Below are positions 1 to 64,000 of a stretch of 64,000 bases of DNA, one piece after another (the stretch's first letter is position 1; each line of letters starts with the position of its first letter). The stretch is from assembly GCA_021234155.1 (NCBI GenBank), contig JAJEKV010000030.1, positions 17,350,003 to 17,414,002 of the forward strand, given 5' to 3'. The DNA comes from Isoetes taiwanensis. Taxonomy: Eukaryota > Streptophyta > Lycopodiopsida > Isoetales > Isoetaceae. The position numbers and the translations under genes are program-made. Below the pieces are notes generated by a model. The model was not told the DNA's origin. It was given only the letters and a program-made list of their open reading frames with translations, and searched no databases.

Positions 1-594
1 TTGGAAATGTCGTCTAGGACATTAACAATAGCGTGGACGAATATTTTCAAAACCCGACAGTGTTTCCTACATGGGTCTCCTTGCTGAGCTCCGGTAAGGT
101 TGTTGGGGAAGGAATATCTGCTACAATATTCCAGTTCCGCATGACGATCAGATTATAGTATCGCGGACACAGCTCGATTCAACCGTCGATCGCCCTTCCC
201 CCCCCTCGTGCGGAGACGAGAGGAAACTGGCTTGATCATATGTCATGTGGCCGAGAATGATGACATCCATGTCCGGCGTGGAGAAACGGCCCTTCTAGTT
301 CCTGTGTAATGAGCTGGATTATATGTTGGGACATCGGGGGACATCTAGCCAAGTAATCGCGGACAAGTTGACCAGGGCCATGGTGCCCAATGGCTGCTGA
401 ATCAGGTTTCTCCGTCTAATAAGTTGGCGCCACCACTGCCTTCTTCTCAAATGATTGTCTCTAAGCAGCTGGAGATCTTTGGGGGGGAGGAACAAGAGCA
501 CGATCAGAGGCTTAAGGGGGATCAGCAGGTTCTGCAAGTGTAGCAAGATCAGCAGGATCAGGTGGAACATCAGCATGAGCAGGACCAAAGATGA
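1..594 (+). other. Decayed region upstream of the H3-like ORF
   Basis: No intact gene is visible. From about 370 to 594 one plus-strand frame is open except for a TAG at 541-543. It encodes a Gln/Asp/His/Glu-rich stretch ending at TGA 592-594, which overlaps the start of the next ORF in another frame. A charged, Gln-rich stretch also precedes the H3 domain of the gypsy ORF at 59319-60578, so I infer that this is the worn N-terminal part of a related retroelement ORF. The first 350 bases show nothing I can name. Confidence 0.35.
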
Positions 595-1154
595 TTAGCG
601 TGATCGATGATCGCGGAAGTCCAGCCCAAAGGAACAGTGCTTCGTGGAAGCCCATTTCCTGGCGTAAGCAGAAATCCACGCCCAAGAGATCCGGCCCGGC
701 AAAGCCTCCTAGGAGACAAGCTGAGAGAGATGCAACCAAGGAGACAGACAAGCATGGGAATAAGCGGAAGCCGAAGGAAGGGGAGCCCAGTATTAGATAT
801 GGTGGCCTTAAGAAGATAAAGGGTGCTTCTCTTGGCATCCAAGCTTTACGGGAGATTAGGTACTGGCAGGCACGCACCCAGCCAATGGTGAGGTACGACA
901 TGCAGGCCATCATTGAGAGGAGGAAGGAATCAAGGAAGAAGAGGAGGGAGAGAGCACCGGATTATATTCCGATGGTGGAGGAGGAGGTGAACAGAATCCA
1001 AGCAGAGGCCTTGGATATACTACAAGAGGCAACAGAGGCTCATCTAGTCAGCCTCTTCGAGGACAGTGTCCGTTGTTGTGTGCACAGAGGACGTGTTACT
1101 GTGCAGGACAGGGACTATGCCTTAGCTAGATACTTCCGTGGATGCCTCCCTTAG
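591..1154 (+). CDS. Diverged histone H3-like protein of a retroelement module
   Basis: A 187-residue ORF whose C-terminal half follows the histone H3 fold. Residues near 84-96 (IQALREIRYWQA) match the H3 alpha-N segment (VALREIRRYQK). The stretch ALDILQEATEAHLVSLFED matches H3 alpha-2 (ALQEASEAYLVGLFED). The stretch CCVHRGRVTVQDRDYALAR corresponds to H3 [19 protein letters not shown], and the ORF stops three residues after the H3 terminal RG. A basic tail around residues 26-50 (KRSGPAKPPRRQ) resembles H3 RKSTGGKAPRKQ. The alpha-1/loop-1 part is replaced by a longer Lys/Arg/Glu-rich segment, and the H3 signature RKLPFQRL is missing. At 187 residues it is longer than canonical H3 (about 136). 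What is seen is the motif order; membership of the H3 family is my inference. The ATG could lie further downstream. A diverged CENP-A-like gene is an alternative. Confidence 0.62.
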   Translation: MISVIDDRGSPAQRNSASWKPISWRKQKSTPKRSGPAKPPRRQAERDATKETDKHGNKRKPKEGEPSIRYGGLKKIKGASLGIQALREIRYWQARTQPMVRYDMQAIIERRKESRKKRRERAPDYIPMVEEEVNRIQAEALDILQEATEAHLVSLFEDSVRCCVHRGRVTVQDRDYALARYFRGCLP

Positions 1155-1309
1155 GAGCCTTTTGTAACCCGTTTTCGGTTAATAATATATGAGTGTTTTA
1201 ATATTTTCTCTCTTTATGCTTACATTTTAGTTCTCGTTATATGTTGAGGTTTTGTATTTATTTGCTATTCTATTTATTGAGGCTGTGTATTCATTTACTA
1301 GTGTTGACC
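1155..1309. other. AT-rich 3' flank of the H3-like ORF
   Basis: T-rich sequence with AATAATATAT-like stretches that could hold a polyadenylation region. No coding potential is seen. Confidence 0.3.
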
Positions 1310-1530
1310 GTGGCCAAGGTGCGAAAATGACTATTCCACATTCTGTGGGAAGGTCTATTTCGCACTGTCGCTACGGTGCGAAAGTAATAGTTCCTAACTT
1401 TTTGAAGGGTGCAATTTCGCACCATGACTACAGTGCGAAATAGACTGTTCCACACGCTGTGTGGGGGCCATTTTCGCATCGTGGATACGTTCAGTCATTT
1501 TACTCATACAACGTGCCGGGGTGCGAAAAT
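1310..1530. repeat. Regularly spaced palindrome array (copy A)
   Basis: About five units, spaced roughly 55-58 bp, each centred on an imperfect palindrome of the form TTTCGCACCGT-n4-ACGGTGCGAAA. The clearest are near 1358-1382 and 1413-1440. Spacers differ in sequence but several hold a second small hairpin (TTCCACA...TGTGGG). The same repeat occurs at 32960-33225. The array lies about 150 bp downstream of the H3-like stop codon, suggesting it belongs to the same element. Confidence 0.75.
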
Positions 1531-1615
1531 GTGCGGTAGATAGATGGATCACATGTATCACTTATGGTTACATCCTTATAACTAGAGGATGTCTGAAATA
1601 TTCTAGTAACAGAAT

Positions 1616-1960
1616 TTATAACTCATATAAGAGGCATAACATATATGAATGAAGCAGTTCATTCACACTCGAGCTCGTCATGAGCAGGTGGTTGAGTGAT
1701 GCTATTAAGCTCATAGGCGCCGCGCTCTGGAACCCAATCAAGGTGGATAACAACACGATCTCGGAGGAAGAACGAGTTTGACCCGTAGTTATTCCATCTA
1801 GCCAGGGAGCAAGGGGGATACCCCTCTGCTTGCATCTAACAAGATCATTAAATGTCATAGAGCAAGTAATGGAGTTTATATCTTTGGGACGAAGAGGCAA
1901 GGTAGACCCCTTGGAATGAGAAGATGAGACCGAGACATAGCAAATGGATGCCTTCTGCAT
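1616..1960 (-). CDS. Unrecognised 114-residue ORF
   Basis: Open minus-strand frame with balanced, protein-like composition (for example DLVRCKQRGIPLAPWLDG). I do not recognise a family. It lies between the palindrome array and a TE-like terminal palindrome, so a transposon or captured-gene origin is plausible. It may not be expressed. Confidence 0.3.
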   Translation of the reverse strand: MQKASICYVSVSSSHSKGSTLPLRPKDINSITCSMTFNDLVRCKQRGIPLAPWLDGITTGQTRSSSEIVLLSTLIGFQSAAPMSLIASLNHLLMTSSSVNELLHSYMLCLLYEL

Positions 1961-2029
1961 TGAATGGAGCTGTACTTATATCGAACAAAATTATTGACAT
2001 GCACTGTAGCAGCATTATTGGTTATATAT

Positions 2030-2410
2030 ATGAGCATAATGTACAAAATACACATGTAAATATAATGTACATATATAGTATATATCCTTATATATATACA
2101 ATTATATGGAGGTCTACCAACATGGTGTAGAGATTGATCTCGGCCGTCCATCTCTGAGATGGACGGCCCAGACGGTGCCACCTCGTAACACCCCAAGCAC
2201 CCCCCTTATTTGGGGCTTTTAATCTGGGCCCTTGAAATTGAGGCATTTTATCTAGACCGTCGATTAAAATTATTTGGGGCTTTTCATATGGGCCTTCGGA
2301 TTAAAAGGGAAGGTCAAATCTTGGCCGTCAATTTTGGATCTAGGAAGTTGCGGGGAAGGTGATAGAATTGGGGCTTTTAATCCAGATCATTGCAATTGGG
2401 GCTTCTAATC
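2030..2410. repeat. Transposon-end-like sequence with perfect palindrome (copy 1)
   Basis: An AT-rich run ending TATATATACAATTATAT is followed by a perfect 27-base palindrome at 2142-2168 (GGCCGTCCATCTC, one base, GAGATGGACGGCC). Several copies of a GGGGCTTTTAATCTGGGCC-like motif follow near 2211, 2274, 2369 and 2396. The same order occurs at 14093-14240 and, inverted, at 31640-31830. It looks like the terminal region of a DNA transposon family; no target-site duplication could be assigned. Confidence 0.5.
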
Positions 2411-4389
2411 TCTTCCCTTGATTTAAAAGTCAAGGTGCACCATTACAGCTTCGAAGATGTCGACTAGAAGTCCTTGGTTCCGATTTACTGTGTTGCCATA
2501 GTTTCGATTCGATTCTGGCGACGACCTCTGCTTCTAATTTCGATTATATGGCCGGGTAAATGGATGCCCTCTCCTTTTTCGGTTTACGCTATGGCGCTCG
2601 TGTCTTGTCGACCAAAAGGATCTGTTTCCTCGGGCGAAGTTGTTGTTAGTGATCACCGGTTAGAGTTTGTGCGTATGGCATCTATGATCTGTTTCATTTC
2701 GGCATACAAGATCTTTAGAGCAAGCAAAAAAATCGCGAGTGCTTCCCGACCGCTTTGCCAAAACTTCTCTTAATTTGATGGATTTCTTTTTGTGCCACTC
2801 AAATCTTGTCGAAATATTTCGCAATAAGTAAAGTTGCAAATATTTGAGAATGCCTGATCTTTATATATGCATGTTTTGGTCCCAAACATAGATCTCTATA
2901 CTTTCGGTTTTGCTTCATTATTCCTAAGATGGTTTCTTCAAGCAGTCCTTGTGCCATCGAGAAGCGTAGCTAAGTATCTTCTTTACGCTTAATCTCAAAT
3001 ATCTCCCCGATCGCTTTTGTGTGAGCCAAGTGCATCGGCTCTTTTCTCATTTTATGTTATTCCAAATTTGTCTAATATTCGACCGCCTCTTTAACTATCT
3101 AGGGTTTTCGCCTCATGTGCTTGGGTGTAAGGTATTGCCCGAAAACTCATTTTCGCATTCCAAAAGTCCATAAGTATGATCAACGGGTAGATCTCATGAG
3201 ACTAGTGCCATTGTCGAATCGAATTAAAAGTAGAACTTCGAGAAAAAGGATGACAGAAATTATGCCGCTTTGCACACAAGATTCCCCGTCGCAAATGAGT
3301 GCATCCGCTTCCGTGATCATGATAGCAAATTATGCCGCTTTGCACGTAAGATTCCCTGCCCCGCAAATGAGTGAATCTGCTTCGGATCATCAACAATGTG
3401 TTGTACCTCTTGCTTACCTCGAGTTGTGTTTGCTGGATATTGGGGTGACCAATTGGCCCTTTTCAAAATTTAGCATTGAAGGAATTTGTTTTATAACTGC
3501 TATGCGGTGAGGACATATTCGAAAGTGGGTTACCAACGCAGTTATGATTGGCCACCAAAATGTAGCCTATGCCGGTTTGCATTCCTTATTATAGTAACAA
3601 GTATTACCGTGTCTACGTAAGGATCTTATTGTGTTGGGCTCGATCATAGTTTATTGAGGTTCTTAACCATAATATAGGCGATGTTCTCCACAATGGAACT
3701 TGGACTCATCACATCTAGAAGTATTTATTTTGGCTTTATATTGATCCTTGCAAAGAATGATGGATGTTCACAAAAAGGAATCTAGATAGCAAAGGACATG
3801 ATTTTATTTTTTTTGTTCTCAGCAGTTGTACCGACCGGCATAGCTAATAGCACCTCTTCATGGAGTAGGTAAAGAAAACGATTTGCAGCTTTGCTTCATT
3901 GTTTGGCATTGGTTTGGGTTTGCTTCTATTGTTCGATAAAGTGCAAGTTCTTAGAGATGTCTTTGTTAAAATGATTTACGTAGTTAGGGATGGCAAGAAG
4001 CAATGTTGTTATTTGTCCCTCATAGCTTGTGATTCTCGCTGGAGCGGGAAGAGCTGGAAAAAGGATAGCTACCGGATACCTTTCTCAATGTGGTAGATGC
4101 AAGTAATTGCTGTTCCATCTCAATCTTTATATGGATTTTGCATGCATATGGTTATATGAAGTTGTAGGGTTTAAGCTTCTTTGTTGCCTCGTTAAATGTT
4201 TGCCACCGAGCATATTGTCCCTCCAAGGTCGCTTTTCTATGTCTCTTTCAAATGGCGGGGAGGTTCAAATGGATCATATAAATCCTCGCAAAGGTGAGGT
4301 TGTTGTATAAGGATGACATGAGTGTGGATGCTGGACCTTGAGATGCAATCGAGTTTGCAAATAAGAGCAAGGTATGCTTAACTCATGTA
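2411..4389. other. No supportable gene
   Basis: Mixed sequence with a few short open frames (for example 2474-2773 and 3115-3510 on plus) that show no recognisable motif. Locally duplicated phrases occur near 3261-3380 (AATTATGCCGCTTTGCACGT repeated with changes). Probably decayed captured or intergenic DNA. Confidence 0.3.
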
Positions 4390-4551
4390 AGCTCCAGCCC
4401 CCCAGTGTCCTCCTCGAGGCCTGGCATGCCTCCACCTCGCATGCCTCCACCGTTCTTTGGATCTCCAATGGGAATGTTTGGCCCACCAAGGCCCGCATGC
4501 CTCCAACATCCGGGTCAACAAAGAAGCAGCAGGCACCACACAAAGAGTTGA
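4390..4551 (+). pseudogene. Pro/Met-rich coding-like fragment
   Basis: A 53-codon open stretch rich in proline and methionine, with the repeated tract RPGMPPPRMPPPFFG followed by SPMGMFGPPRP, ending at TGA. Such tracts are common in tails of spliceosomal and other RNA-associated proteins (SmB, U1-C and similar); no family can be fixed from this piece. The surroundings are non-coding, so it is read as a gene fragment. Confidence 0.35.
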
Positions 4552-7028
4552 GCTTTTGGCTTTTAGTTTTTGCTTAAGATAGTTGTCCGCCAATCAGAAC
4601 CTTTTGGTAGTAAAATTGATCTACAAATATGATAAAATCAGTTCCAAGTATGTGTTGTGTGCTTCGTGATATTTGAATGGTGTTTTAGAAACATTATTTT
4701 GTCCCTTCTTGAATCTACTATCTTAGCATAGATCTTGCAAGGTCTCCGCCATTAATTTTTTTTTTTGTAGTGTGATTGGTATATTAGCATCCGTACATAT
4801 TTGCCGCTAGGTTGCCAAAGACACTATGATTTTGCACTTTTCCCATAATCGCTTGCTAGAGGGCCTTTTAACTTCCCCGAGTAAGTATAAATTTTTATGC
4901 CCATGAGGAAAATGTGCTATCAAGAGAAATGGACATGCCTCGCACGCTTATCAAAAGTCCGGTTCTCATTGGACATGTGACCACGCTATGGGCTTTTATG
5001 GCTCTTCAAGCTACGATCTACCGGAGATTAATAGAATGTTGGTTTTAAAATTATGGTTGGAGCCTCACATGAAGAATGTCCGCTTTATTATTAATGATTT
5101 TGCTTGTTGACAAATTCCACCGGATGTTAAGAGGCTTGTGGACCTCATTGGGATCACATCCCTCGAAGAGGTGAATTCTTTTCGATATGCATTTAAGATG
5201 TATCCGCTTCTTCTTCCAAGTTGTGTTCACATAATTTTTTGCCTCTTTAACTCTTCCCATGCAGATGCGCTAAAATGGTTGGCGGACACGGACTTGCTTT
5301 GAAATATGCTTGTTGATAAGCTCAAAATTTTGAGGTACTATGGTTTTATTTATAATGCCATTACTTTGTGTCAAAATGGGTCCAAGTGCATTCTAATGCG
5401 GCGTAGATACTTTCAACTGTGGACACAAACCGCCCGTCGCTTTTGCATCTCAAATTTTCAAGCCCAACGCATCGGACTTAAAGTTTATCAAGCGTTTTAG
5501 CATTCATTATGATTTTTGGTAATATGGGACCTTATGCTCACCGCTTGCGTGTTCGTGGGTGGGTTATTCAATCATGCATTGAGGATCTACTATCCAATCC
5601 AACATTAATTCATTCTCTTTACTCAGGTGCATTTCGTGAGTACTATTCATTTAACATTTGGGGCACGATCACAACATGTACTTCAAGCCCTTTCTCGCAG
5701 CCTAATCCTGAAACCGTTGTGGGCATGGTGCAAAAGGTAGGTCGGGCCTCGATATTTTCACTCTTTTTATCGCCAACACATTATCTTTGTCATCTACATG
5801 CATAACGGAGAATGCTTTAGATAATGATCTCGATAGTTATCAAGGAATTGGTATAACGAGAATGCAACAAAGTTGGGACATGCTCGTAAGGGTTTGTATA
5901 CACGGGTGGCCTTTCTACCTCACAGAAAGGTTGCGACATTGGGTTGTGAGCAGAATTTGCTCAAGATGATTCCCCGCGATGATGATGATGGTTATAATAT
6001 AGATCAAGTATAAAACTTCCATATTTGAGACCGTGGATATGCGATGAAAAAAAGAGTGCCGGGTCGCGCAACTTTTTAACGAGACTACTTGAAGCCGATG
6101 CCAACCTGCTTTGCTCCAGCCATTTGGCCGAGGTGTGTCCGGTTTCAAATCTTGAAAGCTAGTATGATTATTCTTTTTTTCAAGCATGGTAAATATGCGT
6201 AAAGATGTGCATGATTTGGCAATGTTTAATGCATGCGCTTCTTCATATGGATTACTTGGATAATTGAATGTCGAGCATTTTATAATTAGCCCTGTGCATC
6301 AAAGGCATACCGACTATTGCATCAAAAGACACTGCTTATTTCTCACAAGGCCTCGATAATCTTCATAGTAAGATGGCACTAGTTCAGACAAATTACTTCG
6401 TGATTTCATTTGGATTACAACAGGAAGCTCTTAAAATAAAAGGATAACTACAAATTTGTTTGGTTCTCTAATTTCATGTTGGCTATTATAAGGGAAACCA
6501 ACAGTTAAGACATCGCACTAAATAAGGTCTTCAGTTCAACTTTAGATAGATAGAGGTCTTTTGTCATTTTACCTTTTCACGCGAGCCCATTTGCGTTTAT
6601 ATGTTTGGTATTATGTTATGTTTCGGTTCTCATATTAAGTCTTTGATCTGCAGCTTTTGATATGAAGCTTTTACTACATGGAGAACAATATTTGAGCTTC
6701 ACAGCCTCTTCCCTGCTTCAGGTCATGTGAGTTGATTATACCCCGCCTTTTGAGCTTCTACCGCCTCTTGACAAGGGAGTCGCTTCGCAGTGTCCGCACC
6801 AAAGATATGGGTGTCCGGCCTTCAAGATAAAGGTAAAGTACGAGGGTCTACTCATCATCAAGAATATACAAGCCCAAAATTTTTATGTCATTTTCGAGGT
6901 TTCCCATGTAGATGTATTTCATGTCCTATTCTTCTCATCGCTTCAATGGTCGGACATGTGAGCAAAGGTCGCCAATGCCAAATTGCATCGGACATCCGAC
7001 AAATTACCGTTTTATATATCAATTAAGT
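4552..7028. other. No supportable gene
   Basis: Only short open frames (5051-5260 minus, 5306-5500 plus, 5509-5805 plus, 5915-6187 minus) without recognisable domains. The phrase near 5124-5220 reads as a coherent peptide (VKRLVDLIGITSLEEVNSF) and could be an old exon piece, but I cannot name it. Confidence 0.3.
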
Positions 7029-7778
7029 GAATGGTGCAACATGTAATGTCTTGTTTGGAAAATGAAAGTCCGCTATTGGTGACATGTGAGGCCAAATGTT
7101 AAAAATATCCAGCTTGGTCTTTTTAAAATTTCAGTAAAGCAAAGAATTGCGAGCTTGAGCTTCGAGCAATGAGCTTCGTGAGACCGCCCATGGTCTACTT
7201 AAGGTTTGTAATGAAAATGAGCATTTTGTTATTCAACATGCATGTGTATTTAAAAATATATAGGACCATTTAAGATTTCTGGCCGAGCTCTATGATTTTT
7301 GGAAAGTAGTAAGACAAATGAGATACCTTATGAATTGTTTAGTCTTCAAATGATTTCAAATTTTGAGGTGATTTCTTTCCCTAACATTTGTCAACTTGCG
7401 AAGGAATGGTGCAACATGTAATGTCTTGTTTGGAAAATGAAAGTCCGCTATTGGTGACATGTGAGGCCAAATGTTAAAAAATATCCAGTTGGCCTTTTTA
7501 AAATTTCAGCAGAGCAAAGAATTGCGTAACTTGAGCTTCGAGTTGAGCTTCAGAGACCGGTTCATGGTCTACTTAAGGTTTGTAATCGAAATGAACATTT
7601 TGTTATTCAACATGCATGTGTATTTAAAAATATATAGGAATGTTTAAGATTTCTCGCCGAAGTTCTATGATTTCTCGAAAGTAGTAAGACAAATGAGATA
7701 CCTACTCTCAATTGTTTAGTCTTCAACAAATTTCAAATTTTGAGGTGATTTCTTTCCCTAACATTTGTCAACTTGCGT
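7029..7778. repeat. Tandem duplication of about 375 bp
   Basis: The segment beginning GAATGGTGCAACATGTAATG at 7029 recurs at 7404. Both copies run to the same ending, CTAACATTTGTCAACTTGCG, at about 7400 and 7778. Small substitutions and indels separate the copies. No coding function is seen. Confidence 0.85.
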
Positions 7779-8565
7779 TGAAATTGAACATGGAAAACAT
7801 CCTCTGCTTTGCCGGAATTCCTTCCGTCCAAAGGTCGTTTTAAGGTGATTGGTCGCCGCCTTTTTATTGATTTATTACATATTACAATTCGATAATGGTT
7901 AAGTGCAATGTAGGTTGTTCGATACCATTCTTTGATTGTTGATCTCAATTCACTACCAGGAGATTCGCTTGCAACAAAGATGGGCTATTGGAGAAAACCA
8001 CCGGGCATTTCTGAAATACTTGGCTCCCCGTGGGTCTCATGTCGGGGCTCATGATTGCCTTGCTGAAAATATGTCAATCATTTGAAGCAATCTCCGCACA
8101 AAGCAATCTCCTTGACAAAAGACATAAGGTTTGTATCCAAAACCTTATTTCAACGCCGTAATGTTTGTCTTTGAGCCTTGCGTAAACACATTCGTGAAAA
8201 TGATGTCGGCAGCTCGAGCAGCCCCAACCCCTTTTGCGAGCAAGTATGCATGTGTTATCCGCTTTCTAAATTTGGCCGAAAGGTTCTCAGAAAAAAATGA
8301 CATTTCTAATTTTGATTTCTCGCATGCAAATAATGTGGTGTTGCGTGATTTTCTCAATATGTTCTTTCGTGATGTGTACAGCCGATTCCAAACGCTTATA
8401 ATCCGGGTGATGGTGGTGCTATGGAGGATCCCCGAAAATGTTGATCCAAGAAGATAAAGGTGGTCCATTACCGTGGCCGCAGAAGTAATACAAAGGTAGT
8501 TTTTGGACTAAGGGTTAGCAATTTAGAGTGTGGAATGTTGGGTTTAAACTGATGGAATAAATTCA

Positions 8566-8752
8566 CGAGGGTTCAAAGCCATGGGGCTACATGGGGAAAG
8601 TGGAAAACATGGATCGGGAGGATGTAAAAGAACTTGTGAATAGATGGTGGGAAGTGTACAAGGATCCGGCAAAGGGATTTGTTTTATCCGAGACGGACAT
8701 TATATCCGTGGAGATGTATGCTAACAAGCCGGGTGGAATTTATGATAGTTGA
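8566..8752 (+). pseudogene. Unrecognised coding-like exon piece
   Basis: About 60 uninterrupted codons, bounded by a stop just upstream and TGA at 8750-8752. The composition is strongly protein-like: KPWGYMGKVENMDREDVKEL, then NRWWEVYKDP and ISVEMYANKPGGIYDS. I do not recognise the family. It may be the last exon of a captured or decayed gene; no promoter or partner exon is identified. Confidence 0.4.
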
Positions 8753-10639
8753 CGGGGCTCGGCAATTCCTTCCTACCGCCTACCAACAATTTGTAATGTT
8801 TTGACACCCGTGAAATATATATAGATCCGGCCGACCTTTCCGCCACTTTTAGATCTTGAAAGGGTAATCGCGAAGTCCATCCGGTGTCTGCGTAGTAAAT
8901 TAACAGTGTATGTACACATTGTGCTTTTTGAAACAAATGTTCAATAGGCTCAATTTGATTGTTAACATTTTTGTTGTTCGCCATGCCCTTTAAGTCTGTA
9001 TTTTCGCATCTTATGTACTACGTAATGCATGCCCGGAAATCATTCCTACAGACAATTTTTCTCGGCGGCGCGGAAGGGCTGAAGCTCTTGACAAAGTAAG
9101 GCTACCGATGGGGAGTTTCTCATATTAGTAGGCCACATCATGCGTAATGTAGACCTCAATGTGCAAACTCTTACAATTTCTAGAAGTCTTTATGTGCCCT
9201 TTATTTTCTTTGACAGTTCCATCCGTAAAGTATAGCGACAAAGATATGGACGTAAATCGCTTTGGAAAATTTTTCGAATTGACGCCGGCTTTATTGGCAT
9301 GAAAAATCATGGTGGCAACCTAATATTAAGGTGGGTAATTGTTGTGTTTATTTAAGAACTAGACTTCACAACCTTTAATTCCGCTACAAAGTTTATAGTA
9401 ATCACGACATAAGTGACATTCTCGCTTCCGTAAAATGGAAAAACAACTTCACAATTCATGCCAATACGTAATCAATATTTCAAATGAACTAATGGGCCGC
9501 ATATGACAAGACATAGATTTAATGGTTACGATTACCTTGAGAGAAATGTCACCAAATTTCTCACCACGCTCAATCAAGCGAGCTTTCCCCGCGCAGAAAT
9601 ATCCTCATATTCCAAATAAGAAGAAAAGATTGCACCCAAAGAAAAAAGGGAAATAGATAATGATTAGTTTTAATACCAGTATGGCTAATAGTCGACAATC
9701 GTATCCCCTCAGAGATCCGCGGAACAACAAGGTCAAATATTGTGGAGGAGTATACTCTCCGGTAGAATTTTCAAGAATAACAATGGGGTAAAGAACCGTA
9801 AAAATTCACCCTCTCGAGATGCGGCAACAAATCCCCTTGTTTGATCGATACGACGGGCAAACCGCCACAAACATGAGATATATTTTAAATTCTTATCCAC
9901 GTGAAAAAAAAATGAACAAATGAATTACCGCAGTAAGCACAAAAATCCTAACCTTATAACTTTCTACTGACAAACATAAACCGGCTTATTCATGTTTCTT
10001 GCAACCAATGAAACTTGCTACATCCAACCCAAAGATTACCTAGTCTACCCTCTAGAAGAAACCAAGCTCTCAAGAGTTCTCGAAATTGGCAAATCACCAA
10101 AGGAGAATAAGTCTCTAGACTAGCTTTGTAGAAAAAAAAAAAATAAAAATAAAAAAATCATGCATTTCGTTGTAGTAAAACTAAAATACTTTTGAAACCA
10201 TTAAAACTAAAAAATAGGTATTTAGCCGTGTAGACAACACAGAAATGCTTTCCATTTGAAACTGCAAGCTTCAATAGTGCTAAAACTACTCTTGAATAAC
10301 CATGAACTAAGATTTTGCAGCCGTCTTGGACAAAGTCTTGCCCAACCAATGCTATAGTTTGTCGCGGCTCACCAAAAAACAACTTATTGAGTCGCGTGAT
10401 AATGATAGCGGGGAATAACTACAACAAAGCTTAACTCTTAAGCATTTACATCTCTTTTTTAAAAACTTGAAGGTCTAGGAACTCTTTGTGGAGGATCGAA
10501 CACTATATTTGCCGAAGCTTATGGAGCTGCTCCATGCGATAATACATTTTGGTTGGACAGTGCTTTTACAGAGGGAGTATAGCACTAAACCTGCGATCCT
10601 TGACTTAATTTAAATTTTCTGTTTCCTGACAATGAGAAA
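8753..10639. other. No supportable gene
   Basis: AT-rich sequence with short random frames on both strands. A motif like a Stowaway MITE end (CAGAGGGAGTAT) is seen near 10569-10581, but no partner end was found. Confidence 0.3.
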
Positions 10640-11850
10640 GACGGAGCTTACCATGCCCCATTCCTGCAGGGAAGGTCAAGGTTTTTCTTCGACATTCAAC
10701 TTTAACTAGCACCAAAGTTGAGCTATCAAACTTGACTTTGCTAGATAAGTTTTTTCTCAGACATTGAGTCAGTCGCTTGACACTCATCAAGTTGTCAAAT
10801 TATTCTTCAGTTTGTACACTTGAGTCTCCAGATTGGTAGTGTTAGTAATGATGTGATTTCATCGCCCACGATCAAACTTTGACGAAAGGTTTGACTCTGA
10901 CATTCATTTAGGTCGACTCTTTTAGTTTAGCTTCACTTTTCGATTTGACCTTGCCCCTTAAGGTAACTTCAACTTTCAACTTTCTTAATAAAATCTTCAC
11001 CGAGAACTTCTAATGGTTAGGATTCAAGGCAATAGCAATGAACCTCTTAGTGTAATCTCCATTTAGTGAGTATTTTGATGGAGATACACTCCAGGTATTT
11101 GTTCTGCAATCAATGAAAGCTAGGGCAAAAGTATCAGAGTTATTACCTTCTTTTACAAAACCAATTTAGTGGTTGCCAGATGGGACCATGTATGATGGAA
11201 TTCGCTATTGAGAAAAATAATACATTTAATCTAACAAAATATTAGTGGAATGATAAGTTTCAACAGCGAGCGTCTCAAATGATGGTGTGGAATGCAAGAA
11301 AATTACCAATTCCAACAACTTTGAAGATTCCAAAAGGAGGACCATTATGGATTGGAAAACAAGCTTTCAGCATGGCACTTCCACTAAACATTGAATCATT
11401 CTTATTATGTAGATGAAGAAGTTCTAATAAATAGTGGTGATTCTAACTACTAGAAGTTCTAAACAATGGTACGCTTCCTCTAACGGCTATTAGGCAAGGG
11501 ATTTAGCTTAAAACATCATGATTTTGGATTAGATGGACTATTTGTCTGACAGGACAATTGAGAATGTAAAAATCTCAAACAAGATGCGCATTAAAGGCAT
11601 TATTATTTCACAGTATGTTCCTAATAAATTAATGGATTATTATGCTTGAATTCGATTTGAGCAAAAAACAATTTGGGATTTCTTTATGACTATATATTAA
11701 AAGAAAGACTACCAAATTACATGAAATTATATGACAATGTCGACCCATTTAACTTCGACTATGAGTTCTTCTTACTTAATTCTTGGCACCCAACTTTAGA
11801 AGCTTGAATTTTACTCTCCGATCTTTGTATCCTTCATTTACCAAGGCTGT
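10640..11850. repeat. Dispersed 1.2 kb repeat, copy 1
   Basis: Matches 22390-23451 plus 24944-25045 over its length with moderate divergence. Shared phrases include GACTTTGCTAGATA and GTCAAATTATTCTT near the start and AACTTCNACTATGANTTCTT near the end. This copy lacks the Pack-MULE found in copy 2 and so shows the pre-insertion state. No intact ORF is present; the nature of the repeat is unknown. Confidence 0.7.
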
Positions 11851-13624
11851 GTTTTGATATGTAGCATCCTCCTTGGAATTTTGTTGTAGGCATTGTTTGA
11901 AAGCTCAAACACCGAGCAAGAGCATCCGAAGCCGAAACTAAAGTGGATGCCTTATGTATTAGTTGTTGGTTTGAAAAATGCATGCATTTTTGGGTGGTTC
12001 TTTGAATGAAAAGAAAAACAGTTAAACATTAAACTTTGGTATTAATTGTTTATTTGTGACATAGCATGCTCATTATGTTGGCTTCTCTAAACACTGGAAG
12101 GCTCTTGCTTTGCTACTTATTGGAATAAGTGTGAACCAACTCCATGCAACACTTATCGAACTACAATAATAGTTCCATCTAAGATAGGGTGTTCTTGAAA
12201 GACAAGAGGCAAGAAACTCCTTGGCTACATCAAGGAGTTTTGTGATTTGAGTTGTGATGTTGAGATGTCATGTTTATGGTTATAGCTTCTTTTAGCATAA
12301 TCTATAGGTCTTGATATTAACCGCATTGCTCGTGAGTAAACAAAATATTATGTGAAAATTGAAGAATGTATCATTGTTTACATATTAGTGATAATGCACG
12401 TTAAAACATTTTAAGGTGGCCACATTCAGGCCGCTTAATTTTAAGATTTGATCTCATCCATTGAATAAAAGTCATTGAAATAAATGAGGAAATTAAATGC
12501 CGACATGTTCGATGTCTCGCTGTTCGGTGAGGGGACGGCCGCAATGGCCGAAGCTCGCAATCAGATTTCTCAAGTTATCTAATGCCAATTTGCACCTTCT
12601 AAGATCCCGCCTTTTGCTTCAAGGCCATCTAGGTCCGCTAACATATAATGAAGATTGTGTAACATTTGTCTCCAACATATTTCCAACATTTTGCCCAACA
12701 TATGTCCAATATATGCCCAACCACCGCCCAACATATATTTGAGATATGCCCAACATATATTAAAGACTTGCAAATGGTCGCTTTGTATTTGCCAAATGCA
12801 AGATTCTCATCACGCATAATTTCTATGTGGAACTATCGAGAGTTGAAGGAATTTAAGGAATAAAGGTACTTATTCCATCGAAGGATGGAGACGCTTCCAT
12901 AGATGTTGGCACATCAAGATATACAGTAAATATTGTCTACAGGGAAATCCTCTAAGAGTGAGTCTAATACATAGAACGTCTATTTCTTATTTCTTTTTGT
13001 TCTCATTTATTAGATGGCAAATAACACTATGCCCGGCGAATTGGCATTTTAGTGGCCAGAGATCTCTCCTGTGTTGAAATATGCAATGGAGTGGATTTAG
13101 AGTCTGCAAATTATTGCATTTTGAGGAGGTATTTAATTCGATTATACGAACCCACTTTGAGATGAGTTGTCTCACGTGTTGTGAGATATCATGCGCGGTT
13201 CGGATCAAAGACTCACCGATGCATTTGCTCAACTCAATACACGCATAATATTTTTTTAATAAATGATAAAAAAATGACGCGCTAGTGGTAAAAATGACGC
13301 ATTAGTGGTAGAAGATAAAGGTGCAAGATAGAGGGGCCAAGAAACAAAGATGCATAAAAATCTGATCAAGATAAAACTTTTATAATTTATGCTTCTTGTG
13401 TTTTTGATTTAGATGCTTGCCCTTTGTTAACAAATACATGGCACATGTTCGGATAAAAAATATGGTTCAATGAGGGCAATATCTGTCAAATTAACAATGC
13501 TTCAACCTGTTTGGAAACCATTAAATCGGTTGTTTGGAAATAGTTATCTCATTTTGCTAAAAACTTTTATCATTTCACCAAATTAGAGTGCAGTATCGAT
13601 AAGCAATTTATATCTTTGAGAACC
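11851..13624. other. No supportable gene; short CCCAACATAT-type repeat at 12665-12775
   Basis: Mostly AT-rich. At 12665-12775 short units of the form CCCAACATATNT are repeated several times. The ORF beginning at 12497 has no recognisable motif. The rest shows nothing identifiable. Confidence 0.35.
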
Positions 13625-14060
13625 TAGAGGAATCTTCATAGAATCAGAGGGTATCCAAGAGAATCTACATAGAATCGTGGAAAATCTAGGTGAATCTTGG
13701 GGCAATCTTTTAGGAATCTAGGGGAATATCGAAAGGATCTAAGGGAATCGAAGGGAATCTTCATAGAATATTTGAGCATCTATGGAAATCTTCTTAGGAT
13801 CTTAGAGAGTCTATGAGAATCTACATAGAATCTTGGGGAATTTATGTGAATCTTTAGAGAATCTTTGGAAATCTAGGAGAATCTTGATGGAATCTTGAAG
13901 ATCCTAAAGGGACTTCATAGGATCTAAAGGAATCTTCATAAAATCTTTAATAATCGAGGGGAATCTTGATGAAATTTTGGAGAACCTAAAGGAATCTTCA
14001 TAGAATCTATGGAAATCAAAGAGTATCTACATAGAATCATGGGGAATCTAGGTGAACCTT
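13625..14060. repeat. Degenerate short tandem array, GAATCTTCATAGAATCTAGGG type
   Basis: About 430 bp made of variants of a 13-27 bp unit centred on GAATCT(TCATAGAATCTAGGG). The same unit occurs in reverse complement at 18345-18490 (GATTCCCCTAGATTCTC), so the two arrays flank the intervening gene-fragment block as inverted repeats. Confidence 0.75.
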
Positions 14061-14092
14061 GATTTTAACACTTCTCATAGTACAAAGACTTG

Positions 14093-14240
14093 TATATATA
14101 TACAATTATATTTGTGTGTAAATGTGTGTAGACATTTTGATCCAGGCCGTCCATCTCAGATCTGGACGGCCCACGTTAAGCCCCCAAATAAGCCACTTCA
14201 AATGACCCCTTTATTTGGGGCTTTTGATCTGGGCCCTAGA
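14093..14240. repeat. Transposon-end-like sequence with palindrome (copy 2)
   Basis: Same order as 2090-2232: TATATATACAATTATAT, a GGCCGTCCA...TGGACGGCC palindrome at 14145-14171, then TTATTTGGGGCTTTTGATCTGGGCCC. It directly precedes the HSP70 leader-like region, so it may be one end of the element that captured the gene pieces downstream. Confidence 0.5.
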
Positions 14241-14516
14241 ATGTGCTTGATCAATGGCTTATATTTAATCGCCCATATTAAATGAAATAATTAATGCCAA
14301 CCGAGTGGCAAGAACCTATAGTTACAGAAATCTCGAGAGAAAGTCTTCGAGATGTTTCGGCAAAAAATGTCTTTGAGATATCTGATTTCTTCAAGCCCTG
14401 ACTGCTCTGCTCTGTTCGATAACCCATTCATACTCGATCCACTCCTCCGGCCAAGTTAAGCTTGGGATCTTGTGTTTTTGTCAAAAATCCGTCTGTTTTT
14501 TTCTTAGATCTTGGAG

Positions 14517-14664
14517 ATGGCCGGAAAGGGTGAAGGCCCTGCCATTGGTATCGATCTTGGTACTACCTATTCTTGCGCCGAGTTTGGCAAAGATGATCGT
14601 GTTGAGATCATCGCAAGTAACAAAGTTAGGCATCCGTTGCTTTCCGCAGGCTTCCTATTTCTTC
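14517..14664 (+). pseudogene. HSP70: HSP70 N-terminal fragment
   Basis: Starting at ATG 14517, the first ~20 codons read [20 protein letters not shown]. This is the conserved start of plant cytosolic HSC70/HSP70 and includes the first ATP-phosphate-binding loop (IDLGTTYS). About 33 codons remain similar (to VEIIA near 14615), after which the match is lost and the frame stops at TAA near 14670. Family members are about 650 residues, so only the 5' end is present. A leader-like sequence precedes it. It lies in the same orientation as the NAGLU and WDR4 pieces that follow, consistent with capture by a transposon. Confidence 0.85.
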
Positions 14665-15195
14665 TCGCATAAATGTCTTCTTAGATTCGCCCATGTTCAT
14701 TTTGCTTTCTCAAGTATTTTCTTTTACCGTAGCATTGCATCCAGTATTCAATTGATCCTTCATATGATCTACTTCTAAACGTGAGAAACCGAGCATCGCC
14801 AAGACGAGGTCTTTGGTACGACCGTCTGTGCACGATTTGCGAGAGATAATGCAACAGGTATTTTATAAGTTAAGAATGGTTTGTTTTATGAAAGGGCAAA
14901 TGCCGGACATGATTCTTAAGCTTGTGTTGCGTGTAATTAATCGCCGAGGGCTCTTGGTTGATGCATGCTTTTATGCATGAAGAACCACAAACAGTGTCCC
15001 TTATTGAATCGATTTCGAAGCTTATCCTTTTGGATTTGCATTCCATCTATGTGCGACGGATTTGGCGATGTTTTTGAGCTACCCTTTGCGCATGATGCCT
15101 AGTGCTTATGCCCGTTCAAAGATCACTTACGGCCTCTCCTTCTTTTTATTCTCAAGGCCATTCACGTACCATGATTGGCGCATAGCTGTGGTAAG

Positions 15196-15425
15196 CTTTT
15201 TGTTGATCTAACAAGGTAAATGCTTTCGAAGCTTGCAAATCAGCTATACATGTCTGCTCTCCTGTCCTTTGAAAACAAAGATATGGTTAACCTGAAGAAG
15301 TACAAGATTTTGCTTCGGATCTTCTGGTGGATCTGAAGACTGTTCTACAAGCTGACAATGGTTTCCTTCTTGGGCATTGGTTAGAGAATGCGAAGCAGGT
15401 AGCAACGTCTCAAAACGAAATGGAA
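15196..15425 (+). pseudogene. NAGLU: Alpha-N-acetylglucosaminidase fragment
   Basis: Two adjoining frames read FVDLTR-stop-MLSKLANQLYMSAL and then, after a one-base shift near 15320, LVDLKTVLQADNGFLLGHWL followed by ENAKQVATSQNEMEL. These correspond to the C-terminal alpha-helical region of plant NAGLU, a lysosomal/vacuolar heparan-type glycosidase (family GH89), around its DLTRQ...LSKLANQ and LL..D..FLLGTWLE motifs. The in-frame stop and frameshift make it non-functional. A short piece of one or two exons, on the same strand as its neighbours. Confidence 0.8.
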
Positions 15426-16367
15426 CTGGTATTTAGTTTTCCGCAATGTTTATTGCATTTTTGTCCCTTCGATTTGTCTACTGTTTGGCAATTCGCCCAA
15501 TCCTGATCCGAGTTTGCATTTCCCTGCATATTGTGCTAACTCTGGGTATTTACCCTTTTTGCAGGCAAAATCCTTCGAGTTCAACTGGTGGTAATTTGAA
15601 GGCCAAATGCACGTGGTTACATGCAGAACAGGTGATCATGTACTATTTGTTTCATCAATAAAGAGATTTGTTTTGTCAATAAGGGGGTCAGATGCACATA
15701 ATGGGCTGTGTCTTATCTTCTTGATTGTTGCAGTTACGTCAAAAAATCCAGCTTCAAGCTTGTTAGAATCCAGAAACATGAGCGTGTCGAGTGCTAATAC
15801 CAGGGCTACATGGATTTCATGTTCACCCTTCAGGAGACACGTCAAAGGTATGCCTTTCTACTGGTTAAAACTCAACTTCTAATCTTGAGAGCTTAGCAGA
15901 AGGTAATCATTCTGTATTGTTGAAAGAGTTTAAAACCAGTAGCTGTTGCTTCGAACTTTGACAATGCTTATGAGGATGCACATAAAAATGAAAATAAGTC
16001 AATATGGCATTACACTCATATCTCCCTTCATATCGCTCATGCTAGAGGAGATAATCGTGCGTGTAATTGTATCTGCTAAAATAAGTATCCGAAATTGACT
16101 TCTGCCAGTTCTACCTTAGCCAGATCAGGTCTGGCTTTCATATAGGAACATAATTTGGCTTATGACTTGATGCTGCTTACCAAACAATGTAGATTTCGCA
16201 ATAAGCAATGTAAAGAAGTGCGTAAGGCACTATTTAAATCTTTATGCATGTGTGTTCCTGTTCTTCAATTAGTTTAATTATTTGGAGAATCTTTTAGTTA
16301 GGTATTTTTATCATTATTATTCCTGTAATTTGATAATTGTATTTTTACAAGAACATTTTTTTTCTAG
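15426..16367. other. Intron-like and unassigned exon-like sequence
   Basis: Contains two segments bounded by splice-like signals (TTTTTGCAG near 15565 to CAG/GTGATC near 15632; TTGTTGCAG near 15732 to AAAG/GTATGC near 15848). Neither can be assigned to a gene with confidence. They may be further exons of one of the captured genes. Confidence 0.3.
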
Positions 16368-17345
16368 ATTCGACTTTGGGATTACTCGGAGGGTAGTTTG
16401 CTGGATACTTTTGATGTGGCAAACGTGGTCAGTCTGTTGTGTCCACTTTTCCTGCATGTATGTCTTGCTATCTGTTTTCTCTGTTTTTGTTGTGAAACTT
16501 ATTTGGACTAATGGGCAGAATGAGGCAACGGATGGCCTTGTTGGTGGAGTTCATTATGTCTAGAGTTCCATGCAGTTTTAGGCATTGCTACAAGCCAGAT
16601 GGAACATACTGTTGCAGCAATCATTGGGGGGTACATATTCTATCCCTAGAAAAAAAAGTGGTCTTTTATTTTATTGTTGGAAACTTAGGTTGTAGCTGGA
16701 CTATGTAGTTCGCTTCGCGTAATTCATTCTCCTTTCTGATTTTCAATTCTTTAAGTGGAAGTGAAACCGAACTGGACACTTCTCCCTTACCCGCCTTTAG
16801 AAATGAATGGAGCCCCAGGCTGTCTTTTCAGATGAAGCTTTTTCAGTCTCATTTTGGATGCGAGCATCAGACCCAACAAATATGGCTGCTTTTAAGTAGT
16901 GTATGCGTTATCATCTTGTGTTTACTGCCAATTCCAGAGAATTTAACTATTTTCACCTTCTTTGTGAAATCATCTTGTGTTTACTGCCAATTCCAGAGAA
17001 TTTAACTATTTTCACCTTCTTTGTGAAATCCCTGTGCGTATAGCTACTATACTCGTAGTCTTTGAGCCATTTTTGAATCTTTGTGGCTATTTTGATTAAT
17101 TTGAAATGGGCTGCAGGTTTTATGGAGTTCTGCTACTTCGATGTGATATTGGAACAAAGAAACTATGTTTATGAATGTAATATTTCTTCACACTAAGATG
17201 ATGCATGGTTCTCCAGACAATTATTTTAGAAGAAAAAATTTGTCCAACTAGCCTGCAGTTTGATCAACATGGGAATTTATGGGTAGTTGCTAGTGCAGCT
17301 GAAACAATGGTCATTGACAATTTTGGGCACCCTCTTGTGCTTGGC
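16368..17345 (+). pseudogene. WDR4: WDR4/TRM82-like tRNA methyltransferase subunit, several exon pieces
   Basis: After a TTTCTAG acceptor, the piece from 16368 reads IRLWDYSEGSLLDTFDV, matching the WD repeat of plant WDR4 (VRLWDY..GSLLDTCEV). WDR4 is the non-catalytic partner of the tRNA guanine-N7 methyltransferase. A second piece near 17118-17175 reads GVLLLRCDIGTKKL (compare GVVLLSCDLS). A third at 17205-17345 reads CPTSLQFDQHGNLWVV (compare FIPTSL....GNLWMV). Introns are retained between pieces, so this is not a processed copy. N-terminal repeats are absent and frames are interrupted. Confidence 0.68.
16912..17029. repeat. Perfect 59-bp tandem duplication
   Basis: The segment starting CATCTTGTGTTTACTGCC is repeated head to tail with an offset of 59 bp inside a WDR4 intron-like region. 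The near-perfect identity indicates a recent duplication. Confidence 0.9.
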
Positions 17346-18344
17346 CAGTCCCTTTGTTTTGTGTATTTGGAATTGTTGACCGAGCACAATAAGCTTTTGA
17401 CTGTGGCAGTTGGTCATTATCTTCCTCACCATCTTACACTCTAATAATGAATGAAAAATTGTTTCACCATCTTACACTCTAATAATGAATGAAAATTTGT
17501 TTCATTGTTAATACAACCGAGACAGAGAGAGCAGAGCACTACCATATTTAGCTGTTCTAGAATTCATGTAGCTACATCGTGGTTTTGAATACCAGCGTTG
17601 CAATTTTTTAACACTTGCAAAAAATTGATTTGGGCAACCAGCCGTAAATGCATGATCTGACAATTCCACTCAAAACATTTTGCGTCGTTAAATGGCAATC
17701 GAAAATAATGTTCAAAGATTTGGAATTAATCCAAAACCATTTTGCAAACTAAAATAATGTTGAAAGATTTGCAATTAACATAAAATCATTTTGCTTTGGG
17801 CCTTGGTTGGCGGGTCTTTGATTGGCTCAAAGAATATAAAAAAGGAGCAAAATACCCTTCTTGCTTCCAGAAGAATGGTGCTTACTGGATCTAGCATGAG
17901 GGTGGCAGCGGCCAGAAAGGCCACAGTAAGCTCTCACCCTCTCAATTGTATACCTTTGTCCTTTAGGGGAAGATTTTAACATGAGTGGATGCAAGAAGCG
18001 TTGCAACTCTAAGCTATTGATCAGGTCTTGAAGGGCGCCTGCAATTTGATAGCTCATTGAGTTGTGCAACCGTTTAACACTAGCCCAATGAGTCATATGT
18101 TGAAGGGTTTTCAATAGCTGTAGAGTTTTGGATTGCAAATAACAAAGTTTTAATGGTGGATGCCATCGCAATGCGAGGTGTTGAATGAAAACCTTTTTCT
18201 CTTGCTTCTCAATCCCATTATGCAAGTTAATCCAAGGCAAAAGCATACACCATCATATGGATAATACTATACCTACTTTAAATGTATTATCATTGCATAA
18301 AGTAGGTCCAGCTATTGTAATTCTGGTTGCATAAGATTCCATCA
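17346..18344. other. No supportable gene
   Basis: A minus-strand frame of 139 codons (17827-18246) is protein-like in part (SYQIAGALQDLINSLELQRF) but unrecognised. A small tandem duplication, CACCATCTTACACTCTAATAATGAATG, sits near 17427-17490. Otherwise AT-rich. Confidence 0.3.
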
Positions 18345-18490
18345 AGATTCCCCTAGATTCTCAAAAATTTCAGAAAGATTCTGCTAGATTCCCAAAGATT
18401 CTCTTAAGATTTGCTTAGTTTCTCCTAGATTCCTAAAGATTCTCTAAAATTCTTAAAGTTCTACAAAGATTCCCTAGTTTCTTAACAAAA
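18345..18490. repeat. Reverse-complement copy of the GAATCTT array
   Basis: Units such as GATTCCCCTAGATTCTC and AGATTCTCTTAAGATT are the reverse complement of the units at 13625-14060. With that array it brackets the HSP70/NAGLU/WDR4 block as inverted repeats. Confidence 0.65.
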
Positions 18491-18948
18491 TTTTCTTGAG
18501 ATGGGTTCTATGATTTTGAACTTGGATATTTTGCATCCAACTCCAGAAAAATGTTGCATGATAATCGTTGAAACCTAGAGTTTTCGCATCCAACTTCTAT
18601 GCTATTTTTGAATTATGCAAATCACTGGAGGTGAAGAGCTTCAAAATCATTCACAAAACCAAATAACTAAATAGATCGAGATGAAAATGGAAAAACCTTT
18701 CATTCAGGGGATATTAAAAGAAGTTATTTAGGGAAGCCCTTTTAGCAGAGTAAAATCCTTTGTTTAACATTTTCAATTGAAGAAATTATTTAGGGAAGTT
18801 CTATAATCACATGGGATTCAATCACGCATAAAGTTTTGGCATTAAACACTGACAGGATATTATGAATATTGCAGAGACCACACCAATTCAGTATAACATC
18901 AACCCCAAAAACAAAAAGGAAGAACTGTTTACTTAAATCTATATAATA

Positions 18949-21185
18949 CTAGTAATGGTACCCAGCGTTGCTGGGCATAAGTTGGGAACCTGTGTAGACG
19001 AAAATATATTCATCTCAGACTCCTTTTCATAAATCTAATAGAATAGAAACCAAGTCCAGCATTGCTGGGCTATAATAGGTTTTTGTATATTCAACACCCT
19101 TCCCTTTCCGTTGTCTTTTGCTCTATCCCACGTTTCCTTACTTCATCATTCTCTTACGCTCTTTCTTTTTCCCTTTTCCCTTATTCCTATTTTTCCTACA
19201 CGTCTTCTTTTCCCCTTCTCCCCCCTTTTTTTTTAACTCCTTCTCCCTCCCCTTCCATTCCCTTCTCTTTCCGCTTTTCTTTTTCCCTTTCCCTTTTTTT
19301 AATGGAGTTTTTCCCTTTCCTTTTTAGTCTTTCCCCTTTCTTCCTAATTTTCCTGTGCCCTTTTTCCTTTTCCCTTTCCTCTTCCTTTTCCTTTTCTCTT
19401 TCCCTTTTCCCATGCCCTTTTTTTTGTTTTCTTTTTTTCCATCTTTTTCATGTGCCCCTTTTCTTCCTTTCCCCACCCTCTTCCTCTTTATCCCATGTTC
19501 TTTGTTTTCCCATTTCTCTCTCCCCTTTTTTTTACCCTTTTACTTTTCCCTCCTCCCCCTCCCCCCTCCCCCCTCCATCTCCATTTTCCTTCCTTTTTTT
19601 ATCCTTTCTCTACCCTTTCCCTTTTTCCTGTGCCTTTTTCCCATTTCCGTTTCCCCTTCCTTCTCCTTTTCTTTTTTCCCTTTTCATTTTCCCTTGCCTT
19701 GTTCCATTCCTTTTTTCCCACTTTTTTTTACGTGTCCCTTTTCCTCCTTTCCTTACTCTCTTCCCCTTTTCCCTTTTTCTCTTTCCTTATTCCTCTTTTT
19801 CTTTTTTCATTTTCCATGCTCATTTTCCCTTGCTTTCTTTCCCTTTCCTCACCCTTTGCCTCTTCCATTTTTCAAGTGCCCTTTCCTCTTTCCTCTCCCT
19901 TTTCCTTACGCCCTTTTTCCCTTCCTTTTCCCCCTCCCCTTTTTGCCTCTCTTTTCCTTTTTCCTTTGCCTTCCTTTTTCATCCCTTCCCCTTTTCCATG
20001 TGTCATTTTCCCTTCCCTTTCCCCCTTCCTTTTCCATTTCTTTTTCCATTTTTATTTTTTAATACCTTTTCCATTCCTTTTTCCTCACCTTTTCTACGTG
20101 CTCCTTTTCCTCCTTTCCCACCCTCTTCCCCTTTTCCCATTTTCCATTTTCCATTTTCCATTTCCCTATCCCCCTTTCTCCTTTTCCTTTCCCCTTTCCC
20201 ATGCCCTTTTTCCCTTTCTTTTTTTTCTTTTCCTCACCCTTTTCCTTTTAAAATTTTTCCCATGCCCTTCGCCTCTTCCTCTTTTCCATTTTTCCCTCTC
20301 GTTTTCTCGTGCTCTTTTTCCCTTCCCTTTTCGCTTCCTTTTTTATTTTTCCTTTCCCTTTTTATTTTCCCATGTCTTTTTTCATCTCTCCACCATTTGT
20401 TTCTTTCCCTTTTTCCCTTTCCTTTTCCTCCTTTCCTCACCCTTCGCCTTTTCTCGTTGCCCTTTTTCCCTTCCTTTTCCTCCCTCCCCCTTCTTTTACC
20501 TTATGTTATCCTTTTTCCCATACTATTTTTCCCTTTCCTCACCCTTTTCCTCTTCCCTTTTTTCTCATGTCATTTTCCCTTCCTTTTTCCCCTTTCCCCC
20601 TTCCCCTTTTCCTCGTGCCTTTTTATCCTTCATTTTCCCCTTTTGTCCTCCCTTTTCCTTTTCCTCTTCCTCTTAAGAGATCAAACCGTGACTAATCACA
20701 GTGGTGGGAAGTCGTGCGATAAATCTCGACCTCCGAATGCAATCGGATGATCTCATCTCTCCACCATTTGTTTCTTTCCCTTTTTCCCTTCCCTTTTCCT
20801 CCTTTCCTCACCCTTCGCCTTTTCTCGTTGCCCTTTTTCCCTTCCTTTTCCTCCCTCCCCATTCTTTTACCTTATGTTATCCTTTTTCCCATACTATTTT
20901 TCCCTTTCCTCACCCTTTTTCTCTTCCCGTTTTTCTCATGTCATTTTCCCTTCCTTTTTCCCCTTTCCCCCTTCCCCTTTTCCTCGTGCCTTTTTATCCT
21001 TCATTTTCCCCTTTTGTCCTCCCTTTTCCTTTTCCTCTTCCTCTTAAGAGATCAAAGCGTGACTAATCACAGTGGTGGGAAGTCGTGCGATAAATCTCGA
21101 CCTTCGAATGCAATCGGATGATCTCAACCATCCAAATTAGGGTTTCATTCATGACATACTTACGCTATAACATTATAATATAAGA
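18949..21185 (-). mobile_element. Non-autonomous Helitron with pyrimidine-rich body
   Basis: Read on the minus strand, the element starts with TC at 21185 (TCTTATATTATAATG) and ends with CTAG at 18949. Eight bases inside the CTAG lies a 15-base hairpin, CCCAGCAACGCTGGG (18961-18975). The flanking bases are A at 18948 and T at 21186 on the plus strand, the A/T insertion site expected of Helitrons. No Rep/helicase is encoded. The body from about 19080 is almost pure C/T on the plus strand, so the long plus-strand frames there (for example 19062-20750) are low-complexity Phe/Pro/Ser/Leu strings, not genes. A second hairpin (CCAGCATTGCTGGG) lies at 19057-19070. Confidence 0.8.
20384..21125. repeat. 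Tandem duplication of about 371 bp inside the Helitron
   Basis: The unit running from TCATCTCTCCACCATTTG to CAATCGGATGATC occurs twice head to tail, with a junction near 20754. It includes the end of the pyrimidine tract and the non-pyrimidine tail (GTGCGATAAATCTCGACC). The copies are nearly identical. Confidence 0.9.
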
Positions 21186-22389
21186 TTTGAATGCTTTATT
21201 ATGTGCAACAGTATTACGTTTAGGGCCTATTCTATTAATACGGAGATGTACACAGTGTATGTGCAATGCTTTATTTTGTAGGCATTGGTGCCTTGCTATC
21301 TAATTTGGTCATTGACAACTTCTCTCGACAATATGTCAGACACTTAAAAAATATAAGTACAATGTCACGTCGATATTATGCAAAATCCAAATGGGAGAAT
21401 ACAAATAGCAAGTCGTATCATGAAGACATCCTGCCCAAAGGTAAAGTTTTTTGTAGGTGTAAGATATCTAGCAATCAATGCGTATTTAAATGGCAAATGG
21501 AAATCATACAATACTTATTGTATATATTCATACGCTTGTTGGGGACCCTTATCTGCTATATGAAATAATTGGGATACATTCATAATTTAAGTAGGTTGAA
21601 AGTGTGTGTGGATGCATTTTCGCTAAGATTGTTTAACATATACACTTATGCTACCATCATTTAATTGTGGAAGAAAACTTGCAAAATTCCATGATTTTTC
21701 ATTGCGACCACTGTCGCTGCGTAGAGCAAATATTGTGAAAAAAAAGAAAATGGTGCAAAACACTGGCCAAAATGCTCCAAATTAGTGGTTCTGATGAGGT
21801 TTTGGTATGCTAGGGTGGAGTCATCATTCGGTGTCAAATAGGAGGTATCACTTCATAGTACATGCTCCGGAGGTGGGCGAACCCACTTGGATTACTGGGT
21901 ATGGTGGGTGGCAAGGTCTATCACCCTGTAGCACAAAATCTCTTCAGCTGTGCAAATTGCTACATCATCCTCTTCAAGTTTCTTGGGTTTTCTATAGCCG
22001 ATCTAATTGATCCTTCTCTAGGTGGGAACGCCTGGGAGATTACTAGATGACTTATCTTCTATAAAGGTTTTAAAACCATAGTTTCTCTAATTACTATATT
22101 AGATGGTACCATGTCTGTTTGTTTTACTCGTTGTCATCTCTCATCAGGATGTTAATAGTGATTTCAACTCTACAGGTTTCAGATAAATGGAGTTTCAACT
22201 AGTAAAGAGAAATGTTCGTGCATAATCTAGCATACAGCCATTTGCTAGCATGCCGTGCTGGCCAGTCCACCGAATATTGAGAAGTCCTGGATGGAGAGAC
22301 AATGGACGAAAAAGTTCTCATAAATAATGGTGAGCTTCTGACTGCAAGAAGTTGTAGTAAACAATGGTGGGCTCCCACCTCTACCCGGT
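21186..22389. other. No supportable gene
   Basis: Short frames at 21266-21568 and 21807-22050 on plus lack recognisable motifs. Nothing else identified. Confidence 0.3.
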
Positions 22390-23451
22390 GAACTTCCACT
22401 ATGGTAATGACTTCTTCTAACTTAACATTAGATAGCATGAAAGTCGAGCTATCCGACTCGACTTTGCTAGATAGTTTTTTTTGTACATTTGAGTTGTTTA
22501 GTTCGATACTCACCAAATTGTCAAATTATTCTTGACATTCTGCAAATCAATCTTTGACTACATATTTGACTTTGGTTTATACATTTACCTTGACTCTTTT
22601 AATTTAATTCAAATTTAGCTTTGCTTTTATATTTGACCTTGCCCACTTAAGGTAACTTCAACTTTCAATTTTCTCGATAAACTCTTCATTGAGACTCTGT
22701 AATCGTGATATTATTTTTGCTAACGAGTTGCCTTCCATTCACAAAACTTTCTTGACTGTATCTAAAATTAGAATTTAAAAAACCAAGGCAATAGCAATAA
22801 GCCCCTTAGTGTGATCTCCATTTATTGGGAACTTTGATGGAGATACACTCCATGTATTTTGTCCCATAATCTGTGAAAGCCAAGGCAAAAGTATTAGAGT
22901 TATTATCTTTACAGAACCAATTTAGTGGTTGCCAAATGGGACCATATGTCAAACATGGTTCAAGTCAACGTCGTCTCAAATAATGTTGCAGAGTCCAAGA
23001 GAATCGTAATTCCAAAGAATTTTGAATATTCCAAAAGGAGGTCCATTACGGACTAGGAAACAAGTTTTTACCATGGCACTTCCGACAACATTGGATGTTT
23101 TTTATTCTGTAGATGAAATAGTTCTAGTAAATAGTGTTGAACTTCTAACTGCTAGAAGTTCTAATAAACAATGACGAGCTTCATTGAATGGCTATCAGGC
23201 AAGGCATTTAGCTTCAAACTTCATGATTTTGGACTAGATACAGACTCCCATTTGTGCGACAGGACAATTGAGATGATAAAATCTCAAACAAGAAGAACGT
23301 TAAAGACACTAATACTTCACCATGTGATGCCAATGGATTATGATACTTAAATTCGACTTGAACAAACAAAATTTTGGGGTTAACCTATGACTATAAACAG
23401 ACTAAGAAACTATATGAAACTATACGACAATGTTGAACGACCCAACTTCCA

Positions 23452-24934
23452 CGGTGCTTCGATCGGCTCCCGAAACTAAGTTGAGCCGCCAACTGGGTTC
23501 GCCCAAGCGAACCCCAAAAATTCGCCCAGGCGAACCCGTCGGATTCGCCCAGGCGAACCCGCAAATGACGTGGCGGGGGCGTCGACAGAGCGGGATGCCT
23601 GCGTGGCGTTCGCCCAAGCGAATCCCAAACCCGGGTTACTCTGACATATGGCGATCTATCTTTGTAGATGGCGGATCAGGATTGTTTGCCTCGCCGGTTC
23701 GCCAGCGAACTCCATCGGGGCCACACGGCAAGTCTTCGCGTATCGGCGAGCATTATGGCAGAGCATTGATTGTGCCCTGCCGGGTTCGCCCAGGCGAACC
23801 CATCGACGGGCCAAGACATCGAATTTTTCCTGCTCAATCCAACTCCGACCGCCTCTTTCGCCAGATTGCTCGCTTTTAACCTCGCGAGCCCAAAGTCTGC
23901 AATTTTCGCATTCAATCCTTGATCCAACAACACATTCTTTGGGCTTCACATCGCAGTTGAATCATCGGCGGATCGCATTTTGAATGCAAAAAATCAAGCG
24001 CTTGTGCCAAATCAAGCATAATCCCAAATCGGGTCTCCCAATTTAAGGCTCGATACAAATCGCCCACATCAAACAACAATTTCTGCAGGCTACGGCGATC
24101 CATATATTCATAAACCAGCAATTTCTTACCATTTGAATCCTCGGAAGAGCAAAATCCGATCAAACCCACAACGAATTTTGAAGTCCCAATTCTTTGCATG
24201 ATAGAAAGTTCGTTTTGGAACTCTCTTTACATACTGAATCGAGCTTGCATCAAGCTTCTTTATTCGCTACAAGCTCCCGTTTAGAAGAATCCCTTTATAT
24301 ACACACCCAAATCCATACCGCCCGAGCTTCCCATGCGCCGCTAAATCACGCCGTAGTAGCTGCTTTTAATTCTCTCAGAAATGAATTTTCTCGATCCAAC
24401 AAATGGATTCAAAGGAGTAGGATGATCCAAAGGGGTGGTTTTATGAGATTTATACTTGAAATAGAGTGCCAGAATGATAGAAATTAGGATCATAACAGCA
24501 GGGGTGGTTTTATGAGATTTATACTTGAAATAGAGTGCCAGAATGATAGAAATTAGGATCATAACAGCGGCCAAAACTTCGGCAATAGAGAGCCCGATTA
24601 TCAGAGCCTGTTTGTTTGAATGATGAACTGATGGGCGAACTGTTGCATCCGTATATTGCAAAAAACTCTGGTGGGTTCGCTTGGGCGAACCCGGTAGGGC
24701 GCCTGCCATCCGCCGACTTCCACTGCCATCCGCTGCCATCCGCTGCCACCGACGCAGATAACCCTGGTTAGGGGTTCGCTTGGGCGAACCCGGCAGCAAT
24801 GCCAAGTAACCAAGACGCCCCGCCACGTCTTCAATCCGGTTCGCCGGGGGGTTCGCCTAGGCGAATTCTTGGGGTTCGCTTGGGCGAACCCGATTGGTTC
24901 GCGAACTTGGTTTCGGGAGCCAATAAAGTGCGCG
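23452..24934. mobile_element. Pack-MULE (Mutator-like, non-autonomous)
   Basis: A 1483-bp insertion flanked by a 9-bp direct repeat CAACTTCCA (23443-23451 and 24935-24943), the size typical of Mutator-like elements. The ends are inverted repeats of roughly 80 bp. Both contain GGCTCCCGAAAC followed by GGGTTCGCCCAAGCGAACCC and a second AATTCGCCNAGGCGAACCC block. Further copies of the TTCGCCCAAGCGAA palindrome lie near 23607, 23785, 24675 and 24772. No transposase is encoded. The cargo is a receptor-kinase fragment on the minus strand. Confidence 0.85.
23676..24620 (-). pseudogene. Receptor-like kinase fragment captured by the Pack-MULE
   Basis: On the minus strand, a single hydrophobic helix (IIGLSIAEVLAAVMILISII) and a short juxtamembrane part lie at about 24600-24360. 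A kinase N-lobe/hinge piece follows at 24199-23940 (VVGLIGFCS, LLVYEYMDRRSLQKLLF, DLAQALDFLH). The catalytic/activation region comes next, with a DVKPK motif and, in another frame, LNAKIADFGLARL (the DFG motif). Frames change between segments and the APE end is missing, so it is not functional. The membrane-helix coding part is duplicated in tandem by about 70 bp (near 24425 and 24497). The layout fits a plant membrane Ser/Thr receptor kinase; the subfamily is uncertain. Confidence 0.75.
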
Positions 24935-25045
24935 CAACTTCCACTATGAATTCTTCTAACTTAATTTTTGACACTCAACTTTAGATACTAATATTTTTAA
25001 GCTTTGATTTTACTCCCAAATCTTCATAAACCATGGTAACAAACC

Positions 25046-25110
25046 CACTTATAGTACAAATACTTGTATATATATACAAGTCTTTGTACTATGAGGGAGT
25101 ATCAAGTCAA
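25046..25110. repeat. Near-perfect short palindrome, MITE-like
   Basis: TAGTACAAATACTTGTATAT and its inverted partner ATATACAAGTCTTTGTACTA form a palindrome of about 46 bp that ends in GAGGGAGTA, like a Stowaway end. One arm recurs alone at 14079-14105 (CATAGTACAAAGACTTGTAT). Confidence 0.5.
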
Positions 25111-26878
25111 TTGGTAGCTTGCCAAGATGTCAAAGTCAAAGTTGTGCAAAATCAAACAAAAGCTACAACTAAGAAGTCAAAGTCAAAGCTCTAGTCGTGG
25201 TCAACACCTGCTCAAACTCTGAGTCAGCCTATTGGTTCCATTTTGTCAAACTTATAGTGAAACCCCTAGCCATAATGCCAATCACATATTGTCAACGCTC
25301 TCTCGCAAGTCTTTATTTGTTTCTTATACTTCCCAAAAGTTATCATTGGATTGCTCAACGTTGGATTTCATTAAAGTGGTCACTACGTATATTCTTCAAC
25401 ACCCTCAAGAATAAAAACTTTGCCATGGTATTCGGAACTTGATAACCTTGAAACCTTGAAGATTGTTAAATCAATTGAGCATTTTCTAGAAGCAAATAGT
25501 TGTTCTTTTCTAAGATAAAAGCGGTTCAATTTTTTCGAAACACAAGGACCATGCATTTGCTAAAGTAAGCACCATGTCCAATAAGGGCCCCAACAAACGG
25601 ACCATGCCCAATTAAGGTCGATCAGTTGTGTTGTGGCTTTATGTTAGATAAGTCAAATTCAATGTCTTCTTTGATAAAGAAACCTCAACAAGTGTACAGG
25701 TGCAAAATACTTTAACAAATTAACTGACATTGATGGTAAAAAGGTGAGAGCACCTAAGTTGAGGTTGTGCATTGCTAGAAACCTTAGAGGAAAAAGGTGA
25801 GTATACGATTTTACGTCAAAGTCACTATAGTGGGCAAGCTCAAATTGAATTGTTGAGTTTAATTTGAATTGAATTTAAAGAGTCAAGTTACACATAAGAA
25901 GTCAAAGTCAAAACTTGGTTGCAAACAACCCTCCATCAACACGGTGATTTTCTTTTACCGCATAAAAATTTTCCTTGAACTCCTCAACATCAAGCTTCTA
26001 CAAAGTGGTCGCCGTGTACATTCTTCAACTACCATCCACACTAAAGATTTTGCCATGGTACTCAAAACTAGAAAAAAACTCAAATCCGAGTTCTTTTTCT
26101 TCATATCATGTACTGGTCTCTGCCATTTTAGTCATCAAAAATATGAAACATTGCAAAGATTGCCCCTGAAGGAGATGTCATTTTCTCATATGAAGCTTTC
26201 ACCTTAAAGCCATCTATTTGCAACGCGAGAATTAAGGGCAGATCCATTAACAACGCGTCAAGGGTACTTGTTGAGCACGCTATAAATTAATCTTATCCAT
26301 TTTTGATTTGGTGCGACAATCATTAGTCCTTCCTTCTGATCATTTTTTGTCAGTTTCCAACTGGTAAATTGTTCCTGTTTGGATAAATTGAATAATAATG
26401 AAACATTGTCTACTATTTCTAGTGGTGTCACTTTATTCCAGAATTGATGAGCAAAAAATGTGAGTTACACCTATGATTTTCCAAAATTTCCAATTAATAA
26501 AGGTTATATTAAATTTGCTTGAAAATTGAATTGACATCTATTGAGGAGCTTCTCATTCATATAAGTCGAATTCAATGTCTCCTATAGCAGTTAGCACGAT
26601 CGTCTTTGAAGAACGTCTTACAAAAAACACGTCTACCCACGCTTGTAATCTGTTTAAGCTTGTACGTGTTCTAAATTACCCTAAAAATTTGAACAGTAAG
26701 CTTTGGAGTAGCCATATGATATTGTAGAATGTCTAATTAACTTTAGTACCTTGTTATTAATAATGTCGCTCATATAGCTGCGTTAGGAAGCAAAAATGTG
26801 GCAGGTGCCATATCACATGCATCTAGTTTGCAGCGTTTGTAACAAACATATTTGGAGCATTGGGGGACCACTCCGTTG
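25111..26878. other. No supportable gene; two diverged copies of a ~170 bp segment
   Basis: Segments near 25290-25440 and 25940-26070 share phrases (AAAGTGGTC, ATTCTTCAAC, TTTGCCATGGTA), pointing to an old duplication. AAGTCAAAGTCAAA repeats appear near 25127, 25180 and 25900, and again near 27597. No coding function is recognised. Confidence 0.35.
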
Positions 26879-27040
26879 CAAAATCGATGAGTAAAGAAGA
26901 TAAATTAGGCATATGATTTTGTACGAATTTGTTACTATGGGAGTGCACAAACTTGCAAAATCGATGAGTAAAGAAGATAAATTAGGCATATGATTTTGTA
27001 CGAATGACCTAACTTTGTTACTATGGGAGTGCACAAACTG
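26879..27040. repeat. Tandem duplication of about 78 bp
   Basis: AAAATCGATGAGTAAAGAAG... with GGCATATGATTTTGTACGAA occurs twice, followed each time by GTTACTATGGGAGTGCACAAAC. Confidence 0.8.
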
Positions 27041-30000
27041 GAATACATTTATTTTTCTCTCCAGCAAATTCTTTCTATGATATGACAATAATGGATGGTT
27101 GTGCACATGAGATATTCAAATATTTAAATGTTAAGACCCATTAACCAAACATCATTTGTTAATTCAATCAAACAACATTTCCTAATTTGTCCTAATATTT
27201 GTCTTTTATGTTTTTCAATGGTAACGTTTGGACATTGTGTCGCATGAACATGCCTATTATGATGTACAATATAGCAGGAGGAATAATGAATACAAAGTTT
27301 TCTCCTTATGCACAATAGAGGCACTTACACTTTACACAATCATAGCTTTGCCCTTCTAGTCGAGAAATATAGAAATACATTTATGATGGTTAATTAACAT
27401 TCACGAAAAACTTGTTTAACACAAGACGACAATGCTAAATAATGTTACATTTCTTCCAATAAAAAATCGTGTCTGTTTGAAACAATTTATGTGGTGTCTC
27501 ATTCACACTTTAAACTCTAGAGATTTAGGAATCAAGTCAAATTGAAAAGGCAAGATAAATTTGAATTAAATTGGAAGAGTCAAGCTATAGGTGAAGAAGT
27601 CAAAGTCAAAAGTAGTATTTGACAGAGTCTAGAAAATACAAAAGCCAAATACATATAATCTACCAAATCATAAAACCATATAACGTCTAACACTAGGCTT
27701 GGCTTCATATCCCATATGTTGGTAGCAAAATACAAAAGCATATCAGTATCTGAGAAACCTGTCCGTATCTTATTTATGAAACCTTCCTAAGTAGTGCCTT
27801 TAGCATGCCACTCATAGGATCCTAAATTGTAAACACATGTTGATTCTGTTAGTTACAATTGTGCCTTAAGAAAAGCGAAAACATGTAATAACCTAGTCGA
27901 CGGAGATCAGCAACAACAGAAAACATGCCCCATATACCTGTTAGTCCCACATCGTCTACTTTACAGGAATCAATCAATTATAAGCTGGACAAACAGTATT
28001 CAAACATAAACACATCAATTCCAGCTACTGGCCTAACAAGAGCTAAATACAGTAAAAAAATCACGCATTATCCACCATCGTGACATAAATTATTATCTTG
28101 GGAAGAGATTTGAAAGCATCCAACAAAAGCATATGAATTCATTTAGTTTCAAATGAACTAGCAATACAACAGAGGGGACAAAAACATCCATTTACTAGCA
28201 TGCTATAATGAGATTTAGGATGAAGCAAAAGATCGAACCTAAAGCAATAAAACTGAACACCTGCTGAAGAAAGAAATACCGGAATTGGTTGATAGAAATA
28301 ATCCACGAATGAAGAGATAAAAGCGTGGTTAATCCATGTGTGATTGCCACAGCAGCTCCAAAACTGCAGATTAAGCTGATAACAGCACAAAACTAAATAA
28401 TGGGCAGTAACTGAGGAATCTGGCCGTCGGAACAAAAATTGAGAAATATCCAAGCATATAATTTAAGATCGAGACAAAGGACCTACCCATTCAGAGGAAT
28501 AACAAACTCGACGTTGCACTCATGATGCAATGCAATCCATGTGCATGAAAAAACCTCATGATTCCATAGCATCAAAATTGCTTTACTTCACCAAACCATT
28601 CACAGAAAGCTTCATATCGGTGTAATAAAGAAATAATATAATATAAAGCTTCTTCCTGCATCTTCCTGCATTCCATAACCAAAATGCAGCAAAGCTTTAC
28701 ATGGTAATTTGTGTCATTTTCTTCAAAGCTATTCTTTCCACTAACTATGGCGGCAAATGCAGAAGCTGACAAATAGTATGAAAACCATGACCGAAATGGG
28801 GCCTAGAGCTCGTCATCCAGCCAGCTATGCCGCTCAGAGGTAAGGACATAATACAAAGTTAAAGCAATCATTGTTCTGCGTCAAAACAAATCTGGTTTAC
28901 ATGGTTCTGGGTAACAGAATCCTTACCAGATAAGGCCTCCAGTTAATCCTATTATTAGAGATTCCTTCAATAAACTATGCTTCCTTTGAGTAGCATTGTA
29001 ATCAATACTCCCATTTTGCATGCAATTAGTGTGCCACTGTGAAGACCAAGCATGCAAGCATCCAAGAAAATGGCTTCCAATTGTTGGCGCCTCTGCAAGT
29101 GCCAGTATGCACTGGATAGTTTTAACTTGTAATATGCAACAGTAGAATCTATTGAATCTTCTGATGTCCATCTGCAATTCTGTCCAATGGCCCTATTTCC
29201 ATGAGGTATTCCTCGGATTCAGATACTTCCAAAGCCTGCAAAGCCTTTCATCTTCTAGTTATTGGATTCAGTTTGTTCATTTTATTATTAGCACTTGATC
29301 AACAGAATTGTGATCACATTGACAAACACGAATGATCCGTGGATAAAATGCAGAGTACAGCAATCACTTTGCTAATACCATGATAGGCTGGTGAAGAGCT
29401 GCTTAAAACAATGACGACCAAGTTAAAGTGTACCTAAAAGAATGGAGCATTGGTCAAGCCACTTAAACCCGCTCAGCCTTTGGCCTTGAATAGACTTGTG
29501 CCCATTAGAGCTTGATCCTGCTCAACCCTGTTTTGTTGGAATATATAACCTGGCAACAATCTTAACTCCACCAATTTCACAGACATGAAGAGGGCTATAC
29601 ATGGAGAAAAAACGTTGGGGCGCACCAATATATATGAATAAATAGCTGTTCCTTCTGTTGTTCTCATTCAGATGTCTTCTTTTTCAGTCTAAAATGTTGA
29701 TAGGGACATGATCATGCTGTGTTTCCTCTATTGCATCATTCTTATCTCTGATCTTCATACAAATCGTCTCTGCAAATATAGATGTCTTAGCAACAATCAG
29801 ATAACAACTATAACTTTATTTCAGTTTAATAAAATAGGCAGTGGAACATACCTTAGGCTTCACCCATGATCAACAATCTGACATCAAACGCCGTGTCCTT
29901 AACAATTGGTGTGATAAAATTTGGGATGGTTGCCTACAGCTTTTGGCAACAAATATACAAAATCACCTCCAATTGACTGTGCAGCAAAGCCAGATTTTAA

Positions 30001-30837
30001 AGACAGCATCCACTGTCCAGATTTGAGCAAGCTGCATAAACAAAAAACCTTAAGTTAGAACAACATGTACAAAAAGAATCGAGGCATTTAGTTGGAAAAT
30101 AAATTCACAACCTGTTTGTTTTTAGTCGGATTGAGTTCATGAGCACTATTTCCAGCTCGAGGACCAAGTCATAGAGTCCAGAGATTTGTCTCTGTGTTAA
30201 TTTCGTCCGAAATTAGAGCCACATGTAACCAGCAAAGTTGCATATGGATAAAGACCTCTGCCATAAACCCATCCACCATAAGACAGAAATCATTCTACAG
30301 AATATATTTACCCAGCCATCATAAAACCGAACCCAGCAGAGCAAAGGTCATTTTCGGTCAACGATTTGCCCATCCCTGTAAACCTGATTCTATGCTACAG
30401 GGTTTAGCTCGAAGGCCTCCTACAACAACAGATCCGAACGCGTCTTCAGTACATCTGTGCTTGTAATCAACTCCATTTGTTGCAGGATTACCTAAACATG
30501 CCAAGGTCAGCCCAGAGAGTCTAAAAGCAAAACTATATGTGAATAGGGAAACACCTTCACTGCAGATAAGACTACAGCACAGTTTGCATGTTGAAGACGG
30601 GATTGTTTGAAATTTCGGAAATTATATCTTGAGGCGGGACAAATCTTCCGACTCCGGTTGAAGCCGGAATAGCCGCCCACAATTCGGGAACGACCACGAG
30701 AAGGACCAGCCAAAAAAATGCAATAGAAGAACCCTAAAAAAATTTGTTCATTGCCTCGAAATTTTGATTTTTAATTTTTAATTAATGAAGTGCCACCTCA
30801 TATGACTCTTTGCAACCTCAAAAGGATAAGATTGAAT
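27041..30837. other. No gene that can be fixed; possible decayed minus-strand gene
   Basis: Several minus-strand pieces have splice-like borders. One at 29887-30027 follows a TTTATGCAG acceptor and reads LKSGQWMLSLKSGFAAQS in one frame before TAA. An arginine-rich frame at 30507-30713 starts MAGPSRGRSRIVGGYSG. Neither is recognised. They could be exons of an old gene running leftward or parts of a non-coding transcript. The stretch 27041-28100 shows nothing. Confidence 0.25.
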
Positions 30838-31473
30838 TTAGGGTGGAATCACACCTGTGGCCGCCCAAGATTAAAAAAACGCTTCAACCAATCACAAAGC
30901 GGTGTTTCTGAAACTTGGGCGCACCTCCTATCACACCAGGGGTGCCCAAAACACAAAAATTCCTGGGCACCCGTAATTTTCCTGGCCGGGGGATACCCCC
31001 TGCCCAAGATCATGGCCATCGCCAGCTAAGTGCCAACAGTGCAGCAAGATATCGACGAGCAAAGATTAGGGTTTCTGTTTGAGCGATTCAGGATGGATTT
31101 GAGTGTTTCCTCGTCGGATTTGCTCAAAATGAAGCCAAAATCGCAAAAGATGCTTGCAGAGGAGCTAGAATAGCAAAAATCCGAGGAGAAATAATGCTAA
31201 AGTCGAAGTAGGCAATCGCAAATTCGGATTTTTCTTGCTTGCAAAGGCCCGTAGTGGTTGATTCAACAGCAAACAATCTAATCCGTTGAGGTTTGGACTA
31301 AAATCTGAACAACAAGAATGATTTTAGGGTTCATCGATTCTGGTCAAGTTTGTGATGTGGCAGTTTGATCTTAGGCACAGGTGTGATACTGATTTCTTGG
31401 GCATCTCGAAGCCCTGCCCAAGACATAAAAAGATCATGTTTGGGCGGCCGCAGGTGTGATTTCACCCTTAGTT
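30838..31473. mobile_element. Short element with ~30-bp terminal inverted repeats
   Basis: The left end TAGGGTGGAATCACACCTGTGGCCGCCCAA and the reverse complement of the right end (TAAGGGTGAAATCACACCTG, then CGGCCGCCCAA) match with few differences. About 635 bp lie between them. The interior holds a short gene-start-like piece (ATG at 31093 followed by 25 codons to TAG) preceded by leader-like AGGGTTTCTG. No transposase and no clear target-site duplication, so the superfamily is open. Confidence 0.6.
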
Positions 31474-31869
31474 TTTTATTATAACAAAATTGCCACGTCA
31501 TTATTGGCTCATTAAATATTGCTGCCACCTCATCACGTGGCATTAATGGGGCATTAAATATTGTTGCCACCTCATCATGTGGCATTTATTGCTCTCAATT
31601 TATGTGGCAACATCTGGGCCATTCATCCTGCACATTCGACGGCGCAGATCAATCTCTATTAAGAAGGGGGGTGCTTGGCCTGGATTGAGGTGGCACCATC
31701 CGGATCGTCGATCTCAGATCTGGACGGCCACAGTGGCGACACCCAAACTGCATGAGGACCGTCGATTTCGCATTCGACGGTCGTGATGATTTTCTTTACA
31801 AACAAGGGGGCAGCTTAATAATTTTATATATATAACAGATAACAGATATACCTAGTTTCTCTTTAAATA
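31474..31869. repeat. Inverted copy of the GGCCGTCC-type transposon end
   Basis: 31640-31830 is related in reverse complement to 2090-2230: a palindrome-like GATCGTCGATCTCAGATCTG then GACGGCC near 31705-31729, an adjacent GGGGGGTGCTTGGCC tract, and a second palindrome GACCGTCGA...TCGACGGTC near 31759-31785. Upstream, 31485-31600 holds repeats of GCCACCTCATCACGTGGCAT. This may be the right end of a large element. Confidence 0.45.
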
Positions 31870-32111
31870 GCCATCTATGCCTTCATTGTCTTTGCCTCTT
31901 TCCCCCTCTTCCTCTTCCTCTTTGCTCCTTGTCTCCCTGCCTGCTTCTTGTTTGTATGCTCCTTGCCTCCCTGTCCGCTTCTTGTCGCATGCTCCTTGCC
32001 TTCCTGTCTGCTCCTTGTTTGCATGCTCCTTGCCTCCCTGTCTGCTCCTTATTTGCTCCTTATTAAGTAGCTTTTTTGCTCCTTGTCTGCTCCTCCACTA
32101 GTTTCTTGCAA
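31870..32111. repeat. C/T-rich leader with TGCTCCTTGCCTCCCTGTC tandem units
   Basis: Pyrimidine-rich sequence with four or five copies of a ~34 bp unit containing TGCTCCTTGCCTCCCTGTC. It directly precedes ORF 32112-32699. A pyrimidine-rich tract also precedes the related ORF at 60779 in the gypsy element. Confidence 0.55.
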
Positions 32112-32699
32112 ATGGTAACTTTTCAAGAACATCCTCGCTGGGCTGATCCGGAATACCTACAAGCATGCGGCAGAATTAATACGTGCACTTTTGATGAATT
32201 TGTTAGCAACTTTTGGGAGCATCGGTGGCGTCATGGTCGAACTACAGAGCTTGCAAGGCAGCTGATCAACTTCATTATCGATCGCTATACTTGTCAGCTC
32301 CCTGCACTGCAGGAGATCAGTCCGAGTAATGCAAGGATGACTCTAACTGCTGTGGGACTTCTTGAACCCCCCTCAGATTTGGAAGAGAGGCTAGAACAGT
32401 TGAAGGACATGCTTTTCCATGGTTTCATGGCCTACTCTCTGGATCACTATGTACCTCTGGTCATTCCTACTTGTGAAAAGAATAGGATTTATATCTCCAT
32501 TGAACTTTACAACTTCCATTACAAATCTTTTGTGGATATTGGTCAGCTTCTATTCCGTTCCCTTGACTTCGACATCCTGTGGCTACTGTCTAAGTTCCCC
32601 AGATGGGATACAATTCCTTGGGATACACATGAGTTATGGCTACATAGCACACAGCACATAATACGTACATACCTGTGCAATTCCTGGGGATACACGTGA
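32112..32699 (+). CDS. Unknown retroelement ORF, distant relative of the gypsy element's second pre-gag ORF
   Basis: A 195-residue ORF with no known domain. Its start (W then DPEY near residue 11) and the block FDEFVSNFWEHR followed by LINFIIDRYTCQLP align in order and spacing with the gypsy ORF at 60779-61455 (WDPQ, then FDLLRPLLCQR, then FLDFYMEEMLP). This is weak, by-eye similarity, but the module context supports it: a pyrimidine-rich leader upstream and a palindrome array about 260 bp downstream. The last ~20 codons overlap a direct repeat (TGAGCTATGGCTACATAGCACA recurs near 32698), so the true C-terminus may be elsewhere. Function unknown; possibly a helical protein. Confidence 0.5.
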   Translation: MVTFQEHPRWADPEYLQACGRINTCTFDEFVSNFWEHRWRHGRTTELARQLINFIIDRYTCQLPALQEISPSNARMTLTAVGLLEPPSDLEERLEQLKDMLFHGFMAYSLDHYVPLVIPTCEKNRIYISIELYNFHYKSFVDIGQLLFRSLDFDILWLLSKFPRWDTIPWDTHELWLHSTQHIIRTYLCNSWGYT

Positions 32700-32959
32700 G
32701 CTATGGCTACATAGCACACAACACATAATATGTACATATCACAGGTAAAGATACTCCATTGGAATTATGTGTATAAACTGGTATAAGCCTACGATTTTCA
32801 TAGAAATTAAGTATATAAGTATGTAATTTCCATGTAATTAAGTAACTTCTATATATTATCATGTATTATCTTAGGCAAGTAATTTTCCTTTTAACTTTTC
32901 ATGTAAGTGAATGATTTCTTCTACCATTTTCCATGTATTTTTTAATGTACTCTTGTTCT

Positions 32960-33225
32960 AAATGTGGTCATATTCGGCACCGTAGCCACGGTGCAAAATC
33001 GGCTCTTCCACAAATTATTGAAACGCCTATTTCGCACCGTGGCTACGGTGCGAAATACTTACATCCAGTTTAGTTACAAGCCCATATTTCGCACCGTGGC
33101 CACGGTGCGCAATACATGCATCCAGTTTACTTACAATACAACATTTCGCACTGTGACCACTGTGCGAAAAATACCTGAATCCACCTTTTTTAAAAGGCAG
33201 CATATCGCATTGTGACAACTATCAA
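32960..33225. repeat. Regularly spaced palindrome array (copy B)
   Basis: Five units about 57 bp apart, each centred on an imperfect TTTCGCACCGT-GGCT-ACGGTGCGAAA palindrome (near 32972, 33029, 33088, 33143 and a weak one near 33200). Spacers of roughly 30 bp differ. Same repeat family as 1310-1530. Confidence 0.8.
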
Positions 33226-33482
33226 AATGATAAATAAACCACATTTTTTTTACAGTAGAGACATTATCATGAGCTCTCAATACAAACATAACCTTTGCCT
33301 TGCCTACATCTCATTGATCTCCACTTCCTTGATCGCTCAACAGCTGCGGACTTATACCAAGCTTCCCTCTTTTTTTCCCGCTGGGTTTTTTGTCTAAATA
33401 ACTTAGCAAGTGTTGACTCACTCTGGTTCCGTGATTTCTTGACCCATTTGGACACGATCCTCCTGTAAAACCATTGATACAT

Positions 33483-35380
33483 CTAGTGTAAGGAATTCCC
33501 AACTGAACCTCTGTGTTGAGTGAAACGGAAGAATGCATTCTTTGCTTGCTTATGGGACTTTTCCATTCCGTGTGTATTCCAAATTCCCAGGCTTCCATAT
33601 TCCCTAATAAACCACACGCCATGTGCAAACAGAATATGGACATAGTGGGTCAAATTGGCTTCACCCCATGCTGTCAGGAAAGACTTAGTGAAGCTTGTGA
33701 TGGCCTCCTGGAATTTGGCAACATCATTTTCCTGCACTACCTTTTTCTGCATTTCCTTCACCAGTACAGAGAAATCCTGCCATGCCTTGATTGTCTCAGG
33801 CGTGATCTATCACGATCATTTCGACCATCCTCAGCTGCAATAAGATCCTTGTAAGCTTCCCAAACACCAGATGAGTTCTCTTTTGCGGGAGGCAAAAACC
33901 TCTTAGCCTTTGGACCACCCATACTAGGTTTCAGGGGAACCTTGCCAGATACTTTTGGATCTTGAAGTATTTTGTAGTGCCCACTATGAAGTCCCACATT
34001 AGATAGCACCTTTTCAACCTTATGCATGGCAGCTTCCCTAGAGCTTTGGGGTGATTTATTCCAAGCAAACAGGATACTCACGTAAACCACCTTGTCTATA
34101 ATTCTCAAGAAAGCATGAAGGGTGCATATATGTACTCTTTTTAATGGAATTGGCAGAATTGGCATCAAGGTTGTGTCCTTCTCTTCTCTATTTGGTGGTT
34201 TATCCTGGACACAGTCCAATGTACTCTTGTCCAACCCAGCTGAATCTCTTCTCGCATAGAGACAGTAAGGACAAGCATGAGTAGTCTTACCAGCACCATG
34301 CTTCATTCTGTACATGCATTTTATTGTCTTCAAATCTGCAGCAAGATGCCATTCAACCTCGTACTCACCATATCCAGAAACTGCAAGTTTTTCTCCGATC
34401 CCATGAGAGGCAATCATTGTGGGGATAGGTGTTTGATTAAAACCCATTTCAGTATACTGTGATTTTCCTCTGGTACCTGAAATAAACCAACCCACCAAAT
34501 GTGATCTTCAGACTAGACGGAAAACTTACCCTCTAGATTTGACTCTTCATTCCCTGTATTCAAAGCTCTGTTCATTAGACTCAGTGAAACCGCCTTTCAC
34601 CAATTCTATTTCATCCAGCTTCAAAACAATTCTTAATTTTCCAGCGCACTCTTCTACCTTCATATCATAAAATCGAACCAAAAGCTGAAACATTCTACTT
34701 AAGTCTATCCAGCAATTGTTATTTTCATTAAGGCAGAAAGTATCATCAAACTTCGACTTCTTCTTACCTTTGGTATAAGATGGCAATGTATCTAAATTGA
34801 CACTGCTGGTCAGTTGATACATATCATCAAGAAGGTCTTGCACTTGTCTGTTTCTCGATGACCTCTAAGTCCTCACACTAGTCATCCTTGGTAGTAGAAT
34901 AGTTTTGGTAATGCCTTGTTGTTTAAGGCCATCCTGCAAGCATCTGAACAAAGCAATATAAGCTTGCCTACTTATTCTGAAATTGTCACACAGTTCTTGC
35001 ACTGATTCTGAGGTTTGACTGTTCCCCAATTCCTGCAGCAGTTGTTGTACTATAGCTTTCCTAAGTTGAATGTTGTCAGGAAGCTTTAACATTCTCAATA
35101 CATCATCTTTAGTAACTAATTTCTTTAATAAATGGGCAATATTAGCAGGTTTTCTCTTATTTTCTTGTGCAAGATTTGGATCAACAAGCTTTTTAATAGC
35201 CATGACCCTTTTTTTTGAGCCTCCACCCCCAGGGCCTAATATATTTATGGGGGGTTTCTTGCCCTTTCCCTGATCCCCATGGCCAGTGGAGTTGTTTTCA
35301 TTCGTTTGACTCGTGTGGAGGGAATCATTTTCTTGCGCAACCCTCTTCATTCCTTGCTGCAGTGATTTCATCTCCGTCAC
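33483..35380 (-). pseudogene. Broken transposon-like ORF set, family not identified
   Basis: Four consecutive minus-strand frames. 35380-34865 is a Lys/Gln-rich N-terminal part with NILGPGGGGSKKRV and a helical block. 34843-34547 includes KLRIVLKLDEIELVKGGF. 34498-33758 is a 246-residue core with a CPYC pair and a VHICTLHAFLRIIDKVVY helix. 33761-33483 ends with SLGIWNTHGMEKSHKQAKNA. Their order, orientation and near-abutment indicate one ancestral coding region split by stops and shifts. The GIWNTHGMEKSH-type ending resembles uncharacterised transposon-associated proteins of algae and invertebrates; I cannot name the superfamily or point to a catalytic triad. A captured host gene cannot be excluded. 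Confidence 0.5.
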
Positions 35381-36260
35381 TAATTTTTTATTTCTACCTC
35401 CAATTCATTGAGCTTGCGGCATTGTTGAGACAGCAAGTAGTTCGCCTGTTGGAGCTGATTAACATCTGATAAAACTTTTCAATTGAATCCATACAAGTGG
35501 TTATACATGGCACGCAAATGTGGATCAGTATTACCATTAACCAAATTATTACGGTAACCTAGTAACCCTTGCTGTCCCTTACAAGCAAATTCAATAAGAC
35601 CGGATGCGAGTGGAAGTTTGGATGGGCGCTCGATGGTGGGAAAGGGAAAATCTTAGATGTAATCATCAAATTTTGTGGTCGTTAGGAAATAATAATTGCA
35701 AAGTTAGGTATGAGGTTAGGTTTGGAGGGGAGGGGGGGGTTAGGTTAGGGGAGAGTGAAAGTTAGGTATGGAGGGGGGAAAGGTAGGTTCGGGATCCTAC
35801 GTGGCAGCCCCCAAAATCCCGGGGTTCACCTTTTTCCGTGCACAAAACATGTGCGTGGGCGATGAAGGGTTTTTTCAAACTTCGGCACGCGTATACATGC
35901 GCTATCTCTTACGTTTTGGCGCCCAAGGAGCGTGTATTTTCACGCGGTTCTAAGGTGCTTTCTTGCAAGGCTCGGTACTTGGAAATACGTTGAGGGATGT
36001 GGAATGTAGTTTTATATGATGGAGCCCGTATGGAAGCTAGTTTATCTTTTGAGCCGGCATCTTTGTTGCTAATGACAACGGCAATTTTTGTTGTGTTGGC
36101 ATCGTCCGCAGAGCCCTTAACCATCACCGTGATTTTTCCGAGTATTCTTCCATCACTCCTGATAGCTCTCATGCACTTATGATACCCATTTTAAGTTCTT
36201 GCAGTCTTACGCTTATGTTTTATTTATTTGCATCCAGTATCTCGGTAGTCATTTGCCTTC
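35381..36260. other. G-rich tract and unassigned coding-like minus frame
   Basis: 35700-35790 is strongly G-rich on the plus strand. A minus frame at 36172-35909 begins MRAIRSDGRILGKITVMVKG and looks coding-like, but I do not recognise it. It may be another captured piece next to PWP1 and NSN1. Confidence 0.3.
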
Positions 36261-36424
36261 ATGGCACATTCCCTTCTATCTCAAACACATAAGGCATTGT
36301 TGGTGCGGATTTATGAAGATGACGATGGTGAAAACAACATGTATGTACACCATGATATTATGTTGCCGGCATTTCCTCTTTGCACATATTGGCTAGATTG
36401 TGGTCCTGAAGGGAGGCGAAAAAG
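36261..36424 (+). pseudogene. PWP1: PWP1-like WD-repeat protein fragment
   Basis: One exon-like frame reads LLVRIYEDDDGENNMYVHHD followed by IMLPAFPLCTYWLDCGPEG. This is the conserved block of plant periodic tryptophan protein 1 (an acidic VYIYED...NLYVHHD.MLPAFPL motif just before the WD repeats), a nucleolar ribosome-biogenesis factor. A one-base shift follows GPEG, and AAAG/GTAAGA near 36424 looks like a donor site. Only this exon is present. It lies upstream of, and on the same strand as, the NSN1 pieces. Confidence 0.78.
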
Positions 36425-36703
36425 GTAAGAGTAGTATGAATGTTTTGGTTTGTCTCATTCGGTCACCAATGATGTATATTTGTTGATTCGTGAAACTATC
36501 GGCCGTTGTTTCGTGTTTAAGTGACAGGGGCTCATGGATTTCTAAAGCTTAAGCATGCACCGTGTAATGATTTTGACCATTTGACACCGTGTAGCAATTT
36601 AGAGAGAATTTGTTATAATCGACATATGGAGGTCTGTTGGTTGTTTGAATGTTTGTCGATGTGTTTTATGATTTAAAACTTACATTGCCATTGCTCCATT
36701 CTA

Positions 36704-37535
36704 GATTTGGTACCACGAGAAGTTGCGAGAAGTGGTTAAATTATTTGAAGGAGGAATTGCCAACCTGGGTGTTCAAATGCACGCACTACCAAAAAGCGAA
36801 AAGCAAATCTTGGCCATAAAGGTTCAAAAAAAAAACAAAAGTGAAAGAAATTCTTGAAACAAGTGAATGTCTTGGAGCAGAGACCCTTCTACAGCTATTA
36901 AAGAACTACTGCAGAAATCAAGGAGTATGCCACTATTATCTCTTTGGAGACGGTTTTATATTTATGCATTATTACTAAGAACCATCTTGTTAGTACTTGC
37001 ATTTCATGATATGTTAAAATATTGCATGGGACGATAAGAATAGTGTTTCTTAGCCCACATGTGACTCCTGTTGACAGCTGAAGACTGCTATTACAGTTGG
37101 TGTTGTAGGCCTGCCAAATGTAGGAAAAAGTAGCCTGATCAATAGCTTGAAGAGAGTACGGGCTGTGAATACTTGTAAGTGGCATTAATTTCTTAGATTA
37201 AATATCTCTATAAGTGATACAGTTGATGTGCATAATGTGCCAATTGTTGTGATTTCTATGTCGAACAGGCTTTTCCCTCCATAGAATTTAATTAGCGCAC
37301 ATTATTTGCATAATAGCTGACAAGCTATTGTTTACATAAGTGCAAGAATGTAGATGTTGAAGTTATGCCCTCGTGAGAAGTTGATGTGCATATACAAAAT
37401 CTCGAGTTTCAAGGCCCTCAAGACTTCCTATAAAATCGGCATTGGTTCACGGAAACCCAAAAGGGTGGCCTAGTGGATATAAATGCAGTTGCAAAGATGG
37501 TGCTTCATGATTGGAATGCAGGTAATTCTAAGCAA
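36704..37535 (+). pseudogene. NSN1: Nucleostemin/GNL3-like GTPase (NSN1) fragments with introns
   Basis: Three blocks match plant nucleostemin-like GTPase, a nucleolar pre-60S factor. At 36704-36925, after a TTCTAG acceptor: DLVPREV, shift, KWLNYLKEELPTWVFKC, then a stop and SECLGAETLLQLLKNYC. At 37078-37174, between an acceptor and [26 protein letters not shown] with the P-loop GLPNVGKS. At about 37460-37535: KGGLVDINAVAKMVLHDWNA before GTAATT, the conserved C-terminal segment. Order is preserved and introns are kept, but intervening exons are missing and frames are broken, so this is an unprocessed remnant or captured fragment. Confidence 0.85.
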
Positions 37536-38803
37536 GTGCTAAAGGTTTACTCTTTTGATGGTGCATTTTCTTTACATGATACAGCATTCAACCAAAAACC
37601 TACATTTATTTTAAGGTCAGACATTCCTGGCTCATGGATTTCTGCTACTTAAGCATGCATGGTCTTCATACAAATTTACCTTTTTGCTTGCTCTGCGTCC
37701 TTAGCACATTGTTCATCCTGCACATGTTTAAGACAATGCACAAGCATGATATCTTTGACACTTCCATTGGACCAGCTTATGTAAAGATCATGTAGATTTA
37801 TACTTACATTTAGCCGTTATCTTTTCCATAATTCTTTGAATCTACTACTATACCTGCAACATTCTTCATTTATGTTTATCGTATTCTTGCTTGTGATATG
37901 TTCCAAATTGATTGTTAAACCATTTTTGAATGGTTTTACTTAGATACTACAAGACTAGTGAAAGTTCTTTCGCTCTGTTTGAGCGGTGGAGTTCTCGAAT
38001 GCAAATTTAGGGAGGAACATGGATATCAATGTGCAAGCTAAACGAATGCTGATGCAAACACTCCAGGTTTCTACGAAAGCGGTTTGCGGTGACATATATT
38101 TGCCTCGATGGGCATTACAAAGACAGTTGGCCGCTTCCAAAGGTTCCTTAGACCATACAAAAGTTGTTGCTTTCAGATTGACTTGGGAAGAGCATCCGCC
38201 CTTACATCTGCATTGAGTTCAAGCTTTTCATTATCAAACAATACACATGACAATTAACAAGAGCTATAAGCCTTAAGGCCGGTGTGACTATTAAGGCCAT
38301 AGATATGGTTATTTTTTGAGTAATTGGGGTCTTGATTGTATTTGTCTCGGTGATTGGGCCGTTTGTGCTCTGGGCTTGATTCAAGATTTGCATTGGATGC
38401 CTCACTTTGGAGAACGTGGTCAAATTTGCAAGAAATAACATATGGATTTGATTGCCGTTAGAATCACTAGGTCTTTGCTAAACTAGTAGGCTGGTATTCA
38501 CCAACAAGAGGAGAAGGTATGGCAGAGATTCGGCTTTTAGAGAGGTGATTGTTATTATTCATTGTTTTTCTTGGCAGCCACATGGTTGGCTCATTATTTT
38601 GTTGAATTTTACATTTATAATTCAAAGCATATGATGTAAAAGACAAAGGCTAGAGTGGATAAATGTTTGTGGGAACCTGCCTCTGGCTTATTTCATCATT
38701 GTACTTGTACTTGGAAATCATAATGACAATTTGAACAGGCTTTTGTTGGAGGGAAACTGCGCCCATGCACCTACATATGTCTAGGGGGAGTCACAAGGTC
38801 TTG
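37536..38803. other. No supportable gene
   Basis: The plus frame at 37986-38216 (NANLGRNMDINVQAKRMLMQ) is coding-like but unrecognised; it might be a further captured exon. The remainder is AT-rich. Confidence 0.3.
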
Positions 38804-39110
38804 GTGCAACGGTTAAGCTTGTTTTTTTTGGGGCAAGCAAAGGAGCTGGTCACTCTAAACGAGGTGCCGTCACATAAAGGATTGCCGTTAAATGTTTGTG
38901 AAAAAGATAGGTAAAAGTGAAAGGATAAAAAGAAAAAAATTCATTAGAACTAGTAAGGGGTGCAATGGTTAAGCTTGTTTTTTTTGGGGCAAGCAAAGGA
39001 GCCGGTCACTCTAAACGAGGTGCTGTCACATAAAGGATTGCCCTTAAATGTTTGTGAAAAAGATAGGTAAAAGTGAAAGGATTAAAAAAAAATAAAATCA
39101 TTAGAACTAA
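38804..39110. repeat. Tandem duplication of about 157 bp
   Basis: The unit starting TGCAACGGTTAAGCTTG (38804) recurs as TGCAATGGTTAAGCTTG (38961), each containing GGGGCAAGCAAAGGAGC and CACATAAAGGATTGCC. The copies differ by a few bases. Confidence 0.9.
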
Positions 39111-40252
39111 GAGGGACCATTGAACCATTGAACCCTAAACCTTGAGTTAAACTATTGCCTTGAATTTTAAGCATGTTTGGGTCAAGCACAGTATACTTAG
39201 AAGTTAATGGGGAGTAGATAATATAAAAACATTGATCTTATGGAACATATGCCTATAGTTCTTAGCCTTCATGTCAAGGAGCTCTACAGTCCTCTAGTCC
39301 TATGCAACCACTCGACAGCACAAAAGAAATCCCAGATGTGCAATTTGGTTGAACTCAAGTTCAACTAATATGAATTTAGCCTTGGTATGCAACCAACCTT
39401 GTGGAGCTTGCAAAATTTGGAGGTTGAATGTAAATGTAAGGTAGAGGGTAGGCTACATTAGTGATATACTTGACGTAAAAATACGGTTAAGGGTAGGGTC
39501 AATGGGGATTGGACTAGGCGTAAAAGTATGAAATCAGGTATTATTTTTCACCAACACTAGACTGTATACATAGGGGTTTTTATGGGGGGCGAGCCGTATA
39601 CGGAGGGGTTTCTCCCGACCCCTGGAACGCACATGCCATATCCCCTTTACATAGAGGTGAACCCCCCGGGCCCAAAATACTCTTACAAGGCCCTTAATTG
39701 ACCTCAAAAAAACTCTAATGCAGACATATTTCCCCTGTTCTTATAGAAACGCCAAAATTCCTGTTCTTATAGAAATGCCGGAACTATGCTGCGCTAAGTG
39801 AGAAATCCTTGAGAAAACTATGCTTACCAAGAGATAACTTGATAGGCTTGAAAAAGGGCTTTTCTTTTTAAGTATTTAATCGACATAAGTTATCACTTTT
39901 TTTGGGTTCAGAACAGAGCTCCAAATCCTTGCATGTTGCAGTGTTTGCATACTTGGCGATGGCATCTTTAAGCTTCGGTATCTAAGAAGCCACCAGAATG
40001 AAAGAGTCAGAAGATAATTTCTCAAATGGGTTTTTGAGAAACTGAGAAGCGAAGGACGACTGCTTACAGTGGAAAGAGAACACGATAAAAGAGGTGAGCC
40101 TTCCGCTGGATCTGCGAGTTTTCAGTCCTTCAGGGCATCAGAGATTCAAGCATCACAGTTTTATTGTTTCGGCTATAGCAGAGCCACAAATTGCATCATG
40201 GCATAAGAGCTGGGATTTTTTACGTTCATACTCTGAGGCAGCGTTTATGCAC
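39111..40252. other. No supportable gene
   Basis: AT-rich sequence with no recognisable domain. A stretch near 39555-39640 (GAGCCGTATACGGAGGGG) recalls the end of the gypsy LTR at 58600-58640 but is too short to call. Confidence 0.3.
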
Positions 40253-40375
40253 GGGAAAATACCCCTCTCGGGTTTCCGAGGGAATAATCTGCGAGGCCGC
40301 GAGTGCGTCGGCCGCTGGCGGCGGCGCCTCGCAGATTATTCCCCACAAAACCCTCGCGGAGTATTTTCTCTTATA
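40253..40375. repeat. GC-rich foldback with perfect 17-bp stem
   Basis: GGAATAATCTGCGAGGC (40281-40297) is exactly inverted at 40326-40342, enclosing a 28-base CpG-rich loop. An outer imperfect arm pair (AAAATACCCCTCTCGGG near 40257 and CCCTCGCGGAGTATTTT near 40359) lengthens the foldback to about 120 bp. Base composition differs sharply from the AT-rich surroundings, consistent with a MITE-like foldback insertion. Confidence 0.75.
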
Positions 40376-40897
40376 CTAAACCAACTCAGACCGCTTCCAT
40401 TGGGCGAAACTTTTGCAGTATATGCATTTTTGTAGCAAGATTGAAAGGAAGTCATGACACTTTTGTAGGCAATGGGCTATGGGGGTGCTAGAGAGAGACT
40501 AGAGGCACCAGAAAAGGACTGGAGGCATTAGACAGAGGTAGAATTTAGAGAGAGATAAGAGGCGTCAGAGAGAGAGATTGGAGGTGCTATTGCCTAAATA
40601 TGTCGTAGATGAAGGATGAAAATGCACACAATGAGCTTTTATTTGATGGATACGGCCATTTTTTTCCATGGCGTTGGAACCTTCTTATCCTTTAGTGTCA
40701 TGATACCATCTGAAATTGTGCTTTTTGAAACGAAACAGCATGAATTTTGGCTTTGTTCACCTCTTTTTTCATCGATATAGATAGTGTCGTAGTTCCCTAG
40801 TTTCAGGATCAAGAAAGAAGGGCTAGAGATGATTTAAAGTGACTTTTTTTTGCCCTAGTAGGAACGTTAAAGCCACTTTTTATTTGGTGGCTTTAAC

Positions 40898-41035
40898 TAA
40901 TTGAGCATATAGCCCGCAGTTGGAATCCAGTTGTCCGGATTCCAATATGCTCAATTATAAAATCTCAACGAACTCCATGTTATGTAGATTCCAATATGCT
41001 CAATTATAAAATCTCAACGAACTCCATGTTATGTA
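40898..41035. repeat. Foldback followed by 49-bp tandem duplication
   Basis: TAATTGAGCATAT pairs with ATATGCTCAATTA, and TTGGAATCC pairs with GGATTCCAA, within 40898-40958. The right arm and adjoining sequence (GATTCCAATATGCTCAATTA) are then repeated exactly with an offset of 49 bp (40938 and 40987). Confidence 0.8.
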
Positions 41036-41645
41036 GAATGCCATGGGGAAGCCATTCTTGCTGCCCCCTTGACCTGTAGAATTAGCAAGGGAGCACCGAC
41101 CTGATTCTGCGGGTCATGGGGCCATTTTGCAGGACGAGGTCAAGGCAATCCTTAACCTGATTCAACAGGTTTTGAGGCCTATGTGTCATTTTCAACAAGA
41201 ATGGTGCATGTGAGGCCATGTGTCATTTTGAACAAGAATGGTTCAAAGATCTTGCAAGAATGCACTCTTACTTGCCTTGACGTTTAGGTTGTGACATACT
41301 TAGACTATTATGCAAGTTGCCATTTTAAATTTACCCTCATTTATTTTAGCATGCAGCTTTTCTAAGATGTAACTTACAACTCATTAAGCACGCGAGCCGA
41401 TTTTAGTTTGCAAGCTTTCCTAAGTTGTACCTACCATCTCCACCAACGGTAGAACTCATGAGAAAGATTCCATTCTGCTCTGAGCAGTCTATGAACATGT
41501 TAAAATATATACAAGCATGGACTGTTCAAATCCATGCAATGATCAAATTTGTTCTCGAACTCAACAATGTACAAATCACTGTACAATTTGTGTACAATTT
41601 ATACACAAGTATTCCTTATTTGGAAGGACAGATCACAATGAGCCC
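41036..41645. other. 3' flank of the RING-H2 gene
   Basis: No other gene is seen. It presumably includes the 3' untranslated region of the minus-strand E3 ligase. A small direct repeat (GTGTCATTTTNAACAAGAATGG) lies near 41180-41240. Confidence 0.35.
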
Positions 41646-43383
41646 TCACTTTGCTTCAGTAGTCACGTCATGTTTGCAAATGGGACATATCTTGGAGTAG
41701 CTTGACAGCCATGTCATTGCACAGGAGCAGTGAAATTGGTGCACACAAGGCAACTGAATGAGATTTTCCCCAGTAGTATATTCTAGTTGACAAATCACAC
41801 ACAACCTGCAATGGAATAACTGTTATCACATCATTAAAGAAACAAAGAATCATCGAACTGCTTACTCTGCATCCTGCCCACCCTTTGCTTTCAAAGTTTC
41901 ATCATAGGTTAGCTGGGTCAATGATTTCAGACAGTCATTTGTCGCAACACACCTCACATCTTGCAGCTGCACAAGACTCTGCAGGGGTATGACCAAGCAC
42001 GATCAATACAATGTCTTATATCCCCATCCAAAACGTGGCGTTTAAATTAATAAATAGAAGTGTAAGCATCGGACAAAGACAAAGTTAAGAAACTGCAAGA
42101 CCAAAACATAAAACAACACTGTGATGTAATAAAGCAACACTGTGTGCAAACATTTCAAACCAGTTGTATTTGAAAACCCACATACTGAGGCACAACAAAT
42201 TTAATCCCTTTAAAGAGATATTAGCTGCCTAAAAATTACCATGCCACTATCATAACAGATCAAGAAAAGGATTTTAGATACACTTCAACTCATTTGCACT
42301 CCATAAGAAAAATAGCAAAATTTGCTGTTCTGTCAGAGCAACGTTTGAAACGGAAGTTAATAGACTGTCTCTGAAGCTGACAGGGAATTATAGAACAGCT
42401 TCTGACCATATATTAAAAGAGTAGGATTCTAAGTTGAAGTTTAACCTCTGGTCCTTTACCACACAAGAAATCTCTAAAATTTGAAATATAACACTTTACA
42501 ACAAACTTGTTCTTTGTGGAAGAATGGATTTTGCAGAAATAGTCTTACCTCATAGGACATATCCAGGACTTCGGGGACGTTCTCATCCCGAGAACCTGTT
42601 AGTGATAATGATAACGCTGCAGCATCATAAAGAATAGGTTAGACAACAAAGTCTGTTGGTATCAGTCAACAAGGTTGTGAGAGACATGACAAATAGCCAG
42701 ACCTGGGACAGAAGCACTTCAAGCAATGAAAGAACAATCAATGCCAATAAAGGCTATTATATGCTCGCCTAGAAATCAAAGCAGGATTACCAAAAGCGAT
42801 ATCCAGATCGTGATCATTGGGATATTCAACAAAATCAAGGTCTTCCCGCCCATTCCGACGAGAAGCACGCCGCAACTGTCTCCTGCTTGGAGGGGGCGGC
42901 ACAACAATAAAATCGTCGTCTTCAGGGTACTGTACCCATCGTTGCTGATCAATCCTCCTTTGCTCTGCCGCAAACCGTCTCCGTCTTCCTGTTCAAAGAA
43001 TATGAAGATCCACTATAAGTTTGCAAATTGCAAATTGCAAAAAAAAAAAAAGAAACCGTCCACAAAGACTATCATTAGACAGAAGCAGATTGTAGAATCA
43101 GCTTTCCCACCATAGATTTCCGGATCCTCCAATTCCAAATATAAATCACAAATCTAAGAAAGACCAAAGAAAAGAGAAAGATCTTTACCTTTCCCAGTTG
43201 AACGCTCGTTCCTGGAATTCCTGGAATTTGTGTTAGGGTCGCCCTGACCTACAAGATTCGTTCTTCAGAATTAGCATTGCCAGAAATGATACAAACCAAA
43301 ATGAAAAGGACCAAAACGAAAAACGTTAACCTACCAGAACGCAGATTTCCACGGCTAACTTCCGCCACAGATGCGCTGCTCAT
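41646..43383 (-). CDS. RING-H2 E3 ubiquitin ligase, BIG BROTHER-like (six exons)
   Basis: A complete split gene, assembled by eye. Coding exons on minus are 43383-43335, 43248-43189, 42988-42791, 42616-42549, 41978-41866 and 41805-41646. All five introns are GT-AG and phases join exactly to give 648 coding bases (215 residues). The N-terminus starts MSSASVAEVSRG. The middle is Arg- and Asp-rich (PEDDDFIVVPPPPSRRQLRR). The C-terminus is a RING-H2 finger: CVICQLEYTTGENLIQLPC then VHQFHCSCAMTWL and CPIC, with Cys/His spacing C-x2-C-x14-C-x-H-x2-H-x2-C-x-C. RING-H2 proteins pass ubiquitin from an E2 to substrate, here probably in the cytosol or nucleus since no membrane helix or signal is seen. 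The order of an acidic linker, MSYE and a terminal RING recalls the plant BIG BROTHER group that limits organ size; that subfamily call is tentative. This is the only intact host gene in the window. Confidence 0.85.
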
Positions 43384-44394
43384 ACTTCTGCAGAAAAACG
43401 GAATTGAGGCCCAGGAAGAACCAACTAGGCCAAGGGCGGAGGACAGATCCGGCAGCAAAGGAAACAAACTCGGTAGGCGGAAAGGGTCCGAGGACGGCTC
43501 CGTTTCCCTGCTGGCATGTTCTGGTCGAGAATTTCCAGGAAATGGAAGGAGATTCCGGGATATAATTTCTTTCCGGTTGGGAGGGGATTTGAATTATTGG
43601 CGCCGGATTTAGGGCCACATATTTTTCACTGTATAGATTTATGGTGGCCCATTCTGTTGCAACCGTGTAGAGACATAGGATATCCGCGTGTATTCCCGAG
43701 GTATATTCTAAAATCTTTTTCCCTTGCTCTCCACACGTTATGTTATTTTAGGTGCCACGTAAATTGCCACGTTTCAGATAATCTCAAACATGTGATTTCT
43801 AGTAGCCTAGATCTTGCAACCAAGATACTCCTCATTTGTGTGTTGGATCTTCTTAGCGGTTGGTCAGATTTGCCTACCAATATAAGTCGGTTGTTATGCC
43901 TTGTACCTAAAAACAACTTGTTGGGCGTCAGGCATTAAGAGTGGCCAGATCATTTTTTTTGCTTTCAACGACATCCTTTTATGTAAAAACGGAGGTGCAG
44001 ACCTCCATTTGAAATTAGAGGCCAATTTTCAATTTTCCACTCTGACAAGGGACCATCCGCAAAAACTAGTTTAATCTGTTGATTCCCCTCTCTTCTGCAG
44101 CTCTTTCCCCACTATTTTGCTGCTCTTCGCCTCTCTGGTATTTGCCCTTGTATCAAATTGAGATACGAAAATGGACGTAGTCAAGATTGGATGTGGCCAC
44201 CCCTATTATTTCCACACAAGAATGTCAAGCAAAGAGACATTCCCTTATACTTCAGTATCCAAAGTGGGACATCATGCCACCTAGAATGTCACTTTGCCCT
44301 CACCATCTCGTAAGAGTCCAAGTTTTATATGACATCTTTTGCTAAGCTTTGACTTTTATATCAACAAACAGCCAGCCGATGCTCTCTTTTTCCC
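43384..44394. other. Upstream region of the RING-H2 gene; no other gene
   Basis: 43384-43620 is comparatively GC-rich and directly upstream of the E3 start codon, so it probably includes the 5' untranslated region and promoter. No TATA box can be assigned with confidence. From 43620 to 44394 nothing is recognised apart from short GCCACGT repeats near 43750. Confidence 0.35.
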
Positions 44395-45066
44395 TTAAGG
44401 GAAAGAGTAGAAGAGAAGGGTTTTCCATGCCATTTTCCCCTTCCCTTCTACTCTTTCCTCACATTTTCTCTCTAATCTTTTCCCTTCCTTTTTTCGATGC
44501 TCTTTTTTCGCTTCACTTTCTCTTTTTTCACGCTTTCCCTCTTCTTCTTTTTCCCATGCCCTTTCCCATTTCCCTTTTCCCCTTTTCATCGTGCCCTTTT
44601 TCCAGGTTCCCTTTTCTCCTTTCCATCTCCCTTTTTTTCTTTTATCCTTTCTCTTTCTCTTTTCCCATGCACTTTATTCGTTTCCTTCTTCCCGCTCTTT
44701 TCCCTTAACTTTTTCTCCCTTTTCCACTCTTTCCTTCTTCCCCTTCTTCCGTTGCCCTTTTTCCCTTCAATTTTTCCCTTTCTATTTCTATTCCTTTTTC
44801 CATTTTTCCCATGCCACTTTTCCCTTCCCTTACTTTGCCCTTTTCCTCTTCTCTTTTTTTCCATGCCTTTTTTCCCTTCCCTTTTCTCTTTTACCCATGC
44901 CTTTCCTCCCCTTTCCTTTTCATTTCCCCTTAAGAGTTCAAATCATGACCAATCATAGTAGTGGAAAATCGTGCGATAAATCTCGCCCTTCAGATTCAAT
45001 CAGATGATCTCAGCCATTCAAATTAGGGCTTCATCATCCAATACGGTATAACATTATAATATAAGA
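44395..45066 (-). mobile_element. Helitron-related copy with pyrimidine-rich body (partial)
   Basis: The right part of this segment matches the right part of the Helitron at 18949-21185: a C/T-only tract, then CTTAAGAG, then GTGCGATAAATCTCG, ending TATAACATTATAATATAAGA before T at 45067. That is the minus-strand 5' TC terminus of the element. The left CTAG/hairpin end was not found, so it is truncated or diverged. The long frames over the tract are low-complexity artefacts. Confidence 0.65.
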
Positions 45067-45330
45067 TAAAAATTGGTTGCTTCTCCATGTATTCTTGATA
45101 TCACTGGTTCAAATTTTGAATTAATTCAATCCTTTAATTTGAACGTACGGGAATGGACATAACAATTGACTTGGCTGATACAGTAGTCCAATTGAGAGAG
45201 ATGAAAGAGGTTATTCTTTCTTGATTTTTTTTCCTTAGTTAGCATACTTGTAGTAAATATTGGTAGAACCAACTGAATCTATTGCCTAGGTAGAAGATTA
45301 TATACTTGTGGATTTACAAAATATCATGTC

Positions 45331-45415
45331 CCAACCTTAGCTTAGTTGATAGAGCAAAGGATTGTAGTGTTGACATAGCAATACTAAGGTCACTGGTTCG
45401 ATTCTGGTAGGTTGA
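45331..45415 (+). tRNA. tRNA-Tyr(GTA)-like sequence, decayed, with intron
   Basis: CCAACCTTAGCTTAGTTGAT and GGTCACTGGTTCGATTCTGG follow the plant tRNA-Tyr pattern. The acceptor CCAACCT pairs with terminal AGGTTG, the D-arm is AGCTTAGTTGATAGAGC, and the anticodon GTA lies at 45364-45366. It is followed by an intron-length insert, as in plant tRNA-Tyr genes, then the T-arm with TTCGATT. Several stem positions are mismatched or weakened, so it is probably a pseudogene or SINE part. Confidence 0.65.
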
Positions 45416-45761
45416 ATAATTATTGCATCTAGAGAAAACACTTCTTGTTTTTGATCGAGTTGACAGGGACATCCCCTTCCTTATAAAACGACACAACCAC
45501 GGTTCATTTGGAATCTAAGAGGCATGCCAATGTGGGGTTTAATTTAGAGCATCTAATCATCCTTCATTCGCTTCGATAATTAGTATTTCAGATTTCAATT
45601 TCCTTGGTTGCCATGTTGGGGATAATGTATGTACAAATGGCAGTGACTTGGTATTATACATGAGACAACATTCTGAATGCTATCAAACCTAGACATGCAT
45701 GTTTTAGAGGGTTAATGATGAGGGTACAACTATATATGTATCTGACATTGTTCAAAAGCTA

Positions 45762-45846
45762 GGGATGGTGGCGCAGATGGCTAGTGTGTAAATCTCATAG
45801 CTAAAGAGCAATCTTGAGGTTAAGAGTTCGATCCTCTTTCACTCCA
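45762..45846 (+). tRNA. Elongator tRNA-Met(CAT)-like sequence, decayed
   Basis: GGGATGGTGGCGCAGATGGC at the start, CTCATAGCTAA with anticodon CAT at 45796-45798, GAGGTTAAGAGTTCGATCCT and a final CACTCCA follow plant elongator tRNA-Met (GGGGTGGTGGCGCAG...CACCCCA) with scattered changes, some breaking acceptor pairs. Probably a pseudogene or SINE part. Confidence 0.68.
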
Positions 45847-45893
45847 TTTAGCAAGCCCTTTCTTACTTTATAAAAAGTGGTTGCTTCTCCATG

Positions 45894-46300
45894 TACTACA
45901 AGAAAATGAGGGTTCTGCGTCAGAAAATTCGTCAGATAGTCTTCAAAAAATAGACAACTGTCCAGACCTTACTGACTGACGAATTATCTGATGTTTTTTG
46001 TCTGAAGATGTACCGTCAGAGAAAACGTCAGTTGTCTAACGATTAAGCATCAAAAAAATCGTCAGCCGTCAGGTTTCATGTCCAGACCTTACTGGCTGAA
46101 TTACCTGATTTTTTTGTCTGAAGATGTACTGTCAGAAAGATCGGCAGAAAAAGCCACAGAGAAAACGGCAGTTGTCTGACGATTATGCATCAAAAAAATC
46201 GTCAGAAAAAAACGTCAAAAAAATCGTTAGACAAAACGTCAGGGTTCATAAAAAGAAAACGTCAGAAAAATCGTCCAAAAATCGTCCAAAAATCTTCAAG
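45894..46300. mobile_element. CACTA-like terminus with GTCAGA subterminal repeats
   Basis: TACTACAAGAAAATG at 45894 is one base from the plant CACTA (En/Spm) end CACTACAAGAAAA. It is followed by many direct and inverted copies of CGTCAGA and TCTGACG, as in CACTA subterminal regions. A ~110 bp block (GTCCAGACCTTACTG...) is duplicated at about 45969 and 46079. No opposite end or transposase was found nearby. Confidence 0.55.
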
Positions 46301-47203
46301 AAATTCGTCATAACAGTCTTCATCAAATTTCTCAAGTTGTTTATTGCATTTTTTTTTTTTTTGTTTTGCATTTTGTTTGTTATTTTGGATTTTGTATCAG
46401 TCTCTATTTTCAAGAGTGCAAATTTTTAGAGGTTTTTTTTTTTTTTTTTTTTTATATTTGGATTATAACTCTTATGGGTTTAATTATTCATGCATGTGAG
46501 TACTACACAGTAGGTATGATAACTTCTGTTGGACCATAGTTCTGAAAGTCAGTGATGAGTGGGGTTGATAAAACCTTTTTTTATAACTAAGGGGAATGCA
46601 CACCAATAATATAGTATGTAGTATTTGTTGTCTTATAATATTCGGACTATGGTTCTTTATGGCTTAGGTGGCCAAGAACATGCTAATACTTGGCTGTAGT
46701 TCTATAAAAATACAAGATATCTAAATTAATAAGATATAATATTTACATGGCACTAGGGTAATATGGCCTTAGCAGTAACGTGCCCCTTTTTTGTCTATCT
46801 CCACATGGCACTAGGGTAATATGGCCTTAGCAGTAACGCCCCTTTTTTTTCTATCTCCACAAACTGTCTGAATCAATGGTTTAGGGCACTGGCACTGGAA
46901 ACTTGGATACGATTTACATGAGTTAAGTCCGGTCCACGCCTACAAACCCTGAGTAAGCACCAAAGTTGTAGGGGCAGTGGGCAAAACGTCTATTCCGGGT
47001 ACAAGGGCTGGAACTCGAGGTATATTACCCTGACAAATCGTCCAAAAATCGTCCAAAAATCTTCAAGAAATTCGTCATAACAGTCTTCATCAAATTTCTC
47101 AAGTTGTTTATTGCATTTTTTTTTTTTTTTTTTTTTTTTTTGCATTTTGTTTGTTATTTTGGATTTTGTATCAGTCTCTATTTTCAAGAGTGCAAATTTT
47201 TAG

Positions 47204-47230
<27 letters not shown>
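46265..47230. repeat. Direct repeats of ~180 bp separated by ~770 bp
   Basis: AAATCGTCCAAAAATCTTCA through TTTTTAGAGG followed by a long T run occurs at about 46270-46450 and again at 47037-47232. Between them, CATGGCACTAGGGTAATATGG is itself duplicated (46746 and 46804). The poly(T) runs vary in length. The two copies could reflect a segmental duplication or element ends. Confidence 0.8.
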
Positions 47231-47234
<4 letters not shown>

Positions 47235-47608
47235 GTTTATATAAGATGAATTTGATGAGCAGGACATACATATTTGGATAAAATATCTTTGGAAAACAGC
47301 CCTTATGACAAAAACAAATGGATATAGGTCTGGGCAAAGATGGTTTATGAAATTTCACACTTGATTGAAAATATGCAATGTAGCCCAAAGGTTGCATAAA
47401 CTATGGCAAACCTAAATTGCACATGGGTGGATGCATACAGATCTTGAGTTTCAAGCATATCCTTCTAATGTTGGCACTAGACAAAAGATAAATGATACAG
47501 TAAATGTATTCTTGTATAGACCTTAAAGTACTAACTCGAAATACAGGAAAATCGTGGAACAACTTTTAGGGCTTTTTCCTGGAGCCCAAACTTGCAGATC
47601 TCTGGAAG

Positions 47609-48196
47609 ATGGAGAAGGTTGCTGGAGATGAGATGGCAGATGATGATTTCGACCTTAAGGTCACATTACAAACTGGTAGTAAGGTATGGAAACTAAACCC
47701 ATTTCCAGTACAGTCGGTATTAAGGACATGGGCGGCCCATTTAAAAGACATTCAATCCGGTTTGTTCTTTACTCTTCTTGCTTCCGGATTTAGAAGCATT
47801 AGGCTAAACATGGTCAGGAAGAAGGGCGATTTGAATATGGCCACCCGCAAGAGGATGGCTGAGGAAAAACAGAAATCCAGCAGCAATAAGAAGATCTATG
47901 AATACCAGCAAGCTGTGGTAGATCCCCCTCTAAAAGCTTGCACAGCTAGTGAGAAAGTTGCATGCAATGGCAATAGAGATGTGGAAATTGGAAATGCAGC
48001 AAGTAGATTTGAGGTTGAACCTGAGGATGCAGAGCACACAATAATGGAAAAAGGGGACAAAGATCCAAAGGCATATGCTAATTCAACAAGAGAAGTGGAT
48101 GTCCTGGACTGCACTTACAGCAATCAAGATGTTAGCAGATCTGAAGATTCCATAATGGAGAAAGCTAGAATTCCTGAACGTCCAACTAAGGTTTGA
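47609..48196 (+). CDS. Unrecognised 195-residue ORF
   Basis: ATG at 47609 opens a hydrophilic 195-codon frame (MEKVAGDEMADDDFDLKVTL near the start, Lys/Glu/Asp-rich in the second half) ending at TGA 48194-48196. CCAACTAAG/GTTTG just before the stop could be a splice donor, so this may be a first exon. A hydrophobic stretch (SGLFFTLLASGF) lies near residue 50. No domain is recognised and no downstream exon could be fixed. Confidence 0.4.
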   Translation: MEKVAGDEMADDDFDLKVTLQTGSKVWKLNPFPVQSVLRTWAAHLKDIQSGLFFTLLASGFRSIRLNMVRKKGDLNMATRKRMAEEKQKSSSNKKIYEYQQAVVDPPLKACTASEKVACNGNRDVEIGNAASRFEVEPEDAEHTIMEKGDKDPKAYANSTREVDVLDCTYSNQDVSRSEDSIMEKARIPERPTKV

Positions 48197-49324
48197 TAGT
48201 ATTAAAATTTCCTTAGGATCTAGAAGGAAAATATTTCAATAATCTGCTTGTTGGTGGCTTTAACATATAGATAATTAGAATGCAAGATATTATAGATCTT
48301 GGAAAGAGAAATAATCTTCTAATAGAGAAATAGATGGATGGTTAGATAATTTAATAGGAATAATGTGCTTACATATGTGTTTCATTGTGAATAGCAAATG
48401 TATTTCTAGACATTTTGCAGGAATTAAATCAGATCTATTGCTTTATAGTTGCAACATAATGTTTATTTAAACAAATACTAAGATATGGTGTTGTTGAGGT
48501 TTCTGGGCTAATTAACAGTTACATCTTATGTCTGAATGTGAGAGGTAGAAGACATGAGTAGCATTTGCTATGTTTTAGAAAGGGGAATAGAAATCTGAGT
48601 AGATCTAACAGTTTATAGTTGCAGCCAGAACATCTATTTGAACAAGCTACTAAGATATGTTGTAGCCTGGGTTCTTGAGCTGTAAATCTCCTATTTATTA
48701 TGCTTTTAGCGTAAATACAAGCAGGGTGAAATGGGATAACCTCAAGGAAACCCATGACACCTGCTATCCCTTACAATGCAACCATGCTGATGCTTGTTTT
48801 TTGTTTGTGGATGCAGGTAACAGGTTTCCTTGCTCTTTGTTTTGTATTTGCAAAAGAAACAGCAGAAGATATACATGAGTTAAAGATATGTGGATTGAAT
48901 ATGACATGGATATGAATAGTGGCACGTTTGCAACTGATATTGTACTTAAGCCATGGTAATAATTTAGACTTCATGTTTTCAGAGTACAAGAGGTAAAGCC
49001 TTGCAAAACAGTGAGATATTTCATCGTTTAAAAGTAATAATATGATCAATATAACTTGGGTATGAGCATAACATTGTAATGGAAATTTAACTGTTGTCAT
49101 TTGGATCTTTACATAGTTTCTCAATGTCTTTTTTATGTACCTAGGCTTGGCCTAGACATATAAGTGCCTATATATGTCCAGGGCTGCCAATTGGATTTGC
49201 TTATTTCCTACTAAGGAAATAGACAAATGGTTATCTGTTCTAGTAAACTAGAACGGGTTAGAAGTTTTTTTTTTTTTTTTTTTTTTTTTGTATCGAAAAA
49301 ATTTCTTCATGTAGCCAGTTGATT
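48197..49324. other. No supportable gene
   Basis: AT-rich sequence with short frames only and a poly(T) run at 49265-49290. Could be intron of a gene starting at 47609, but no exon is recognisable. Confidence 0.3.
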
Positions 49325-49700
49325 TTGGAGTTTGGGGTTTCTCAAACACATGTAATAAAATATCTTAAAGTTATACTTTATAACAGAGACAAATGGTCAA
49401 TTTAATTTATCATCATTCTACTAAGGATTGCATAAAGAATAGACACATATCATATATGGTATTTCGTTAGTTTTGGAGTTTGGGGTTTCTCAAACACATG
49501 TAATAAAATATCTTGAGGTTATACTTTATAACACAGACAAATGGTCAATTTAATTTATCATCATTCTACTCATGTAATAAAATATCTTGAGGTTATACTT
49601 TATAACTTTATAACACAGACAAATGGACAATTTAATTTATCATCATTCTACTCAGGATTGCATAAAGAATAGACACATGTCATATATGGTATTTCATATT
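49325..49700. repeat. Imperfect tandem repeats, three units
   Basis: Units containing GGAGTTTGGGGTTTCTCAAA, CATGTAATAAAATATCTT and CAATTTAATTTATCATCATT start near 49325, 49472 and 49568. The third lacks the first part. Confidence 0.8.
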
Positions 49701-50948
49701 CGTAATGGTAAATATTTTGCAATAGTTTTAGGTAATAGAGGTGTAGTATATTGTTTGCTTATAGCTTTGGTGGTATTTGGGTAATGGTGGAGCAAGAAAA
49801 ACATTTTGCAATAGCTTTGTGTAACATGTGCATTATATAAATCCAGTGGTTTGTGGGATTTGGTGTTATCTTTCTTCTATTTCTCTTTCATCTTCCTTCA
49901 GCTCAACTTGTAAATATAGAACAGAGTCATTATAATACCTTCTAAAATCCTGTGAATGCATCGCGCTATTTAGCTTCCATCACCGTGTCCATTGCTTACA
50001 ATGCTTTATTAAACCTCTAAAATACGATATGTTTGTGTGAGCTGGTTGTTGGCCCCATCAAACCCTTGACATGCTCGACTCTCCATCTCGTACTATATTA
50101 TGGACATTTGGTATTAGAACAATCACCGAAAGTGCCATTCTCTAGATTTCATGGAACTCATGAACTTTTCTACATGCCACACATTCTTATAATACTCAAT
50201 TTTTTTCCTCCAAGTCATTGGAAAAAAGGAAGATAGAAACTTAAGAAGAAGACTTATGGTTAAGGAAGAACTAAGGCTAAAGCAAAACATGGCTAAACCA
50301 TCGGTCCCCCAGAACTCAGAACAATGCAGCCCAATATTAGGAAAACGCACTAAAAGCTCTAGCAAAGTAAAAAGAAACGTGAACTCGATAGCTCCTGAAG
50401 TTGATATGAAGTAAGAAAACAAACTAGCTCAGAAGAACATGTAAAACAAAATTAAACGCACAAAAAGAGGAAAATTTGTGCAACAAAGGACCAGAATGTG
50501 GGACTTGACAAGACTTCAAAGAGGCAACTTTAGTCCAGTTGGATAATAAGGATGAACGAAGCACTTGAAATTGAATATTCAAAGCTAAAAATAATGTCCA
50601 TGGATCCATGTCTATAGCTCAAACCCACAGGCAACCTAATTGTTTGACATGATAATTCCAAGATCTCCCTCCATCGATTGCTAAGGTCAATTGGACTACA
50701 GAACTTATACCATGTACACTATACCAATTTAAAAGAGAACTGCATTATACATGCTATCATACTAAGAATCTGGCACATGTAAACATACATGAAGTTTACA
50801 TCATCTGCAATGCATTGTTAGCTCAGTTAATTTGATGCATTCAAGAAAAGACAAAAGAGAATAGTAGAAAGCATCAAACAAACAAGTAAAGATTATATAT
50901 CAAAGGCCATGCATTTATGCTTTCTTGAATATTACTTAGTAGGTTTTA
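49701..50948. other. No supportable gene
   Basis: AT-rich; minus frames at 50123-50422 and 50424-50609 have no recognisable motif. It may include worn upstream parts of the LINE. Confidence 0.3.
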
Positions 50949-52056
50949 TTGCACTACAAACATATTCAACCATATCAACAACTTCATAAGCGAGGTGTGA
51001 GAATTGAGCTCCCTTGGGCATTGTTATATCCATTGAAAGCTTATTCACATGCCTCTCCAGTACTGAAAGGCTTGCTTCGGGCCTGGAAGGTCGTCCAGCA
51101 GGTGATTACATTTGATTGGGAAGCTTCTCTCCAGGCATCTTCCCCCTTTCTGTGGTTGCCTTTGTATACTCATGGACAACTACACCCAGTTGTAGAATTT
51201 ATGCATGTGCATTCCCAAGCGAGGTGGAGGAGAGCAGGTATTATTTCTATTGAACAGTGGTATTTTGGTATTGACATTGCTCCTTGGCAATGGTTTCAGG
51301 AGACATATGGGTTGTTGGATAAAGATATCAATATATGGGCTTATGTAGCAAGTGCTCTTCCTCTAATTAAGAAGGTGGGTAACAAGAGATGCTGGAACTT
51401 TGTTCAAGGTATTAAAGAAGGCAAGAAGCTAGTAAGTTCATGCTACAGATTGCTTACCTCCTCAAGTACTTTATCACCTTCTCGAAAATGACACTTACAG
51501 ACTTTGCCTTCTCAATGGCACTCCATCTGGAACCTTGTTTGGTCTAAATATAATCCTCCAAAGGTAAATGTTCTACTTTGGCAGGTGATTCATCACTCTT
51601 TGAGAGTTAATCAGATGGTTCATCGCTTTAAGTCGGGAGTAAGCCCACTTTGCCCAATGTGTGAGCGGTGCATTGAAACATTGGAGCATTGTTTATATTT
51701 GTGTGCAGAGCTGAGTAGTCTTAGAAGAAGAAGAAGAAGAGATTTTAACGTCACGCCACAAGGCAGCGTCCTGGTTGCATTCTCTTTTTGGAGTATCTTT
51801 GGATAGTCAGCACTTTCTTTTGGGTATTTATCCAAATCAGTGGACTGCTTCTAAAAGGATTGCATTTCACATGGCAAAGTCTTGGCTAATATGGAGTGTA
51901 TGGAAGCGAAGGCGAAGAAAGGTCTTTTATGATAAGCGTATTTCTTCTCAGGTGGTGCTTCAAGAAATTCGTAAGAAGTTGTATAATTGCTTTTAGATCT
52001 CCAATTGGCCTGATCGTATTAAAATTCCAATATGGAGTGATCATCTAAAAGTGATT
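50949..52056 (+). mobile_element. 5'-truncated LINE (non-LTR retrotransposon) remnant
   Basis: The frame 50949-51491 matches the region after the reverse transcriptase core of plant LINEs (GLLRAWKVVQQ, SIEQWYFGIDIAPWQWFQET). 51504-51806 encodes the zinc-binding reverse-transcriptase domain (WHSIWNLVWSKYNPPKVNVL then CPMCERCIETLEHCLYLCAE, the CPxC...ET.xHC pattern). 51775-51996 continues with the C-terminal part (AKSWLIWSVWKRRRRK). One stop and one frameshift separate these pieces. The RT catalytic core and endonuclease are missing. A copia element is inserted at 52057. Confidence 0.82.
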
Positions 52057-52502
52057 TGTTAAAATTGGTCAGGTTATATTTACTCTATGGTTCAATGGTT
52101 TTACATTCAATGGTCCTAGGTTCAGATTTTAAAGGGATCGAAGTTTGGAAACTGCCCTTTTGGGGTCGAAACTTGGCCAAATCATCTGAAGCCAGGCAGC
52201 AGGAACGGATCTCGGTGCCTTCACCGATGGATAGATCATTTAACATGATCGGAATTGGTCTGGCATAGCATTGGGTGTGCCGGATCCTATAAAACAGAAG
52301 GAGATCGTAACTGGCATTGTGCTAATAATGTGTTAATGTGCTACAGTGATCATTTCGATCCCATAGCTACAGTAATTTCGTATGATTTTGCAATGGTTCT
52401 ATAGTTTATAATCTATTCCATTATTTCCTAGACATTAGACACTTGTGATAATGTGTTCTCATAGGAAATAAGACTAACCAGTTAATCACCTTTGTGACTT
52501 CA
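52057..52502 (+). repeat. Copia 5' LTR (446 bp)
   Basis: Begins TGTTAAAATTGGTCAGG and ends GTGACTTCA (TG...CA). The first 277 bp recur at 56746-57022. A TATAAAA-like motif (CCTATAAAACAG near 52287) is a plausible promoter element. Confidence 0.92.
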
Positions 52503-52504
52503 TC

Positions 52505-52516
52505 TGGTATCAGAGC
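52505..52516 (+). promoter_or_regulatory. Primer-binding site, initiator tRNA-Met type
   Basis: TGGTATCAGAGC, two bases after the 5' LTR, is complementary to the 3' end of plant initiator tRNA-Met and serves as the site of minus-strand DNA priming. Confidence 0.92.
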
Positions 52517-52538
52517 AGGTTGGAATCAGAAGTCAATT

Positions 52539-55500
52539 ATGTCTAGCAGACTTGGTGCTGCACTTCTAAGTGCTGTTGATGTGTTCAATGGAGGAGCCGG
52601 ATTTCGGATCTGGAAAGAAAAGATTGAGGAAATATTACAAGTAGAAGGGCTTTGGGAAATTGTTACAGGAAATGATCAATTTCTAGAAGTGCAGGCAGTC
52701 AATACTAGCAAGGCTAAGACTTATGCTAGTATAGCAGGAGGTGGTGGTGGGAGCTCTAGTCCCATTAAAGATACCAGTGCAGCTGGTGGTGCTAGTTCAA
52801 GCACGGAGGTAACAAGTCCAGTCTTTGATGGTAAACTGGATATTAAAGCTTTGGAAGCAAGGGCAATAATCACAAGCAAAGTCAGCAGCAACATCTTGCT
52901 TAAGTTAAGGGGAATGAATCCCAAAGAAATGTGGCATTATATGATATCAACTTATCAACGGAAGACTTCTTCTCAACTGGATGTCTTGGATAAAGAGCTG
53001 AGAAGGTTAAAGTTTCAGGAGAAAGAGGATGTCAAAGACTTCTTTGGGAAGTTTGACAACATCATTGCTGATATGGAGGCTGCAGGAGTTCCAATCACAA
53101 AAGAATTTCAAATCCTATCCTTATCTAGAGCCTTCTCTAAATACAAACAGCTGTCAACATTGATTAGAAACGTGGCAAAGAGCAAGGAAGAAGCTGAAAG
53201 TATGATCAAAACAGAATTAGAGCAGAACTCAGTTATCAATGATGATGAAGATGGTGAACAACCAGAGATCTTATATGCTTCAAACAACAAAGGACGAGGC
53301 ACGACAGGTAAAATAGGACCCTGTTACCTATGCAATGCCTATGGCCATTTGAAAAGCAACTGTCCTAAAGCAAGTAAAGCCAATAAATGCTTTAATTGTG
53401 AAGGCTTTGGGCACATTGCCATTAACTGTTCCAATCCCAAGGATTATGCAAAAGGGAAGGATTTTTCTGGCAAAGGCACTGCTGGTCGAGAAAGGGGTAA
53501 AGGAGGTGGCAGAGGTAGAGGGAAAGCTACTGCCATAAACATTACACGTGAGACAAATGAAGAAGGAGAACAAAATGAAGAAGCAGAGGTAAGTATGCAC
53601 AATACCCTGTCCATTTCAGAAAGCAAATCTAAACCTACTGATGAGATGTTCATATTAGATAGTGGAGCTGAGAGAAGCGTAATTAAGGACTGTTCTAGAT
53701 TCAAAGGGAAGACCATCAAGAGTTCAAGCTTTGTGCAATTAGGAGATGGCAAATTGAAGGAAGTGGACAAGACTGGATGGCTAGAATTATTAGATCTTGG
53801 AGGGAATCCAGTAACTCTGGAAAATGTATTATGTGTTCCTACCATTGTTAAAAATCTGATTTCAGTAACACAGTTGGTAGACCTTGGGTACAAGGTAGTT
53901 TTTGAAAAACATTATTGTAAAGTTCTTATGAATAATGAAGTTAAGTTTTTTGCAAAGCGTATTGGGAAGTTATTTGGCTTTCATAATGATATTTCAGCAA
54001 TGATTAATGCAGTAACTTTACCAACCTGTAGAATGTGGCATGAAAGACTTGGACACATGCACATCAACAATTTGAATTTCATGATTAAAAAGGGGCTGAT
54101 TCTAACTTCTGAAAGCAAAGCAGTACATCTGAATTGCATTGGATGCATGAAAGGGAAGCAAAATAGATTACCGTTCCCAAAAAAGGCCAAAAGGGCAAAA
54201 GAAATATTGGAACTAGTGCATAGCAACCTGTGTGGTCCTCTTAACATTACCAGCATTCATGGAAGGAGATACTTTATCACTTTTACAGATGATTTCACAA
54301 GAAAAACAAAATGCTACGCTCTCAGAACAAAGGACAAAGCCTTTGAGGCGTTCAAGTTATATCAAGCTGAAGCAGAAAGACAAACAGGTAAAAAACTTAA
54401 ATGCTTGCAAACTGACAAGGGAGGTGAATTTATGTCTGACAGGTTCAACAGATATTGCTTTCAACTTGGAATTAGAAGGCAACTCACGTGCTCACACACT
54501 CCACAGCAAAATGGAGTTGCGGAGCGTAAGAATCGCTCAATTCTAAATGCTGTCAGGGCTATGCTGAAACATGCAAATTTACCAAACTATCTGTGGGAGG
54601 AGGCTGTTCAAACAGCAGTACAAATTCAAAATAGACTACCCACAAGAAGCTTAGATGGAAAAATTCCAGATGACATATGGTATGGAGTTAAACCTTCTTA
54701 TGATATGTTTAAAGTTTATGGTTGTCTTGTATATGTTCACATCCCAGAAGAAAACAGAAAAAAGCTTGATGATAGGTCATACATGTGTTATCTCATTGGG
54801 TATGACGATCAGTCAAAGGGATATCTGCTCTATGAACCCTTACAAAAGAGGATTATAGTTAGTAGAGATGTGATTTTTCATGAAGATATCAGTTACAAGG
54901 ATAGAGACAAGAGTACAATAGTGCAGCTTGCTAAAATAACAGAAAAATCAGCAAATAAACTAGTTATGGTAGATCTGGACGATGACAGTTCAGATGAACA
55001 TGAAAAAGACAGTAATGAGCATGAGTTTGACTCTGAAAAAAACAATTACTCTGAGGCTATTACTGCACCAGCAGTGAACAATGATGAAGAAGAACCTATT
55101 GTACAAAAGATTCCAAAGAAGAGAAGATCAGAGGCTCAAAAGTTACAAGAAGAGCTGAACTTTGACACAAATAATTATGGGAGAAAAGAAACGGGCAGAA
55201 GCAAAAGAATTAATGAAGATGTGGACATCTTTAATATTATGGCTATGCTTGAAGCAGAAATTCCAGAATCTTACGAGGAAGCCATAAATAGTGAACACTC
55301 AAATGAGTGGAAGCATGCCATGCAAGATGAGATGATGTCATTTAAAATGAATGACACGTATGATTTGGTGGAAAAACCTCAAGGCAAAAATGTCATTGAT
55401 AACAAATGGATCTACAAACTTAAAACAAGCCCTGATGGTAAGACTCAGAAATTTAAAGCTAGATTAGTACCGAAGGGGTTTTCTCAGAAAAAGGGGTTAG

Positions 55501-56183
55501 ATTTTGATGAGACTTTCTCACCAATTGTAAAACTGTCAAGCATTCGCATACTTTTAGCATATGCAAATGCTAAAGATCTAGAGTTACATCATTTGGATGT
55601 GACTACAGCATTCTTGAATGCTAAATTAGAAGAAGAAGTATATATGAAACAGGCCCCAGGATTTGAAGAAGGAAATAATTTAGTATGGAAACTCAAAAGA
55701 GCGGTTTATGGCTTGAAACAAGCACCACGCCAATGGTACACTTGCATGGATCATCATTTGAAAGACAATGGGTTTTATAAGCTGGAAAGCGAAGGCAATT
55801 TATATGTGCTCAAACAAGGAGAAAATTTTTGCATAATAGGCCTATATGTGGACGATTGCATAATGGCAGCAAATGATCTCGGAATTCTGAACACCTGCAA
55901 GGATATTCTAAGATCTAAATTCAAAATGACGGACCTGGGGCAACTAAAGAAGTTTCTTGGAATTGAGGTCACTAGAAACAGGACAAACAAAACTTTATCA
56001 CTAACTCAAACTTCAAATATTCAGAATATGCTCAGAAGATTTGGCATGGACGAGTGTAAAGTTGCAGATACTCCTCTAGTTCCTGGGCACAAAATTTCAG
56101 GAGCCATGTGTCCAAGTAATGAAAGTGAAAGAAATGAGATGGAAAGGGTACCCTATCGAAAGGGACGGCACAAGAAGGTTTAA
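52539..56183 (+). CDS. Copia Gag-Pol polyprotein, truncated in RT
   Basis: 1214 codons from ATG 52539. In order: copia Gag (about 1-240); two CCHC zinc knuckles near residues 261 and 283 (CYLCNAYGHLKSNC and CFNCEGFGHIAINC); aspartic protease with LDSGAE near 373; pre-integrase HHCC region with MWHERLGHMH near 498; integrase with catalytic D in FTDDF (about 583), D in LQTDKGGEF (about 623) and E in QQNGVAERKN (about 658); the GYLLYEP-type motif; reverse transcriptase from about 950 with YVDDCI near 1102. The frame leaves the conserved RT sequence at VPYRK (near 56155) and stops at TAA. RNase H continues in another frame, so roughly the last 70-80 residues between RT and RNase H are lost. An earlier start (non-ATG) is possible but unlikely. 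Confidence 0.93.
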   Translation: MSSRLGAALLSAVDVFNGGAGFRIWKEKIEEILQVEGLWEIVTGNDQFLEVQAVNTSKAKTYASIAGGGGGSSSPIKDTSAAGGASSSTEVTSPVFDGKLDIKALEARAIITSKVSSNILLKLRGMNPKEMWHYMISTYQRKTSSQLDVLDKELRRLKFQEKEDVKDFFGKFDNIIADMEAAGVPITKEFQILSLSRAFSKYKQLSTLIRNVAKSKEEAESMIKTELEQNSVINDDEDGEQPEILYASNNKGRGTTGKIGPCYLCNAYGHLKSNCPKASKANKCFNCEGFGHIAINCSNPKDYAKGKDFSGKGTAGRERGKGGGRGRGKATAINITRETNEEGEQNEEAEVSMHNTLSISESKSKPTDEMFILDSGAERSVIKDCSRFKGKTIKSSSFVQLGDGKLKEVDKTGWLELLDLGGNPVTLENVLCVPTIVKNLISVTQLVDLGYKVVFEKHYCKVLMNNEVKFFAKRIGKLFGFHNDISAMINAVTLPTCRMWHERLGHMHINNLNFMIKKGLILTSESKAVHLNCIGCMKGKQNRLPFPKKAKRAKEILELVHSNLCGPLNITSIHGRRYFITFTDDFTRKTKCYALRTKDKAFEAFKLYQAEAERQTGKKLKCLQTDKGGEFMSDRFNRYCFQLGIRRQLTCSHTPQQNGVAERKNRSILNAVRAMLKHANLPNYLWEEAVQTAVQIQNRLPTRSLDGKIPDDIWYGVKPSYDMFKVYGCLVYVHIPEENRKKLDDRSYMCYLIGYDDQSKGYLLYEPLQKRIIVSRDVIFHEDISYKDRDKSTIVQLAKITEKSANKLVMVDLDDDSSDEHEKDSNEHEFDSEKNNYSEAITAPAVNNDEEEPIVQKIPKKRRSEAQKLQEELNFDTNNYGRKETGRSKRINEDVDIFNIMAMLEAEIPESYEEAINSEHSNEWKHAMQDEMMSFKMNDTYDLVEKPQGKNVIDNKWIYKLKTSPDGKTQKFKARLVPKGFSQKKGLDFDETFSPIVKLSSIRILLAYANAKDLELHHLDVTTAFLNAKLEEEVYMKQAPGFEEGNNLVWKLKRAVYGLKQAPRQWYTCMDHHLKDNGFYKLESEGNLYVLKQGENFCIIGLYVDDCIMAANDLGILNTCKDILRSKFKMTDLGQLKKFLGIEVTRNRTNKTLSLTQTSNIQNMLRRFGMDECKVADTPLVPGHKISGAMCPSNESERNEMERVPYRKGRHKKV

Positions 56184-56737
56184 CTTATACAAATGATAAT
56201 CTCATACTCAAAGCATATTGTGATGCGGATTGGGCATCAGATCTGGATCATAGGAAATCCACTTCAGGTTTCTCAATTATATTAGGAGGTGCAGCAGTAT
56301 CTTGGAAGTCTAAGAAACAATCAAGCATTGCAATGTCCTCAGCAGAGGCAGAATATGCTGCCACAACCTTGGCTGCGAAAGAAATAATTTGGTCCAGGAG
56401 ATTGTTAGACGAACTTGGAATAAAACAGGTTGATCCAACAATATTACTGTGTGACAGTCTTAGTTGCATAGCAATTACAAAGAATCCGGTTCTGCACCAA
56501 AGAACTAAGCATATAGAATTACATATGCACTTTATCAGAGAAATGGTGGCAAAACAGTATATTTCTATTCAGTATATCAAAACAAATGATCAAGCAGCTG
56601 ATATCTTTACAAAAGCCTTGTCACAGGTGAAGCTGAATGAGTTTAAGTCAGTACTTGGTATAAGTAATAGAACAGAAGATACAGGTTCAAATTCTGATAG
56701 AAAACTTTGTTGCAAGATTACAGAAGATATAACCTGA
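56159..56737 (+). pseudogene. Copia RNase H domain, out of frame after an internal deletion
   Basis: In frame 2 relative to the gag-pol ORF: YCDADWASDLDHRKSTSG, SSAEAEYAATTLAAKEIIW and KHIELHMHFIREM, the conserved copia RNase H blocks with catalytic D in CDADWA and E in SAEAEYA. TGA at 56735-56737 is the natural end of Pol. The usual VGSLMY...RYLKGT segment expected just before it is missing, placing the deletion near 56155-56160. Confidence 0.9.
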
Positions 56738-56745
56738 AAGGGAAG
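56736..56745 (+). promoter_or_regulatory. Copia polypurine tract
   Basis: GAAAGGGAAG lies immediately before the 3' LTR; this is the usual plus-strand primer position. Confidence 0.85.
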
Positions 56746-57022
56746 TGTTAAAATTGGTCAGGTTATATTTACTCTATGGTTCAATGGTTTTACATTCAAT
56801 GGTCCTAGGTTCAGATTTTAAAGGGATCGAAGTTTGGAAACTGCCCTTTTGGGGTCGAAACTTGGCCAAATCATCTGAATCCAGGCAGCAGGAACGGATC
56901 TCGGTGCCTTCACCGACGGATAGATCATTTAACATGATCGGAATTGGTCTGGCATAGCATTGGGTGTGCCGGATCCTATAAAACAGAAGGAGATCGTAAC
57001 TGGTATTGTGCTAATAATGTGT
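56746..57022 (+). repeat. Copia 3' LTR, interrupted
   Basis: Matches the first 277 bp of the 5' LTR with three substitutions, then breaks at AATGTGT where the gypsy LTR begins. The remaining ~169 bp should lie beyond the gypsy element, outside the window. Confidence 0.9.
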
Positions 57023-57023
57023 A

Positions 57024-58645
57024 TGTGACGTTCCAAGTATTTATACGGTATATGCATAAATACATTGACACGTCACCCAGTACATATATGCCACCATGGG
57101 GTATGGTAGCCTAGGGGGTTGACCTAAAAGGGATTTAATTAGCTATGTTAATTAAACTATTAAGGATAATAACCTATGATTAAGGAAATTAATAATTAAG
57201 AAGGATAATTAAACCAATTATGGTTTGGGAAGGCGCCACCTGGCCAAACTCGATTGGCCAGCATGGGGACTACTATTTGGATCCAATTAGGTGGATCACC
57301 ACCCCCGTATCAGCCAGAATCGAACCAGTTGAGCGCCCAAGGAGCAGTTGAGCGCCCAAGCACTGTTACTGACCTCACCAAAATCACTGAACAACCACTA
57401 GCTGTTGCTGCCGCCCTACCTACAGCACCATGAAAGCACCCCAGGATAACAGTTCCAGCCGAAACACGGGTTAGTAGCAGATTAGCTTGTAAATTGTAGG
57501 ATTGCACTTCAGTACTCTCTTTGCTGATCGCTTTGTTGAGATTAACCCTTCTCTGGTAAGTAGGATTACATTTCAATTATGAATGGTGCTCTGTTAAGGA
57601 ATTGGTTGATGTATCTATGAAGTATTTCGGTAGCTTCCATTTAACAGGGGCTTAAAGGGGGGTAGAGATCTCTGAGCTCATGTATGATAGTATGCTCCTA
57701 GATAGAGTCCTGTAATATTCCCATTAGATGCGGCCTGTGTGCAAGAGACCACCGGGTCGTAGACGCTATGGTCTGGCTTAGCACCAGAAAAGGGACACAG
57801 TGGTGAAGTGGGGGGTGGGGTCTTGCACGAACATAAAAGGCTCCTGAGACTCCTACAGTAGGCTAGGCCTGATAGCCGGTCACGTAGAGGGCCGGGTATG
57901 GGTCTGACACTCCCTGGGTGTAGAGATGTGATCCGTATGGAGCATCTTGCACTTTGAGTAGATTTAGGGTGAGTAAGTTGGGTACGGATGCGGGGGTCGC
58001 TGATGCGGCACGTATTCTCTAGCTCACCCATGGAACCACTGTGATCCTGGAAGGGGACGCTTCCCTGACCAGCCTCATCGGACCGGGGCGTCATGAACCC
58101 TGGAGTAGACTCACAAAGGGTGATACCTTGAGTCTGCATATCCGGAAGGCTATAGCGAAGCCATAGCGTGGATCGACCCATCTGCAAAGTGTGCACAGGA
58201 GCGGCGGATGGAGTGGACAACCCTAGCCGATGTTCTATGCCAGCCAACGCCATGCCAAGACTCGGTCTGCTGATCTCTTGAGACCCAGCCGTCAGTCGAT
58301 TCTCACTGGAGTCTGAACTGGGGTAGAACCTGGGGTTTGGGGTGTTTTCTTAGTTTTAGATGCATCTTCTTTGCCGATGGTATTTGGATGGATGCGCCAC
58401 CCTTCGTGGTGGTTATTTATATGTGATTTATGTTGTGTGCTAACCCTTGTATTCATGCTTCCGCGACGTAGGAGCCCATCGAAGGCGTGGGCCGAATGAC
58501 ACCTCCGTGCCCTTCACTCGAGCATCTCTACGTAGATGGCCCGGGTCAGACGGAGGGCCCTGCTCATGGCGAGATGGTCGCCATGGGAGGGGAAAGTCCC
58601 CGTATGTATACGGCCGGGGGTCGTATATATTCAGGGAGCGTCACA
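57024..58645 (+). repeat. Gypsy 5' LTR (1622 bp)
   Basis: Starts TGTGACG and ends CGTCACA, an exact 7-base inverted terminal repeat, directly followed by a primer-binding site. GC content rises after about 57650. The open frames inside (57310-57576 and 57678-58253 on minus, 58447-58737 on plus) show no domains and are taken as chance frames. Only one LTR is in the window. Confidence 0.85.
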
Positions 58646-58646
58646 G

Positions 58647-58660
58647 TGGTATCAGAGCCG
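58647..58660 (+). promoter_or_regulatory. Gypsy primer-binding site
   Basis: TGGTATCAGAGCCG, one base after the LTR end, complementary to the 3' end of initiator tRNA-Met. Confidence 0.88.
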
Positions 58661-59318
58661 TGATTTCGGTTGCTCGAAATCATAGCACTGGCCAAACCCT
58701 AACTCGTAGTTCGTTAGTTAGGAGGAGGCTAACCTAGTGTGTTGCTTAGTCCTCTTTGATGCTTGGCTTTGTGTTAGGTTAAAGTAAGACATTGTAGGTT
58801 TAAAGAAGTTAGGGCGACTGGAGGCCCCAAGTTTGGAGGGGTTATAAATTTTTGTAGGTAGTTTAAATGAAGGAGAAAGTGGTTCCATTGGATCGGGCGT
58901 ACCCCAAATACCCTAGGACAGTCGTCGCTGGCAGAAAAATGGTCAAGGGAAGGCCCGAAAGTCAACTCGGGCGCCGCTTGATTTTTGTCGCCTTGCAGTC
59001 GCGGTGGGAGAGCGTAGAATGCAGCCGGCGCCCGACCGTATGTTTCGCGTATTTCTGCCATATAAATATCTTTTTAATAAAGAAATAAAAAGTTAATAGA
59101 AAAATTTTAAAAATTTAAAAAAAGTTAGCCGGCCGTTACAGATATTACTTTCGCCTTGTCTTCAGCGCCTCCGCCTGCCGGAACCGCCGCCCACCATCGC
59201 CACCAGATCCGACCTTGCTTCTTCGCCCTAGTTCCTCGCTAACCCTAGTGCCCTCACTGCCGCTTCCCTAGCCGCAAGCGCCTACCGCCTGTTCTTCTAG
59301 ACCTTACCGCCATAAGCC
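58661..59318. other. Gypsy 5' untranslated region
   Basis: Leader between the primer-binding site and ORF A. A C/T-rich stretch (about 59155-59310) lies just before the ATG. Open frames here (58774-59061 minus, 58867-59088 plus) lack motifs. Confidence 0.55.
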
Positions 59319-60578
59319 ATGGCCAACACTAAGAGTGCTCCGGACCCTACTACCCTCACCATAGCAGAGATTTATGCCTTGATCGCCCGGCACATGGCTA
59401 CTGACCCGGCCTTCATCGACATACTTCTGGACGAGTTGGTGAACCGGTTCGAGAACAATGATAGGATCCCCTATCCTATTTACCACTTCTCGGAGCCATT
59501 CTTGATCCGACTGAACCTCCGCCAGCTTCCTTACACCATGGCCGAGCAACCTGACTTGGTCATGATGCTGATTAAGTTCTACCATCCCGAATGTGAATGA
59601 CACACCGAGGAGGGGGACATAAGGGACGAGGCCGACCACATCAGAAACTTGGCCAGGGAGGATGATCGCCGAGAAATAGAACGAGCCGATATGGCAGCTC
59701 GGGGTAGGGAATATCGGTACCTGGGGGATGGCGTTGCCGTTATAGATGGCAGGGCCATCGAGATTCCCCCATACCGATGGGATGAGGATTCCCGCAGCTT
59801 CATATGGGGGCAGATCCCTGATATCAGCATTGATTATCTAATAACCATCCAGATTGATATGAGTCAGCGGCGTAACCGGTACCACGCTGAACTTCTTCGC
59901 CGCAGCGTAGCACAACATTACGCTCAGGTTGAAGAAGACCTTAGGAGATCCCGGGAGTTCCGGGAAGAGCAGGAGAGGATCCAACGGGAGAAGGAGGAAA
60001 CGGCTCGGCAAGACCAGCCGAACCCACAGGGGGAAGGGGCATCTGGGAGTGGGCAGGGCCCAACCCCAACAGAGCATACGACGGTGAAACACCGGAGGAA
60101 GGCCGTCGCCCGGAAGTCCGGTAGTCAATACAAGGAAAAGTTAAAGACTGTCGGCGCTTTTGGCAAGAACGCGAGCTCCAGCCGGCGGCAGGAGCGGGTG
60201 GATGCGACCCGACCCCGTGTTGGGGCAAGACTATGCCTGCACCAAGGGGGCCGCCTCCTAACCCTGCTCCACAGAGGAAACCCCATCGGTACCGACCTGG
60301 CACTGTCGCCTTACGGGGAGATCCGTAAGTTTCAGAAGTCAACCCAACTTCTGATACGGAAGCTTCCCTTTCAGAGGTTGGTTCGGGAGATTGCCCAGGA
60401 GTTCAAGACCGACCTCCGCTTCCAGACTTTTGCCATTTTGGCACTCCAAGAGGCTGCGGAGGCTTATCTAGTGGCACTTTTTGGTGATGCCAACCTTTGC
60501 GCAATCCACGCAAAGAGGGTCACCATTATGCCTAAGGATTTAGCCCTCGCCCGCAGGATTCGGGGGGAGCATCCTTAG
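59319..60578 (+). CDS. Pre-gag ORF A: unknown N-terminal region fused to histone H3 domain
   Basis: ATG 59319 opens a frame that runs to TAG 60576-60578, broken by one TGA at 59598-59600. Residues 1-93 ([16 protein letters not shown]) are unknown. 59649 onward continues with an Arg/Glu-rich coiled-coil-like part ([19 protein letters not shown]) and a Gly/Gln/Pro-rich linker. A basic tail with ARKSG (60108-60119) recalls the ARKS motif of H3 tails. [13 protein letters not shown], identical to canonical H3, is encoded at 60278-60316 but in frame 2. A one-base excess in GGGG (60315-60318) returns to frame 0, giving [20 protein letters not shown], then [27 protein letters not shown] and [20 protein letters not shown] to the end RGEHP. 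The H3 part spans about 100 residues (H3 36-135), with canonical RKLPFQRL rather than CENP-A features. The annotated piece is therefore disrupted here; other copies may be intact. Confidence 0.85.
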
Positions 60579-60778
60579 CATATTTTGCTGAGTTTCCGCA
60601 TTGTAAATATTTTTTTGAGATTTAATAAAAACTTTTTGTTTTGTATTAAGAACCTTTTATTTGGTGTTAAATACGAAAATGCTGACGTCAGCATAATAAA
60701 AAGGGTTAAAAAGATTCTTCAAAGTTTCATTTCATTTGTCATATCTGTTTTTCTTGCTTTCTCCTCCCTTCTAGTGCC
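60579..60778. promoter_or_regulatory. Inter-ORF region with AATAAA and TGACGTCA palindrome
   Basis: Downstream of ORF A, TTTAATAAAAAC (about 60620) could act as a polyadenylation signal. GCTGACGTCAGC near 60680-60691 is a perfect palindrome around TGACGTCA, a bZIP-type site. A pyrimidine tract ending CCCTTCTAG (60756-60774) just before the next ATG looks like a 3' splice site, so ORF B may be expressed by splicing or from its own transcript. All inference. Confidence 0.45.
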
Positions 60779-62177
60779 ATGGCAGCCACCGACCTTCTTG
60801 CATGGTATCAAGACGGAGAGCATTGGGATCCGCAAGTGCCTTTGACCTGTTGCGGCCCTTGCTATGCCAGCGCCTAGACCTCATCACTAACATGCAGCGG
60901 CACCCAGATTATGCCGGGTTTTTAGACTTTTACATGGAGGAGATGCTTCCTTTGTGTATCCCTCTTGGGGATCCTCCTCAAAAGTATCTAGAACGGGAGG
61001 TAGTCCGGGATATGTTAGGGGGCGACACCCATGCGTATGATGTGCTGAAAGGAAAGCTCAGATGGGGCAAACACCTGCCCGTTGTGCAGCATCAGGGGCG
61101 ACAATATCTTGAGGTTGCCTTCGCCCTAGCCATCCTCATGGACCAATACGTCGAGGATGAAACTTTGCCTGTAGAGAAAGGCAAACTCCCTGAATCTTTC
61201 GAGGAGGGAGAAGATGAGCACATAGGTATGGGCGACTTCGCCCGTTGGAAGCAGTTAGCAGAGGAGATGCCACCACGCCGGGAACAAGCTGCACGCTTGT
61301 CAGGGCTGGACGCCCTTCCAGTTGTGTATCACCAAGGGCAAGAATATCTTCTCTTGGATGATATCATCTGGACCTATCACATGGTGGCCGGGTTTAAGCA
61401 CCGGCGTAAGGACCATGTGCTCTATGAGTTAGCGGAGTACGTATGGATGATTTAATCGACTTCGCTCCTATTGCGCTTCCCCCGGAGGTGCAGCAGTTAC
61501 TCCAGTTCCGACAGGACACCATAGAGCTAGCTGAGACTTTGCTACGGCTTCGGGAACTGGTGATGCAGGATCCGACCTCTCAGCCCTCGCCGGATGCCTT
61601 TACAGCTATGGGACCTCATGTTCCCAACATTAATATGGTTGAGATTCCCTCCGATTCGGATGAGGAAGGAGAGGATCTATACCATAATCCTGCTCATCTG
61701 AAGGAAGAGCAGCAATAACTCAAGGAAGAAGAAGTCCCTATGGACTTAGACAAGGAGGTGGCCACGTCAGAGACCCCGCAAGGCAAGGTATTGGGAAACC
61801 ACCTTACCCACTTCTTCTTATCAGCTTTTCGACAGGGGCAAGTTCTTTTTATAGCCCGAGATTTAGGGCCGGAGGCTGAAGCTTCATGGTGGACCCTCCG
61901 TGCTCTCTCCACATTGGCCGGGCACAAGAAGCTTCCCTATCGTACGTTTACTTATGTACTCGTGCGACGGGATCTTGCCCTGACGGCCTTGGGACAAGAC
62001 ATTGCACCCTGGATGAGCATGAAGCTCCTTACGGCAGCCCCATTGGCTGTTGCCTACCCGCCAGAGATTGCTTCCATTGCGGCTGCCACAGTAGACCCAG
62101 GGGTGACTCTACTACGACACCGACCGCTGCTACCACCTCCTCGGTCTACGAATGAAGAGGGAGGACCTAGCTCTTAA
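60779..62177 (+). CDS. Pre-gag ORF B, unknown retroelement protein (frameshifted)
   Basis: ATG 60779 gives MAATDLLAWYQDGEHWDPQ in frame 2. The coding sense then continues in frame 1 (60802-61455) with FDLLRPLLCQRLDL, FLDFYMEEMLPLCIP and LPVVQHQGRQYLEVAFALAI. A related motif, LPVVYHQGQEYLLLDDIIW, appears about 90 residues later, so there is an internal repeat. 61443-61718 and 61740-62177 follow in frame 0 with one TAA between (61716-61718): an acidic SDSDEEGEDLY stretch, then LTHFFLSAFRQGQVLF. These are probably parts of one protein of roughly 460 residues that has taken frameshifts and a stop. No known domain; distant similarity to 32112-32699. Function unknown. Confidence 0.6.
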
Positions 62178-62400
62178 ATAATTGTATTACGCACTTTGCA
62201 TTGCGTATAGTTGTAGAATTTTAGTCTGGCATTTTCTTAAACCATTTTATAATATGATATACCATCTTTTATCAATTGCGATTATTGTCTCAATGAATAC
62301 AATTAAGATTGTTCTCTTCCATGATGTGTTCTTCTATCTGTTACAGTTTAGGGCATAACGAAATTGTTCAATGTTCTATATTCATTTCTATCGTCTTACA
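62178..62400. other. Inter-ORF AT-rich region
   Basis: AT-rich trailer of ORF B. TTCATTTCTATCGTCTTACAG at 62380-62400 resembles a 3' splice site just before ORF C. Confidence 0.4.
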
Positions 62401-62859
62401 GAAGAAACACTCGAAGAATATGAGGAGAGGATTACCGATCTGATAAGGAGAGATGATCCAGGGCCGCCAGAATAGGATTATGGCCAAAGATATGGGGAGT
62501 ACCCGGAATGGGACGAAGGTTATGAGATAGAACCTGCACCACCAGGGGAGTCCTATGATCCAGCCAAGGGGATGGAGATAGTTAGCATTCTCAGGGAACG
62601 AACCTACGAGGACCTGAAACAAACTCTTCGCCGCACATGGGACTATTGGGACATGTCCAGGCACGAAGCTTTCGAGGATGTCAACGACCACCTGTGGCAA
62701 ATCTTCTATGCTTTAAGGAGGCTTTTCAATCTCCTTATTATTAGCCCAACGCTGGATTACCAACCTGTTATCGTTCAGGCCTGGGCACGTTACAAGCTCG
62801 TTAGGGCTGTACGTGAAAGTGTTCGCTACTCAATCCTCTACCCATTTGCGAACCCCTAG
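62401..62859 (+). CDS. Pre-gag ORF C, unknown retroelement protein
   Basis: Open frame from 62401 after an acceptor-like TTACAG, with one TAG at 62473-62475. It has no ATG near its start, which fits use as a spliced exon. The first part is acidic and Tyr/Pro-rich (EYPEWDEGYEIEPAPPGES); the second is helical with many aromatic residues (TLRRTWDYWDMSRHEAFED, LWQIFYALRRLFNLLI). From the ATG at 62572 an uninterrupted 95-codon frame runs to TAG 62857-62859. No domain is recognised. An AATAAAG lies about 110 bp downstream (near 62973). Confidence 0.5.
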
Positions 62860-63125
62860 GGCCTGGTCTTTTCAGTTTTGTTTTGTTGTTATGCTGTCTG
62901 TGAGTTAAACTTCAAGTCTCCGCTGTATCATGTTTGTTTCTGTATCATACTCTTGTATCAACTTTTGGCAGTAATAAAGTGTGGAACGTTAATGAAATAA
63001 TAGTTTTCTCTTGTAATAAGAATCTTTGCCACTATATTCTTTCTTGTATTCTCTTTCTCTACCCACTCCGCAATGACAATTTTGTGGGACTTTATGTTAC
63101 TATAATTCTGCTTATACTTTCATGT
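62860..63125. other. Inter-ORF region before gag
   Basis: T-rich trailer with CAGTAATAAAGTGTGG near 62970, a plausible polyadenylation signal. No coding potential is seen. Confidence 0.4.
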
Positions 63126-64000
63126 ATGCTCGATATAGACGGTGCACGCAACGCCGCCTGGCAGACGCCCTCCAATGCCAGTAGATTAACACCTGAACAG
63201 GAACTTATGCTAATGAAGAGGCAACTAGGCGAGTTGCAAGCTTATGTGCTGCATGCCAACCCACCACATCATACACCAGAAAACGGACCGGAGTTACCTT
63301 CGCAACCGCCAAGTCCGCCTGCACAGCAGCCATCTCCACCTGAAACCAGCCCTGTACCTGCACAAAGGAGGTCCCGTTCTAAACGTCGTCGCAGTTCCTC
63401 TAGGAATAGCGCCACCTCCTCACAATCAGCCACTTCTGTATCTTCTGAGTCGTCCGTATCAGCTGGTGACCATGCAAAGCGCCGGGATAAGGAATACCGC
63501 AAGACGGTTGATACAGCCATAACTAGTATATGGAAGAATAGGAAACTGGCCCAGTTTGATGGGAAATCTAGAGGCGCACTGAATGCAGAGTCCTGGTTGG
63601 ACAAAATGAAGGAGTTTGGGAAGTCCTATGGCATGACAGAAAAGGATACAGGAAAGGTTGCTACCACAAACCTTACAGGAGCTGCCCGTATTTGGTGGAA
63701 GGGCTATGCTAGAGTCAAGCATCTGGATAGAAGCAGGTGCAAGTTCAAAAAGTTTGCAAAAGCTTTTAAGTCGCATTATGTGCCTCGTGCGCACAAATGC
63801 CAACAAATTCAGACCTTCTACAGGCTAGAGCAGAAGGGTATGTCAGTCCAGGCCTACACTGATGAATTTATGCTTTGGTCAGACGTACCAGGTATGAATG
63901 AAAAGAGGGCAGTGGAGGGCTACATTGAAGGGTTGGCCCCATCAATCAAACGAATGGTTAAGGCCATAGACCCAAAATCAGTTGCGGAGGCTGAGGCTAA
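63126..64000 (+). CDS. Ty3/gypsy-type Gag (partial, open at window end)
   Basis: From ATG 63126 the frame is open for 291 codons to the window edge. The first ~120 residues are Pro/Ser/Arg-rich with a basic patch (RRSRSKRRRSSSR). From about residue 140 the retrotransposon Gag fold follows: LAQFDGKSRGALNAESWLDK, then TNLTGAARIWWKGYARV, FKKFAKAFKSHYVPRA and LEQKGMSVQAYTDEFMLW. These blocks (WL..., L.G.A..WW, F...F...Y.P, Q...SV..Y...F) are the signature of plant gypsy Gag, the structural shell protein that packages element RNA. No stop or shift is seen, in contrast to ORFs A-C. Zinc knuckle and Pol lie beyond the window. Confidence 0.88.
   Translation, partial: MLDIDGARNAAWQTPSNASRLTPEQELMLMKRQLGELQAYVLHANPPHHTPENGPELPSQPPSPPAQQPSPPETSPVPAQRRSRSKRRRSSSRNSATSSQSATSVSSESSVSAGDHAKRRDKEYRKTVDTAITSIWKNRKLAQFDGKSRGALNAESWLDKMKEFGKSYGMTEKDTGKVATTNLTGAARIWWKGYARVKHLDRSRCKFKKFAKAFKSHYVPRAHKCQQIQTFYRLEQKGMSVQAYTDEFMLWSDVPGMNEKRAVEGYIEGLAPSIKRMVKAIDPKSVAEAEA

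Follow-up and report, generated by a model that had tools for sequence, protein, structure and literature searches.

A long-tailed histone H3 kept by selection in an abundant Ty3/gypsy retrotransposon family of Isoetes taiwanensis suggests use of a captured histone on host chromatin

Results

The element copy in the window

The window (the whole 64,000-nucleotide stretch of Isoetes taiwanensis DNA under analysis) holds the features of a Ty3/gypsy element given in Table 1. The initial annotation had described a 1.6-kb LTR with a tRNA-Met primer site and a Gag reading frame downstream, and both are present: the LTR is followed at 58647 by the primer binding site (PBS) TGGTATCAGAGC, which we take to be of the initiator tRNA-Met type, and the capsid region beginning at about 63138 matches Pfam Ty3_capsid (E = 1.1e-14) and Retrotrans_gag (E = 2.7e-13). 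The middle part of the window LTR has diverged from the LTRs of two complete copies found elsewhere in the genome.

Table 1. Features of the element copy in the window (window coordinates)
Feature	Position	Strand	Remarks
5' LTR	57024..58645	+	1,622 bp, TGTGACG...CGTCACA, TG...CA ends; ends match LTRs of two complete copies
Primer binding site (PBS) TGGTATCAGAGC	58647..58658	+	Adjoins 5' LTR
ORF1 (H3 ORF), broken here	59319..60578	+	Open copies elsewhere in genome
Histone H3 core, alpha-N to alpha-3, C-terminus of ORF1	60278..60575	+	Pfam Histone; 38 other copies aligned with host H3
ORF B, second conserved pre-gag ORF, three frames here	60780..62177	+	Longer copies have ~440-470 residues
ORF D, third short pre-gag reading frame	62401..62859	+	Pyrimidine-rich stretch ahead of it ends in CAG
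gag-pol start	63138..64000	+	Pfam Ty3_capsid/Retrotrans_gag; extends past window, RT at C1035:17414937-17415509

The annotation also placed between these parts an ORF ending in near-canonical H3, and proposed a search against histone profiles. The similarity stands, with a Pfam Histone match at 59649-60575 (E = 3.8e-34), the peptide RKLPFQRL encoded at 60357-60380, and a second H3 segment of 13 residues at 60501-60539, but the open frame does not: a stop interrupts the 420-codon stretch at codon 94, and a 13-residue H3 segment at 60278-60316 lies in a frame different from that of the remaining H3 part. Because of this stop and frame change, we regard the window copy as decayed. Its 3' LTR was not found within the next 10 kb past the window.

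Upstream, at 52494-56737, lies a Ty1/copia element (RVT_2, E = 7.2e-76; copia gag; integrase) with an open frame of 1,229 codons, and TGGTATCAGAGC occurs with this element as well, at 52505.

Architecture and abundance of the element

The genome searched comprises 1,658,258,908 bases in 1,110 contigs. Two copies in it, on contigs C908 and C1034, are bounded by LTRs that are 96.5% and 93.7% identical, respectively, and by 5-bp target site duplications (TSDs; GTGGC and AAAGT); in both of these copies, the flanks of which were read, the PBS adjoins the 5' LTR and the purine tract AAGGAGGGGAGAA precedes the 3' LTR. The C908 copy reads, in order, LTR, ORF1 with H3 (485 codons from stop to stop), ORF B (470 codons), a short ORF D region, and gag-pol (1,385 codons), the Pfam matches running Ty3_capsid (8.4e-17), RVP_2 (0.00032), RVT_1 (7e-39), RT_RNaseH (4.6e-33), Integrase_H2C2 (2.7e-20), and rve (3.4e-7; at 30.9 bits, slightly below the cut-off of 32.6). 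The C1034 copy repeats this order, with ORF B broken and the pol region in several frames, and encodes a chromodomain at the integrase C-terminus (Pfam Chromo, 5.3e-9). By its LTRs, TSDs, PBS, polypurine tract, gag-PR-RT-RH-IN order, and chromodomain, the element is a Ty3/gypsy LTR retrotransposon of the chromovirus type.

Between the C908 and C1034 copies (L004/L005 and L002/L003), the LTRs and the part from ORF D to the 3' LTR are 86-92% identical, whereas ORF1 and ORF B yield a DNA match from the H3 core only (73%); this contrast reflects either fast evolution or the exchange of a pre-gag module between lineages.

The exact junction of LTR end and PBS occurs 2,366 times genome-wide and zero times in the backward control. 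For the first 20 junctions listed (taken in contig order, not as a random draw), we inspected the 3.2-3.3 kb that follow and found an H3 fold at 13 of the 20 and some part of ORF1 at 15, with no trace of ORF1 at the other 5 within that distance. H3 is therefore usual in this LTR family without being universal, and ORF1 may be dispensable or supplied in trans. Five of the junction loci (L064, L065, L069, L072, and L073) have no complete core and stand outside the pN/pS, residue, and tree tables. Another junction locus, L066, has the shared LTR end and PBS with gag ~750 bp after the junction, and ORF1 and ORF B were not found there, which makes it either a deletion derivative or an H3-less sister of the element; L098, likewise among the five junctions without ORF1, contains a gag fragment.

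These counts bear on the claim that H3 belongs to the element, for which many copies sharing LTR, H3 ORF, and gag had been expected and against which copies lacking H3 would speak. H3 sits between PBS and gag in the two LTR-bounded copies and follows the junction at 13 of 20 sampled sites, as expected; copies lacking it do exist, as a minority (5 of 20 junctions, one with gag close downstream). A single later insertion of H3 into one copy is rejected, since both complete copies carry it, as do 13 of the 20 junctions.

A genome search with the Histone profile scored 150 places of 8,705 first-look candidates (candidate numbers being rough); 15 of these match profile positions 2-122, as host H3 does, and the other 135 begin no earlier than position 4, their open frames reaching 494 codons. 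Host H3 genes were not mistaken for element copies: the 11 of the 15 best rows that were fetched are all canonical host H3 genes of 136 codons, and these loci were kept apart (the twelfth locus of that fetch, L051, is an element copy). Used as a genome query, the whole open ORF1 of one copy gave 96 matches, with 88 of 12,536 candidates scored. The H3 core lies within one uninterrupted frame of 396-494 codons in 36 other copies, which were selected for open frames and several of which have frames beginning past the expected start codon. General amplification of histones is rejected for H4, for which a control search with all 69 candidates scored returned 43 matches (16 full-length) and revealed no amplified family.

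ORF B, ORF D, and the start of gag

The initial annotation did not extend to the pre-gag regions at 60780-62177 and about 62401-62859, nor to the second deep clade of the element described below. ORF B (L004:2506-3834 in the C908 copy) was scored at 90 places genome-wide; it has no Pfam match, and its AF2 model is poor (mean pLDDT, 43.8). By eye, a hairpin-helix segment in ORF B (LP-V---G--YL----A) seems to occur twice. For ORF D, the best Pfam row (at 62572-62856) is not significant (E = 0.17).

Ahead of ORF D, at 62330-62405, the window has a pyrimidine-rich stretch ending in CAG, and at the start of gag, where no ATG was seen, a T-rich stretch ending in TAG (63100-63140). Gag may be made from spliced RNA; when this splice-like CAG/TAG pattern was checked, the window copy alone matched.

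The location of ORF1 ahead of gag, together with the basic regions that precede the core in its sequence, would suit a packaging protein, i.e., an H3-like protein that compacts element cDNA or RNA inside the particle. H3 without H4 does not wrap DNA, however, and this genome shows no amplification of H4; moreover, Gag has, by eye, a CCHC knuckle, the usual nucleic-acid binder. We therefore consider packaging improbable.

Identity of the C-terminal part of ORF1

Four ORF1 proteins match Pfam Histone at E values from 1.1e-22 to 2.7e-42, the latter in an intact clade I copy; among the four is a clade II copy at 1.9e-27 (the two clades are defined in the next section). In the AF2 model of ORF1, a block at about residues 10-235 has confidences of 60-91 and the H3 part is of low confidence; Foldseek returned no match for this model at E ≤ 0.001, and the best VIA-align Z score was 5.0, with no histone standing out, so that the histone call rests on sequence.

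When one clade II protein was compared with solved structures, the best 60 of its 174 matches were all labelled as H3. Host H3 genes are the closest relatives found for clade I, and solved H3 chains those found for clade II; both are canonical H3, in agreement with the capture of an H3 proposed at the outset. An origin from CENH3/CENP-A is rejected on the basis of these 60 structure matches and of the 86% median identity of clade I to host H3, within a comparison that covered solved structures and the host's H3 genes but not its CENH3.

We surveyed residues in 50 cores of clade I and 18 of clade II (complete in 18 of the 20 fetched clade II loci) at H3-H3 four-helix bundle and DNA-contact positions, the lists of which are textbook knowledge. 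At each of the eight bundle positions, both clades most often have the host residue, although R129 reaches just 44% in clade II, and by sequence the fold is of the H3 type. At the 13 DNA-contact positions, clade I has the host residue as the commonest at 12, K64R being the exception, and clade II at 8, with K64R again and four non-conservative changes (R63P, F84V, Q85T, and K122Q) that make ordinary nucleosome wrapping less likely for clade II. The retained H3-H3 interface residues and, in clade I, the DNA-contact residues are consistent with action on chromatin.

A canonical 1-36 tail with K4, K9, K27, and K36 is not present; in clade II, roughly the first 6-10 residues survive, and tail position 9 varies there (K, V, I, or L) more than the ARTKQ stretch does, many copies keeping K9. 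In the subfamily of the window copy, the tail before the core contains an ARKSG motif that recalls the K9/K27 context, although a match of 4-5 residues can arise by chance.

Two deep clades of ORF1

ORF1 falls into two deep clades, as follows.

(i) Clade I is the type of the window copy and the minority in the sample of 20 junctions (3 loci versus 12 of clade II). Its ORF1 consists of an N-terminal domain of ~230 residues, modelled with fair confidence, a low-confidence linker, and an H3 core with a median identity of 86% to host H3. Most clade I copies are without the H3 tail tip, but one subfamily (L038, L040, L054, and L055) starts with MARTKGTKS and one broken copy has MARTR.

(ii) Clade II was first encountered solely through the junction sample. 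Its ORF1 often begins with the tail tip MARTKQTARK, followed by ~320 mostly charged residues and then an H3 fold with a median identity of 55% to host H3 (18 complete cores). Thirteen of 20 fetched ORF1s start exactly with MARTKQTARK, four have a close variant, two lack the initial Met but otherwise share the stretch, and in one (L081) the tip was not found; of these copies, 12 were picked by a query itself starting with MARTKQTARK (10 of the 12 exact) and 8 by the core (3 of the 8 exact). At the 12 clade II junction loci, the start is MARTKQ in eight and MMRTKQ in one.

Codons for MARTKQTARK occur at 1,051 places genome-wide (control, 0) and those for MARTKQ[T/I] at 2,903 (backward control, 1), both counts including host H3 genes and perhaps other things. 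On contigs C1-C301, 13 of 58 MARTKQTARK sites lie within 1 kb of an exact junction.

ORF B is common to both clades (24.7% identity; E = 7e-7). In a tree of 77 rows and 84 columns, support is 100 for the clade II branch, 70 for clade I, and 0 for host H3; L077 and L091, which have damaged core ends, were dropped from the tree only and kept in the pairwise identity/dN and residue tables. With so few columns and no outgroup H3, the tree leaves one versus two captures undecided, but we prefer one capture because the LTR ends, the PBS, and ORF B are common to both clades. The simplest reading is that a whole H3 was captured once and that an insert then grew between its tail tip and core.

Selection on ORF1

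We computed pN/pS within three clade I subfamilies (22 of 25, 7 of 8, and 5 of 5 aligned copies, with L013, L014, L016, and L027 left out). Pooled ratios for the H3 core, the N-terminal domain, and the linker are, respectively, 0.065, 0.257, and 0.366 in subfamily 1 (22 copies, 231 pairs) and 0.032, 0.210, and 0.196 in subfamily 2 (7 copies, 21 pairs). Between clade I subfamilies, where synonymous sites are saturated in nearly all pairs, the core is at 0.09-0.15 and the remainder of ORF1 at 0.56-0.63. Clade I cores compared with host H3 have saturated synonymous sites in 549 of 550 pairs and a median dN of 0.124. The ratios for clade II are 0.13 (19 copies) or 0.18 (aligned set) for the tail tip, 0.19 for the core, 0.465 for most of the insert, and 0.363 for the stretch before the core, such that the constrained ends of clade II ORF1 are its two H3 ends.

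Most clade I copies entered the set as top hits of the histone profile that also had open frames, and picking copies in this way lowers pN; the choice of open frames lowers the ratios in all parts of ORF1 alike, and that of histone score additionally favors the core. In a check on this bias, other parts of the same ORF1s have ratios several-fold higher than the core. The H3 part is under strong purifying selection, and the initial expectation of a ratio below 1 is borne out in both clades (H3-core pN/pS of 0.03-0.15 in clade I and 0.19 in clade II).

The same ratios contradict passive transduplication in the sense of absence of selection. A host H3 copy carried along without function has a fungal precedent in hAT elements (PMC6710886), but in Isoetes, purifying selection is strong against a background of saturated synonymous sites, H3 occupies the same place in two deep clades, and the interface residues are kept. 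Of all readings, we hold this one the most improbable; the H3 part is, on these ratios, best described as an old, selected accessory gene and not as a passive insert.

Maintenance of the tail tip in clade II (pN/pS of 0.13-0.18 versus 0.465 for most of the insert, and the 2,903 MARTKQ[T/I] sites, host genes included) raises the prospect of a decoy, a protein that would remain soluble outside nucleosomes and sequester H4, H3 chaperones, or the proteins that read and write the H3 tail tip. The altered DNA-contact residues of clade II fit such a protein. In clade I, however, the tip is mostly gone and 12 of 13 DNA contacts persist, a pattern opposite to the one expected of a tail decoy, and we consider a decoy unlikely.

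Conservation of the H3 core while the N-terminal half varies could also point to a targeting factor, in which the ORF1 protein would use H3-H4 chaperones or nucleosomes as an address label and tether Gag or integrase to chromatin, together with the integrase chromodomain. That a chromodomain is encoded (Pfam Chromo, 5.3e-9) speaks for a targeting strategy in this lineage and also against the need for a second one, as targeting is already offered by that domain. We rank this reading above the decoy, as unlikely too.

Discussion

We are nearly certain that ORF1 of this abundant chromovirus-type Ty3/gypsy lineage is a captured H3 of canonical type, enlarged by a long tail insertion and kept by selection as an accessory gene. 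What it does is a more tentative matter. The mechanism that we rank ahead of targeting and decoy, and hold possible but somewhat short of even odds, is an element-made H3 variant that would pair with host H4 and alter chromatin marking at element copies. For this best explanation, identity and mechanism taken together, we estimate a probability of roughly 0.6.

In the proposed mechanism, the ORF1 protein would pair with host H4 and enter chromatin, or the histone-chaperone route, as an H3 variant made by the element; its tail would lack or displace the usual K9/K27/K36 context, and chromatin at new or expressed element copies would then resist heterochromatin marking. Translation of ORF1, pairing with H4, entry into nucleosomes, and an anti-silencing effect are all steps that we infer from sequence. 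The likeliest role of the protein would be joining or mimicking nucleosomal H3 to lower silencing, and the anatomy of the two clades suggests that clade I would suit nucleosome entry and clade II would better suit tail mimicry. Some features count against the favored mechanism: a tail of ~320 residues could block deposition, the altered DNA contacts of clade II, the 5 of 20 junctions lacking ORF1, and the low confidence of the AF2 model in the H3 part weigh against it, and the ARKSG motif of the window subfamily, which could be methylated like K9, together with the K9 kept in many clade II copies, argues against a simple mark-free tail.

Transposon silencing acts through marks on the H3 tail, and an element that brings its own H3 would strike silencing at its substrate, not at an enzyme. 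The two clades, in which opposite portions of the protein have survived a divergence that saturates synonymous sites, would also serve as a natural experiment on the parts of H3 that cannot be spared, and they make testable the question of whether a selfish histone can enter nucleosomes and change what is silenced. Our results suggest that a very abundant family of jumping genes may use a stolen histone on host chromatin, its own long-tailed H3 being kept intact by selection. More speculatively still than the mechanism above, an element H3 with a rebuilt tail might for a very long time have replaced or imitated host H3 and rewritten silencing marks, one capture having led to two solutions (a kept core with a new tail domain in clade I, a kept tip with a drifting core in clade II) and to thousands of selfish H3 variants in a chromatin arms race.

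Comparison with known systems

The nearest known parallel among plant retrotransposons is the set of Ty3/gypsy elements of the orchid Phalaenopsis that carry an ORF for an AlkB-type m6A demethylase (PMC9289625). These are, like the Isoetes element, plant gypsy LTR retrotransposons whose accessory ORF derives from the host and is believed to act against host control, but the accessory protein there is an RNA demethylase and here a histone. The screen in that study covered 121 angiosperm genomes and reported 15 unusual domains; its main text uses "histone" twice, never as a found domain (PMC9289625). Extra ORFs besides gag-pol occur in other plant LTR retrotransposons; those discussed in the review text consulted are env-like and antisense ORFs, and "histone" is absent from that text (PMC7264820).

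Histones carried by other parasites are known from viruses and DNA transposons. The H4 of bracoviruses is incorporated into the nucleosomes of the host and changes gene expression (PMC5423620; PMC9145170), and single viral H3s are known, e.g., in the Manila clam xenomavirus (PMC9145170). As in the Isoetes element, these are parasite-encoded core histones with a fold near that of the host and a longer N-terminal tail (PMC5423620; PMC9145170); unlike it, they belong to viruses and not to retroelements, and two of their tail extensions measure 38 and 35 residues, compared with ~320 here (PMC9145170). The text of that review mentions neither retrotransposon, retrovirus, nor LTR (PMC9145170). With bracovirus H4, entry into nucleosomes by a long-tailed, parasite-encoded histone has a precedent (PMC5423620; PMC9145170). 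Fungal hAT elements resemble the Isoetes element in that a transposable element copied and amplified histone H3, but they are DNA transposons, and no fused tail or deep clades are described in the parts of the report covered (PMC6710886). In P. fijiensis and relatives, every hAT-H3 copy except the original has been inactivated by RIP, and in P. tritici-repentis, where the event appeared recent, 23 of 26 appeared functional (PMC6710886).

A targeted search of the open-access literature, with bioRxiv preprints and most subscription papers outside its scope, found no report of a histone encoded by a retroelement. The capture of a host gene by a gypsy element, the capture of H3 by fungal DNA transposons, and single viral histones are already known from the sources consulted (PMC9289625; PMC6710886; PMC9145170), and the LTR retrotransposon chassis is of a known kind; the accessory H3 gene and the two opposite evolutionary paths that it has taken appear to be new to us.
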